Positions 1 through 64,000 of a stretch of 64,000 nucleotides of DNA are shown here, one piece after another. The first letter of the stretch is position 1, and each line of letters begins with the position of its first letter. A model generated the notes under the pieces. The model saw only the letters and a program-made list of their open reading frames with translations, ran no database searches and was not told the DNA's origin. Made by a program: the position numbers and the translations under genes. The DNA comes from Porphyra umbilicalis. Taxonomy: Eukaryota; Rhodophyta; Bangiophyceae; Bangiales; Bangiaceae. The stretch lies in NCBI GenBank assembly GCA_002049455.2, contig KV918927.1, forward strand, positions 1-64,000, in the 5' to 3' direction.

Positions 1-692
1 AGCTTTTCGCCACGGACGTGACGGACCCCTACTCGGCTGGGTTGAGGGAAACCAAGTCCACGATGGGCGCTTACACGCGGATCGACAAGCTCGGGCGCCG
101 TACCCTGTTTGTAGGGTCGCAGACCGGGCTGCGGGCCATCCAGGACTTCGTGAACGATGACAGCGACGCAGAGGAGTCCGAGTTGGCCCCAGAAGAGGAC
201 GTAGTCCACGTTTCCGTCCGTATTGCGGCGACGGCGCCGTCCGCTTGCGACGAGAAGCGGCGGCTGCGTTTGATGTCTGCTGCTCGTGTCGCGACGTCAG
301 CTGCACAAGAGCTGGCTGTCAAGGCCGAGGGTATTGTCGTCGCCCGCGCCCACGAGGACTTCTCCATGTGGCTCTCTTCTTCTGAAGACGGGTCGTATGA
401 CCGGGAGTCGGACGACAGCGTCCTGGAGTTTGAGAAGGAAGCGATGGAGGGCGCCAGGGAGTTTATCGGCGCGGAGCTGCACATGGCTGCGGTTTGAGAT
501 CCAGAGGCGAAGTGCGATACCCAGTGGATGAAGTACTTTGGGACAGAAGGCGAGGAGAAGGAGGGGGAGGAAGGCGACGGCGAGAAGGAGGAGGAGAAGG
601 AGGAGGGCGATGGCAAGGAGGGGGAGAAGGAGGACGATGGCGAGGAGGAGGAGGAGGATGAAGATGGCGAGGAGGAGGAGGAGAGCAAGTGA
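1..692 (+). CDS. 3' part of an acidic protein gene, unknown function
   Basis: The frame is open from the left edge of the window, so the true start lies outside. About 164 codons run to a TGA at 495-497; the first visible ATG is near 63. The residues are mixed and natural-looking, with acidic runs such as NDDSDAEESE and an Ala-rich helical stretch in the middle. After the TGA the same frame continues (DPEAKCDTQWMKYFG) into a Glu/Lys/Gly tail that ends at 690-692. The tail could be a second exon, a stop-codon read-through, or coding sequence cut by a recent nonsense change. I do not recognise the family. The opposite-strand serine-rich frames over the tail are only the complement of the GAG-rich DNA. 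Confidence 0.4.
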
Positions 693-919
693 CAAGTGCT
701 CCACCTTTCGCTTTGGTTTGTTCTTCTTGATTTGCTGCTGTGAGTGCCTGCGCTGTTCTCTGTCGAGGTTCAGCAAGGAGCTCCACGCATGTGTACACAA
801 GAACTGCATTTGGTATGTCGAACACTGCATTGGACTGCATCTGCGCTACATCTGTTGATCGCGATGTGGACGAGATGGGCAACATCTTCGGGAAAGATGA
901 AAGTATGTGAGCGGTAGCC

Positions 920-2354
920 CGATGCCACAGCGGGCAGCGGAGCGGGCGGTGGATGACGCGGAGGGGGGGGGGTCGGGGGGGGGAAAGGGGCGGGGAGGGG
1001 GCTGCGCCGCATTCGACGGCGCCGACAAGGACTTTGTGCGTTGAAAAAAGGCAGCGGCGGTGGCGACGCGCGCGCCCAACTGCTGCACCGCCGCGCGCGC
1101 GCGCGCGGCCGCTACCGCCACGCGTTCGCGCGGCGGTGGCTGCTGCCGCCGCCGCCATTGCCGCCTCCGGCGCCGCGCACCGCCCCGCGCCGCTGCCCCG
1201 CATGTGGCTCGCCTTGAGGGCGGCCTGCGGAGGCGGCGGCAGCGGCGGCAGCCGGCCGGCCACGCGCCACGCCGCGCAGTCCTTGACGCGACGGCGGTGG
1301 ACGGCCGTCCTTGCGGCGTCGGCCACCACCAGCACCGGCAAAGCCCCTTCCCTCCTCCGTGCCACCCACCCACCCTCTGCCATAACGGCGATGGCGGCGG
1401 CGGCGGCGGCGGGGGCGGCGACCCCACACGGACCCGCCACCAGACGTGGACGGCCACGGCCTCCAGCCGCCGCCTCGTCCTCACAGGCTTCCCCGCCGCC
1501 GCTGTCACGGCTGCCGTCGGCGTAGCGGACGTCCCCCCCGCCGTCGCCGGCGGGGTGGTCGGCGCGCCCGCCGGCGCCGCCGCCGCCGCCGCCGACACCG
1601 CCGACACCGCGTCGGCCGCCGCAGCCACCCGACGCCCGCCCACGCTGTCCGGCCGCAGGCACGCGGCGGTTGTGGCGCCGCCGCGGGGCGGCAAAGCGCC
1701 AGAGGTGTCGGCGGCGGCGACAAAGGCGATGGCGGCGGTGACGGCGGCGACGGCGGCGGCGGCGGCGGCGGCAGGGGCGGCGGCGACGGCGAAGGCGGCG
1801 GCGGCGGCGAGAGCCGCAGAGGCGGCGGCGACGGCAGCGGCGGAGGCAGCGGCGGCAAAGGCGGCGACGGCGGCAACGATGACGGCGGTGGCAACAGCGG
1901 CCGCGGCGATGGCGGCCACAGTGGAAGCAGCGACGGCGCCTACGGCGCCGACGGCGGCGGCAACGGCAGTGGCGGCAGCGACGGCGACGATAGCAAAGAT
2001 GGCGGCGGCAAGGGCGGTCGTCGCGGCAACGACGACGCCTTCGAAGGCGGCGGCAACGGCTGCGCTGGCGGCAATGGCGACCCCTTCTTCCCCCCCCCCC
2101 CCCCCCCACCACCCACTTCGACGCTCGCCGTCGACCAGGCGGCGGCGAGGGGGTGGTCATCCCCGCCCCCGCCCCCAACAATCGTCGTGCCACGCGTGCA
2201 GGCGGGCTCGCATACGTGGCGCAACGCGCAGGCGACGCTGCTCCCGACCACAACGCCGCACGCGCCGCCGCCGCCGCCGCCACCGCCGCCGCCGCCGCGC
2301 GTTGACCGGTCGACGGCGGGCGCGCGCGTGCTCGGAGCAGCGGCGGCGGCGGTG

Positions 2355-2390
<36 letters not shown>

Positions 2391-2545
2391 ACGCCACTGC
2401 TCGGGGCGACGGTCCCCCCCCGACGCCCCCGGCGTGTCTCTTTTCACGGCGCCGCAGGGGCGGCGGAGGAACCCTGCTGCGGCGGCACCGAGCCTCTCGT
2501 CGCCCGTCGCGAGAGCGACCATTTTGCGCGCTTTAGCCGGTTAGG
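920..2545. repeat. GCC/GGC trinucleotide-rich low-complexity block
   Basis: About 1.6 kb of nearly pure GGC/GCC-type triplets interspersed with GAC, GCA and GTC, plus poly-G and poly-C tracts (for example C18 at 2090-2107). Long frames open on both strands encode Ala, Gly, Pro or Arg repeats. They overlap each other in several frames, which is expected when stop codons are absent by composition. I see no domain, no splice structure and no consistent codon pattern, so I annotate it as a repeat and not as a gene. Confidence 0.7.
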
Positions 2546-2547
2546 GG

Positions 2548-2990
2548 GGGGCGGGGGCGTGAGGCCACGGCGATGGCCGCTGAGCCGCAGGTTTGTTCGT
2601 GGGGGGGGGGGGGGCGAAGAGAGGCCACCCTCGGGGCTGCCGCGCTCCCAGGGAGGTGGCAGCGGCGGCGCAGATGTGCGCGCGGGTTGAAGGGGGGGGG
2701 TGGGGGGAGTGGGGGTGTAAGGCCACTTGGGTAGCAGCGCAGCCTGCGGGTTTGGGCGTGGATGGGAAGGAGGGCGGCAAGAGGCCGCCCGCAGGTGTAG
2801 GTATGTGCTTGGGAGGGAGGGGGTGGGGGGCGTTAGGCCACGGCATGCCGCGAGTTTGGACGTAGGTGGGGAGAAGGGCGGGGGGAGGCCGCCCTCAGCG
2901 CCGCCGCTCCCCTGGGACGGGTGGCCACGGCTGTGGCGGCAGCGGCGCGGGTGTGAGCGTATGCTGGGGTGGGGGGGGCGGGGGGGGTGG
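2548..2990. repeat. Three-copy G-rich minisatellite, unit about 160 bp
   Basis: Three degenerate head-to-tail copies begin near 2548, 2718 and 2829. Each opens with GGGGGCGT or GGGGGTGT followed by AGGCCAC, then a CCGC(A/G)GGTTTG-type segment, a GGCCGCCCTC-type segment and a G-run. The middle copy is shortened to about 110 bp. The G14 tract at 2601-2614 and the other G-runs make the block a candidate for G-quadruplex formation. Confidence 0.6.
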
Positions 2991-3039
2991 GGGCGTGTGT
3001 GGCGGGGGGGGGCGCCACCTGGTGCTTTTCATGGACGCA

Positions 3040-4360
3040 CGAACTGACGCCTCCCCTGCGGCATTTGCTCTTTCTGAGCTACTCTTGCTTGCCTGTGATG
3101 GCCTCATTTTCGTGCACGCGCTAGGGAAATGACGCCCGTGCCTGTTGCGGGTGAGATGTCCAGGAGATACTTGGAAGGCACGCACCTGTTCCGAGGTTGA
3201 CATGAACGGAGATGCAGGGCAGGTGCATTATGAATGCAACCTGATCAATTCGACTTGGCCCGTTGCACAGCCCCGACTCGCCCGGAGCCCCAGCACCGCA
3301 GTTCAGAAGCAGCCTCGGCTGTGCTCCCGGACACGACAGTGTCAGGGCGGTGTGCCCGGTGTCTGCGACAGTGTGTCTGACCACCCAACACGGGTGCCAG
3401 ACATAGCAGGCCGCTGATGTCAAGCTGTCAAGTGGCCTGCCTGGAAAGCAGCTCAATTCAAGTGGCGACAACTTCATGCAAGTGACGGCAAGTGGTGGCA
3501 AGCTCCATCCGTGCCGGGATAACCGGCGGATGGCTGAACAAGAATTAGCGAGCCGTTAAGGCGTGAATGAAGTAGGAAATAAATGAATCAAATTATACAT
3601 GACCTCGCCGCAGCCGGTTAGACGGATGACATTGCTTTGCAAAGAATCCATGCATCTGAACTTACATATGACGACATCTGCAGGCCTGTCGTGCGAAACT
3701 TTCGAAAATGCGATGGTCTGCGAAATGCAGCCGAAGTGCAGTGAGATGCGGCTGAGATGCGGTGGGCACGGCTGCCGACGATGTGCCCATACAGCCTGGA
3801 AATCAACCTGAGCTCCTCTTTTCTCTGCAATTCTGGCAACGAGACAGTAGAAAATCTCAACATCTCGCGTGGGCAGCGTGCTCCGTGCCAAGAAACGCAG
3901 ATCAAGGTGAAACAGAAAGTGAGTTCTGCTGGATGCAACGTCCTGACAGCAAATACGGGCTTTCTTTCGGCTTCGATGCCTTCTTACTGTCCTTTTCAAC
4001 GAAAAGAGTGCTGTTTTTCACAGTCAGTCTCCCTCTCAGTCCGCCAGGACAAAACTCGGGGATCAGCTTTAGACAAGAACTGTGTCCCAGACACGAAACG
4101 TAAACCTTTGTGACAACCAGATTGCGGTAGTTTCTGAGCGAGCGTTACGTAGTGCACGGTGAAGCACTCGCCCGGCCGCGCTGCGGCCGTGTACCTGACG
4201 TTTCCTTAAGAGCAAATGGTGATGTATGTTGCGCTCCCTGGGGCATCCAGAGACTGCCTTCACCCCCCCCCCTTCGGCTCCTTGGGACGCTTCGCCGGGC
4301 TGCCCCCCGCCCCCTGAGGCCTTTCCGCCCCCCACCCTTTCCGCCCCACCCCCCACACCC
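3040..4360. other. No recognisable gene
   Basis: GC is lower than on either side and many short overlapping frames occur on both strands, none above about 150 codons and none with a motif I recognise. A few AAGTGG(C/T)-containing words at 3425-3500 resemble the unit of the minisatellite further right and may be an outlying piece of it. Confidence 0.5.
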
Positions 4361-4364
4361 CTTG

Positions 4365-4870
4365 CACTCCACTTACCCGCCGCCGGTCCACCGCCACTTG
4401 CCCGCCGTTTGACACAGCGCCGCTTGCCCACCGTCAGCCCGCCACCAGCCCACCGCCACCTGCCCGCCACCAATAAACCGCCCGCCGGCCACTTTCCCGC
4501 CACTTTTCCGCCACTTGCCCGACTCCAACGAAGCACCCACCCGCCCACCAGTTGCCCGCCACTTGCCGGCCGCCAACATGCTGCCCGCCCGCCACTCGCT
4601 CCACACTTGCCCGTCGCGAAGCACCCTCCCGCCCCCCATTTGGCCGCGATCGGCCGGCCGCCAACCAAGCGCCTTTCCGCCACCGCGTCACCCCCTGCCC
4701 GCCACCGTCCTGCCGCCATATTCTTACCGTCGACCAACGACCTGCCAGTCACCTACCCACCGACCAACGACCACCCACCTGCCGCTTGTCGACCACTTGC
4801 GCACCACTTGCCCTCCCTTTGCCCACCACCTACCCACCGCCTAATCGACACACACTCACCACCTGTTCGC
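4365..4870. repeat. Degenerate minisatellite, unit CGCCACTTGCC
   Basis: About 500 bp are built from loosely conserved 11-18 bp words of the form CCGCCACTTGCCCGCCAC, with variants such as CACCAACCGCC and CCACCTGCC. Frames on the plus strand read as Pro/His/Arg-rich and on the minus strand as Gly/Trp-rich, which is only the translation of the repeat. It is flanked by C-rich sequence on the left and an A-rich segment with AATAAA (about 5010) on the right. Confidence 0.7.
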
Positions 4871-5058
4871 CGCCTGGCTGCCTCCCCCTGTGCGCAGAAG
4901 AGCGGACGATGAAGAACCCCAGCACAAAAGAAACGAAGAGCAGAAGCCCAGTACATTCACCAGAGCAAGCACAGCATACAAAGCTCAGCGTAAAGGCAAG
5001 ACATAACGAAAATAAAGCGCCCGAGCAAGCAAGCGAGCATACTCAGAAGCACTCACGA

Positions 5059-5907
5059 CTAGCAGCTCTCAGGAGAAGCACCATGACTGACAATGAAATC
5101 TTTGTCAGTGCTATTCTTCGGCGACCTCCCCGCGCTCTCCTCGTCGGAGTCGACGCGTCTGGTAATCCAATTTGGCCGCCGCTTGCGCCGCACGACTGGC
5201 CTCTTTCCCAAGGCCGTCGGCGACAGCGGATGCCGCTGATGGTTGAACCCCAATAGGTCATCGATGGCTGCGTCCGTGCCGCTTGTCACGTCATCGCCAT
5301 CACCCCCGTCGCCGTCCACATTTGCACTCACATCGGCACCGCCACCGGTACCAACACCGCCATCACCCCCGGCAGTGCTATCTTTTCCGCCACCACCGTC
5401 GTCCGCCCGATTCACACCTCCAGCACCACCGCCGCCATTACCTGCGCCGCCGCCCTCGACATCTTCACGCCGATCGCAACCGCCGCCATCAGAAGAACGG
5501 CCTCCAGGACTGTTTGCGTCGTCGTGGTCGTCAATGACAGCGACATCGTCCTTGCGGTGCGCGACCCAGTGGCACACGAGCTTCTTGGGCTGCGCGACCT
5601 CTACTGGCGTGACGCCCTAGACACTTTCCCCCCTCTTGTCAACGGCGATATTCAATTCGATCGAGGCGTTTGGTACGCCCCGGTCGTCGGTGATGGTTGC
5701 ACGCTCTTTGTTTCCCTTGTTGGTCAAAGTCAGCGCGCCCCATCCGTCTGTGCCGTTGTCGACATGCGCGTGTACACACTTGAAGTTTTTGGCCCAGACA
5801 ACCCTGTCCATCTTCACGACGCCACCGTGCAGACCAGAGGCGCTTGACTTCTTGCTCTCGACCGGGAGCAAGTCCTTGACGCGTTTTTGCTCGAGAGAGA
5901 GGCGGGC
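5059..5907 (-). pseudogene. 3'-most coding block of a decayed spliced gene, unknown family
   Basis: One frame runs from about 5907 to a stop at 5059. It is interrupted by a single TAG at 5617-5619, with clearly continuous coding on both sides (ending GESV, resuming GVTPVEVAQPKK). The left boundary on the minus strand looks like a splice acceptor: a pyrimidine-rich run ending in TTATCACAG, then the coding words ARLSLEQKRVKDLLP. The first part is mixed globular sequence (MDRVVWAKNFKCVHAHVD; ERATITDDRGVPNAS). The second part is Gly/Asp-rich low complexity, then a basic tail (GKRPVVRRKRRPNW). I do not recognise the family. It lies just downstream of the next block on the same strand and is probably the same gene. 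Confidence 0.4.
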
Positions 5908-6089
5908 CTGTGATAAGGAACGCCAGTACAGTGACATGGCACAGCTCATAGCATAAATAAAAGAGTTTGTGCCATGGGGTTAAGCAAGAGCAGGCAGAAC
6001 ACCGTCAGTAAATTCGTCCAAAACACACAGCGGTCACACAATGCGGTCAACGTTTCATCGTTCTACTCGTCACTCGCGTTCACTTGCAC
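5908..6089 (-). other. Candidate intron between two minus-strand coding blocks
   Basis: On the minus strand a possible donor (G|GTGCAAGT, exon end at 6090) is followed 182 bp later by a pyrimidine-rich acceptor (GTTCCTTATCACAG, ending at 5908). Removing this segment would link the two coding blocks on either side. The donor is not a perfect consensus, and I have not shown that the joined frame is preserved. Confidence 0.3.
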
Positions 6090-7275
6090 CAAAGCAATCC
6101 AAAATCCTCCATGTTGCCACCACAGAAGAAGAGTATGGTTGCCCACGTCGCGAGCACTGTCCCCCGCCGACCAGCGACATATTCCAGGAAGCCATGCCAG
6201 CCGATAGAGCCAGCTGCTGCCGGCTTCGACTGCCTGTCAAACAAGGCGCCCTCTTCCCAAGTTCGCCGTATGACCTTGTTCAGGCTGCAATGGATGTTAT
6301 TCCGTGTCTTTCCCAACCATAGAGTCAGCGCCACAGGGGCGGGCTCCTTGGTTTTCCTTGGCGCGGAACTCGTCTTGCCCCAACCGCTCGCGCTGGAAGC
6401 GGCCGATCGAAACATCGTCTTCAAAACGTTCTTCGCTGCTGCAGCAACGAACCAAGGCACGTCCATCACCACGCTTCTCGGCACGGCGTCGAGTGTGTTG
6501 GCAGAATGAAAACCGTCATCAGCCGATTGCGGTTGTACGAGCGCATGCAGTACACGCTTAGTCAGTACAAGTCAAATGCCGAGAACGCGCGGCTGCCCGG
6601 ATGACACGACGGGGAGCGCCTTTCTGATTCTGACGACCACCGACCGACGTAGGGAGAAGTGACTCTTCACGCCACAGGCGAGTGCCCCGCCAACGGCCTC
6701 GCCCTCACCGGCACCGTCGCCGTCCGCGCCCACAGCTCTTCCAGCGCCACAAGCACGACGGGCGCCACCGTCACCACTGGCGGAAGCGTCAAGGTCCGCG
6801 CCCATGACGCCCCTGTCCTTGTCGTCACTACCAGGGCCGTCATCGCCCCTCCCGCTGCCTCCGTCCTTGCCATCGCCACCGTCACCGCCCGCACCGGCTG
6901 AACCACGACAACCAACGCCATCACCCGCGGGGGCCCCCGCGTCGACGGCGCAGGTCCCTTGGAGCTTTCGCCTCGAAGGGCGGGACTTGTCATGCGTCAG
7001 GCCCACCTCGCCGACGGGCAACTCCGAGTTAACGGCCATGCGCGAAACCGCTATCTCCGTGATGTACGAAATGTGCGCGAAAATGTACCTACACCTCTGC
7101 GCACAACTTATTCATCACGGCGATTGCGGCGTCCTCCGCCAACGTTTGCGCCTTCTTGCGCTTCCGTAACGCGGTTGATGGTGACACTGAGGCAGGAGCG
7201 GGGTTGGTGTCAATGAGCAACTGCCGGATGCCTTGCTTGCTGGTTTTCCAGCAGCTGAAGTCCAGCCCCGCTTGC
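6080..7275 (-). pseudogene. Central coding block of the same decayed unknown gene
   Basis: On the minus strand a strong acceptor-like sequence (GGTTTTTTGATGCAG, ending at 7276) is followed by natural-looking coding: QAGLDFSCWKTSKQGIRQLL, then a basic helical segment ALRKRKKAQTLAEDAAIAVM. One frame change lies near 7090. From the ATG at 7039 a single frame then runs to 6080, broken only by a TGA at 6572-6574. It includes an internal Gly/Asp-rich stretch and a globular-looking C-terminal part (VPWFVAAAAKNVLKTMF; WLGKTRNNIHCSLNKVIRRT). The TGA could derive from CGA. The family is unknown to me. The globular residues either side of the decay points suggest real former coding, not chance. Confidence 0.4.
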
Positions 7276-9133
7276 CTGCATCAAAAAACCACGAAAGGAA
7301 GGGAAGCACAAGCGTCCAAGGGACGCCCAGGCAGTACTGGCATACGATATAAAAAGAAACACCTCTTCAAGTACAGCAGCAGCAGTATGAAGATATCTCA
7401 AGAAAAGGAGAGTACAAGACAGATTGCAGCAAGCAGAACAAATGTTCAGTTGGTGGAAGGCATTGGCGCTGGCGTTGGCGTTGCGAGTTGCTGTTCGCTT
7501 TTCACTTGCCCTTGGACCACTTGAGCCAGCCGCCGGCGGCGGCATGCGACCTGAATAACGCAGGCTAATGACATATGAGCGACCAGGCGGCGTCGCCTGA
7601 TCGTCTGGGTTGACCTCATCCGCTGCCGAGGGCGCATCAACATCCATCGCGTCACCCATGTCGCTGGTGTTGCGCGCGACGCGCGCGTCGCCGATTTCTA
7701 TGACGGCCTCAGCGCTTGGATTGGTGGCGGCGGCCCCTCTGGCACCCGTACTGGCCACCGACGCCAGCCTGTCAACCGCGTCTGCCGCACTGGCGGCGGC
7801 CACCATGTCGGTGGTGACGCACACAGTCTCGGCGATGGTAATCGTCGTGGCGGAGGCGCCCGTATTGACGACGGTCACTGTGTTTGCCGCGGCGTCCGTT
7901 CTGGCAGCGGCGAGCGTATTGGTAGCAGGAGCGACCGCACTGGCGGCGATTACCGTCCTGGAAGCGGGGGAGACCGTACTGGCGGCGGCGTGCGTGTTGG
8001 CAGTTGCGGCATCGGGGGGGGCTGGGCCGTTGAAGGTGGCGGTTGAGGCGCCCGTGTTAAGGGCAGCGACCGGGTTGACAGCGGGGGTGCCCTAGTTGGC
8101 GGCGGCGACCGTGTTGAAAGCGGGGGTGCTCTTGTTTGAGGCGGCGACCGTGTTGACTGCGGGGGTGCCTTTGTGGGCGTGGGCGGTTGTCTTGGCGGCG
8201 GCGATTTTTCTCGCCTGGGCGACCTTACTCGCAGGGGCGACCGTACTCGCGGGGGCGTCCGTACTCGAGGGGGCAACCGTTCCGCCGCGGGCATCAGTAC
8301 CGCCTGGGGCAACCGTACCGCCAGGGCAACCGTCCTTGGGGCGGTGACCTTGGCAGCAGTCGGGGCGACCGTACTGGCGGGCGCGGCCGTCTTGGCAGCC
8401 GGAGAGCCCGTGCTGGCGAAGGCTACCGTCTTGGCAGGGGGCGCACCCGTGCTGACGGAAGCGACAGCGGGAACAATGCGGAGGACCGCGCTGATAGCGG
8501 CCAGCCTGTGCACATTGTTGTCCGTGTTGGAAGCGGGGACGGCCATGCTTTCGGTGGCGACCGCAGGAATCGCAGCGGCCACCTGGCGGGCTGCCACGTG
8601 CGTGCTGGTGGCCCCAAGATAGGAAGTGGCGGCGCCCGTGATAGTATTGGGGCTCGCCTCTGCGGTTGCGATCATGTTGAGGGCCGCAACCAGCCTCGCG
8701 TCCGCTGCCGTGATTGTTTCGAGTGAGACAGCGGAATCCCGAGTCCCGTCCGTCTGCGGCACTGGCGTGATGTCCGGCACGGGAATCGTTGTCCCCAGGG
8801 TAGGAAGCTTCGGCAACAAAGGCGGGGTGGGCGGGAGAGCGAGGCCGTTGACCAGCATGGATGCCGACGCGGCGGCGGTCGGGGCTGCGGCATGCACGCC
8901 AGCAGGATCGAAATGGTCCGCGTCAGCACTGCCGACACAACCAGTTTTGCCGCCTTGGAGACCTTGGCTGTCACCGGAGCCGACAACATAGCCGGTGGCT
9001 GTAGGATCACAGACAGGGGGCATTGCTGCCGGGACGTTGGTTGCAACGTCAATGTGTCCCTCATTTGTGGCAGCCAGTGCGTGAAGAGCGGCCTCAACAA
9101 GGCGCCTAACGTTGTCCAGCAGAGTCATATCAC
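7210..9133 (-). pseudogene. Ala/Thr-repeat coding block, 5' part of the decayed unknown gene
   Basis: The block opens at an ATG at 9128 (MTLLDNVRRLVEAALHALAA), just after a possible acceptor (CTGCAGCCAG) ending at 9134. A helical start leads into a long Ala/Thr/Pro/Val-rich region made of degenerate repeats of the form NTVAAANTGA, from about 8500 to 7750. One frame change lies near 8300 and one TAG at 8092-8094. The C-terminal part (about 7800-7440) is less repetitive (VIEIGDARVARNTSDMGDAM). From about 7440 to 7277 the sequence looks intronic: pyrimidine-rich, ending in an acceptor. Likely the same gene as the two blocks downstream. Confidence 0.4.
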
Positions 9134-9278
9134 CTGGCTGCAGGTGGCCTGGAGGGGAATCAGATGGTTGGGATAGAGGGGTAAGGGGGTGTCGGCGGAA
9201 GGCGTGAGGCCAGGACCTGGAGGAGAGAGAGGGAACAGCCGGGAGCGATGCGAAAGAACAAAAGCAGCCCGCCAGTCA

Positions 9279-9548
9279 TCAGTCCTCAAGACATGACGGT
9301 GACGCCTGTCCCTTGCTCTCAAGAGTGCAACGTTGGGTCCAGTCGTCGCTTCGGGCCCGCTGCGGGCACGCTCCGTCGATGTCGCTGAGCAGCCTGCAAC
9401 AGCACACGGGGAGGGGGTCGTCTGGGTAACGGCTGTGACGGTACCGGTTCGACGGCCAGCGTAGGTACACCCCCCGGGCACGGACAAGCTCATTTACAGT
9501 CGTCGCTGTACCAATCAGCACACGAGTTTCTGTCAGCTCGGCATGCAT
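9279..9548 (-). CDS. Short ORF, possible upstream exon of the unknown minus-strand gene
   Basis: An 89-codon frame starts at an ATG. Its first 50 residues look like ordinary protein (TETRVLIGTATTVNELVRAR, then RYPDDPLPVCCCRLL) and the tail looks less so. It lies 150 bp upstream of the acceptor-like site that precedes the Ala/Thr-repeat block and is on the same strand, so it may be an earlier exon. No motif identifies it, and chance cannot be excluded in GC-rich DNA. Confidence 0.25.
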   Translation of the reverse strand: MHAELTETRVLIGTATTVNELVRARGVYLRWPSNRYRHSRYPDDPLPVCCCRLLSDIDGACPQRARSDDWTQRCTLESKGQASPSCLED

Positions 9549-9757
9549 TGCTCAATGCTTTTCGATAGTGTACTGAGGGATCAGTGCTAGAAAGGTGTGC
9601 CACGGACAACTGACCGTGACCGGCCTGGACTGGGTCAGCAACAGACGGCTCCCCGCCCGTGCTCGACAGCACTGAGCCTTGGAAGGAATACAGCCTGGTG
9701 TGGTACGCACTGTTGTCAGCACTGTGCTGAGTCCATTAACAAAACGATTGAGAGAGG

Positions 9758-9769
9758 CTATATTTAAAT
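9758..9769 (+). promoter_or_regulatory. TATA-like AT-rich box upstream of the C2H2 transposase gene
   Basis: CTATATTTAAAT stands out in otherwise GC-rich DNA, about 260 bp upstream of the ATG at 10025. The position suits a core promoter of the transposase gene with a leader, but nothing else supports a transcription start. Confidence 0.25.
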
Positions 9770-9837
9770 TTCTGTGGTACTTCTTCGTGTATTTATTGAT
9801 TTGTGCTGAGCCAATGAACTGGGCGGATCAATACTCT

Positions 9838-9912
9838 GGTGAGTACATACCTGTCGTGAGTACAAATGTGTCGTGAGTGAGTACACATCTGTCGTGAGTA
9901 CACACTTCTCGC
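9838..9912. repeat. Short tandem repeat, unit GTCGTGAGTACACATCT-like
   Basis: Four imperfect copies of a word of 13-20 bp built on TCGTGAGTACA lie head to tail, about 110 bp upstream of the C2H2-transposase start. Confidence 0.6.
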
Positions 9913-10024
9913 GAGCACGCACCGTCGGACGCGTCGCTAGACGCACTGCACCGTTCCACCGTCCGCTGGCTTTGGCCTCTGTACTGACGTTTGACGTGAC
10001 GATCAACCGCGCCTGACTGCGGCT

Positions 10025-12543
10025 ATGTTTCCCTGTCGGGTTGCTGGTTGCGGCCGCATGCTGCGCTCGTCTGTCGGCGAGTCGTGGCACTTCAACGCGT
10101 CGCACTGCCGCGATTTTCCCCCCGTCTATTCGAAGGCTGTACCTGGTAACACAAGGTGCTTTGGAACCTACAACCTGGCCAGGACGACGACGATCTCATG
10201 CTGGGGGATCAAGATGCGGCCACATCTCAAGCAACTGGCTCTTTTGATGGACATGTCAGGGCAGTTGGAACAATTGAAGACTCCCGATCGGATGTCTTTC
10301 TCGACCTTTCCAGGACGCTCACTGGTGGGCACAGTCGTGGTCGTGCCCGTAGAGGTCAGCCATCTACCCAGGCAAAGCGTGCGCGCCAAGCTGACGGCCG
10401 GCATGGCGGTCAGCGACGGCGGCGGCAGCGGCGCTGGCGGAACAGTCATGCTGGAAAACGCTGTACTGTACAAGAAGTCGGATATACTCTGGACGCGCCT
10501 GGCGAGGATTCTCGTACAGCAGCGTCGGGCGCCACGGGTGACGACACTTCGCCGCGAGTTGGTGGGCTTTGGTTAACGTCTGATAGTGGCTCGGACAAAG
10601 ACGACAGTGATCTTGACCTTCGCTTGCATGACGAAGAGGTTTTTGAGCTACGAGCGCTTTTCTGATGCAGACCAATCTACGTTGGCGTTTGTTATGCTGG
10701 GGGGTGGTAGTGCTGAGCCACGGCCCCAAGATGGTCTCCGACACGTTTTTATCCATGCTTGTTCTGTTGGCAGCGGGGGGGTGAGGACGCAGAGCGAGCT
10801 CAAGACCTTGTACAACTACGCTGAAGGTCGAAGCGGCTACAGATGCTGCCATGGGAAGAACTTTCACGGTCGTTTTCGAGACGATCTGGCGCTTCATTGC
10901 TACCGTGCGCCGGTACAAGCGGACTCTTATTGCCCGCTCAAATGGAGGAAGGTCACCATGAACATTGACGGGCGCCAGTACACCGTCTTCTTCAGAGACG
11001 CACTACAGGCAGCTCAAGACAAGGTGCTGCGTGCTCAAGAAGAGGACCTGAACTGAAGCCATTTCGTCCACAGAACATGATGTTGGGTCGATGGACGCCA
11101 GTCCAGACGCTAGTACTACCACAGAAGACACCGAACTGCGCAACGCATGGAACGAATAAATATACAAGCGGCAAGAGAAGCGCGTGGGCGGCACTTTACA
11201 TTCAGGGACGCGCGTTCTGGGGTTCTACGTGTGATCCGACTCGACTGCACTGAGCAGCAGCGGTGCTGCGTCAGCCCACCCTCTGCAGATGCGGGTCATC
11301 AACATCAGCACAGATCAGGTGCGATGCGTAACACTTGTGTATATCCCGCAGGTGGAAGCCAAGTGACACGAGACCATGCAGGGCCAGGACGTACCTGGCG
11401 AGTTGCTGCAGCGCATCCCCCATGTTATATTCCGGACAAATCTGCTGGTAAGTCATGATAAGACGTGGCCTAACACTTCAGAAGGTGGCTGCGTGCGTTT
11501 CTCTTCCCGTGCTCTTTTGTACGTGTGTGACCAACCAGAGGATAACGCAGTCATGTGTCTGAAGGAGTCCGACTGTCTCTTCCCTTGTACAGCATGTACT
11601 GTTTGGTGGGACAGCTCCTGTACGGAGGCGGGCACGGATGCTCCTTCCAGGGATTTGCATAAGACTGTGCGGGCGCAACTGTGCAATGTCCTGAAGGGGG
11701 ACCTCCGCGGTGCTGGCGCGACGCGAGCTGGGGCGCAGATGGATCACAGATATAACAGCATGATTCCTGCTTTGAATGCATGGACGAGGCTTGGCAATAG
11801 TCCGCGCATGCTATATCGTTTTCCAGGGTGTGACTGCCTTCCTGTTCGTTTCTCTGCTATGCGAGTGTCTTGTCGTTATTGTCCTGTTTCGCTCAGCGGG
11901 CTCTGCTGCAACAGCAGTACACACCAGACGTCGCAGCCGAGCTCTTCGCTTCTCCCGCCGCTGTACTGCGGCGCAGCTTGCGCGCCAGCGCAAAATGCCT
12001 GGGCACTGTAATGTGTTGATGTTGGAGGACAGTGCTTCCTTGTTCTTTTGCGCCTTCTTATACCAGAAGAAGTCATCCGCCCCTGGGCGTGGCCGGGTGG
12101 CCATCACCGTTCGTGCGGCAGCGAGCTTTCATGGCACTCCATGGTATGGCTGGCAGCAGTACCGCGGGCCCGGTGGCAACAAACAGTTCGGTCAAGCTGC
12201 GCTCGCTGTACAGTCCCGAACTGGGAGACGAAAGCAACTGGTGGTTTGGCGGGTGGAGGAAGCGGCACCTCGTGAGAGTTGTGTACTGACGGGGTACTGG
12301 TGTCAGCGACTGCGATGAGCGGTTCCGTCCGGTGAAAAGGCGGCTCGTCTGGACGTCATGGAAGTCAGCGACACTGTGGGCTGAGTTGCAGTGGAGCATG
12401 ACTGGGAGAACTTCTTTAGGCGGCATGGCTTGATTGTCATGCCGAACGACGTACCATCCACCACTCTAGAGCTGCGCGCCGCCCGCTTTTTTGTGAACGC
12501 ATTTGCGGACAGTGATGCGGGAGAGGAGACGGATGACGCATGA
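10025..12543 (+). mobile_element. Decayed DNA transposase gene with N-terminal C2H2 finger (Plavaka/CMC- or KDZ-like)
   Basis: The ATG at 10025 opens a C2H2 finger (C4-x4-C9-x12-H22-x4-H27; MFPCRVAGCGRML...HFNASH). An acidic/basic linker follows in another frame (GQDDDDLMLGDQDA; SDSGSDKDDSDLDLRLHDE), then core segments scattered over three frames: KWRKVTMNIDGRQYTVFFRDA (about 10950), ALLYVCDQPEDNAVMCLKES and FPCTACTV (about 11510-11610), LNAWTRLGNSPRMLYRFPG (about 11790), and a C-terminus EHDWENFFRRHGLIVMPNDV...DAGEETDDA ending at 12543. From memory, the order (finger, YIPQVEAK-type block, CDQPE block, CxxC block, YRxPG block) matches large transposases common in algal and fungal genomes. It has several frame changes plus stops, so it is inactive. 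I could not find its terminal repeats. Confidence 0.5.
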
Positions 12544-12688
12544 TGGGGGGAAAGAAGGGAAAGGAAGGCGGGGGAGTGGGCTGGGGTGTTGGTGAAGCGG
12601 GAGGGGTAGACGAGCAAGGCAGTTGTGCCTGTCGGAGCTTTGATCACTGCGTGTCGCGAAGGTCTCGGTTGAGGGACTTGTCAGAAGC

Positions 12689-12694
12689 AATAAA
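12689..12694 (+). terminator. AATAAA polyadenylation signal
   Basis: A canonical AATAAA lies about 150 bp downstream of the transposase stop at 12541-12543, on the same strand. It is consistent with the end of its 3' untranslated region. Confidence 0.4.
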
Positions 12695-12735
12695 GTCTTT
12701 GGGACCCGGCCGATCTCTGCAATGAAAGTGATATG

Positions 12736-12898
12736 TGACCCTCAGAGCTGCTGCTCCTACGTGACGAACGCTGGTCGCTTCTGGCAGTCCAGGGACGCTC
12801 CACACAGATTGATGTGTTACCCCTAGAGCTGATGCTTCGAGGTGCAGAACGCTGGTGGCTTCTGGCAGAATGAACACGCCCCACACAGATTGATTTGG
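12736..12898. repeat. Two-copy tandem duplication of about 81 bp
   Basis: Copies at 12736-12817 and 12818-12898 share the words GAACGCTGGT(C/G)GCTTCTGGCAG and CACACAGATTGAT in the same order and spacing. They lie just past the transposase polyadenylation signal and may be subterminal sequence of that element. Confidence 0.55.
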
Positions 12899-12899
12899 G

Positions 12900-13700
12900 A
12901 CAAACTGTTCTGACTGGCCCTGCCGTCTGGCGAAACGACGAAGACACACCCGATTTCCGTGTGTGTGCGTCACTTGAAGTCTGCTTCAGCAGGGTCTACA
13001 AGCCCACGATTCTGGCCCGATTTACCTGTTACACCCCACGTCGCCAGCATTTGGGACCTGTACCCCACGTTCTGGACCCCCCCTCCCCCCAGATGACGTG
13101 GGTTCGGCCCCCCTCTCCACGGCCGCCGCTCCGAATTGATGCCAGTAAGGCAATCGGGCATGTATTACATGAGCTTTAGCCTAGTACGCGTGTTAGTACA
13201 CGTCTAGTATGCGCCACACTTTCCCGACGATACTGCCATCGATTGATCCAAGAACGACGGGGGAAAAACATGGCGTTACTCTTGTAATATGAAGAAGTGT
13301 CATCAGCACCCCCCGCCTGGACCGATTTGGGCAATCTGGAAGGGACCTACATTGGTCCGCACGACGTATCATGGTGACACATATGTCTGGCACATTTTTC
13401 TTTGAGTCCTGTCTGGAACTATTGAGGGTGCGGGGAAAGTTCAAGGTACTGACTGAGGTGGCAAACACTTCCATCCTGTTGTTTTCTTTACCCCCAAAAA
13501 ACAACATGAGAGGTCACATAGCATCGACCAGGAGCCCACCGCAGCAGCGCCAAGCTTCCTAGACGAGACCAGAACGTCAACCAGCAACTCCGCACACCTC
13601 TTGGTGGCAGACACAGCGCCTGCAGAGGCCGGCTCCTCCCCAGCACGACCAGGACCGCCCTTGTCGCCACGTCACAACGCCATTGCCGCCACCGAAGGGC
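12900..13700. other. No recognisable gene
   Basis: Moderate-GC sequence with short frames only (the longest about 105 codons, minus strand, 13507-13193) and no known motif. Confidence 0.45.
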
Positions 13701-13703
13701 CTC

Positions 13704-13737
13704 CTACACATGTCCCCGTATGGCGGCACATGTGTAG
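13704..13737. repeat. Perfect 10-bp inverted repeat (hairpin)
   Basis: CTACACATGT (13704-13713) and its exact reverse complement ACATGTGTAG (13728-13737) flank a 14-base loop. No T-run or gene end nearby gives it an obvious job. Confidence 0.5.
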
Positions 13738-13759
13738 CGCGCCCCAATCCTGCCTCATC

Positions 13760-14068
13760 GGCGATCGCTGCCACGGCGACGGCGACGGCAGCCAGAGCGA
13801 CAACAGAGGCAGCGGAGGCAGGGGCAACGGGGCGGCGGTGGCAGGGGTGGCGACGGGGGCAGTGGAGGCGTCACCCCCACCACGACTGCAGCGGCAGCCC
13901 GCGCGACAACCGGGGCAGTGGTGACATTAAGGCTGGGCAGCGGCGGACAAGCCGCATATGCGGCGGCAGCGGCGGCAGCGATGCCAAGGGCGGTCGCAGC
14001 GCCTCAGCGGCGGCTGAGCCACGTTGGTGTGGGAGGCGGCCGCGGCCGGATTGGTGACGCACAGGCGT

Positions 14069-14105
<37 letters not shown>

Positions 14106-14335
14106 CGGCAGTGGCCGTGGCGGGGAAGGGGGCGGCCCCGCGGCGGCAGCTGAGCAACGGTGGCGTTCGAGGCGGCGACGGTCCTGGCGGGGGTCGGCGC
14201 GGCACCGAAGCGGCGGCTTACCCGCGGCGGCGGCGGCAGCGTCGGGGGCGAGGGCGCGGGCCGCGCCGCAGTGGCGGCTGCCGTCTCGGCGGCGGCGACG
14301 GCAACGGCACCCACGGCGATGGATAAGGAGCAATA
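13760..14335. repeat. GGC-rich low-complexity block
   Basis: A second stretch of GGC/GCG triplets with frames open on both strands by composition (Ala/Gly on one, Ala/Pro/Arg on the other). Same character as the block at 0.9-2.5 kb; no domain seen. Confidence 0.65.
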
Positions 14336-14756
14336 AGACGTGGGGCTGGCGGCCGGGATCATGGGGTCGTCGGCAGCGGCGGCCGTAGCGGAGATGGTGG
14401 GGCTGGCGGGGGGGAGGGAGCAGTGGCGGGGGCGGACGGAGCGGCTAGTCGGGCTGTGGCTTCGAGGGGGGTGATTGGGAAGGACCCCGAAGACGACTGT
14501 GAGCGCCGCAAGACTGGGCCTCGAAGGAGCCATGACTTGTCAATTTCAGCCAGTGTGATGTGTGCGTCAGACTGGCGTCAGCTTCGACGCACCCTGATCA
14601 ATTCTAAATTTTTTTGTGTTGCCAAGGTGCCAGATATGAAAGCCGACAACAGCGACAAACCTTTTTTCAATATGCATAAGAATCAGAAAGTGCGTCCGCG
14701 AAAACACCCTGGCCTGGTGTTATTCCTTGATCGAAGACCTCCTTCATGTGTGTCAG

Positions 14757-15371
14757 TTACGAAGCACTTTTCAGGCTTGAAACTTGCCGCGTCTCCGCTT
14801 CCCTCGGCACGTGGATATATGTGCCATGTCCTGCATCGGTTTTTAAATTTCGTGTCCCTCCGGACGTCCACGGGCAGGCGCGCGAGCCCGAGCCGTCCGC
14901 CTCGGAGCGTGTTGGCCCCCCATCCAGCCGACGCCGTGCTTGTGACAATCCCAAGTCACGCGCGGCTCGCCGGTAGACTCCCCCCCCGGCAGCCCTCCGG
15001 CTTCCTACCTGCGTCCGCCCTCGCCGCCACAACCGCACGGCACACCTATTCTTTCGGCGCAAATTCAGCGCCACTCTGGCCCCCTTGTCCTTGGTGATGA
15101 GGGTCATTTTCAGCAGCAAGCCTATCGCAGCAGAGGGCGCGGACGCAAGGGGCGCTGCCGCTGCTGTTGGGGCTTCTACTGCCAAGCCAACGGCGTCTTG
15201 ACCCATCCCCCCTTCAGACCCACGGCCCCTTCTTCCCTTCATAACCCCCACAATGTACCCCTTGGCCAATTGGCCCCCCTGACGAAGTACCACGCGGTCA
15301 GCTGCGCGACATCCCGTACGGCCAGGGCCGCCACTGCGACACCACAATCCCCGCGCAAGGGCCACACACAC
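14757..15371 (-). CDS. Hypothetical ORF, 204 codons, doubtful
   Basis: The frame is open on the minus strand with an internal segment that looks like ordinary protein (PSAAIGLLLKMTLITKDKGA) between Gly/Arg-rich ends. An overlapping 224-codon frame on the plus strand (14423-15097) is equally open. At this GC level neither is convincing. I list the minus frame only because its middle part looks less biased. Confidence 0.15.
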   Translation of the reverse strand: MCVALARGLWCRSGGPGRTGCRAADRVVLRQGGQLAKGYIVGVMKGRRGRGSEGGMGQDAVGLAVEAPTAAAAPLASAPSAAIGLLLKMTLITKDKGARVALNLRRKNRCAVRLWRRGRTQVGSRRAAGGGVYRRAARDLGLSQARRRLDGGPTRSEADGSGSRACPWTSGGTRNLKTDAGHGTYIHVPREAETRQVSSLKSAS

Positions 15372-15399
15372 GGCGCCGCCCTCTCCCCGTCACAGGCCC

Positions 15400-18380
15400 G
15401 CGCACAGCAGCACGCGGGCAGATGCGTCACGACACGTGCGATTGCCCGCTTCAGTCACTGCGCGCCTCAGTCAAATCACATTCCATGCGTCTTGGCTGTT
15501 TCCGATATTGGCCATCTGCTGCGTGTAACAAGAACACCGTCCGACGCAGCTTAGGGGCATGTTCCACTAAGTATACCATCAATTGCTCGCACGACGCGAT
15601 CATACGCAGCACGAATCTTCGTTCCCAGCTGCTCTGAAGCACAGACCCCCCGTTCAAGCCACCTGAACAAGAAAAACACCTTCATTCACATGGTCAGGCC
15701 TCACAAATGCTCAAAGTACGGCCATGCTGCCGGAACACATACGTAGATACATTGCGAAGTGACGCTTCTGAACATGTGAGACTCCTCGAAAGGCGACGTC
15801 CGCCCGAGCCGTACGAGGTCTCTTCGTGTCGACGCTGCTTTTTCTGATGTTATCCCACAACGTGCACTAGTTCTAAAACACATTATAATGGAGGCCCCTA
15901 TGCGCAGGTTGGGTAATACCCCGACCAGAAGGCCCGGGGACTGAAGGCACGTTCGCTCCAATATCCTGGCCCTCACTGGCTCAGATATTTGACTCGCTCA
16001 AAAAAATAACAGAGCGCCATTGTCGAAGAAGCACACCTGCCACCTGGTCGAGGACACCAGACGAGTGAGCCATCGGGCCGCCACTCGCGCAGTTTCTCAG
16101 TCACCCACCATCCTCACAGACCCTCGCATCGAGGCCAGGGCCGCCGTCTCACCTGTCACGTCGCAAGCCTTGCAAGGTCCGGCTTCCAAGCGATCGAATG
16201 AAATTCCAGAAACGTGCGTGCAGTCTTCTGGCCTTCAGGGCGCTGACGTGCTAGTAGATGCATCGGCACTGTGACCACCAGCCTGCTCCATGGCCGCGCG
16301 CAGGCACGGGTGCACTAGCAGCCACTTTTCCGTGGCTGGGGAAGCGCGAGGGGGGAAAAGGGGTGCTGGTGCCCTCACCGCGACGGCGGTAGCCCTCCGG
16401 CGTGGCGGAACGCCCACTGGGAAGGCAGTGACCCCACCGCCTAGCACACCTGCGTGCGGCTGGCGGGGCGACCCACAAGGCGCGCGGGCGGGCGGCTGAG
16501 CTAGACCGCCGCGTGACCGGGCGCCACTCAGCGGAGCATAATATGACGTTATCAACCACCGACGCGCCGCCGCAACAGAAGCCGCGGCGCAGGCACGATC
16601 ACCCGAGGGTCATTCTGGGCGGGTCGAACGCCAAAAGTTGCTGCGCGCGGCTGACGCGTGCAACTCGGAGCGGTGGAAGGGGGCTGTGCAGTAGTAGCTG
16701 CGGGGACGTTTACAAACATAGTCTTTTGGCAGGTCTTTTATCGGCACCTTTTGTGGGTTCTTTTGAGGAACGCCATGGCCACAAGATATTTCCCTCGAAA
16801 ATGCATTGCAGCTTTTGGTCCCTCAACTGACGGCAGATTATGGGCAGCCCCGGAACTTGTGCGCAATGGCAACACGAAGCTTTATCATTCTTTCTTCGCG
16901 GGCCGTCGGCCGGCACCATGGACGTTTACTCGCAGGCGGCATGCTGTCTTCGGTGACATTCACCATGGTCGCCATCGCCGAGTTCTCCATTGGCAGCCTC
17001 CATCACGCGCGGCGTCGCTTAAAGACTCTTGGAACGGGACGCGAATAAGACCCCTGTGGCTACGTATCACGGCACGTCCATGCGCGCGGGCGCCAGATCG
17101 TCAGAAGCATAGAAACCTTCAGCTTGAGATTCAGAAAAACGGGGCAGGGAGGGGTGAGTAGCGAGAAGGAGCGGTATTGATCGAAGAGGCCGTTCAATCA
17201 TCACGAATAATCGAGACACGTGAAAAGTTCGAAGGAGGCTGCAAGCTTGGACACTTCGAATGAGGCGCGATCGTTCTTCGTTTTGGGTAATCACCACCTG
17301 TTGAGGTGACCCGACGCGTGGCGCCTGAACCCGGGTCGTGGCGGCTCGAGTAGATCTTGAAACAATCTCGCACAGTGAGGTTGCGTTCGTGATCCGCGGC
17401 CTTGACAACTTAGAGCCCGCAACGAGGCTGCCCTGCATGCTGCATGTGCCTCGTGCCCGCGCCAGACCAGCAGATATGACTGCCACCCGAGGCGGCCTTG
17501 ACTGCTGTTTGCGAAGGGCTCCGAAAAGCTCTCAATCAGACCCGCGGCACAGTAAAACCGTAACGACGTGAGGGTTCATGAAAGACCAGGCAGAGCTTGG
17601 GTCAGCGGACCAACGGGCGTCCTGCGGTTGCGATCAAGGCACCGTACGGGGCCAGAAGAGGATCCCAACGTCAGTGAAACGGTTTGCTTGCATCGATCGC
17701 ACTACAAAGGCTGTTTTTGGGCCTGGTTTCTCGGGACAAAGCCTTCCAAAGAGACCCTGGAGTCAGGTTCGGTAGGGGGTGGGCGATCATCGGGGATTGA
17801 TCGCCGTCCGTGGCAGTGATGTCCGTGGGTCATCTAGGTCTCGCAGAACATCAGAGGGCGTGCGCCTGTTATAGCGATGGAAGGCGCCGCGTAGCCATCC
17901 ACGTGTTCTTGAGTTGACTGAAAGACATGCCGATCGTTTGATACCTACCGCGTGTGCTGTCCGAAGAACAGGCAGCACTCGTGATCTTCCCGTGCACTGT
18001 TGTTGATTGAAATTGATGCCCTTCGTGCCAAGCATCAAAGTCTGAGACAGGGAAAAAAAAGGGCACTGCAGCAAAAGAGCATCCAGGACGAAGCGTGGGA
18101 GCACGAAGCATGGGAGCGCGAAGCGTGGCAGCGCCGAGAAGGGGGCTCTCTTGCCTCTCGCAGTGGTCATATCCGTGCCCCTCTATTGGCTATCCACAGC
18201 ACCCAATAGCTCTCCGGCAGCTGTAGACTGCCCGGCCTAATATCCGAGCAGACAAGCGCATGTCCAGCACGATTTCATCACACCTCTTCAGTGGCGAATG
18301 AAGCTTCTCTGCTTCCAGGCATCACTCGCCGCGGCGAGATCTATATTTTCTCTTTTCTTCACATCCTCGAAACCGTATTT
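15400..18380. other. No recognisable gene in about 3 kb
   Basis: Only short frames occur (up to about 165 codons, plus strand 16658-17161), none with a motif I know. Holds a small 15-bp tandem repeat listed separately. No terminal repeats, tRNA or rRNA signature seen. Confidence 0.45.
18088..18135. repeat. Three-copy 15-bp tandem repeat
   Basis: Three head-to-tail copies of GAAGCGTGGGAGCAC with one or two changes each. On the plus strand the frame would read as a WEHEAWERE-type repeat. Confidence 0.6.
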
Positions 18381-18473
18381 TCTAAGTTTCATAGCATGGC
18401 CGGCCATGTTGGCGATGGCACTGGTGATCCTGACGGCTCGCGGGTTGACTCACTCGGCTCATGAACGAGAGCT

Positions 18474-18791
18474 GTGAACGGCGCAGCTGCCTCCCCCACC
18501 GGGTCACGCGCGATACAGGGGCTCGAGGAGATGCTCGCTGAGCACCGTGCGACTGACCTGGCCCGTGGTGCGGCCGTCGAGCGCGACAGAGCCCGCATCA
18601 TGCAAAAGCGCCGGGCGAAGGCGGACGCGAAGGAGGCTAAGTATGAAGCCGCGGTCGCCAATGACCGCGATGTGGCCGCTGCGGCCAAAACCGTTTCCAC
18701 GGCCGCAAGAAAGGCCAACTTCAAGCAGGAGGAGGAGACACGATCCGACAAGCAAGCTGCGATGACCAGCAGCTCCTCCACCGCAGTTTAA
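18474..18791 (+). CDS. Helical/coiled-coil ORF fragment, unknown
   Basis: The frame is open from just after an upstream stop, with the first in-frame ATG at 18531. The sequence is strongly helical and charged (EEMLAEHRATDLARGAAVER, then QKRRAKADAKEAKYEAAVA), ending in a Ser-rich tail. Codon use is coherent. It resembles the C-terminal helical part of Myb-type accessory proteins of DNA transposons, but that is only a resemblance. A 3' exon is possible because nothing upstream supplies a longer N-terminus. Confidence 0.35.
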   Translation: MNGAAASPTGSRAIQGLEEMLAEHRATDLARGAAVERDRARIMQKRRAKADAKEAKYEAAVANDRDVAAAAKTVSTAARKANFKQEEETRSDKQAAMTSSSSTAV

Positions 18792-18799
18792 TTGGCTGT

Positions 18800-19990
18800 G
18801 GTGACCGCCAACACCTCTACCAAGAAGGGGGTTGGCGAGGTGGCACCCACGCCGGGCGCTGCGGCTTCAGCAGGGTCTCCGAGGCTCGGACGGGCGCGGC
18901 GTCGCCCGGGTCAGGCCTGGCGGCCACGGTCACCCCCGCTCATTCCGAGACGTCGGCGTAAGCCACGTTCATCTCTTCAGGATCAGAACCGCAGTAAAAC
19001 TGCGATCCGTGATGCTCGCGCAGGGACCGTGGGCCGAGGTCCAAACCACGATAAAACCGCAATCTGCCGGACTTTGATTGGCCCACAATTGCCGTCAGCT
19101 GGGCCCAGCGAAGATGAAAAGGAGATCTGTCGACCATGCTTGCAGCCCACGACTGCGGCCTACTGTTCGTCTCGCTGCCTAAATTTCTGTTCCGTCGAAT
19201 TAATAGTGTATTTTATTTCTGTTCTCTTACTCAAGCTGGCGAAAACGATCAATCTGTTGCTGCGCCAGCTCCTGCTCGCGCGTCGCCTGTGCCGGAGCGT
19301 CGCCGTTTCTGGCCGTCGACGAGACGTCAGCGTCCGCGGGGAGGGTGGCGGCAGCGGGCGGACTCCGCCGATGTAAACCCCCCCCGGCCAGTGTGTCCGG
19401 AAAACGGGGCCGGGGGGGAAGGCGGGGAGGAAGGCGGTGGGGGGAGGGGGGCAGCCGCCCGGAGCATCGGCACAGGAGGAGGCGGAGGGGGAGGGGGGGG
19501 GGCGCCGACGCCGGTGCAGGAGACGCAATCACCGGTATGGAGGGGGGATAGGGGGGGCAGGTACTGCCAGCTGTGCGGCTCAAAGCAGCGGCCACCTGAG
19601 AGGCAGCCAGCAGACCATTCACATCTAAGTAAGGGACACGGGAAAAAGACGGATGCGACAACTACAACAAATATGTCGGCAGCCACGAGCGATGTGAAAA
19701 AAAATCCCAAAGCCCGAACGGCGACCAACACCGAGCCGTACCCCCTCACCAAAAGCGCACGACAAGGATTCTCCGGTGTGCTTACCTGCCCGGCTCGTGA
19801 GCGGCCGTCAAAAGGCGCAGAGCGCAGGCGAGAGCTTCGACGTGGTGGCATGGCGGTCGGAACTGAAGGGGGGGGGTGCAGAGAACGCGGGACAAGAACG
19901 CGTTCACGTGGGGTAAATCGACGATGAAGGCAGTTGACGGGTGATCGACGACGCTGGGGACACCCAGGCGTCAAAGCCCAAGGCTTGTCG
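18800..19990. other. G-rich sequence, no convincing gene
   Basis: A 263-codon plus-strand frame (19136-19927) is dominated by Gly/Arg low complexity encoded by G-runs at 19380-19560. An opposite frame of similar length exists. I see no domain in either. Confidence 0.4.
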
Positions 19991-20000
19991 CTGCGCTGCA

Positions 20001-21680
20001 ATGAGGTCTCGGTATTGGAGCCACACGGCCGAACGCTGATCATGAAATAGTGCACGACTCCTGATTGCATGGCAGGAATTGTTTAAGGAGGCTTCCGGAA
20101 CATGATTGGATGCTTCAAGTCGCTTCGAGAAGCTATCAGAACAGGAGCTGCGAACTTTGTCAACAGCCAATAAGAACTCAAGAAGGCATCCGAGAAGCCA
20201 TCTTGCACTGTCAGGACCCAGCGATCCGACCAAGACTCGTCAAGACCCCTGTTGGCCCGTGGGAAAACCGCGATATCGCGGGTTTATCGCGCATTTGTCC
20301 CTGTAGGGCATTGGCCAACTGAGCACGGCCCAAGATGATGAGATGATGCACGAGGAGAGTGCGGAGTGCCGTTTGGCATTCATGAGTTGCCGACACTGCC
20401 GGGAGACAGCTGCTTCAAAGGACAAGCGACGGGTACAGTGAACGTCAGCCGCTGGGGCCGCACAAGGCTCCAGGGCGAGCGACCCGATGCGATGCAACGC
20501 TGGTGCGGGGGCCTGCATCGCGTCCAAGATTCCAACAGACACCTCCCGTGCCAACGAATGTGATGCTGCTAAAGAGTCCGCGATGAGATGCATGCGGCAG
20601 GCCAGGTCGGCCACGGTGGAAAATGGCAAGGGCAAGGAAGAAGCCACGCAGAAGGCGCCGGGTTTGGCGGCGCACTCAATTGGCGGTCTCGAGGCCGGGA
20701 CGGAGTCGGGCGCGTCACAGCTCTGCGGTCGTAACCGCCGCACCGAAAATCTTAACAGCAGGGCCTTCGAGGCCGCCAAGCGCCACATCGGGGCGGCTGT
20801 GTCGTAAAGTGGTGCAGCTGTTCGGTCAATTTTTGATATGGAGGGGGCATCCAAGGCCACTACCGCCACAACACATTCTCCTGCTGCTTCGCCGGCGGGT
20901 TTGAGGAATGGGCCAGCGACGGCCACGACGCAGACAGACCAGCAGCTGTCACTGAACGTTCTATTATTGTGCGCCGAAAGGAGGGCCACATTTGAACGTA
21001 GCATCTCGGTATGCTGGGAGACCTTTTTCAACAAGGACTAGGCTGTCGAGTTGTCCGTCTGCCAACTGTGTGCCGTGGCCAACGCCGTATCTGTAGCGGC
21101 CCGTGCGGCCAGTGACGCGTCTCTGGCCGTCCCAACTTATATGAGCTGGCTAGTGGCGGCCACTGCGAGCCCACAACCTGACATTTTGTCCCGAGTGGCC
21201 GCATCGGCGGGCGTGCATCACAGTGGACGGAGAGGCACGGACAGTGCGTCTGTGCATTCAGAGGCCAGCGCTCGGCCCCCTCACGATTCTGTCTGGAATT
21301 GTGACTGGCCCCCAACTGCCTAGAAAGCCTACGAGGAGGACAATGGCGAGGCGAGCAATGCTGCGAACGACACGTCGTTCGAAGAGGCCTGCTTTGGCGG
21401 CCGTGAGGACACGGGCGCCAGCGCGTTCAACTATCACGCAGACAATGAGGTGGCCGAGGAGTCCGAGAAAGCGACGAATGAGGAGGTGGTCCTCCAGTGT
21501 TGCCGAAAGCGAAAGCCGCTTAAGGAAGTTTCAAAAATGGCGGCCGAGTAGGCCTACGGGATGGCGTCCAATGAATGCCATGGCGAGCGGCCAAAGAAAT
21601 CCCTGCTGCGGCGGTCGAGCGGCAGAGCTACTGCTGCGGATTACCTGATCTTGCTTCTTTGTCGTGAATTGAGGGCGTAG
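20001..21680 (+). pseudogene. Decayed long coding frame, unknown function
   Basis: From an ATG at 20001 one frame can be followed without any frameshift to a stop at 21678-21680 (560 codons). It is punctuated by nine in-frame stops: TGA at 20037, 20043, 20103 and 20439; TAG at 20304, 21039, 21321 and 21549; TAA at 20805. Between them the residues look like real protein: SARLLIAWQELFKEASG and FEKLSEQELRTLSTAN near the start, QQLSLNVLLLCAERRATFER in the middle, and an acidic end (EEDNGEASNAANDTSFEEA; AEESEKATNEEVVLQCC). Every stop is one C-to-T step from CGA, CAG or CAA. An overlapping open minus frame (21034-20240) is longer without stops but compositionally less natural. The call is therefore tentative. 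Confidence 0.35.
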
Positions 21681-22056
21681 CGGTTATGCTTCCTGCATGG
21701 TCCAGCCGAGGGCGCTTCCCTTGATTCAACAGGATGGCCATTTATCAGGTGCTTCTGTGCGTTGCCTTCGAAAAATGCTGTTTTGCGGTTTCAAACGTAC
21801 TTCAAGGTGAGATCCTGTTGGTTGAGTACCCTTCAAAGCATACACTGACGCTTCGAATGTACCCAGCGAAGCTCGACACGTGCTCAACGGTACAGGCCGA
21901 GCGCCGACGGCTGTCCGCGCCCCCTCTTGGAAGCAGCAGGTGGCAGTCGCGCCCGTCGCGGGGGTGGCCGTGGAGGATGCGGGTGGCGGTCACGCTTGTG
22001 GTAAAGACGGCCGTGGTGGCAGGAAACGGCGGACGTGCCCGTCAGGAAGAGGCTTA

Positions 22057-22401
22057 TCATGAGAATGACGGCACGGCAGAGTGGCAGAGAGGCATGGGGG
22101 GGTCACTTGTCGACGAAGCATGAAGCTCGAAGAGCGTGCCGTCCAACCAAGGATCAAAGCCACATTCAGTAAAGAGCGAATGTCCTTTGCAGGCAGCTGA
22201 TGTCAGGGACGTTTCATAAAAATCAAACCACTTTTTGACGAAAAATTCGCGGACATGCGCCGGATATCCATTTGCTGATTCAGTATGATCAGAATGCTCA
22301 GGCCTTTTCGGAATCTGGATACCTTGCAAGAGAGCAGAGAAGGGTGCTGTGCCGCCGTGTGGTTTCATCATCACCCGACCAAATGTCATCCCAGGTGTCA
22401 T
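22057..22401 (-). CDS. Hypothetical ORF, 114 codons
   Basis: Starts at an ATG and reads like ordinary protein in moderate-GC DNA (TFGRVMMKPHGGTAPFSALL; VREFFVKKWFDFYETSLTSA; ECGFDPWLDGTLFELH). No family recognised. A second minus frame over the same DNA also looks partly natural, so the reading frame is not certain. Confidence 0.25.
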   Translation of the reverse strand: MTPGMTFGRVMMKPHGGTAPFSALLQGIQIPKRPEHSDHTESANGYPAHVREFFVKKWFDFYETSLTSAACKGHSLFTECGFDPWLDGTLFELHASSTSDPPMPLCHSAVPSFS

Positions 22402-22419
22402 AGGTCAAGGACATCACAC

Positions 22420-23900
22420 AATCACCCCACGCAACAACGCTGGAATATTCTTTGCTTCATGATGGGTCCGCACAGAACTTGAACAGCCACGAAGTCGCAG
22501 ATGTGGAGCCTAGGCGACAGAGATGCAGACGACTGTACTCTTTGGGCTGGCGCAAAAACACGTGACGCAGCTCCACAGTCTCGCGCTACGCGGCTTGCAG
22601 TCTGTACTGCTCAGAAACGGGCTCCCTTTCATCGGCCAACCCATGGGCTGCTAGAAACGGCCTGCAGAGAGCCTCTTCATCGGCATTTCAACGCCATGTA
22701 CGGCCGCCGCCTCACCTGTGTCAATACTTCTTCCCGCAAGCCTGAAGATCGACAGCTCCTTTGGAGCTCCCAGGCTGTACGTAGCTCAGCGTCGCCTGCG
22801 GCGGGTGACAGTTGACGCCTGACTCTCAAGAATAACACGATCTTTCCCTGCCCCCAAGCTGGAGATCAGTCGTGCGCTGCCGCCGACTGGAGGGAGAACG
22901 ATCTCACTTGTTCATAGAACTGTGAGCAGGGCGACGACGGGCTAACGTGGTGCCTTCTGGCCGTCCTGCCACGGACCCAGTCGAGAATCACTGCACGAGC
23001 AATGCGGGCCATTGTTTTTGCTTTCACGCCTTTTTCGTTGTGCTGACAACGCTTTTAGAGGCCTGGCCCTGTGGGCCCCTTGCGGGCCTTACGAGAAACA
23101 AAAGGCGACGGATGCGTGACGCATGCGTGCTGGATAGGAGAAATTTGATGTCTCGAGACATATGTTGCATCGGAGCCTCTGAGGCACAGCTGGGGACCCC
23201 TCGGCTGGCGTTTCACGCCTCGCGGCCCCACGCGCTTGCAGGAAGTCGGGTCACGTGATGCTCCTCAACGCACGCACCTGTTGAGGCGCTTTGGCTGAAA
23301 ACCGGCGGAAAAAGCCCAGCGTGCTTGACCACGGCGGCCGCTGGCCCCGAGCAGACTTGTCGACGTGCAGAAGTGCCTGAGGTGGCGGCCATCAGCTCCA
23401 CGCGGTCGTCCATTCTGCCTGTCTCTATTCGTGCGCTGCCTCTCGCAACAGCCCAAACCCTGACGTAACCTTACGAAACCTGAGTGCGTGCCGTTACGCA
23501 CGTGTGCCCTCTCCTGCAGTCCTCAGGTCCTACCCTGTTGCAATCTATTGGCGCCTCGTGTGCGTCCTCTACTCCCACGGCCGCGCGCATTGCAGCGCTT
23601 TACGCTCTGTCACGGTGCAACCCATGACTGGGCCTTTCTTTCAGTACGAGCTGTGCATGGGTCGCGTTGGCGGATCGCGCATTCTCAGTTAGCCGTTCTT
23701 TCGTGGCAGGCCGTACGCGGGCCATCTCGACCACCGTTGTGGGTGACTCCTGAGTGTGCGCCTGTAGATCATTCTCAGCGCCACTTGCGTGCCCTTGTGT
23801 ACGCGGGCCTTCAGTGGCTGTCTGAGTTGTCCGGGTGTCCGTTTGGAGCCGCACGAGGCTGTGCATCCACGAGAATTCCCGGTCGCCGAGGGCGCGCTGG
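22420..23900. other. No recognisable gene
   Basis: Moderate-GC DNA with overlapping frames up to about 165 codons on both strands. Nothing with a motif, terminal repeat or RNA signature. Confidence 0.4.
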
Positions 23901-23917
23901 TGGTGGCCGTATAGTAA

Positions 23918-25206
23918 ACGCAGAACGATGTCCCGTCCGGCTTCGTCTTAGGCCAGGCACATGCTTTGATAAGGCCGCATCGCCAGGCTAAGGTCTTTGT
24001 CCACGCTACAAGCTCTGACGACAACATCCGCAGCGTGATGGGGCTCCAGGGCAAGGTCCTGGTGGATTTGTGGTCAACAGTGCGCCCGCAGGATGACCGC
24101 AGTCTGAGGACGACAACAAGGGAGCATCTATGGGCCACTGGCTTCGCTTTTCATGCCAGAGAAGACCTGAAGTCAGCTGAAGCGGACGCGCACGCAGCGG
24201 AAGAGGAGGTTGTCGACCAAGAGACGAACCCGGACGCCAGGCAGGGCCGTTTGGGCTTTGGTCCGGCGTGGTCGCCACTGGAGTTTGTTGTCCCTTCAAA
24301 TGCGTACCGTAGTGTGACGCTCGAATATGTCTGGAGCCCGGAACAGCGCGCGACGTCATTCGAGGCCAGGCCGGAGCATAAAGTGGCCTGCTGGACGATT
24401 TGGGCCTCCGGAACATCGACAAGCTTGAGCGGTGGTCGACCAATGCCATCGCACGGGTGTTGCGCCACAAAGTGGTCTCCGACTTTCTCAAGGTCAATGT
24501 CTGCTATGTGGTCGTCAGGCGGCGCAAAATGACGGGCCTGTCTACGGAGGAGCAAATGGTGAGTGTCGCTATTGCCTTCCTCAACGGCCATCTGCAAGGA
24601 TACCTGTATGCGGGGGCCACACGGCTGGAGGCGATGGCGACGTTCAAATGTAAGCACATGGACAGCTTCAAAATGCTAACAGTCCAGTACTGCTTCAGCA
24701 CTGCTGTGAGAGGGATGGCGGCTTCGACGAATGCAGGCGCGCCACGGCGGACCGGACTCGCAGGGCACGACAGAGGCGGAGCGCTTTCGTCGAGCGACGA
24801 TCGCGATGCCGCAGTACACCAACTACGCTTTAGCAGTCAGACGAAGAGCACAACCCCCAACAGCGGCCACTTCCAAGAGCCTGTTACAGGGAGCAAGGCC
24901 GCCAACGCGGCCTGTAGAGCAGGGATGCAGCAGCAGAGAAAGCTGGTGGCGTTACAGAGCGAGTCGGCTGCCAGAAAGAACGCCATTCAAACGCTTGCTG
25001 GTACGGCACAAGATCGAACCAGCATCCTCTTATGGACGTCCGCAGAGGCCTCAAACTCTCCAAATACCGCAGACTTATGGAAGGCCGCCATTGCGGCCCA
25101 TCGCGAAGACACCAATGTGCTGTGCGATCGAAGTAACTCGGCGCACGCAAGGGCTGGGGGCGCTCGGGCCCGCAAGGGCGAGGACAATTCGACCAAGGGC
25201 AAGTAA
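23918..25206 (+). pseudogene. Unknown coding region of about 430 codons with one frame change
   Basis: Coding-like sequence begins near 23918 (QNDVPSGFVLGQAHALIRP), continues through GLQGKVLVDLWSTVRPQDD and a charged helical stretch (EDLKSAEADAHAAEEEVVDQ) to about 24390. It then resumes in the next frame (LLDDLGLRNIDKLERWSTNA; ARVLRHKVVSDFLKVNVCYV; FKCKHMDSFKMLTVQYCFST) and ends at 25204-25206 in a Gln/Ala/Ser-rich helical tail. One frameshift near 24390 and possibly one in-frame stop separate the parts. I recognise no domain. Position next to low-complexity repeats and transposases suggests a mobile-element protein, but a decayed host gene is possible. Confidence 0.45.
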
Positions 25207-25329
25207 GGTCCCCCAGACAAATTTGTTGCTGTTGAGAACGCGATAGACAAAACACGCGAGGTCTTCGACGTGGCGGCCTCCGAAGAAGAGCAGGAGGGGA
25301 CTTTGACCTCGCACGAGGCCAACGACGCG

Positions 25330-25995
25330 TCCGTCAGCATTTCGATCCTCGTCCCCGGCCCCACGCCAACGCACTTCGTCTCCCCCGCCACCCTTTCGAT
25401 TCTCGTCCGCGCCCCCGCCGACTGCCGCCAACCCAAACCGTTACCCCCGCAGACACCACCAACACCGTTACCGCGCCCTCCAAAACTGCCATCGCCGTCG
25501 TCGACCGCACTGGTCACCGCCAACGTCGTCCGTTGCCCCCGCCAACGTCCCAATTCTCGTGCCTGGCCCTGCTGACCGCCTCCAACGCCGACTGTCGCCC
25601 AAGACGACACCGCCAGCACAAGTCCTGCCCCCTTTAACACTTCCAATGCCGTCCGCGGCCCCGCCGACCATTTCCAACACCGTCTTTCGCACGCGGCAAC
25701 GTCCCGACCTGCGCTCAGGCCCCCTCCGACCTCCGTCAACGCCGACCGTCACACCCGCCGACACCGCCAACACCGTCCCCGCCCGCTTCAATACCGCCAA
25801 CGCCGTCCCCGGGCCCACCGACCACCGCCAACGCCGTCCGTCGCCCCCGCAAACGGCCCGACCCGCGCCTTCGCCCCGACTCACCGCTGCCAACTTTGAC
25901 CGTTACCGCTGCCGACACCGCCAACACCGTTCCCGCACTCCCCACCCGATGCCATCGCTGCTAACGCCCGGAACGCTGTCGGCTCTTTCCGCAGC
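25330..25995. repeat. Degenerate C-rich minisatellite, words CCGCCAACACCGTC
   Basis: About 650 bp of loosely repeated 9-14 bp words (CCGCCAACNCCGTC, CCCCGCCGAC). On the minus strand they translate as Gly/Val/Arg repeats. It starts just after the unknown coding region ends. The word is close to the complement of the Thr/Val/Ala-coding repeat near 8 kb. Confidence 0.6.
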
Positions 25996-26455
25996 CGCCG
26001 GCGCCTATTAAAGCCCCCGTCTTTGATGCTGCCGCCGATCAAGACAACCACTTCCTTCAAGCAGAGCCTCCATGCACGTAGTTGCTGCCGCCGACGAACG
26101 CCGCGTCGCCCGCTGGCTCTACCGCCGACGAATGCCCGCAGCCCTGCCGTCGCAGGCGCCGTCAGCCGTGCCCGGCGCCGCTTCCTGCGACAAGAAGCAT
26201 CGCAAAAGACGGTTGCTCGGTTCATATCGTTTGAAACCGTTTTGTATGGTTCCCATCCATTCGTTTGTGACAATACGTTGCACTCGCGTGTGCGGAGAAC
26301 AGGGTGGTGTGCGAAGGAGCACGCCAGCGAGTGTGGTTGCGACGTTGGACGCGGTCACTGCCATTGAGTGCCGTGCCACTGCGCTTCTGTGCTTCTCGTG
26401 GCATTGTTGGTCGGTGTGTTCCACTGCAATCCTGATTTCTTTGCTGATACATACC

Positions 26456-28318
26456 ATGGACGTCCACCACCAGGTGCAAGGCGACGACATGGGAGGTGCT
26501 GTGGACCAGGACGACCCCTTCTCGGGCCCTGCGATGGCTGTGAGCCACCATCTTCGGCTGCTGCATTTGGCGCGGCGGGTCCGCGGTTGTCAGCGCTGGT
26601 AGCGACGACACCGCGGGTCGGTTCGTGGGCGCGCGCCCAACAAAAAGCGCGACTTCAACCTCGGGCTGCGCAAAACTTTGCAAGACTATTGGGGTGTGGA
26701 CGGGGAGCCGCCCGTCTTCGCCGAGAAGGACGTTGACAGCCGGTTTCGAATGCCACGTGCTGTCTTTACGCACGTCTACAACGACATAAAGGGCGAGCCG
26801 TGTCAACGCGTCAACGTTACCGGGCGACCCCAGGCACATCCTGTTCAGAAGTTCGTGCGATTTCTTAGCAACGGCGAGGCGGCGGACAGCCCCGAAGAGT
26901 ATGTCCGGTTGGAGAAGTCGACCACCAATGCCGCTCTCAAGAACCTCATCAAGTTCATCGTCAACAAGTACGACTCGACCTACCTGCGTGCGCTGACGGA
27001 CCAGGACATCACGCGCATCCTTACGTTCAACAAGGACCGGGCCTTGGCCAGCTGTATCGGCAGCTTGGACTGCAGCCACTGGGAGTGGCACGGCTGCCCG
27101 AAGTCAGCGGCTGGAAAGCACGAGGGCGATCGGGCCAGCGGTCGATTGTACTGCAGACGGTGCTCGACCACAACCTCTGGGTTTGGCAAGGCCTCGCCGG
27201 CTCCCCAGAAATCAGCAACCACATCACATCCTCAAGCAGAGCCCTGTAGATTCTCATGTCGTGCGCGGCGAGTGGCCGCCACGTCACTTTTCTTTTGAAG
27301 TGAACGGACGATGGGCACACGTGTGTTTTCTATTTAGTCGACAGTACCTATCCCTCTTACCCCTTTCTAGTTCGCCTGCACCAGAACCCCGGAACCTCAG
27401 AGGAGCTTGAGTTCAACGCCGTACAAGAAGGCGCTCGCAAGGAGTTTGAGCGCCTGTACGGCACCGTGGACGAGCAATTCAAGGTGGGTCTCCACCCCGC
27501 GCGCCACGACAGCATGGCTCACTTCATCCTCACGACCAAGGCCGTGTGCATCATGCACAACATAGTCGTGGAGGGGCGGCAGCCATTATTCGTCCACAGC
27601 ATTCGGCGTCATGGCGCAGATGTTGACATCGGTGGTCACGGTAGCGGCGTTGCGGGCGACGGTGAGGGCGCGGGCGCCGGTGACAACCATGGCGGCGACG
27701 GGAGTGACGTCGGCGGCGGTGAAGATGGTGGTTATTGCGGCGATGGCGGCGGTGGAGGCGGCGGGTATGGTGGCGGCGGCGGCGGTGGCGGTGGCGGTGG
27801 CGGCCAAGGCGAAAGTGGATGGCGGCGCCGGCGCCCGTAGGGATGGGGCTATGGATGCTGGCAATGGTGGCTGTGAAGATGCCGGCGCCGATGCCGGAGG
27901 CGGCGGCGATGGTGACACTGACGGCGCTGGCGGCCGGGATGGTGGTGACGGCGGTGAGGATGCTGGTGAGGGAGGCGCCGGCGGCGGTGGCGGCAGCAAT
28001 TGTTGCGGTTCCGGCGGCCGCGGTGGGGATGGTAACGACGGCCAAGGGGGCGCTTGGGATGATGGCGCCGGCTACATTGGTGGCCGAGTTCATCCGTCTG
28101 GGCCATCACGCGGTCGCGTTGGTCGGGCCGCTGACAGTGTCCCAGCTGACCCCGAGCTCCAAGTCAACCAGGGCATGCTTCGCCCGCCCGGTTCCTTCTT
28201 CGACCTCCTGACTTGGGTGCAGGCGACGGACCCGGCCGTCGAGATGAGCTTGGGAAGGGATCTCACTGCACTTGCGTGGGCTTGCCGACAGGCACGGCGG
28301 TCACGCGCTCGCGAGTGA
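26456..28318 (+). pseudogene. Harbinger-type (PIF/IS5-like) transposase, broken
   Basis: Starts MDVHHQVQGDDMGGAVDQDD at 26456. One frame holds a TAG at 26600-26602, then the basic segment APNKKRDFNLGLRKTLQDYW, then FRMPRAVFTHVYNDI and the first catalytic motif SLDCSHWEWHGCP (Asp codon 27068-27070). Past about 27130 the frame changes. The part that should hold the second Asp (family form AGSPGSLND) reads AGSPEISN and seems to have lost it. The last motif TTKAVCIMHNIVVEGR, with Glu codon 27571-27573, is in a third frame. A Gly-rich GGC expansion (27640-28080) precedes a C-terminal helix, RDLTALAWACRQARR. The DDE order and the DCSHWEW motif are those of the plant-type Harbinger transposase family. 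Terminal inverted repeats were not found. Confidence 0.7.
27640..28085. repeat. GGC-triplet expansion inside the Harbinger transposase
   Basis: Runs of GGC/GGT/GCG triplets separate the catalytic Glu motif from the C-terminal helix of the transposase. They encode Gly/Asp or Ala depending on frame, and the complement reads as His/Arg or Pro/Ser. Confidence 0.6.
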
Positions 28319-28944
28319 TGAGGGCTTGTATGAGCCTGTGGGTGTGTGTGCATTTTTGTGTGTGTTTGTTTGTCAATGACTTGAGTTTTCGTCAAAGCCG
28401 CATGGCATGTTCTGTGTACAGTCGTTCCACAAAACTCTAGCACTCTGGCGGGATCAATAGTGCCCTCGATATCTCACATGTGCCTCTTTTGCGACGCAAC
28501 GCTCTCGTTTTTGGACAGGCACTCTCGAAAATGCCTCAAACGTGACCAATCCACGATTCCAGGAGACGCCCAGCGGTCCCGGGGGACCCTCTCGTGAGGG
28601 ACTTCAGATTTCTGAAACAAACCTTGAAGGACAGCCGACGCCGCGCCTGACTTCGGCATTCTTGGCAGGTCCATTGCAGTCATGGCTCCAGAATATCACC
28701 CGTGCTCCTACGTGGTGGGTACTATCGCGCAGGCGGGCAGACTGTTGCCTCAATAGTTCCTACGGCTCCGCGCCCTCATTGGCGCGAGAGTCTAGGAGGC
28801 ACTGCTAACTTTGTCGGTGATCTGGTGATCCAATGAGAGAGCGCGAGAGATTCTCTATTGAGAAAGGGCCATTCTATGGATATCCCACTTGTCTGCGGCT
28901 CACGGACTGCGTGGAGGCAGGTCACGACTCACGCGGAATGGTAC

Positions 28945-30690
28945 AGTCGGAATCCTTCACCTTTTTTGAGAATGGCCTCATCAGACCCGAGCTGCTCTGA
29001 CACACGAGGCAGCGCAAGATGGCGTTGAGCCCTCCATCGCTCTTTCTGACACCCAACATCGTGGAGCCGGGCCGGTCCGCCAATCTGGCTGGTCTCCCAC
29101 TGGCGGGCGTGCCAAGGGTCACACGTCCAGTTTGAATGTTCAGAGCGCGGCGGCCGGCCCGTCGGCCAATCTGCCGAGTGCGAGGTGGACAGAGACCAGA
29201 TGATCTCCTCTTGCGCGCAATTTCGGGACGATGGCATGTTCAGTGCGAAATCATCGGGAGTCGCAGCATATCTTGATCCTGATCTGATCGCTGAACAATG
29301 GCCTGACGGTTGAGGTCATCGGCCCGTTCTCGGTCGCTCAAACTTGCATTCGGCAAATTGTGACGCGCCGGGCGCATATGTCGACCGGACAACGGCGTCG
29401 CCGATCCGGTCGACGTCGCGACCACGATCCGCGTCCCCCCCCGCTCCTCCCCCGCCCCCCTCCCCCGCCACTGCCGCCATCACGATCTGTGCCCCCCCCC
29501 CCCCCTTCCCCCCCCCCCCCGCCTTCTTCACCTCCAACCGCCGCCATCGCGATCCGCGCCCCCCACCCCGCACCGCCGCCGTCGAGGCCGGCGTAGGCGC
29601 CGCGCCCTCCCCATTCGTTAAGCGCTCGTCACCGCTGTTGCTGCTCTCATTTGGCGTCCTCGCTCTTTTGCTGGTTCTTCTTTGTCCTTAGGCTCGTTCA
29701 CGTGGCTCTTTCCATGTCGCCTGAAGACGCTCATGACTCTCGCTGTTGTTTCTTTGTTAGCCGCCTCATATTGAAGCTTTTGCTGTAGGACTCAAAGCGG
29801 AGTCCCCGCAATTGAGTGCACCTCATCAATGTCGGCAACGTTACTCATGGCCCGTTCCAAAACGCACATACCTTATTCGCAGAGAGCGAGAGGGGGATGT
29901 GCCCTCGGACCATTACGAAGAGGCCACAAACAAACACTCTAGCCCATTGAATCTTGAGACAACAACACAGCAAACGAAAGGCAAAAGAGAACACTGACAA
30001 GGCAGCCACAGCGGTGATCGGAACCAAAGGGCGAGGGCGGCGAAGCGGCGCGGGCTGCGTACTGGGCAACTACTGTGTGGGAAGAGGGGGACCCCAGGCG
30101 ACAGGGGGGGGAGGGGCGCGGATCGCGGTGATGGCGGTGCGAAGGGGGGTGGGGAGCGGCGGGGGGGTGGGGCGAAGCGGATCGCGGTCGCGACGTCGAC
30201 CGGATCGGCGACGCCGTTGTCCAGTCGACATGTGCGCCCGGCGCGTAACAACTTTCCGAATGCAAATTTGAGCGCCCGAGAACAGGCCGATGTTCTCAAC
30301 CGTCGGGCCATTGTTCAGGGATCAGACCGGAATTTAGATATGCTGCGATTCCCGATGATCTCGCACTGGACTTTCCATCTTCCCAAAATAGCGCTCAAGA
30401 GAAGATCATCTGATCTCTGTCCACCTCGCACTGGGCCGTCAGCTAAATTGGCAGACGGGCGCGCCTCCGCGATCAGAAAATCCAACGAGAAAAGTGACCC
30501 CTGGCACGCCCGCCAATGGAGGATCAGCCAGAATGGCTGAAGGGACCGGCTGCATGATGTTGCGGGCCGACAAGAGCGATGGAAGGCTCATTGCTGTCAT
30601 GTGCTGCCTCGTGTGTCTGAGCACCCGAAGTCTGTGAGCAGAAAAGCGCCTTCGAAAAACTTTGTTGACTCGTCACCGGTCCTCAGCCAC
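28945..30690. mobile_element. Foldback-type element with long diverged inverted arms
   Basis: The arm at about 28945-29580 is, in reverse complement, recognisably the arm at about 30105-30690. Shared words include CGACGTCGACCGGATCGGCGACG / its complement, GCCCGGCGCG, GAACAGGCCGATG-like, TCGGGCCATTGTTC-like, and GCTGCCTCGTGTGTC. Similarity is patchy, by eye about 75-80%. A C-run/G-run segment forms the inner end of each arm. The spacer of about 520 bp has no gene. Terminal duplication and exact ends are unclear because the outermost bases have diverged. The structure suggests a non-autonomous DNA element of foldback type, or two old inverted copies of one short element. Confidence 0.5.
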
Positions 30691-30772
30691 AATTTCGCGA
30701 AACCAGGAACACATGAATGGTACTATTGATCTCGGCTGAGAGCGAGGTTTTTTGTGGAATAACCGTACCAAT

Positions 30773-31524
30773 CAGGGGTTCTCGATGATATATCCCCGAG
30801 GATTTTATCCGTGGATTATATCCGTATCCACTTCGCCTTCGAGCCGAGGACGCATATCAAAAATGCATTCTGAGAAAAAGAGAAGAGGATATATCTATCC
30901 TGTCCGCCAGAATTTGCCAGAATATATTGTATCCGTATCCCAGATATGAGATTCAGGAGACAAAGTCATATATGATTATGAGACTTCCCGCATCTGGAGA
31001 ATTCTTGTTAAACGCAGTCGACCTTTCGTTTCGCGTGCCGACAATCGGGGGATTAATGTCCCAATATTTCGCTGCGACAAGCGGCTAGCCAGCCCGACCC
31101 AGGTGCAACCGTTCAATCACGCGACACGATCCGATTGCGTTGTTGTCAGAGCGTGACACGAGGTTCAGAACGCCCATTCTCACGTCCATTCACACGAACG
31201 GCGGGTAACCGCGTCGTCGGCGCCCGTTGGGGCGTTGAAATCAAGTGTGGATCTCAAGCTGTACTGACGTCCATTTCGCACGCGAATAACCGCTGGATGG
31301 CGTTCTTCTTGAGCTCTTATTGAGCTGTCTCTCGGACGTGGGGGTTTATATTCGGATCCAATAATCGTATTCGGGTTTGAATATAATCTGCCCAAATATC
31401 CGGTTCCGAAAGCAGATATCCCGATCCGGATCTCAGCTGAGGGAGTAGTCTGTCATCAGATATGGAGGATCGGCGTTTATCCGCATCCTATCACGGCCCA
31501 AAGAACATATCCTGACAACCCCTG
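30773..31524. mobile_element. hAT-type MITE, 752 bp, with perfect 8-bp target duplication
   Basis: Begins CAGGGGTTCTCGATGATATATCC and ends with ATATCCTGACAACCCCTG, giving imperfect terminal inverted repeats CAGGGGTT(G/C)TC. It is flanked by GTACCAAT at 30765-30772 and 31525-31532, an exact 8-bp duplication. CAGGG-type ends with 8-bp duplications are the hallmark of hAT transposons. There is no transposase inside. Many GGATAT / ATATCC words crowd both ends. It is clearly related to, but much more diverged than, the two 753-bp copies inside the LINE to the right. Confidence 0.85.
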
Positions 31525-31532
31525 GTACCAAT

Positions 31533-32160
31533 CGAAGTCTTCATACCGGAAACACGACACGGGGCTCTTGCGATTGCTGGCTGCCTGCGCTGTCGCATCG
31601 CGTATGACAGGCAAGGTGTGTGGCACCTGAAATGCGCAAATGATGCGCTTTCCAATTCATAAGGCGCTGCTAAGACAGACTTTACCGGTACAACAAAAGG
31701 AGCACCGCTTGCGACGGGCTTCCTGATCATTAATGGGTGCTATGGCACTTCCCGAAAACTTGGACATGCTGCTGATCGCGAAGCATCCTTCACACATCGT
31801 GCTGTAAGTAGGCGCTGTCGATGTTTGGCCAATGGGTGAGCTGTATTCGTGCCCCGGTGAAGCCGCTCAGAGCCTCATGACCCGTTATCAGAGTTCTCTG
31901 GCGTCAGAGCACTTCGTCTCTCTCCGACATTCCATGCGATAAACAAGCCCACCAACCGGGAGATCATTCGCACAAACTCATGAATCGGCACCGCGTGGGC
32001 CTTGGGCTTGCCTTTCGCATCCGCCACCACTGCTCCGTCCATTGAGGCAGAATCGGACGCACCTCGTCTTCCATACTCTCCGCAGGCCTCACAGTGCTGG
32101 CTGTGCGAGCGTCGATCTTCTGGCGCCGGCGCGCGTGGCGGCGCTGTGTTAGATCTCTGG
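31533..32160. other. No recognisable gene
   Basis: Short frames only and no motif. It probably includes the 5' flank and the unseen left terminus of the mariner-like element that follows. Confidence 0.4.
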
Positions 32161-32164
32161 CCAA

Positions 32165-32345
32165 TGCCGTTGCGCGTCGCTTCCTTTCTGCGCCGAAGGT
32201 GTGCGTGGTGCCGCTGTCGTCGTGCTCCTGTCGGTCTCGTATCGCGTCGCGTCGCTTCGGCGGCGGGGTTGCGCGCGGTGCCGCTGTCGTCGTGCTCGTG
32301 TCGGTGTGCGGAGGCGACGCGACGCCTCCTTTTTTCGGCGGCCGC
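32165..32345. repeat. Degenerate tandem repeat of about 72 bp
   Basis: Two full copies and a partial share GTGC(G/C)GTGGTGCCGCTGTCGTCGTGCTC in order and spacing. They sit in the leader just upstream of the mariner-like transposase and read as Arg/Cys or Thr/Ala runs in different frames. Confidence 0.5.
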
Positions 32346-32374
32346 AGTCGGGCGGGCAGAGGCGCTTTATTGTC

Positions 32375-33409
32375 ATGTTCTGCGAGGACCTCCGCGCGTC
32401 CACGCTGTCCATGCTCTCTAATGGCGTGGCACGCCAAAAGGTGCACGAGAGTATCGGAGTGAAGCGGACGCAGCTAAAGCGGTAGGAAGGCTACTACGCG
32501 CTGCATGGATCGGTGTTGCGGAACTTGGAGCGGAAGAACAAGTACGGCGATGCCTGCGAGTACGATTTGCAGCTCATGAACGCATTGGCAACTGTTGTGC
32601 GCAACCATCCTCGGGCTTTGCTTCGTGAGCATGCGCACATGCTCAAACTGATGAGCCAAGATCATGCGGGAGACATGACGGAGCTGCAGTTTTCCAAGAG
32701 CACGGTCGATCGCCTCTTGCGTCGCCTAGGCGTCACGCACAAAAATAATTCGCGCTTGTTTCGCGAGTCCACAAAGGAGCGACGCCGGCAGCCGTCTCTC
32801 GTACGGCAGCGCATTCCCCGCCGCTGTATCGTGTCTGTGAACGAAAAACACACGGACGGGTCGGATGGGTTCCGTCTGTACGGTCGCACATTCAGTCAAG
32901 AGCGCTCCAACCTTCGCGACCGCGACCCGCGGTCTTTGCCTCGCACCAGCACCACCATGGCGGTCTCCAGCGCCGGGCGCGTCTTTGGCGTCATGTCCGT
33001 CATTGTGCGCCAAAAGACGTTGACGGGGGCCGACTGGCGGCTTTTTCTCCAGCACCTCTTCCACATGCTGGGTGTTTATATGCCTGGGGCGCCATGACCC
33101 TTGCAACCCGACAACTGTGTCGTCATGTTTGATAACGCTCCCATCCTCGACGCCGACGGGGATGCCTTCATGACCGCCAACGGCGTCACCTTCCTCCATC
33201 TTCCTCCGGACAGCCCCGACATGCAGCCCATAGAAGGTGTGTTCAATGACTTGAAGGTCATCATCCGGAACCTGGTCTACAATGAACAGGATTTGGAGGA
33301 CGACCCCCATCTGTTGCAGGCGATGGCGGCCAGCGTTTGGAGCCATCGACAAATTATCGGGCGATTTGATCGTGTTGATCGGGTGTTAGCTGCTGTCGGC
33401 GCACAATGA
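32375..33409 (+). pseudogene. Tc1/mariner (IS630-type) transposase, one frame with two stops
   Basis: One plus-strand frame from an ATG at 32375 (MFCEDLRASTLSML) to a stop at 33407-33409, about 345 codons, normal for this family. The N-terminal helix-turn-helix region includes VARQKVHESIGVKRTQLKR and SKSTVDRLLRRLGVTHK. Catalytic motifs: first position IVSVNEKH, where relatives have Asp and this copy has Asn (codon 32840-32842); second VVMFDNAP, Asp codon 33131-33133; third SPDMQPIEGVFNDLK, Glu codon 33233-33235. A TAG at 32483-32485 and a TGA at 33095-33097 fall where relatives are expected to have Trp. Two nonsense codons and the lost first Asp make it inactive. No terminal repeats identified. 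Confidence 0.8.
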
Positions 33410-33449
33410 CAATGACAAGGACTGCACATTATTCACACTTGTCCTCGTT

Positions 33450-34725
33450 TCCGTGCCTCTAGGCAGCGCCTCCGACGTACAGTCCACCACCCCCACCACG
33501 GCGCAGCGAGTGCACAGCCCGCGGTTGCAGGGAAACGTGCCGCAGCGGGGCAAGGGGAAGCGCCCGCAGCCCCTCCACAGCAGAGCCGACTCAGCAACAC
33601 GGCATCGCCGCCCGTTGGGGCGGCGACGTAAGCAGCGCCGGCAGCAGTGGACACAGGCACCACCGTGGCCGCCGCCACTGGCACAGAGGCCTGAACTGCG
33701 CCGCGCTCGCGTTACGGTTGAACCACCCCGCAACAGGCGAGCGCACTCCGTCAACAGGGTGTCTGCAACCCCCCACCATCGCCGGCCGGCCGGCCGGCGC
33801 GCCGTCGACGTGGCACCGCTTGGCCGCCGGCGCTCCAAAGGGGCGTTGCGACCACGGACGTGCCGGCAGGGACATTGGCGCAGGATCGTCGCCGCCGCCG
33901 CCGCCGCCGTCGCCGCCGGGAGAGCGGGGCGTTCGTGGCGGCAGCGTCACTAAACGGCCTCCCGTTTGTGCCGGTGACAAGGCCGGGTGCAGCCCGACGC
34001 CACCGCTGCCCGCCGCCGCAGGCGCCGGGAAAAGGGGAGGGAATGGCGACAGCAGCGGGAGTCGGCCGAGTTTGTCAACGTCGCCCGGCGGCGGCTGAGC
34101 GCGGCCGGTGGGCGGAAGGCAGGGGGACGGTGACGACAGGCCGTTCTCCCCGCCGCCGTGGCGTCTGGAGCAGCGGCATGGGCGGGGCGTGCCGCATGGG
34201 GGGTGCCGGCGCCGCCGCCGCCGCCACCGCGGGCGCCGCCGCTGGCCGTTGACTGCGCCGCGGCGTTGGAGGCACCGCGACCGTGTGGCGACGCGCCGCT
34301 GCCGCCGTGGCCCGGCTACAGCGGCCACGGGGCGAGAAAGGGCTCCCCCGCGACGTGAAGCGAGCGCGCCGCGGCGGCATTGCTGGGTCGCGCCGGGCGG
34401 CCTCCGCTACCCTACCGTCTTTTCGACGGCCGCGGAGGCTCCGCACGGGCCGCCCTCTCCTCGCTTGCAGCCCCCCTCGCGTCCTTTCTGCCAAGGACAG
34501 CCTGGGCGGCCTACAGGCAGGCCGCCGCTAGCGCCGCCAGCGGGACGACGGCCCCCGCTGCGCGGTGCGCCAACGCCGGCGGCGATAGCCTGTTGGAACA
34601 GAGCCAGGCTGAGGCTAGCGCACGTGAGTATTTGCCCCTGCCCCCAGACGGCACCGGGCTCTCAGCCGCACAGCAGCTACCGAATGCCGCGACTGCCCGG
34701 GTCAAGGACTGACAATGGTACCTAG
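33450..34725. repeat. GC-rich low-complexity DNA, no convincing gene
   Basis: Rich in GCC/CGC triplets with frames of 100-245 codons open on both strands, all Ala/Pro/Arg/Gly-biased and mutually overlapping. No motif seen in any of them. Confidence 0.5.
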
Positions 34726-34730
34726 GGGGG

Positions 34731-35055
34731 TGTTGTTTGTCCTGGGTGTTTAGGCCCTGCCCGTTCGCGGCCACGTGCGGGAGAGGGCCTGCGGGAGGAG
34801 TAGGGGGCCGGCACCAGGACGGTGCCTGTCTGATACCTGTCGGCCGTGGGCGGCAGTGCCAGCAAGACAGAGCGCTACTGCGTGTGTGTGTGCTGGACGA
34901 ACAAGTGCGCGCCTGAGTGCGTACATATGAAGCCGAGCTCGGGGCTTCCCCCCGGGCGCAGATTAAAGGCGACCGACGATCTATCTTCTCGACTCCTCCC
35001 CGTGGGGAGCGCGCGAGCCAAGGGCACGCGCGATATTGAAGCGGTTACGCCAACA
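34731..35055 (+). repeat. 5' LTR of the copia relic
   Basis: 325 bp beginning TGTTG and ending CAACA, the inverted pair expected at LTR ends. It is immediately followed by GGTGATGGCCCCAG, a diverged version of the primer-binding site seen in the other two copia elements here. No second copy of this LTR lies in the window, so the boundary rests on the ends and the adjacent primer site. Confidence 0.5.
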
Positions 35056-37307
35056 GGTGATGGCCCCAGTCGAGCCACTGTGCGCACTGTACGGTCTACC
35101 AGTAAGCTCGTGGGCGTGTTGCACTGCCCGGAAAGAACACCCGGGATGTACAAGCGTCGCGGCGACGACGCCGGACGACACGCCGGAGCTGGTCGAGGCC
35201 TCTGAGGCAGCAGCACGACCGGTGAGGACACCGGAGCGGGCCGCAGCGGCGCCCGCGTTCGCGAACGACCCTGGCAGCACGGTGTCCGCGCACCAGCCAC
35301 GCAACTAGCACGGCGTGGTGGTCGCGGGAGTGATGGTCAAACCAGCCGCGTGCAAGGATCCCCCCCTGAGCGAGGGTGACCGCCTGACAAGGGACTTGCC
35401 TCCTGGGCTCGTCGGGCCACGGGCCTTCCGCCGAATACGGCGACATGGCCTCGTCTGGCAGGGATTTTTGCACGCGCCTCGGCCAAGTAGGACGTCGATA
35501 TGTACAAGAGCTGGAGTCACGAGATGGAGTACCTGCTGCGACTTCAGGGCCTGAGGCGCCTTGTCGTGCCATTGGATCCTCCCGACGCGGAAGGCAAAAT
35601 CTCGACGCTGGAGACGACCGGGATGTATCTGCGGTCAGGCCTGCAGTTAACGGCTTCCGGTTCAACGGGGCCCCGTGGGGGACCGGCGCGCGCGCCGCAA
35701 GGCGCACCGCGAAATGCGCTGCCACTGGTGTCGCAAGGTGGGGCACGTGCAACGCTTCTTTCCGACCAGGCAGGGCAAAGGCAAGGCCAATGGTCAGGCT
35801 TTGCCTAAGAGCCCGCCCCCCGGGTCATCGTCCTCATCTTCCTCCGTAGAGAAGGAGGTGGGGACGGCCGGGCTAGCCAAACTCTCCATCGAGTCGGGAA
35901 GAGATAAGGAGGAGTATGACATGTTGGCCCGCCATGTGCCCCTGCCGGACGATACCGAGACCGACGGTGAAGTCACATGGGCTGTGGACAGCGAGGCATC
36001 ACACCACATGTGTGAAACGCCAGACAATCTGACGGACGTTCACCCGGGGCGACCAGTGACCATCACGCTGGCGAACAGGGCAACCACGCGGGCAACAACG
36101 CGCGGGACGGCCGTCCTGCGGGTGAACGGCACGCGGCTGACGATGCGAAATGTGTTGGTGGTGCCTCTTATGGGCATGCCCCTGTTCTCGGCTCGCACGG
36201 CGTCGCGTGCCCGGTATACAACGGATTTTACCGACTGTGGTGTGCGGGTGCATCCAGACGGGTAGAATATTGCGTGGGGCAAGACATCGGGTGGCATCTT
36301 TGTCCTCCGGGGGCATCCGATTACGCCGCGCCGCGGTAAAGCGCTGGCGGCGCTCGGAGGGCCGGAGGACCCGGCAGAGGCGGATGCAGCGGATGAGAGC
36401 GAGAAGCAACACGCCCTGCTGGTCACGGCGGCTGTGACTGAGCGAGCGCAGCGAGACGGGGTTCACTCAACGGCTGGCCTGTGGCACCGCCGGTATGGGC
36501 ACCTCTTCATCGATGGGTTGCGCCGCACGCAGGCGGCTGATGACGGCATGGACCTGACGCGGTCTTCTTTGGCGACATTGAATGGTTACCCATGTGCGCC
36601 ATGCAGCATGAGCAAGATGGTGCGCGCACCCTATGTGGCATCGGACCGGGAGCCCGAGCGCGTGTAGCAGTTCGTACACTCTGACTTTGTCGGTCCTATG
36701 TCGGTCCCGACTGCCCAAAGGCAACGCTACATTATTGGCGCGGTGGATGCCTACAGCCAGTACAAGGAGCTTGTGCCCATCCACGAGAAAGGGCAGGCCA
36801 AGGACGCCCTCATGCGTGCGCTCAATCACTGTGAGAATGTCACCGGGCATCGCGTCGGGACGCTGCGCACGGACGACGGCAAGGAGTACCGGGGAAAAGC
36901 CTTTGACGCATGGTTAGGGAAAAGGGCATGAAGCACGATTTGTCCGCGTCGTACGCGCACCACCACAACGGTGTCGCGGAACGCTTCAATCGGACGGTGC
37001 AGAAGCGGATCATGGCCGGGCTCACCGATGCGCGGCTGGATCATAGTTTCTGGGGTGAAGCAGCCACGGCAGTCACTCGGGCGCTCAACGACACACCACA
37101 ACGAAGACATACGCTCACGCCCTATGAGATGTTTCACGAGCGCCCCCTTGATGTGTCCTCCATGCGAGTGTTTGGGTGTCGCGCGTAAGCATACGTGCCA
37201 CCGGACATCCGTCGCGATATGGAACCTTGGGCGCTGCCCGCGACGCATCTGGAGTATGTGGAAACGTCGAAGGGCCACCGCGTCCTGATCAGCGGGCGGG
37301 TCTACAT

Positions 37308-37548
37308 CAGGGGTTGTCAGAATACGGTTTCTTGGCCGTATTCGGGCCAGAATACGGATATATTCCGGAATATGTCGCAGAACATTCGTCCATGATTGTC
37401 CATTGAATAAAAAAAGACCACCTACGGGAAGCTCTGGACGTCACTATGTCAATATCCCGAGCTGCTGGCTCAACTTGATGTCGAATATTGTCGTTTTTTT
37501 GCAATTACAGTAGCCCAAGGTATCGGATATGTATCCTGACAACCCCTG
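37308..37548. mobile_element. Short hAT-type MITE, 241 bp, inserted in the copia relic
   Basis: Begins CAGGGGTTGTCAGAATACGG and ends GTATCCTGACAACCCCTG, the same terminal repeats as the 752-753 bp copies. Flanked by GTCTACAT (37300-37307) and GTCTAAAT (37549-37556), an 8-bp target duplication with one mismatch. Internal sequence is rich in ATACGG/CCGTAT and GGATAT words. No coding capacity. It postdates the copia relic it interrupts. Confidence 0.85.
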
Positions 37549-37964
37549 GTCTAAATCCTTTGGGACGTGACCTTTGACGAGCAGACCCGTAGGTCGGGGG
37601 AGCGTTCGGACGCCCCAGCGACCGTAGACCCCCAGACGGTGGTGGCAGGGCCCACGTGGGAGACGCGCTCTCCGATTGAGAAGGCGATGTCGGCCGCCCG
37701 CCGGGTCGTTGGTGCGGTGGGCCCGGCCGAAGCCAATAACGGAGATGACATCGCAGAGGACGGAATGACCACCTCGTCGGACGAGACGGACTCGTCAACC
37801 TCCCCTGCTGATGAGGAGGAGGCCGTCAAGCACGCGGCTTCCAATGACTGGGGAGTGACGGACAGCGTCGCGCCGTCCGTGCCGACGGTGTCGCGTCTGC
37901 AGTCTGCGCGGTCCGCTCGCGAAAGGCCAATGGCGCGCGTCACGATGGCTGTGCCGTAGGGCGC

Positions 37965-38880
37965 GCGTCGAACGAGCGGCGGTCGCGGCGGCAATGGGCG
38001 CGCGAGCGGACGGTGGTGCCACCAGTCGGCAGCGCCGCCAACAAAGCGCCGGCACCGTGCCCACGCACGCCTGCGAGGCGGCCACTGTCGACCAGCTACA
38101 GAAAGGGGCTGAGCCGCGCGAGTGCTGCGCGTGGCACCCCCCGCGCCAGGTCTTGCTGAGTCGGCTGGCCAGGCGCCACCAGCGTGACCTCCCAACCCCC
38201 CCCGTCATCCCCTGTCGCGCTTTGTAGGCATGGAGCCAGATTTTGCGCGACGTGGGGGCACAAGGAGGGGGTAGGTCGGTTCGAGCGGCGCCCTTGGCGT
38301 CAAAACGCGCGGGAGGAGCAGCCCGGTTGGCGGCAGCGTGCGAGAGAGAGTGCGCAGCGGCGTGCCCGAAGGCGCAGGCCGCCTCTGAGGCGGCCGTGGA
38401 ATGGCGGGGGGCCGGCAGAGCACAGGCGCGGGCGTGCGTTGCCGCCGCCGCGTGAAGCCGCGGGAGCATGGGGCCCGGCAAACTGGCACACGATGGCGGC
38501 GCCGCAGGCGGCGAGAGCGGGAGGTTGAGCCGGCGTACACCGGCAGGGGAAACGTCAACGGCGGGCGCCCCGCGCACAGGCCCCGCAGCAGATGTCGCAG
38601 CGGCCGCCGACGCAGCCACTTCGCGGCCCGGCACGGCTCGACGAAAGGGGGCGGGTGGCGCGTCGGGACCTGCTCGGGCCGCAGAATGGCCGCCATGGTC
38701 GAGGGGACGGACAACGGCGTCGGAAGAGCGGGGCGGGAATGGGACGGCTGGCGGTGGCGGGGTGTATGGCGGGGGCGGCGGCGGTGGCTTGCGGCCGGCA
38801 AGCCGAGCAGGGTCGTCACCGGCCGGCGGGCGGGGCGTAACTCATCGGGGCCAGATATCTACCAGCTTCAGAATTGTTGA
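37965..38880. repeat. GC-rich low-complexity DNA, no convincing gene
   Basis: Frames up to 279 codons on the minus strand and about 190 on the plus strand overlap one another and are Ala/Arg/Gly-biased. No domain. It begins where the copia relic loses recognisable sequence. Confidence 0.5.
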
Positions 38881-38899
38881 CCGCACTCGACTCCGCTCC

Positions 38900-41130
38900 T
38901 TCAGGCGCCGAGCGGCGACTCCGCCGCCGTCGTCATGCCATTTCTATACCATGTCCGCCCATGACGACGTCGAGACAGATGTGAGTACCGCTCAGGACCT
39001 CTACCCAGGTAGTGCGTCTTGTCTATTTTACGAGAAAAAATGACGTCATGAGCATGAACAGTATGCTAGTTGCATATTTTCAATGATTCATCAGAGAGTT
39101 TTGGCATGTAATCTGACGGTCGCTTTCGACTGTATCTCAACTGAATCTGGATGGACGTGGGGCACCGGAGTTTAACCTCCGTCGTAAACTCCAGTGAGTT
39201 TTGGCGAAAAAAAAATCCGGTCGTTCGACGGTGCTGTACACACCAGGTACACAGGTCGTGGCGCACCGCCATCGGTGCGGTGATGCAACCAGATGTGTGA
39301 TCGTGCGATTGCATTGTTGGTGAGTGAGAGTGTTCGGGGCATCGGTGTGCGTGCAGCATACTGTGGCGTGTATAGGAAGGAGGGGCAGGAGAGAGAGCGG
39401 CGAACGCGACGATGACCCGTGGTGACAGACAGCATTGCGGGAGACAAATGTAAAGGCGAGGGAGCACACGCCAAGCTGAGAAGCAGGGGCCTACCGCGAA
39501 GTGGCCGGAGCGTGCCGCTCAGCAGGTGCGGCTACCGTACCAATGAGAACAATCACACACCCAAGGATGAGGACAGGGAGGCTGTGCTGTGGCTCGCAGT
39601 GTTTCCGCACAGACAAGCATCACTCTGAGTGCGTAATAAACATACTGTGTGGAAAGAGGTGGAGAGCGGGGCGGCGTTGGCTGGGGTTGTTCTGGGGGTC
39701 GGCATCGCGGCCCCAACGACGTGAGTGGTGCTGGTAAAAACAAAAGATCGCAGGGATGAGGATGGTCAGCGTAGATGGGTAGGACGGGCAAAGGACACCA
39801 CGCGGCAATGCAGCACGTGTTCCAGGCCGCAAAGTTACCCGCTGGATGTGATCACCTGAATTGCTGTGAGGGAGGCTGCAAGGCGGCCCCCAATGTACGG
39901 AATCGGGTGTTACCAGTACGTATTCCGGCCGTGCCACCCCCCAGGGGAGCCCCGCAGGCTCGAAACGTGGTCGGAATGCACCTCCGATGTAGAGTCATCT
40001 CGACTCGGGCCCGAAGGTATATCCCGAGAATACCATCGGGGACGGTCAAGAACTCCTCTCTCGCGACGGTATCGGCGCAACGTGGCACAATGTACAGTCG
40101 ATTGACCGTCAAATCGACCGTCAAGTAACATGCCATAACTCTATATTGTTAGCAAAGCTTCTAGTAGGGATTCATTCGTTCTCTCAACGCTCAGGCAGCC
40201 ACGTTGTATGGATTAAATGACCCTCAAGAACGATTCCACGCATTAAGGCGCATGAAGAAAGAATTTTTTCTGCTGTTTCAGGCATGTTTTGGCCATGATA
40301 AGCTATTGACCTGGTCTCTGCGGCATGAGTTCTCAGAAAAAAGAATAGGCCCTCAAAGGGTCCTGAAGGGATGCCATACGCCTCGCTCTTTCTCTGTGCC
40401 TCGAGAACCTCCCCGTTTTTTCCGTCTCTGCCGATCCGGAACGGACCCTGACCAATTCGGGATACTGACACCGAACTCTTGTACTTGTATTAGCTGTGGT
40501 ACTCGAGTCGCTTTCCAGATCTTGTGCCTGGAACTCGTCTTTCTCGAAATGGAAACGGGTCCGTCCTTTTCGCGGCTGCAGGCCATAGATTGACGCCAGG
40601 TGTGCCTCCCCCCCCCTCCTGTATTTCGATACGACTGGCGCCACCTGACCCACGAAACCGCATGGGACGCCTGCCTCTGATGCAATGCTTTTTCGAAGCT
40701 GGGGGGGTGGGAAGGGGCGGGGTTGACGGTTGCCAGGCTGCGCGAGCAGCGGCGTGCCGTTTCCCCCTTCCCCCCCCCACCCTTCCGCACCCTTTAGTGA
40801 TATATCCAGCCCGTTTTTCACTCGCCTGATACCCCACCAGGCAGGTGTCCCAAGAACTAGCAACGGACGGGACAATCTGACGTTTTACGAGCCTTTCTGG
40901 CGGGCGGGACGCGTCCACCCAGAGACTTGCAATCGCGTGTCAAATGCCTCCTCCAGGCTTGGGCAGGCGCAATCCGCCGCACGCGTCGCACCAACGAAAC
41001 CTTTATGCCAAATTGAGAGCCCTGGGCGAAGCATGGATTTGGTTGGTTTTAAGAAATGGACGCTTTTACAACTGCGCCTCACATTAAAGCTATTGTAGCG
41101 TACCAATTGTGACAGACAATAATGCAAACA
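38900..41130. other. No recognisable gene in about 2.2 kb
   Basis: Moderate-GC sequence. The longest frame is 180 codons on the minus strand (40875-40333) and overlaps a 130-codon plus frame. Neither has a motif I know. Short words such as GTCGATTGACCGTCAAATCGACCGTCAAG near 40090 repeat locally but do not define an element. Confidence 0.4.
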
Positions 41131-41140
41131 AGATTCAAGT

Positions 41141-42178
41141 TCACTTGTCATCTGACATCGCCATGTCGTCCCCATCCGAGCCCGAATAAGGTTCGGAATT
41201 CACCTCATCCTCCACCAGTCCCCCAGCCTCCTCCACAGCCTCATCAAAAGCAACCTGCACGTCTTCGCGCATCACCCCAACGTCGCGATACCACTCCTCC
41301 ATCTGGATGGCATGGTCCTCTCAGCGGCTTCAGACGTCTGCAGTGATCTTGGCAAACTCGATGTCCACCAACGATTTGAGCGCCGCCATAGTGAAGTCTA
41401 CATTGGCGCGTTTCAGGGCCATGTTGACGGTCCCCCAAACCATCTCAATCGGATTCAGCTCCGGATGGGCGACGGGTGAAATCGGGATCTTGACGTTGAA
41501 GCGCCGTGCGAGATCTTGAACCTGGTACCGTGGAGCCGGTCGATACTTATCTGCTGCCTCCTTCATATCCGCCTTTGTCTCCAGCTGCCGCCAATCTTGG
41601 GATAACCAGGAAGTCGGCACTGCATCTTGCCGTACGAGCCACTCCGCAAATTCCGCCTTTTTCATCTTAGTTGAAGCTGGGCGCGCATCGTTTGTCAGCG
41701 AGAGGTGCTAGGGCGCCCGATCAATCACAAGTACGCCGTCCGCGATCTTGTGAAGGCATCATCCTCCAGCTATTTCAGCCAGGTGGGTCCGCTCATTTCG
41801 TCGTGGTAGTCGCCCGTACTCTTTTTCCCGACAAACGGGAGGCCAGCAACTTCCAGCAAGCCCGTCTCTCGTGAGCCGACGTGGGCGATGATGATACGCC
41901 CGCCCTTTTCCCACGGCTGGTCCTATGGCAAGCGCAGGCTTCAGTTGTTCCAGCTACGGTAGATCGACATGTTTTTGTTGGCCCACGTTTAGTCAATGAA
42001 GTAGATGACCTTGCCGCTCGACCGGTACTGCAGCAGCGTACCAATGACGTCCTCCCGCTGGCGGATCACAAATGGCTTCTCCCGCGCCACATCATAATAG
42101 TTGGGCCCCTTCGAGAAGGTGAATCCAATATCCTGCATGGCTCGAAAGAGTGTCGTGCGCGACCACGAGTAGGGGACC
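41141..42178 (-). pseudogene. Second mariner-like DDE transposase, heavily nonsense-mutated
   Basis: Minus-strand coding can be followed from about 42178 (VPYSWSRTTLFRAMQDIGFT) to a stop at 41141-41143 (SDGDDMAMSDDK). Catalytic positions: first Asp in GKVIYFID followed by TWANKN, second in LVIDRAP-like sequence (one base away, frame changed near 41770), third in HPELNPIEMVWGTVNMALKR. Stop codons replace residues that the family consensus, as I remember it, has as Trp: after NMSIYRSWNN (TGA), SLRLP (TAG), PTWLK (TAG), ITADV (TGA at 41330-41332), plus TGA at 41321-41323. A TAA sits just after the first Asp. One small frameshift. The C-terminal acidic tail is typical. The N-terminal helix-turn-helix is missing or unrecognisable beyond 42178. 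Confidence 0.7.
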
Positions 42179-42179
42179 T

Positions 42180-42950
42180 GTCCACCGCCACGCGCCTCCC
42201 CCCCACGCCACCGGCCTCCCCGATGCCGAGACCCGCGCTGGTGGCCGGCGAGGCCCGCACCCCCGTCATCGGGCCAGCCCCGTCCTCCGCCCGCGCACCC
42301 GCGCGTGACGCTTCAGCGTCCATCGCCAAATTCTCGCCACTCGGCTCGCACCCACCAGCGCCACTCCCCGCCGCGCCCTCCTGACTAGTCGTCAACACGT
42401 GCAAGGTGCTATCGAGCGTGGGCAGCATCTTGTTTCGATACTGCTGGTAGATTTCAGCCAGGACGTGCGTGTTCTCTTTCGGTGGAATGCGCTGCCGGGA
42501 TTTACGGCGCTCTGGGGTCCCGTCGGGGCGCGTGCGCTCCGCGGCACCCGACACACTCACGCAGGAAACCGTGCGGCAGGGGGCGCCGTCAGCGGCGGAA
42601 GCAGGTCGAGGTGGCTGCAGCTGTAGACAGGGGCGGGGGCGGCACGGGCCGGCGGCGGCGAAAAAATCGGGCGCCGGTGGTAGCGGGCTGTGACGACACC
42701 GGCAGCGACTGGCGACGGCGGCGGTGGCAGCCGGAGGCGGCGACGGCGTCAGAAAGGGGCGGCCGTGAAGCGGTGGCAGCGTCAGCCCGGGACGGCAGCA
42801 GCAAGGGACCGCGGCAGCGGAGGACGGTGGTAGTGAGGAGGAAGTAGCAACCGCTGTGGGGGGGGAAGCAGCGAGGTGCTGCGGCAGCCACTGGCGGCAG
42901 CCATCCAAGCGCCGCGGGTAGCTCTCATACAGCGGGGGGGGCCGGCATTA
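42180..42950. repeat. Low-complexity GC-rich DNA upstream of the mariner-like gene
   Basis: A 280-codon minus frame runs through Pro/Ala/Ser-rich sequence. One short segment looks natural (NTHVLAEIYQQYRNKMLPTL, about 42470-42410) and may be an N-terminal piece of the transposase gene. The rest is CGG/GGC repeats. Confidence 0.35.
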
Positions 42951-43257
42951 TCATCTGCTTTAGAGGAATGCCCCAGGAAGGCTTCGTTTCGATGGTGCCC
43001 GACCACCACATCGAAAAAGGTTACTACAAAAGAGGAGAGCAGCCCGCGTTTGCAATGTGACGTTGTGTATTTAATCGATGAGCTGCAGACAAAAACGAAA
43101 ATCCGGAATGTCCAGAAGTGGGTAAGAATCAGTACAGAGAGTGCCCTTGCATGTACCAACAAACAATGGTTGTGCGCAAAAGCGCGCGAACGCTCCGACC
43201 CGGGGGGGGGGGAGGAAGGCGAAAAAACAGCGGATGTGGGGAGCCGGGGAGCAGCAA

Positions 43258-43409
43258 CGGGAGACGCGGGCGGCGTCGCCTTATGCCGGCTGGGGGTGGA
43301 CTCGGGCGGCCGACGCGTGTGGCTACGCGCTGGCTGCTGCTCGAGGCAGCAGGTGCCGCCGGGAAATGGATCTCCGGCGGAATCCGATCCCACAGCTTAA
43401 TCCCCGGTG
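43258..43409. repeat. 152-bp direct repeat, left copy
   Basis: Matches 51266-51417 in the same orientation at a spacing of 8,008 bp with only a handful of differences. On the minus strand both copies begin the same reading frame (MGSDSAGDPFPGGTCC), so each looks like the 5' start of the LINE ORF1. The left copy then diverges into unrelated sequence, which suggests a truncated second element lying head-to-tail. Confidence 0.75.
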
Positions 43410-43468
43410 TTGCTTTTAATCGGTCCCGGACCCAAAGCCCGCCGACTGCACTCTAGGGGTCAGCCCCT

Positions 43469-46400
43469 TCATGCGAAAAGTGAGCCACCAGTGACGGGGC
43501 CGCCAGTGGAATCCCCCCCATCCGTAAATAATTCGCAACCCCGACCAAAAAAATCCGCGCATTCCACCGCCAAAAACTCAGCGACACATTGGTCAGCAAC
43601 CCGGAAAGGGCCTCCCTGAGGTTCTCCTCCCCCGGCGCCGAGGCTAAGAAAGACGCCGTGGCCGGGCCAAGCCCCCCGCTCGCCTCTCACACCAGTAGTG
43701 ATAAGGTGTGGGGCGGGTCGCCAGAACGAAGGTACGGCGTGTACTTGCCGACCTTCTCCGCCTCGCGCACCCGGGCAGCCCTAGGCACGCGGGGAGAGCC
43801 CGCCGTGCGGGAGACGTGGATGGCCGCCGTCCCGGCGACTACCGATCAGGGGTTGTCATGGATATATCCCTGAGGAATATATCCATGCATTATATCCGTA
43901 TCCACTTCGGATACGCGCCGGGGACGCATATTCTAAATGTATTATGAGAAAGTGAAAAGAGGATATATCCATCCTGTCCGACAAAAATTGCAAGATTATA
44001 TCAGATCCGTATTCAAGATATAAGAGGCAGGATACAGGGATATATAAGATTATTAAACTTCTTGGGCCGACAGAACTCCGGTACAACGCGGTGCACCTCT
44101 CCTTACCCAGTCCGACCATCGGGAGATTCATGTGCAAGCATGTTGCAGCGACAAGTGGCTATCCCGCCCGACCCGGAAGAAACCGTTCAAGCACGCGAAT
44201 CGGCGCGCTTGCGATATCAGCAAAGTGTGACACGAGTTTCAGAACGGTCTATCTGACGACCGTTTACAAAAACGGCGGGGAACTGCCTGGACCGCGCCCG
44301 TTGGGGCGCACACATCAAATGTGAATATCAAGTCGTACTTGACGTCCATTTAGCACTCAGCAAGTGCCTGAATGGCGTCTTTCTCTGGCCTAAATTGTGC
44401 GGCCGGACGGACTTGTAGGAATATAATCGGATACGATAATCGTTCTCAGATACGGATATAATCTACGTAATAATCTGGTTTCGGAGGCAGATATCCGCAT
44501 CCGGATCTTAGTTAAGCGATTTATCCGTAATCAGATACACCGCATCGGCGTGAATCCGTATCCTATTTCCCCTCGAAATGCATATCCTGACAACCCCTGC
44601 TACCGACACGTCCCCCCTCAGCGGCGCTCCCGACGCCAGTCGCGTCGCCCGCAGGTCCGGGCGCAGCGCGGTCGATTGCTCCCCAGTGGGGGGAGGCGGC
44701 TCTGCCACGACCCCCAACCACCTCGGGTCTGCGCGCAGCACCGTGGCGACCCGCTGCAGCACCGATGTGTGGCGGAAGGTGCGCAGCGGGACGCTCCTCG
44801 GGCACCCGCCCAACCAGTGGGAGCCAAGCGGGTCTGCGAGCACGCCGCAGCGGCACTCACGGGGGAAGGCCTGTGGCACGGGGGCGATCCCCACCCACAG
44901 CTGCACGGCCGCCACCATCTCAGCGCCCTTCGTGGCGCCGCGCAGCGGGCCGCCGCACGGCAGCCGGTTCAGCCACAGCCCGGAGCCGTGGCCGCAGCAG
45001 GCGTCCCAGCGCGCGCGTGCCGCCAGCGATAGCGGCGCCCACATGCCTCGCGCCGGCGCCAGGTGTGCCGCCTGCGCCAGCTGCCGCTGCGTGAGCCGCG
45101 TCGGTGCCGCAAGCATCGACCCTCAGCTGTCCGGGACGCCGACCAGCCACAGGAGGTTGGCCGCACCGAGTGCGCGCCGGGCCACTGGCGGCACCTGGTG
45201 GGCACCGTCGGCCGACGACAGCAGCTGGACGACGCGCACGAGGGCGTCGCGACCGGCCGACGTCAGGGCCAAAAGATGCTCCATCCTGATCCCTGACGGG
45301 CCGGGCGCCTTGCCTCGTGCCGCCGACCGGCTGGTGGCGACCACCGTCTCCGCCGCAAGTCGTCGCGGCTCCGTCCCGGCACGCGCCTCCCCGAACACAT
45401 TGGCCTTCTCCAGCTCAACAGGGAAGGCGGCGGCCAGCGAGTCGGCTGTCGCCAGCTCTGGTGTCGCTGCGGGGAAGAGGGAGCTCGTCTTGGCGCGCAC
45501 CTCGTCGGTCTCCGCGGCCACGGGCTGCCCGGTGAGCGTCTGCACGCACCCCCGCAGCTGTCCGTGGGCGAGGCGACGCAGCGCCCGGCACTGCCGCTTG
45601 GTGGGGCTCGCCCCCCCCCCCGCCACCGCCCCCCCCGCCGCCGGCACGTCGGCCGCCTTCGCGTCGTGCGCGGAAGCACGACAGCCTGGCAGCTGGCGCC
45701 ACACCCCCGCGTCCCGATCCGCGAGCGCATCAGCAAAGCTGCCGTCGAGGAGAGCGTCGAGGCGCGCCGCCCGCGAGAGAGGCTTGGGGCCGGGGGCGCG
45801 CCCGACGCCCCGATCGGGGACGTGTAAAAGCACTAAGGGAACGAGGAGGAGCCAGAGCCAGGCGTGGGCGTGCTCTGGGGCGCGGAGCACCGACCGGAAC
45901 ATGTCCGCGCCCAGCGCACCCCATCCCTCAACAAACAAACGCGGAACGGTCCCCTGCGTCTGCGCTCACGACGCAACGAGCGGGGCCCAGTCGGCATCCG
46001 CCGGCGCGGCGGCCTGTAGAAGCGCGCCGCGCCGGCGGACCCAATCCCCTTAGTCCGCCGTGAAGAGCGGCGGCGGCGGGGAATCGGGGTCCACCGGTGG
46101 CGAGGAGGAAGGCGACGGAGGCGGCAGAGGCGGAGGCGGCGGCGGCAGTGCAGACGACGGCGGTGGTGTGGAAGGCGGCGTCGGGGTACGCGACGGCGAG
46201 GACGGAGGTGAAGGCGGGGGGCCGCTGGCCGAAGCAGTCCCCGCGGCCGGTGCGGGCGTCGCGTTCACCGGCGCGCCGGACGCCGAGGGCGGTGGGGCCG
46301 GCGGCGGCGGCGGCGCGGCCGCGGCCACCGGCAGGGCGTCGCCCGCCTTGCACTTGCGCACTTGCATGGCGAGCGGTGACGAGCCGGAGCGGGGCTTTCG

Positions 46401-46835
46401 GGCCCGATACGGCTGCCTGCATCGCGGGCACGGCGCGAGCGTCATCTCCCGCACCGTCGCGGCGGGCACCTCGGAGAAGAGGTGGCACCGCGCAAGGTGC
46501 AGCGCCATCGGCGCCTTGTTGGGCGCCGCCTTCACGCGGCGGGCGCATGCGGCCACCGGGCACGCCGTCGGCGCGTTGCCGGCCGCGTTCTCGGCGGCCA
46601 GCATCGGCGGCGCCGCGCACCGCGCCACGTGGGCGGACAACGGCTGCCGCCCCGTGGCCGACTTGACGAGGGTGAACAGGCCAGCACACGTCGGGCACGT
46701 GCCGAGGCGGTGCGAGGCCAGCACCGCCGCCGGCGCGGCGGTGCCCGAGTGCACGCGGCGGAGGTGCTCCTCCACCGTCGCGCCGACGTGCACCACCCCG
46801 CAGGCGTCGCCGGGGCAGAGCAGAGTCCCCTCCAC
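43469..46835 (-). pseudogene. LINE ORF2: C2H2 fingers, RT flank, CCHC and RLE region; RT core missing
   Basis: Starts near 46835. N-terminal zinc-binding units: CPGDACGVVHV...HLRRVH, then CPTCAGLF, CPVAACARR...HLARCH and CPRCRQPY. After a Pro/Ala linker and two in-frame stops (near 46048 and 45961) the same frame reads through the N-terminal flank of the RT (RSAARGKAPGPSGIRMEHLL; RRALGAANLLWLVG) to a stop at 45123. It then resumes in the same frame with C-terminal sequence (LTQRQLAQAAHLAPARG), the knuckle CRCGVLADPLGSHWLGGC and an endonuclease-like RPDL...GDVSV. The palm with the YxDD motif, normally a few hundred residues, is absent: an in-frame deletion. A 753-bp MITE interrupts the endonuclease part, and coding resumes on its far side (AGTAAIHVSRTAGSPRVPRA) down to about 43469 with one more frame change. 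Confidence 0.6.
43847..44599 (+). mobile_element. hAT-type MITE, 753 bp, copy A (in LINE ORF2)
   Basis: Starts CAGGGGTTGTCATGGATATA and ends CATATCCTGACAACCCCTG. Target duplication CTACCGAT (43839-43846) / CTACCGAC (44600-44607), 7 of 8 bases. Almost identical to the reverse complement of 49232-49984: by eye about five differences over the full length. No transposase. It lies inside the endonuclease region of the LINE, whose reading frame continues across the empty site. Confidence 0.9.
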
Positions 46836-47034
46836 CCCCCCTCACCAGGGCGCTCCCTTCACCCGCAAGGGCCGACACGGCGGCCGCAGCCGCCGCAACA
46901 CCGCCAGCCGGCGCGCCCGCACCGGCCGAGGTCGCCGCCATCGGTGCACCGGTCACGGGTGCACCGGTGGTTGGCGCCGAGGAGGTTGGGTTGGGCGAGC
47001 CCCCGCTCCCCCCCGCCGCCCCGGCGACCCCCCG

Positions 47035-50000
47035 TTAATCATTGGCGGGGTCGTCGCTGACGGTGCTGGCGGCACTGCCGCCGTCGGTCGCCGCTGCTGC
47101 GGTTGGCACCGCGGCGCCAATCGGCGTGGCCAGCGGCAACGATGCGGGCGGCGTCGCCGACGGGTTGACCGTGGCCGGCTGGGCGGGGGTGTTAAGTTCC
47201 ATGCATGTGCCCTCTTCCCCTGCGTCGCTCACCCTGTTTTTCGCCGCGCTCGGCTCCGTCGCGGTCGACGCCGCCGTCACTTGCAGCGGCCGCGCCGCCG
47301 CCCGCTGCCGGGTGCGCAGCACCTGGCGAGTGCTGGCCGGCGACGTCGTCGGCGACGGCCGCGCCTTGCGGCGCGACCCCACCGGCGCCGCGGCGGCGAA
47401 TAAGGTCGCGGTCGACGGCGATGGCGTCGGCACGACGGCCGCGCCAGTCGCGGAGCGACGGAAGCGGGCGGCGCTAGCCACCTTTATCGCTGCCGTCGCC
47501 GCCATAGCGACAACGCCCGGCGGGTGGCCGAGCGTGGCGGCCGGGGCCAGCAGAGGGGCCTGAGGGGAGAAGGGTGTGGCGTCGACCAAGTCGTCCGAGT
47601 CGAACGCCACCCCCTCCAGCCCCCACCCCTCGCCGCCGTCCATCCCCCCCCCTCGTTGCCCGCTAGCCCCCCCGAAGCGCCGCTCACCTGCGGCGCCGAG
47701 CCCCGCTCGTCAAACAGCGGGCCGAGCGCGACACGCGCTGTCGCCGCAGGTGTCGCCACCACCGCTGCCGACGCCCGTTCGCGGCGGGCGGGAGTCCGCG
47801 TCCACGGCGACGCGGGCGAACGAGCCACTTTCTCCTCCCCGGCCGGCAACGGTCGGCGCCCCTCGTCGCTGCGTCGCGCTGCAGCGACCGACGCCCCGAC
47901 AACAAAGGCCGTCGTCTACGCCCTCGCGGCCGACCCAGCCGTCGGCTTCTCCACGTGGCGGCCACGCGCCGCCGCCGGCGCGGCCGGCGCCATCGCCGGT
48001 GCCGCCGCAACTTGCGCGCGACAGCAAGACTGCGGGCCACCGGCGGCAGCCGGCCCTGTGCGTGCCGCCGACTGGCTGCGCGGCGGTGCCGGCGACGACG
48101 CTGCGCCCGGTGGCGTGACCGCCCGGCCACGCGCCCCCGACGGCGAAGCCGACCGGCCACACGCCGACGCCGGCGTCGCCGACGCAGCCGGTGGCCCTCC
48201 GGTTGCCCGCCCTCCCCCCACCGCGGCGTCCGTGCCCGGCGCCGCAGAGGTCTTCCCCGTCTTGGTCGTCGCCGCGGCGGCCTTGTCCGTCGTGCCCGCC
48301 GTCTCCACGGCCGTTACCTTGTCCTCATTGTCGACCCGCGTGACGACGCCCTGGACCTTGTACCTGGGCGGCGTCGGACTGTCCGACGCCGACGACGGCA
48401 CCACCGTTGAGGACGCAACAGGCGCGGCGGGCGTCGCCCCGTCCTTCACGTCGGCGTCGGTTGCGACATTGGGGGCGTCAAGGTCGTTGGGCGCTGGCGT
48501 CGGCATCGACGTCGTCGGCGGCCGCGCCGACGGCGGCGCACCTGCAGCGGTCGTCGACGTCGGCGGCGTCGCCACCGACGACGGCGGCGTAGCGGCGGTC
48601 GGCGTCGACGGCGGCGCGGCGGCGGCGGCGAATGCCGCCCGGGCGTGGACCGACGACGACCCGGTCCTCAGCCCCGCCCCGTCGGCAGGTACCACCCCCG
48701 CCATGGCGTCGGCGTCGGCGTCACCGTCCGCGGGGGCACCACCGGCGGCGGTGGCACTCGGCGCCGACGCGGGCACAGGGTCGCGGGTGGAAGGTGGGGG
48801 CGCGCCCTGGGGCGGAGGCGCGTCCAGTGGGGATGAGGGGGCACGTGGATAATCGCCACGTAGCGGCGGACGGACCACGGTCGTCACTCCCACCTCCGTC
48901 GGCGAACGGGATCCGCCCGCCGCCGCCCCACCACGGGCGTCCCCACAGCGCGCGGATTCCCCCCCCCCAGCTGCACTGGCCACGGCCGCGCCGCTGGCAG
49001 CCTGGCCAATCATGGAGAGGGAGCTTACAGTCTGATTTGGCTGTTGGCCACCCTTGCGGCGGCGGCGGCGGCGGTTGGAACGGCCGCGGCTGGGTCCGTC
49101 CGCCGCCTGCCGGCCCGAAGCCGCGGCATCAGCAGCCGGCTCGTCTGCCGCCACGGCCGCCACCGCGTCTGCCGTGCCCGCTGCCTGCGGAGGGCCCACC
49201 TGGGAAGATATCCGCCGGTGGCGGTTTCCAGCAGGGGTTGTCAGGATATGCATTTCGAGGGGGAATAGGATACGGATACACGCCGATGCGGTGTATCTGA
49301 TTACGGATAAATCGCTTAACTAAGATCCGGATGCGGATATCTGCCTCCGAAACCAGATTATTACGTAGATTATATCCGTATCTGAGAACGATTATCGTAT
49401 CCGATTATATTCCTACAAGTCCGTCCGGCCGCACAATTTAGGCCAGAGAAAGACGCCATTCAGGCACTTGCTGAGTGCTAAATGGACGTCAAGTACGACT
49501 TGATATTCACATTTGATGTGTGCGCCCCAACGGGCGCGGTCCAGGCAGTTCCCCGCCGTTTTTGTAAACGGTCGTCAGATAGACCGTTCTGAAACTCGTG
49601 TCACACTTTGCTGATATCGCAAGCGCGCCGATTCGCGTGCTTGAACGGTTTCTTCCGGGTCGGGCGGGATAGCCACTTGTCGCTGCAACATGCTTGCACA
49701 TGAATCTCCCGATGGTCGGACTGGGTAAAGAGAGGTGCACCGCGTTGTACCGGAGTTCTGTCGGCCCAAGAAGTTTAATAATCTTATATATCCCTGTATC
49801 CTGCCTCTTATATCTTGAATACGGATCTGATATAATCTTGCAATTTTTGTCGGACAGGATAGATATATCCTCTTTTCACTTTCTCTTAATACATTTAGAA
49901 TATGCGTCCCCGGCGCGTATCCGAACTGGATACGGATATAATGCATGGATATATTCCTCAGGGATATATCCATGACAACCCCTGGTTTCCAGTCACCCCC

Positions 50001-51401
50001 AATCCGGGCGGAGTGGGGATGGGTCCTCCCCCCCCCCCCCAGAGGGAAGCCGCCAGGGGCACCAGCTGGGCCGCGAGGTTGCGCCGAAACGCCTCTCGCA
50101 GCCAGGGAAGCATGCCCGTCCGGTGCGGCAGCTGGTGCAGCTTGGCGGCCAGGCGGCGCGCAAAAAACTCGCACGCGGCGCCGTCCGCCGCTGCAGGGGA
50201 CAGGCCGCGGCGGCGCCTGGCGCCAAAGAAGAAGGCCGACGCGGGGTCGGCGTCCGCCAGGTGCGTCAGCACAACCGCCGCCGACAGCGTCCGCAGAGCC
50301 GCCAGGAAGGCGGGCACCGCGTCCGCCAGCAGCGTGATGGCCGCGACGTCACCGCACCGGACGACGTCGACGACCGTCCGGCGGGGAAGGCCGACGAGGT
50401 TGGCAGCGAGGCGCCGCAGAAGGTGGGCACCCGTCCCGCGGGGGACCCCGCGCACAAAAAGGGTGACCAAGTCGACCCCCCCCGCTCGGCAGCGGGCGGC
50501 GTCCGCCAGCAGCGTCTTGGCGGCGGAGGAGGCGCGAGACACACGGGCGGCCGTGTGTGCCGCGCCTCGGGCGCCGCCGCGCCACGCGGCGGGCGAGCCG
50601 CGGGGTGCACCGAGAGGGGGGGGGGACCGGTGGCAGCAGCCGCAGCGCCGCCTGGGAGGACAGCTGCGGATACCCCACCGGCACCGCCGGCCGGGGCAAG
50701 CGGCGGGGGAGCAAGAGCAGCCGGTGGGAGCCGACGAACGCCACCGCGACCATCTGCCACCCGCCACCCGTCGTCGCCCGGCGGGGTGAGCGGCGGCGGG
50801 AACGAAGGAGGAAGATCGCCGGCCACAGGCGGGGGGGGGCACGAGCGGGCGCCAGAAGGGGCGACGGAGGCGGCGACGGAGGGAAGGGGGGGGGAGAAGG
50901 GCGAGGAGGGGGAGGGGGGGAGCCCCGTCGCAGCAAGGTCATGGGCGCCGCGTCAGCCGCGGGCACCGAAGGGCCAGGCGCAACGCCAGTGGCCAACGTA
51001 CTGTCAGCCGGCGCCTGACGCGCGGACGTCGCGCGGATCGGCGGCGGCGAAACCGCCGCAGCCGACCGCAGAAAGTCCAAAACAAGTCCAATCAAGTCCC
51101 GTCGATCGGACGCGGTCCCGCCGCCGGCGACGGCGACGACGAGGGCGTCGACCGCCGCCGCCGCCCGCGCAACAACGACCGGCGAAAACGCCCCCCCGCC
51201 GCCCCCGCCCCCGCCATGGGGAGGGGAACTCCTCCTGCAAAAGGGGACGGTGAAAAAGATGCCGCCGGGAGACGCGGGCGGCGTCGCCTTATGCGGGCTG
51301 GGGGTGGACTCGGGCGGCCGACGCGTGTCGCTACGCGCTGGCTGCTGCTCGGGGCAGCAGGTGCCGCCGGGAAATGGATCCCCGGCGGAATCCGATCCCA
51401 C
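47035..51401 (-). pseudogene. LINE ORF1: RNA-binding-like protein with low-complexity linkers
   Basis: Begins at an ATG at 51401 (MGSDSAGDPFPGG). A helical part (RRDLIGLVLDFLRSAA) precedes Pro/Ser-rich sequence. In the next frame an RRM-like alternation of strands and helices follows (VDLVTLFVRGVPRGTG; RRTVVDVVRCGDVAAITLLA; ACEFFARRLAAKLHQL), about 50410-50050. The MITE at 49232-49984 interrupts the frame, which continues across its 8-bp duplication into RHRRISSQVGPPQAAG, then a long Ala/Pro/Thr-rich region containing the less biased YKVQGVVTRVDNEDKVTAVE. It ends near 47035, about 200 bp before the ORF2 finger region. At least two frame changes besides the insertion. Assignment as ORF1 rests on position and the RNA-binding-like pattern. 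Confidence 0.45.
49232..49984 (-). mobile_element. hAT-type MITE, 753 bp, copy B (in LINE ORF1), inverted relative to copy A
   Basis: Ends CAGGGGTTGTCAGGATAT and ATATCCATGACAACCCCTG. Flanked by a perfect 8-bp duplication, GTTTCCAG, at 49224-49231 and 49985-49992. Orientation is opposite to copy A. Its own target duplication shows an independent insertion. Near-identity to copy A implies both moved recently. Confidence 0.92.
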
Positions 51402-51417
51402 AGCTTAGTTTCCGGTG
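51266..51417. repeat. 152-bp direct repeat, right copy (LINE 5' end)
   Basis: Partner of 43258-43409. It covers the 5' boundary and first codons of the LINE ORF1 on the minus strand. Confidence 0.75.
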
Positions 51418-51419
51418 AG

Positions 51420-52760
51420 GAATGGGAACGGGCCTATTCCTCGCACGTGGCTAAATCTCTTCGCCCCAACCCGCCTAAAGTCAACGCCCGTGGTACGTGC
51501 AACCGTCGGACACAGACAATACGGAGGTGTTCTCGTTACAGTCTTGATGCGAATATCGATGAGTGCGGCCCTCGATGACTTGGTTTTCCATCAAGAAGGA
51601 GACTTGCACTGAGCATATAACTCGAGATAATCGTGTGACTTCAACAGAAAGTATCGACACGAGGCAGTTTTGCAGAAAAGTTGTTTCTGACGCGGTGATC
51701 GAACTTGCGCCCCCGTGAAATGTGGGTCGGAAGATGAAGCTTTGAGCAGTACCACAGAACAAGATCTGCGAATATTAAGCAAGTCTCTTTCGAAAATGTA
51801 GACGGATAGCCCAGAAGATGTGCAGAAGAACTTCTTTCATTTGATCTGATACAGGTCCGCCAGATTGCTCCGGCAGCCATGAAAGACGGTTCCATAAGCT
51901 ATCCCAGAGATCATCCTGACGAGAGAGAAGAACGATTCTGAGGAAAACACGAGACACTATCATCGGCGTGATCCTCAAGAAAGGTATCAGGAAAATGCAC
52001 AACCATGTGTCCCCGCATGTTATGCAGCATGCACTCGGCGGTCATCTCGTGACAGGAATCGAGCGCTCACATGGAGACAGCTGCTGCCCACATGTCTGGG
52101 ATGGCTCCGCGACTGTTACGCACATTGTTTTTGGGGATTATTTGCGGTCTGCTAAGTGCGGCTTTGTCCTGAGACGATACGACAAACAGCCTGATGAATG
52201 AGATGCCAATCGCCCGCAACGGCTTCTCCATGTATCGTTGTGTGGTCTCCCCCCCGTATTTGCCGTAGAACCACACTGCAGGAAATTTCTGCGGCCAACC
52301 TACACGACTGTGTGCGGCATGTTCTTTAAAATCTATTCCATACGACCTGTTGCCATGTGCTCACTTCAAAACATCGAGCACGCCTTTCAGCAGCGCCGTG
52401 GGGTCGTACCGGCAATGACACACTGGAAAGCCTAGTTAAGTTTTGCTCAGTTTCCTCCATACACGATCCATGCGGTCCCCTCCGAAATCTTCTGGGGTGC
52501 GCTCGCGAAGAACGCTGAAGAGATGGCCTTGCGACCTATGCTTTGTTTTTTGTTAGAGTGCATCGTACCAGATGCACCTCCAACCATTTCGAAGGAAATA
52601 CAAAGGCGATGACGTGAAACAATGGTGTGACCTCTCAGCGCGGCAAGCATTGAAAAGCAAACAAACGCACACTATGGGAACAATCAGCCATAAAACGAGA
52701 CGGCCTTCTCAGAGGGTGGTCGCCAATAACTGCTGCACGCCAGTCGGGACATCAATAGGC
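51420..52760. other. Lower-GC sequence, no recognisable gene
   Basis: GC falls to around half. Short frames on both strands (up to 93 codons) have no motif. Past the LINE 5' end this may be older unique DNA. Confidence 0.4.
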
Positions 52761-52764
52761 ATGT

Positions 52765-53570
52765 TCAGTCGGCCTCTTCGTCAGACAAGTCAACGTCTCG
52801 CACTTCGAAGTCCTTCTGTTCATCGTGCATGGACTGGACTATGGCCTTGCGTGCTTCCGCGCTTTCGGGTCGCAGGTACTTGGGATAATCTTTCGCTTCG
52901 TTGTAGCCCTTCAGGCACAGAGCATCTGCCGTCCGTACTGAAAACCACACCTCGCTTGGCTCCATCAAAACCAGCTCGGCAATGATCCCAGCCGCTGTCC
53001 CAGAGAGGTCCGAACGACGTTCCGTCCTTGTGTCGCCCTCTTTGAGGATCAACTGGTAGCCGATGTTACTGTCCTGCGCGATTGGGTCAGAGAAGCCATC
53101 ATCTACCGCTTCACTAGTTGGGGATGCTGGCGTCGACAAAACGCGCTCAATCGAGGCACGCTCCACTTCCGAGTCCATGTAGACACCCAGAGTCCTGTGA
53201 CCAAGCAGTCGAGCAGAGTTTTGGTGGCGGTTCACCTTGTAACGAACAGACTTTGGAAGGGACGTGGTGACTGTGCGTCGCATACTGAACACATTGTCTG
53301 CTTCGTAGTTGATCTGAAAAACCGCTTTCTTCACGGTCCTCTGTATCAGGATGCGTACGCAGCGATTTTCGAGCTTGGTTGCGCCGTGCAAGTGCGCAGT
53401 GGGCACCATCCAGGAGATGCAGTCGAATTCGGAGGCGCCCTCATTGGGTGCAGTACTAGCAGACTCGGATGCATTGGCCGGGGTGGCACCCACCCTTCTG
53501 ATCTTGCGCAGCTGTGCCTGCCCGTCCTTCACGAATATGAAGCATACTGTGTCCTGTGTTCAAGCCTTAT
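52765..53570 (-). CDS. Unknown protein-coding region, about 265 codons
   Basis: The longest natural-looking frame in the lower-GC stretch. It is open from about 53570 (TVCFIFVKDGQAQLRKIRRV), after an in-frame TGA where Trp would fit, to a stop at 52765. No ATG is near the start, so it is probably an exon or the remains of one. Features: CVRILIQRTVKKAVFQINYE, a segment NRHQNSARLLGHRTLGVYMD, an acidic Ser/Thr linker, then SNIGYQLILKEGDTRTERRS, AAGIIAELVLMEPSEVWFSV and a charged C-terminus ending DVDLSDEEAD. No family recognised. The mixed composition and balanced codons make it a better host-gene candidate than most frames here. Confidence 0.45.
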
Positions 53571-53619
53571 GGACACTGGGCACGCAGATTACCACGAAGA
53601 CCGTCAGAAGCCATGTTGA

Positions 53620-54940
53620 AGTAAACAACGTTTCACATCGTACGTCGTCATGTCAAGCGTTCAACGTTCTCCCGCGTCCGCCTCGATCCGGCCCCCAACG
53701 TTCCCGTAATCATTCCACATTGACGCATGAAAAGCGCGTGCAGTACCGTCCCTGTCGGGAATTGATGTAGGCGTCACCATACTGGCTTTTCTGTCATCGC
53801 GCGTCATACTGGATGCAGTGACTCCGAATTCTCGGACCAAGCCAGCAGAACAAAGACCACGAAGGTGTCGATGGTCTACCGATCGCCGAATGGTGTGACG
53901 CACCGCATGTTGATGACCCGCTTGCTCCAGCAGTGGCATGCCCGCAGAGACACACCACAGCGAGGGAGGAGCGAGCACGAATGAGAGATTGTCAGCAGAG
54001 TAATTGGGATCAGACGAGTTGATCGCGATCATGTACTTCCTACATCATCGAGGGAGCTGAGTGACGTGTACTGAAGTCCTGGACTATTATGCCCCCGACA
54101 CGACAACTGCGGAGATTCTATTTTGTGTACCTCTGCGATGCATGCTACAAGCCGCGGTGGGGGAAAGACGCGGGTGCCACTTGAATTCAAATGGAAGAGG
54201 AGAAAGAACTGAGGACAGAAGGTGATCGTGTTGCACGCAGAATTGTCCTTATTCAACCCTGCAGCAGCAGCTGTCGGTTCGACTGCAGTGCACGTCCAAC
54301 TGAAGCTCCTGGCATCCGGTCAGGTCCTGCGGCCGACGACTGCAGTGGTCGTGGCCGGTTAAGGCGGGGTTCGCCGCACAACTCTGCCGCAGGCCGCACC
54401 CTCGCTGACCCCTACATGTGGAGGTCTGTGGCACGCTGTGGGGTGCACGGGCGCGGCACCGATGGAGCGCCAAGCGTGCTGACGCCGTCCTCTTCTCGCG
54501 TGCGCGTTTCCTCCCCTAGAAGCACCTGCCTACCTGAATGCCCTTCACTGCAGCCGGGTGCCCCCAAAGCTTTCCGTGCTTTTTTACACTCGCAGCCCGC
54601 CCTGCAGCCGCCCACGCTCTTTGCACGCAGCGGAATATTCGCTAGTGTCTATTCTACTGCTCCCGAGGTCACAATGAGGCTCAGATGAGACTCAAATGAG
54701 GCTCCCTCTCCCATGGCCTGGAAGCGCAATCTTTTTTGAGGCTTCTGGGGCACCACCGCCGAGTTTTCATCATACACAGCCGCCGAGTTGGCCCACGGGT
54801 AGGTGGACTGCGCCGATCTCAGATCTGTCATCACAAAGAGCAGCCGAGTCCAGGAACATGGTCACAGAGTGGCATCAAAAACAGCCTAAAGTGAGGGGAA
54901 ACGGCTCTAATGAGGATGCCGGTAGAACAGACACTAGAGG
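53620..54940. other. No recognisable gene
   Basis: Overlapping frames up to 165 codons on both strands, without motifs. Ends where copia gag-like sequence begins. Confidence 0.4.
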
Positions 54941-54949
54941 TTCCCAGCT

Positions 54950-55554
54950 TGGCACTACAGCGCGGCGGGCAGGCTCTTGCGCGCCGACATCTTGATCCGC
55001 TGGCGCCACTCGTGGAAGTTCGTCTCCGTCAACTTGTCAATCTTGATGCCGCCCATGCCGGTAGCGCCACCGTCCATGATGCCTGCTTGTCGTAGCGCGT
55101 CCCGATCTTGCCGAACCTTGCGCGTTGACCGTCACGTATTTGAACCGCATTGCACTCGTCTTCTTCGCACTTGTCGCGACCGCCGCGACGCCGTCTGGCA
55201 CACCTTGCCCTTGTCACAGCCCCGGCTCTGGGCCCATAACCTGTTGAAACGCAGTGGGGATGGGGGATGGGGGACCACGGTGAAGTGGTTGAGTGGCTTG
55301 AGCTTGTGTGAATGTGTGCGAACGTGCTTTGTTGGTTGTCTCTCCAAAGCGCCCCTCTTCCCATCAAGGGCGCTCCTCAAGTAGTCCAAGTCGGAGCACT
55401 CAAGCCCACCACGCAGCCCAATCAGCTCGCCCGCGCACGCGCCCGCCCACACCCTAAATCAAAACGCTCACCAAATCAAAGCATCAGGGATCAAAGCAAA
55501 GCCCACGCAAATCAAAGCATCAGAAGCGCAAGAACAAAAAAATGTGAAATAACA
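54950..55554 (-). mobile_element. Ty1/copia 5' fragment: LTR, primer site, gag start
   Basis: A virus-like LTR retroelement fossil on the minus strand. A 313-bp LTR (55242-55554) begins TGTTATTTC and ends TTTCAACA. It is followed directly by a primer-binding site (55226-55241) and the start of gag, with the family-typical word KLTETNFHEWRQRIKM near 55000. The rest of the element is missing. Broken. It is a different copia family from the element at 58-63 kb, since the LTRs share only their ends and primer site. Confidence 0.6.
55242..55554 (-). repeat. 5' LTR of the copia fragment
   Basis: TG...CA ends on the minus strand and adjacency to the primer-binding site define it. It contains A-rich and CAAATCAAAGCATCA words repeated two to three times at 55480-55530. 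The partner LTR is not in the window. Confidence 0.5.
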
Positions 55555-55631
55555 AAAATTTCACTCAAAATCGCACGGGTACAAATGTTAAATGCACCAG
55601 CGGTCACCAAACCGCGAGGAAGTCGCATGGG

Positions 55632-55720
55632 CAGCCTAGTGGGAAGTAGGCACCCACTCTCATTATGCGTGACCTTCGAGTCGCGTCCGGGAGTCGGGGG
55701 TTCGAACCCTGTCAATACCT
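55632..55720 (+). other. tRNA-like stretch with A-box and B-box words, doubtful
   Basis: GGGCAGCCTAGTGGGAAGTAGGC resembles a tRNA D-arm/A-box, and GGGGGTTCGAACCCTG at about 55700-55716 matches a B-box, at the spacing of a long-variable-arm tRNA. The acceptor ends do not pair and the anticodon arm is poor. It may be a tRNA-derived SINE head or a worn tRNA copy, not a working tRNA. Confidence 0.25.
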
Positions 55721-57856
55721 GGTTTCTTGAATTTTGCTTTTTTCAGCAGGAGGGCTTACAGCAGCGTTGAGCATGACGTTCCAACAGGTTTTGTGCCGCG
55801 GCACTTGGTACGCCGACGTGCCATCAGCGCGGACGTCGTCGTCCCCAAGGGTCAGCCGCGTGATGTCCTCCGCGCGGCGCATCCACCAGAACTGCAGGAC
55901 GACCGCAGTGAGTTGGTGTCGACGCACTGTCGGCGAGCGTAGCGCCAACGCCGCCAGCTGCCAGGCGACGAAGGCGGGGAGCGGTACGCGCGCCAGCTGA
56001 ATGACCGGCCGATAGGTAATGCCCGCCCGACAGAAGCCGGCCTTGGCTTCGCGCACCCTGTCGTCGTCACAGGGGTTGGGCTGGTCGGCGGCCAAAAGCC
56101 GCTTGCGCACGGCCGCGAGAGAGGGCTTGAGCGAGAGGGCGACGACCGACGCGCCCCGCCACAGGCAGCCCACATAGGCCAGCAGCGTCTCCGTGGAGGT
56201 AAGTCGTCTCCGTGGAGGCGGGCAGCGGGCAGAGCCCGCGCTGGCAGCAGTAGGCCTCGAAGCGGCCCCACGCCCCATTGCACCGCGCCGCAGTGGTTGC
56301 GAACACACTGTTCAAGCGCAGCAAACGGGCGGCAGCGGCATCAGCGCCTCTCCGGGGGCTGGCACGCGCCAACGTCCGACGTTGCGCGCGTTGCTAGGCA
56401 GAAGCCCCGACAGAACGGAGAAGCGGTGACGTCGATGGGCGGCGCGGGAGCGGCGAGCTTGGCGGCGGGCCGCTGCTGCCTCGGAGAGCCCCCCCCGCAC
56501 GAAGCGGAAGACCGCCATACGCCACTTGCGGGGCGGGGCGGGCCGTAACGTGCGGCCGCTTCGGAACAGGCCCGCTGACGCCGGCAGGAGGTACCCTTCG
56601 TCGGCGGCCGAGACCGCCGGGGCCTTCCAGTGCTGCGCGACCCACACCGGCAAGATGACCGTTGCCGTGGCCTTGTCCTTCCGCACCTTCGCGAGGACCC
56701 GTTCGACCTGGTTGAAGGGAGGGTAGATCCAGTTGTTCTCCCCACCCCCCCAGAGGACCGAGAAGGCGTCGACTGCCTCCACCCCGGGCGCGTGCCTCAA
56801 AGTGTTGAAACGCGCGCACTTGGTGTTGTTCGGGGTGGCGAAGCGGTCCACCGTGTGCACGCCGTACCGCTGCACCAACACGCGGAACACCGGGGTCGAC
56901 AGCCGCCAGTCGCCGGGGTCGGAGCGCCGCGACAGGGCATCCGCCCACACCTTGGCGCCTGAGGGCAGCCAGGACGCCAGCAAGGTGACGCGGTAGAGAA
57001 CCGCGACAGCATGTAGGCTCCGAAACTCGGCCATCAACGCCAAGGAGCGGCTGCTGATGCCTTTTATCACATGCATGGCGACCCGGCTGTCGACACGCAG
57101 ACGCAGCAGGCCCTCCTTGCCGAGCAGCTGCGACCCGAACGCCAACAGGCAGAACCGAGCCGCGGAGACCTCCTTGAAGTTGATGTGGACGTCCCGCTGA
57201 GCTGCCGTGCAGGACCCCGCCACCGGGAGGAGGTGTTGCCAGTGGCCGCCTCACTCGTAGGGCGAGGCGTCCGTCGTCAACTCTCCCACAGCACGGGCAA
57301 CAAAGCCCGCCCAACAGCCGGCTCCGTGCGCAGCTTTGAGAACCACGCCAAGTCGGCAACCGCCCCGTGGGTCAGGCACGACACCCGTGCCACCAGAGAC
57401 TGGCAGTCGTACACCCGCCGGAGGAAGAACCGAGCCGTCGGGAGGGCAAGCTGGCACGATACTGCCAGACCTAAGAACCGCTGCAAGGTCTTGAAGGACA
57501 GGCGCCGAGAGCGCAGGCGGGCCGCCGGCAGCAGCGCCTTGGCGCCGCCGACGAGCTTGGCTAGCCGAGCGGGTGGTAACACAACCAGCCGGCGCGTCGT
57601 CTCCACCAGGAACCCGAGGAGGGGGAGCCGGGTTGTGCCCACCGCAAAACCCTTGAGCGGGTGGACCTGGATGCCGAGCTGGTTGAAAAGCGACAGGATT
57701 TCCACGCGCCCCGCCGTTGCTGCCGCCATGGTCAAGGGACGAGCCCCCCGCCCGTTGACGGCAAAGTCGATGACGTACGCGTTGACCTTGAAGCCGCGCA
57801 ACCGCAGAGCCGCCACCACTGGCCGCATCATCTTGGTCCACACCCACGGGCTCAGC

Positions 57857-58277
57857 TGTGAAGCGGGAGGTAGATAGGTGGATGCGTTGGTTTACCTGGA
57901 TGGCGGCCTTGGGCCCACTAGGACCACCTGATATACCCCAGGCGACCCCTCTGCCAGTCCCAGAGACGAACCTCTCTCAGTGCTCCTCCAGGCACTTCCA
58001 CTCTCCGCGTGTGCAGGGCCTGCGGCGCACCTCCCAAAGCGGAGCATGCGCCTCCCCGGTGGTAAGCCGCCCAACGCCGCACAATCCAGTCACCACGCCA
58101 CGCACAATCCCCCCCGAGCTCACCACGAGAAGGGGGGAGCTCACCAGAAGATACACAAATCAAGTACAAACAAGTACAAGTCGTACACAATGGAATGCCA
58201 ACAAGTACACAAGCTTGAGTCACCAAAAGCCCGCGTGTAACTATAGCTCCAATGGCATTCCCGAGTGGAGCTCAACA
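57857..58277 (-). repeat. 3' LTR of the copia element, 421 bp
   Basis: Plus-strand sequence TGTGAAGCGGG...GAGCTCAACA. Same length as the partner at 63185-63605 with about 16 substitutions. TG/CA ends. Confidence 0.9.
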
Positions 58278-58309
58278 CTCTCCGAATTCCATTGGAATTC
58301 ATGTAAGTC

Positions 58310-58690
58310 CACCGGAACGGCCGGTATCGAAGCCAGCAAAAGCACTCCGCGCGAATTTTCTTGTAGACGGTATCGTTAACGTCCACCAAAAAAAAGTCGC
58401 CGTTAGTCCACAAAAACAAAAGGGGCTCAGTCGACTGCCGCCGACTTGGGCAGCAAGATGACATACCCCAGCCGAACGTTCGGCCACCAGAACCGGCCCA
58501 AACAGCCCCAAGCTCTGCGCGATGTTTCTTGTGAACGGTATCGATACCGTCCAATACAAAAAATCGCCGTTAGTGCACAAAATACAAAAGGGGCTCAGTC
58601 GACTGCCGCCGACTCGGACAGCAACATGACATACCCCAGCCGGCCGTCCGTGCACCACAACCGGCCCAAACCACCGCAAACCAGATGCCA
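58310..58690. repeat. Two-plus copies of a ~166-bp tandem repeat in the copia 3' region
   Basis: Copies starting near 58310 and 58485, with a partial third near 58655, share GACGGTATCG, AAAAGGGGCTCAGTCGACTGCCGCCGACT and GACATACCCCAGCCG in the same order. They lie between the end of pol and the 3' LTR. Confidence 0.75.
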
Positions 58691-61600
58691 AACGCAAAGG
58701 GCACGCGGCCCGTCATGATGGTCGCTCCGCCAAAGAGCTCCGCCGACCACGGAGGGGCTCAGCACGTGGAAGCAGGACGTGAGGCGGGCGTAGCGCCCAG
58801 CCGCGCGTTGCCAAAATCGGCGCCAATGCCAATGACGCGCCGAAACAAGACGAACGCCGGGGCCGGCAGCGGCTTCGTCAGCCCATCTGCCGGTATTTCC
58901 ACGCTAGGGAGGAAGTAGAACGTCACCTCCCCGCGCGCCACGTAGTCACGGACCATGTGGTACGCGACATCCACCTGCTTGGTACGCCCGGTGGCTTCGG
59001 GGTTGTTGACCAAGGCGAGACAAGCCTGGTTGTCTTCCCCCATCGGCACGGCCCCGCCATCGACGCCCAGAGCCGACAGCAGCTTGCGTAGCCACAGCGA
59101 CTCCTTCGTGGCCATCGCGGCGGCCACGTACTCCGCTTCGGCCGTCGAGGTTGCCACCGTCGACTGGCGCTTGCTTGCCCACGCGATGGGCCCGCCATTG
59201 AGGGTGAAGACGAAGCCTGTCGTCGTCCGACGGCCGTCAACGTCGCCCGCCCAGTCGGCGTCGACAAACCCGTGCAGCGGCTCGCTGCCGCCGTAGACCA
59301 CTCCAAGGCGGGTTGTCCCGCGCAGGTAGCGCAACACCCCCTTTGCTGCGCGCATGTGGTCCTGCTCAGGGCACGACATGAAGCGCGACAGCACCCCCAC
59401 GGCAAAGGCGATGTCCGGCCTTGTCGTGGTGGACAGGTAGAGGAGGGAGCCGACCAACTCGGCGTAACGGTTACCCTCCGGCAGCAGGTCCTCGCCCGTC
59501 TTGGCAAGCTTGACCCCTGACGCCATTGGCGCCTTGTTTGGGGTGGAGGTCTCCATCCCGAACGCCTCCAGCAGCGTCACCGTGTGCCCCGGGTTGCTCA
59601 GAGTGAGCGTCTTTGACTCACGGTCACGCATGACCTTCATGCCAATGAAGTCGTTAACCTCCTCCATGTCACGTACTTCGAACTTTGCCGACACAGAGCG
59701 CTTGACGGCAGCAACTCCAGACAGCTTCTCGCCCGCCACGATAAGGTCGTCGACGTACACGAGGATGAAGACGCGCCCGTGCACAGGGTGGCACCACTCG
59801 TAGAGGCACGGGTCTACCTTGGATCGCAGTGCACCGAGCTCCTGGAGCTCCTTTTCAAGCTTGATGCCCCACAGCCGCCCAGCCTGCTTTGTCCCGTAGA
59901 GCGCCAGGTTAAGCCGACACATCTCCTCCACGCCCTCCGGCTCGATACCGTCGGGGAATTTGATGTACATCTCCTCGTCCATCTTGGCGTTGAGGAAGGC
60001 TGTCTTGACGTCGACATGGTGAACCTCCCAGCCCGTGGCTGCAGCCACTGCAAAGAGGGCCCGTGTGGAAGCCGCGCTGGGGACCGGCGCCCACGTCTCG
60101 TCAAAGTCCCGCCCCGGCACTTGGTTGAAACCTTGGGCCACGAGGCGGGCCTTGTAGCGCGTCATCTTGCCCTCCGCGTCGTGCTTGACGTCGAACACGA
60201 AACGCGTCTTGATCGCCTTGTGCTTCTTGTCTTTCACCTTAATCTTGGACCAAGTGCCAAGATTCTTGTGCGCTGCCACCTCCTCCTTCATGGCCTGCTT
60301 CCAACGCGGCCAATCAGAACGAGCACGTGCCTCTTTCTCGTTTGCCGGGGGCTTGTGTAGGTCGCAGCCCGACTCAGCCGCACTCTTGGTACCGCTTGCC
60401 AAGTACGCCTTGGGCTCCTTCTCCCACCATGTTACCTTGGGAGCTGGCTTTCGCTTTGAGCGACAAGGCCCAGGTGCGGCGCTGTCACAGGTAGCAGGTC
60501 CTTGACCGCCCGCCGGTGTCGAGCCATCGGGGCAATCCTCGACGTCCTCCTCGCTATCTTCAGCAAGGGAGGGAGGACCGACTTCTTCGTCGCTGTCAGA
60601 CGTGTCTTCGGGGGCGTACTCGTCCTCTCGCCCGCGTTCAGCGTCGAGCATGCCCATTGCCCCTTCCGTGGCGTCATCCTTGCCGCCGTCATTTCCCGCC
60701 GTCAGTCGAGGACCAGCGCTTGACCCGACTGCCGACGCCTTGACCTTAGCCGGGATCTCCTCCATCAGCACGTCTCGACGCTCGAAGACTTGGTTCGTCT
60801 TATCCTCTAGGATGCGGTAGGCCTTGCCACCGACCGTGTAGCTGAAAAAGCGGCCTACGTACTTCCTTGGCTCCAGCTTGCGTTGCTGTTTCTTGAGTTT
60901 GAGCGCCCACGCCCGGCTCCCCCACACGCGGAATCCCGCGACGTTGGGGCGTCGACCCGTTAGGGCCTCCAGCGCTGTTATGTCCAGCCCCGCCTTGGGG
61001 GACCGGTTGAGCACATGGACGACGGAGGCCAACGCCTCAGCCCACAGCTCTTCCTCCGCTCCGGCATCGAGCAGAGCAGCACGCACGCGCTCCATCAGCG
61101 TGCGGTTAACCCGCTCCGCTTTGCCGTTCTGCTGTGACTTGTACGGCGCTGTCATCTCCAACGTGATGCCCTTGTCCTCGTACCATGCCTTGAGGTCGTT
61201 GGTGACGTACTCCTTGGCACCGTCATGACGGACGCGCTTGACCTTGACTCCCGTCAGCGTCTCAAGCTGCTTAAAACGCGTCTTGCGAACCTGCGGTGCC
61301 ATTCCGTTCGTCTTGATAGGCGTTGCCGTGATGAACCCCGTGGAGTCCTCCAGCGCCGTCATAAAGGAGATGGAACCACCCAGAGACTCAGTGAGTGGGC
61401 CACCAATGTCAATGTGCACCAGCTCGCACTTGTTCGTCGCTGTAGACGAGCGGGGGCTCTGCGCCTGCACCATCTTGCCGTCCACACACGTTACACACAC
61501 AGTGCCAATAACGCGCTTGGCGTCTGCCACTGACACCGGCATGCCGTCGACCATTGTGGCCGCCCGCTTGAGGTTCTCTAACCCCAAATGGTTGAAACGA

Positions 61601-63169
61601 CGGTGCCACAGCTCCGCCTCCCCAGCTATACGCGTGGATGCCGAGTTAGCCGACGCCTGTACCGGCGTCACCTTGAGCACATACTGCTCCAGGTCGTTCA
61701 CCTTGCCGACAACCGACGCCTTGTCGAGCACTCCGCTCTAGCGAACACATCCCCGTCGCTAAGGATGTAGCAGGCGTTGTCGACAAACACCACCGCACCT
61801 CGATTGCGGTCGACTGCTCGAACCGACAGCAGGTTGCTAGTCAGGTCCGGAACGAGCATAGCATCCCCAAGAACCATGCGCGTCTTGGTGTTTCCTTTGC
61901 CAACGTCCATTGAGACGTGGCCGTGCCCCTTGATGGGCACCTCGTCGCCGTTGGCCAAGGTGACCTCGGCCCCGCTTCCCGCCGTCCAGATTGAGAAGCC
62001 CCTATCCCCGGCGTGTTAGACTATAAGTTTGAACTCCCCAGGACCATTCACATCGGTATTGTGGCTGTAGCTGAGTGGTACAATTTTCGAATCCCAACAC
62101 GGCGGCCATGTGGTTGGTTGCGCCTGAGTCAAGCACCCAGGTTGATAACCCGCGTGTGCTCCTGTCAGCCTTGCTGCTCCCGGCATTGCCGGTGGAAGCA
62201 GTGTAGGCCAAAGCGGCACCCGCGTGGGGCCCGCCGCCGTGGCCGCCTTCACCACCACCACCACCTGGCTTGCCCTTGCCCTTGGCCCCGTCCGCCTTCT
62301 TCTTGTAGCAGTCGCGCTGCATGTGCCCTTTCTGGTTGCAGTAGAAGCACACGACCGACTTCTTGTCAAACGACTTCTTGTGCGCTGCTGGAGCAAAGGC
62401 TTGTGACTTGACACTGCCAGAAGGCTTGGACGTGGCGACGGTAATGCTCCGCTGCTCCACTTGCAGCAGCTTAGCCGTCACGTCCGACATGACGAGCTTG
62501 GTGTCCTTGTTCTCCAAGACCGTCCTGAGCAGCCCGTACTCTGACGGAAGCCCCGACAAGACACGCAGTGCGAGCGTGTTGTCGTCCACTGGGTTTCCGA
62601 GCATGGCAAGCTCGTCCCGGATCATCTTGGCGCGCGACGCAAACTTGATGATGTTTTCGTCGTCGCCCTTCTTCAGGTCTCTCAGCTCGTCTATGAGCCG
62701 CAGCAGCTGCGCGTTGTCACGTGCCTCGAACATGACCTTGAGCGCGTCTCACGCCTCCTTGGCCGTGTCAACCGACGTGACAGTGTTGAGATGCACGGGC
62801 TTGACCGACATCTGGATGGTCGCCAGCGCCGCCTCGTTCATGGCGTCCCACGCTTCGACCACCGGGTCGGACTTCTTGTCGTCCGAACCAGAAGGAGGGC
62901 GGTCCGTCACGACGGCCGTCCACAGCTTCTCTTTCTTGAGCTGCGCACGCTGGTACGCCGCCCACACCTTGTAATCGTCGTCCAGCTGCGCGAACCGTGG
63001 GCCGCTAAGGCGGCCGTAGTCCGACATGTTGACGACAGCGGCGCGGCCAAGCACCGCACTGACGACGTGGACGGCGGTATCGGCCCGCGCGACGCCAGAA
63101 CACACCACAACCCGAGAAATGTCGTCCGACCAGCGACCGCAGGGAAGACGACGATGACCACCAGCGACA

Positions 63170-63184
63170 GCTGGGCCCATAACC
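63170..63184 (-). promoter_or_regulatory. Primer-binding site matching the initiator tRNA-Met anticodon arm
   Basis: The minus-strand sequence GGTTATGGGCCCAGC directly follows the 5' LTR. It is the complement of GCTGGGCCCATAACC, the conserved anticodon arm of eukaryotic initiator tRNA-Met, not its 3' end. Drosophila copia and Ty5 are known to prime from a half-tRNA in this way. The same word is at 55226-55241 next to another LTR and, diverged, at 35056-35070. Confidence 0.75.
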
Positions 63185-63605
63185 TGTGAAGCGGGAGGTA
63201 GATAGGTGGATGCGTTGGTTTACTTGGATGGCGGCCTTGGGCCCACTAGGACCACCTGATATACCCCAGGCCACCCCTCTGCCAGTCCCAGAGACGACCC
63301 TCTCTCAGTGCTCCTCCAGGCACTTCCACTCTCCGCGTGTGCAGGGCCTGCGGCGCACCTCCCAAAGCGGAGCATGCGCCTCCCCGGTGGTCAGCTGCCC
63401 ACCGCCGCACAATCCAGTCACCACGCCACGCACAATCCCCCCCGAGCTCACCACGAGAAGGGGGGAGCTCACCAAAAGATACACAAATCAAGTACAAACA
63501 AGTACAAGTCATACACAATGGAATGCCAACAAGTACACAAGCTTGAGGCACAAAAAGCTCGCGTGTAAGTATAGCTCCAATGCAATTCCCTAGCGGAGCT
63601 CAACA
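63185..63605 (-). repeat. 5' LTR of the copia element, 421 bp
   Basis: Partner of the LTR at 57857-58277. It is followed on the minus strand immediately by the primer-binding site. The outer boundary abuts the TCAGC target duplication. Confidence 0.9.
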
Positions 63606-64000
63606 TCAGCCGCATCCCGAAAGGGAGCACACGAGGCTCGTAAACCACCCCGCGCGCGACAGACCGGAAGTACTTGCGGTCTGACGGCCGCAGACGGATG
63701 TGGTAGAATGCGTTCGTCACGTCCCAAGAGACGAGGTGGTCGTTTGGGACGAGCGTGGCCAAGAATTGGGCAGGCGCTGGTACTGAAGGACCCTCTTGCG
63801 CACGTGCAGGTTGATCAAGCGGAGGTCAACGACCAGCCGTGGCTTGGATCCGTACACGATGAACGTTAGCGACACCCACGGGGCGCCAGCGCCCGCCGCG
63901 GGGGAGAGCCTCCGGGCGTACCCCGCAGACACCCAACGCCCGACTTCGGCCGAGGCCCAGACGAACTCGTCGGGTGGTAGCTCGTAGCCCTTGGACCGGG

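Follow-up and report, generated by a model that had tools for sequence, protein, structure and literature searches.

The 64-kb window, by which we mean the whole stretch of DNA analysed, carries two almost identical MITEs, copies A and B, which lie in opposite orientation within a repeat that is probably a LINE (Table 1). Both copies are 753 bp long and share common ends, as described in the initial annotation, and the 12-bp terminal repeats CAGGGGTTGTCA are perfect in both. An early count of about five differences between them captured their near-identity, although the exact figure is six base differences and no indels (0.8% divergence), scattered from base 59 to base 722. The longest stop-free frame in A is 122 aa, and the family to which A and B belong is short, non-coding and present in many copies of one length, as is usual for MITEs. 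The terminal 12-mer is strongly enriched, occurring with up to one mismatch 7 times in the window versus 0.34 expected, and as exact matches 352 times across the genome versus 12 for a reversed control. The window also contains an older third relative and a 241-bp MITE of a different family with the same 12-bp ends; 242-bp copies resembling the latter are found on contigs C1 and C42.

Table 1. Features of the window, and the two full-size elements found elsewhere in the genome
Feature	Position	Strand	Remarks
MITE copy A	43847..44599	+	753 bp; 12-bp terminal inverted repeats CAGGGGTTGTCA
MITE copy B	49232..49984	-	753 bp; orientation opposite to A, from which it differs at 6 bases
A, left target duplication CTACCGAT	43839..43846	.	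read from sequence; 6/6 paralogue matches end before the last base
A, right target duplication CTACCGAC	44600..44607	.	read from sequence
B, left target duplication GTTTCCAG	49224..49231	.	read from sequence
B, right target duplication GTTTCCAG	49985..49992	.	read from sequence
Left-end palindrome GGATATATCC	43860..43869	+	element bp 14-23; adjoins terminal repeat; common to 7.5-kb elements
Host repeat, probably LINE	43019..51533 (approximate repeat-family limits)	-	coding strand minus; limits from paralogues
Older third MITE relative	30773..31524	+	full length; 73% identical; two mismatches in left 12-mer; 8-bp duplication GTACCAAT on both sides
241-bp MITE, different family	37308..37548	.	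same 12-bp ends; duplication GTCTACAT/GTCTAAAT
7.5-kb element	C36:12230-19706		same asymmetric ends; 8-bp duplication 8/8; hAT transposase gene
7.5-kb element	C40:128498-136048		same asymmetric ends; 8-bp duplication 8/8

Each copy has its own 8-bp target duplication, confirming the initial reading, with 8 of 8 positions identical for B (GTTTCCAG/GTTTCCAG) and 7 of 8 for A (CTACCGAT/CTACCGAC), and the duplications of A and B are unrelated. In A's duplication it is probably the window's T that has changed, because in all six paralogues of site A the match ends a base early, on the final base of the left duplication. A and B could in principle descend from a single insertion that was copied with a larger block, by duplication or inversion, as their near-identity, 5.4-kb spacing and inverted arrangement might suggest. 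However, their target duplications differ, the inverted arms extend just 13 and 2 bases beyond the elements, and their 200-bp flanks do not match. Moreover, site A and site B are each empty, with a single copy of the target, in six of six paralogues of the host repeat that span both sides. The larger duplicated block, looked for as counter-evidence, was rejected on the basis of these empty sites, and we regard the chance of such a history as negligible. A and B are two separate insertions, as had been proposed, because their target duplications are distinct, their flanks unmatched and the paralogous sites empty.

The initial annotation had also described a LINE coding frame continuing across each empty site. 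Coordinate arithmetic supports the continuity, with the minus-strand reading in frame across both joined sites; it is weak evidence, however, because further frames, including some on the plus strand, are also open there in this G+C-rich DNA, whereas the empty paralogous sites are strong evidence for the insertions. The LINE label itself is likely, with its reverse-transcriptase match under the cut-off. Pfam searches returned no families for four window frames, nor for nine of the ten listed frames, the tenth being a copia frame, and Rfam gave no matches within 43000-51600. The window copy lacks approximately 1.58 kb at about 45141, and the corresponding stretch of the C115 paralogue holds the reverse-transcriptase match (RVT_1 in part L109, E 1.2e-5, 25.5 bits, below the curated cut-off of 29.6). 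In this stretch LRPIG, LDFKNAFH and GTQQGDVLGP can be read, but a YxDD-type motif cannot, the sequence being LHEDMYVM. The host repeat is likely to be a LINE on the minus strand whose reverse transcriptase is missing from the window copy. It may be comparable to the R2/NeSL/HERO LINEs with a restriction-like endonuclease, which it resembles in the reverse-transcriptase match of its paralogue and, judged by eye, in CPGDAC...HLRRVH, a stretch of C2H2 character within the frame 46053-46841. It differs from that group in the loss of reverse transcriptase from the window copy, in the LHEDMYVM of C115 in place of a YxDD-type motif, and in the 152-bp direct repeats near both of its ends.

A search of the 83.8-Mb genome, which the annotation had suggested, revealed no fewer than 40 copies of the MITE that are complete or nearly so. 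Of 209 candidates, the 40 closest to A were scored, so that close pairs among the remainder may be missed; the scored copies measure 745-755 bp, and L090 among them is without its outer left end. In 37 of the 40, an 8-bp target duplication is retained at 7 or 8 of 8 positions, and these 37 targets follow the motif nTnnnnAn, with T2 in 31, A7 in 34 and both jointly in 28 (binomial p 1.6e-34). A central TA, which in contrast to nTnnnnAn is the target of the Buster group, occurs in 1 of the 37. Hermes likewise chooses nTnnnnAn (PMC2803484, PMC10368747). A 5.5-kb candidate parent (C457:7762-13298) was rejected, as it proved to be a MITE into which two other insertions have gone. Nearly all of the MITE is also present in longer variants on C49, C190 and C4; the variant on C49 has no frame longer than 158 aa.

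Mean divergence in the family is 5.8%, compared with 0.8% for A and B, and two pairs on different contigs are equally close at 0.66% (L074 on C344 with L078 on C94, and L063 on C488 with L066 on C187). As judged by these comparisons, the A and B insertions appear young; the term recent, as originally applied to them, holds relative to the family and not as an age in years. A and B are sisters in the tree (local support 0.998) and mutual nearest relatives. Among same-contig pairs, three of five are mutual nearest neighbours, a result that none of 5,000 label shuffles reached. Because the scored copies were chosen for likeness to A, A and B were dropped from a second permutation, in which two of four same-contig pairs were mutual nearest neighbours, a number reached by 2 of 5,000 shuffles. 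Two of the five same-contig pairs are not close. The mutual-nearest pairs are consistent with local hopping. Gene conversion between nearby inverted copies, by which A and B would be older independent insertions made alike, would also yield the three of five, and A and B have in common seven departures from the consensus of the 40 copies that no other copy shows. We nevertheless consider conversion improbable, as the 0.66% pairs on different contigs indicate that young copies occur without proximity, and the six differences between A and B are spread along the element. The likeliest history would be a local hop into the LINE-like repeat, in which one copy gave rise to the other or a single donor close by was the source, because the sister copies are only 5.4 kb apart; the timing of both insertions we infer.

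An autonomous hAT with the same ends was sought genome-wide, and two 7.5-kb elements with a hAT transposase gene were found. Both have 12-bp ends identical to those of the MITE, with the same left/right asymmetry. The transposase frame is open without interruption over 936 codons, or 873 when counted from the first Met, and the protein contains the hAT dimerisation domain (PF05699, 2e-8, 34.3 bits versus a cut-off of 21.4). It matched four solved structures, each labelled either Hermes transposase or transposase, and the alignments to two of the four were inspected; both span the motifs with D355 (DLWT), D424 (TDSGSNV) and E843 (SASERDFS). These residues align with Hermes, the two-D stretch by itself being weak at 4.3 bits, and we take them to be the D-D-E catalytic triad. 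The zf-BED match (E 0.077, 13.5 bits) is below its cut-off of 20.6 and covers just 10 positions. In C36, GGATA/TATCC occurs 8 + 8 times in the outer 300 bp, compared with 4 times in the inner 6,877 bp. The target motif, the Hermes-like catalytic residues and these subterminal repeats establish, at the level of sequence, that the system is hAT; the original hAT assignment is thereby upheld by the 8-bp nTnnnnAn duplications, the ends and the full-size elements encoding a hAT transposase. The 12-bp repeat falls within the size range of about 10-25 bp given for the terminal repeats of hAT elements, whereas the 7.5-kb elements exceed the 2.5-5 kb given for the superfamily (PMC3942097).

The left 74 bp of the MITE match the left ends of C36, C40, C55 and C267 at 84-85% identity, and the left 57 bp match those of C15 and C52 at 79-82%. 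The right 17 bp are identical to C36 by eye, although BLAST reported no such match. Comparison with 43 hAT-bearing loci gave left-end matches alone and none to the MITE interior; the parent is therefore deduced from the ends. The 23-base left end occurs 79 times versus 0 for the control. Against this parentage, we found no large element with ends closer to the MITE than those of the 7.5-kb elements, and the exact 12-mer was absent from 30 other hAT-domain loci, each scanned up to 1.5 kb either side of the domain. It is very probable that A and B are non-autonomous hAT MITEs moved by a transposase of this genome, most likely that of the C36/C40 elements and their relatives. Movement by another hAT group of this genome, beyond those with inspected ends, is unlikely. 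The genome has 125 hAT dimerisation-domain matches, of which part were inspected, and a second element group (C5, C21) has the same 12-bp ends, continuing AAGCG. Against such a mover, six of the eight best-matching protein loci, C36 included, have the MITE-type left end: all 23 bases are present in C36, C40 and C55, C15 and C52 are one base off, and C267 has one mismatch in the 12-mer. The other two, C219 and C120 (58% identical), show no MITE-type left end in the DNA examined. Among the 43 hAT-bearing loci compared, these six alone match the MITE at all. The source transposase implied by the initial annotation thus exists, as a gene with matching ends, and the C36/C40 type is the one we infer to have moved A and B. 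As to its recent activity, C36 and C40 are more diverged than A and B (2.6% substitutions, 3.6% with gaps), and stops are found in 32 of 49 scored protein matches.

By analogy with Hermes, the transposase would bind the GGATA/TATCC repeats near the ends, chiefly the left-end palindrome beside the terminal repeat; its D-D-E site would excise the element, which would then be joined to an 8-bp staggered nTnnnnAn target, giving the duplications observed. Hermes of Musca domestica (hAT superfamily, Ac/Hermes type) shares with this system the 8-bp nTnnnnAn duplications, short end repeats, D-D-E motifs, dimerisation domain, subterminal repeats and a palindromic repeat pair beside the left end that is absent from the right. 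In contrast, its transposase has 612 aa and the element about 3 kb, no clear BED match is present in the transposase here, and the MITE interior is unrelated. In Hermes a quasi-palindromic repeat pair within bp 11-27, at the left end only, is gripped by two BED fingers; here GGATATATCC occupies bp 14-23 of the left end and is missing from the right. It is possible, though we hold this only tentatively, that the palindrome in the alga functions as the Hermes pair does; in that case asymmetric left-end recognition would be an ancient, general hAT trait, and the MITEs would stay mobile by keeping the palindrome. Within the MITE family, palindrome conservation was not above that of other stretches (39 of the 40 rows, L090 left out). 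The parallel with the left end of Hermes renders this mechanistic idea testable.

The A/B system is a new family of a known kind and mostly ordinary transposon biology, as is a double insertion in one repeat. Mar of Drosophila is likewise described as a small, non-coding hAT-derived MITE family (PMC3517528); we liken the two by description alone, and the present family differs in its host, very likely a red alga, its 753-bp length and its own end sequence. The red-algal reading of the host comes from a 185-kb contig that carries 10 of the 11 phycobilisome matches and encodes two proteins matching phycoerythrin and phycocyanin chains; we interpret this contig as a red-algal plastid. What this locus provides is a documented case, very likely from a red alga, of MITEs and larger hAT partners that agree in their ends; the transposase frame is uninterrupted, empty sites occur naturally, and some copies show signs of having hopped locally. 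Such a native transposon pair could serve as a genetic tool in its host.

The two 753-bp copies of the hAT MITE that lie within one host repeat, A and B, are flanked by perfect 12-bp end repeats and each has a separate 8-bp duplication. The length of both copies had been reported correctly in the initial annotation, but they differ at six sites rather than about five. The inverted arms of A and B extend just 13 and 2 bases beyond the limits of the elements, and the 200-bp flanks of A gave no match to those of B at E 1e-4. We searched the genome for empty sites, using the stretch between A and B and the outer flanks as queries. Site B is empty in all six paralogues spanning both sides (contigs C115, C4, C13, C69, C497 and C114), where the flanks meet at a single 8-bp target; in C13, the alignment covers six target bases and misses the first two. 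Site A is empty in six of six as well (C115, C13, C114, C456, C4 and C69), with seven bases shared. Here the match stops short of the final base in the window's left duplication, and the T of CTACCGAT probably represents a later change. A more distant host-repeat paralogue on C225, at 69-73% identity, leaves no space for an insert of such size. The empty paralogous sites therefore indicate two insertions, as had been proposed, in keeping with the separate duplications and the non-matching flanks.

Coordinates of the MITE copies, their host repeat and the large elements with paired ends
Feature	Location	Length	Remarks
MITE copy A	43847-44599	753 bp	
MITE copy B	49232-49984	753 bp	inverted relative to A
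Host repeat	~43019-51533		coding along window minus strand
Large element	C36:12230-19706	7,477 bp	paired 12-mer ends at long distance, perfect 8-bp duplication
Large element	C40:128498-136048	7,551 bp	paired 12-mer ends at long distance, perfect 8-bp duplication

The coding sequence of the host had also been described as continuing in frame across both empty sites. This was upheld by coordinate arithmetic: a minus-strand frame including 44511-45122 passes site A, and minus-strand frames 49961-50938 and 47919-49319 connect in phase across site B. Plus-strand frames are likewise open in the host repeat, however, and therefore the paralogues, not the frames, carry the argument. All seven paralogues covering window position 45141 contain extra sequence at that point, measuring 1.56-1.59 kb in C115, C13, C69, C114 and C456 and longer in C4 and C497. 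The extra stretch of C115 matches RVT_1 at E 1.2e-5, although its 25.5 bits fall short of the curated 29.6-bit cut-off. LRPIG, LDFKNAFH and GTQQGDVLGP are readable in it, LHEDMYVM occupies the place expected for a YxDD-type motif, and the reading direction is along the window minus strand. The window copy is without the reverse-transcriptase part and therefore could not, as it stands, provide its own reverse transcriptase. The match in C115 favours the original designation of the host as a LINE, which is the likeliest label rather than a proven one.

Close to each end of the host repeat stands one copy of a 152-bp direct repeat (window 43258-43409 and 51266-51417, 95%). Short forms elsewhere, e.g., C341:38799-39305 (507 bp), look like both ends joined at this repeat and are perhaps internally deleted derivatives. 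Host-repeat end pieces at C160:10284-13764 occur at ~1.49-kb steps and have the look of a tandem array. Window 51265-53500 recurs ~14 kb on, just beyond the window, at C167:65500-67735 (at least 2.2 kb, since the query ended at 53500; 99% identity). Window 57856-63483 is a copia-type LTR retrotransposon, with a long minus-strand frame (58759-61737) matching integrase and RVT_2 and flanking direct repeats that are 98% identical.

We also looked for a larger element with the MITE ends and a hAT transposase. The 12-mer end occurs 352 times in the genome, compared with 12 for a reversed control, and two large elements, on C36 and C40, have perfect duplications that differ from each other. The two are 96.4% identical counting gaps, with 2.6% substitutions. 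The transposase frame of C36 runs uninterrupted for 936 codons, or 873 when counted from its first Met, and that of C40 has one TAG. Among the best 49 of 277 protein-match candidates, eight loci reach at least 70% protein identity, and the frame stays open across most of the protein in just two of them, C36 and C15; the copies on C40, C55, C52 and C219 contain stops, C267 has stops and is split in two matches, and C10 consists of two stop-free pieces 11 kb apart. The C36-type protein carries a hAT dimerisation domain and gave four matches to solved structures, two named Hermes transposase and two named transposase. The motifs holding D, D and E were aligned in both printed structure alignments, the two-D stretch weakly. 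A second group shares the 12-bp ends followed by AAGCG, including a 1.28-kb element on C21 (L041 and L045 are the loci on C5 and C21); on C5, an AAGCG-type right end lies beside a frame with a hAT dimerisation domain, and no matching left end was found there.

The MITE and C36 agree over 23 bp at the left end and, by eye, over the outermost 17 bp at the right end. Compared by BLAST with 43 transposase or hAT-domain loci, a few of which are overlapping excerpts from a single place, the MITE matched over its left 57-74 bp only (79-85%; C36, C40, C55, C15, C52 and C267); C55 and C267 also have a 28-bp inverted echo of this left end. The MITE contains 17 GGATA/TATCC motifs versus 1.5 in shuffles; in C36 there are eight per outer 300 bp and four in the intervening 6,877 bp. 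At bp 14-23 of the left end lies the palindrome GGATATATCC, whereas the right end has GGATA only. In 20 hand-chosen aligned left ends (A, the older window copy, six transposase loci, and 12 small elements selected by their start, CAGGGGTTGTCATG), the palindrome is perfect in 11, one base pair off in seven and worse in two. Its position adjoining the left end resembles that of the quasi-palindromic subterminal-repeat pair of Hermes, the hAT transposon of Musca domestica, described as lying within bp 11-27 of the left end only and being BED-bound (PMC10368747). Two observations count against a Hermes-like left end: bp 13-38 are not more conserved than other stretches in the MITE family (39/40 rows), and the BED match of the transposase is below cut-off.

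Further copies of the MITE were sought in the genome, and the full or near-full ones number at least 40 when A and B are counted. Forty of 209 candidates from a first look were scored: 30 have perfect duplications and seven have one mismatch, while the outer left end is missing from L090, and six of eight duplication bases agree in L094 and L095. T occupies position 2 in 31 of 37 duplications and A position 7 in 34; the Hermes target is given as nTnnnnAn (PMC2803484; PMC10368747). Another copy, L105 (C457:7560-13500), is broken by two further insertions, and longer variants on C4, C49 and C190 are enlarged by additional sequence near MITE base 284-301. Ten of 11 phycobilisome-domain matches in the genome fall on the 185-kb contig C665, where two proteins match phycoerythrin and phycocyanin chains, the best hit of the former bearing the name of a fluorescent protein; this points to a red alga. 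We did not find the family described in the literature on red-algal hAT elements and MITEs, including Porphyra umbilicalis, Pyropia and PMC7423979, a survey mostly of titles and abstract openings with subscription journals largely outside.

The mean pairwise distance among the 40 scored copies is 5.8%. Three pairs are less than 1% apart, A/B and two pairs on different contigs, and all three form two-member clades with local support of at least 0.994. Five of the 780 pairs share a contig, and three of these are mutual nearest neighbours: A/B (5.4 kb apart), the pair on C83 (26 kb) and that on C47 (21 kb), which in order of closeness rank 3rd, 5th and 8th. The remaining two rank 534th (C94, 91 kb) and 754th (C97, 16 kb). 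Three such pairs were reached in none of 5,000 contig-label shuffles; with A and B left out, two were reached in 2 of 5,000. The corresponding p values for the mean distance of same-contig pairs are 2e-4 with A/B and 0.026 without. This closeness is what local hopping, named for Ac elements in a review (PMC2874221), may leave behind, and the pattern would look no different under local gene conversion. The initial annotation was right on what was seen and broadly right on its meaning, and its description of the insertions of A and B as recent holds only in relative terms.
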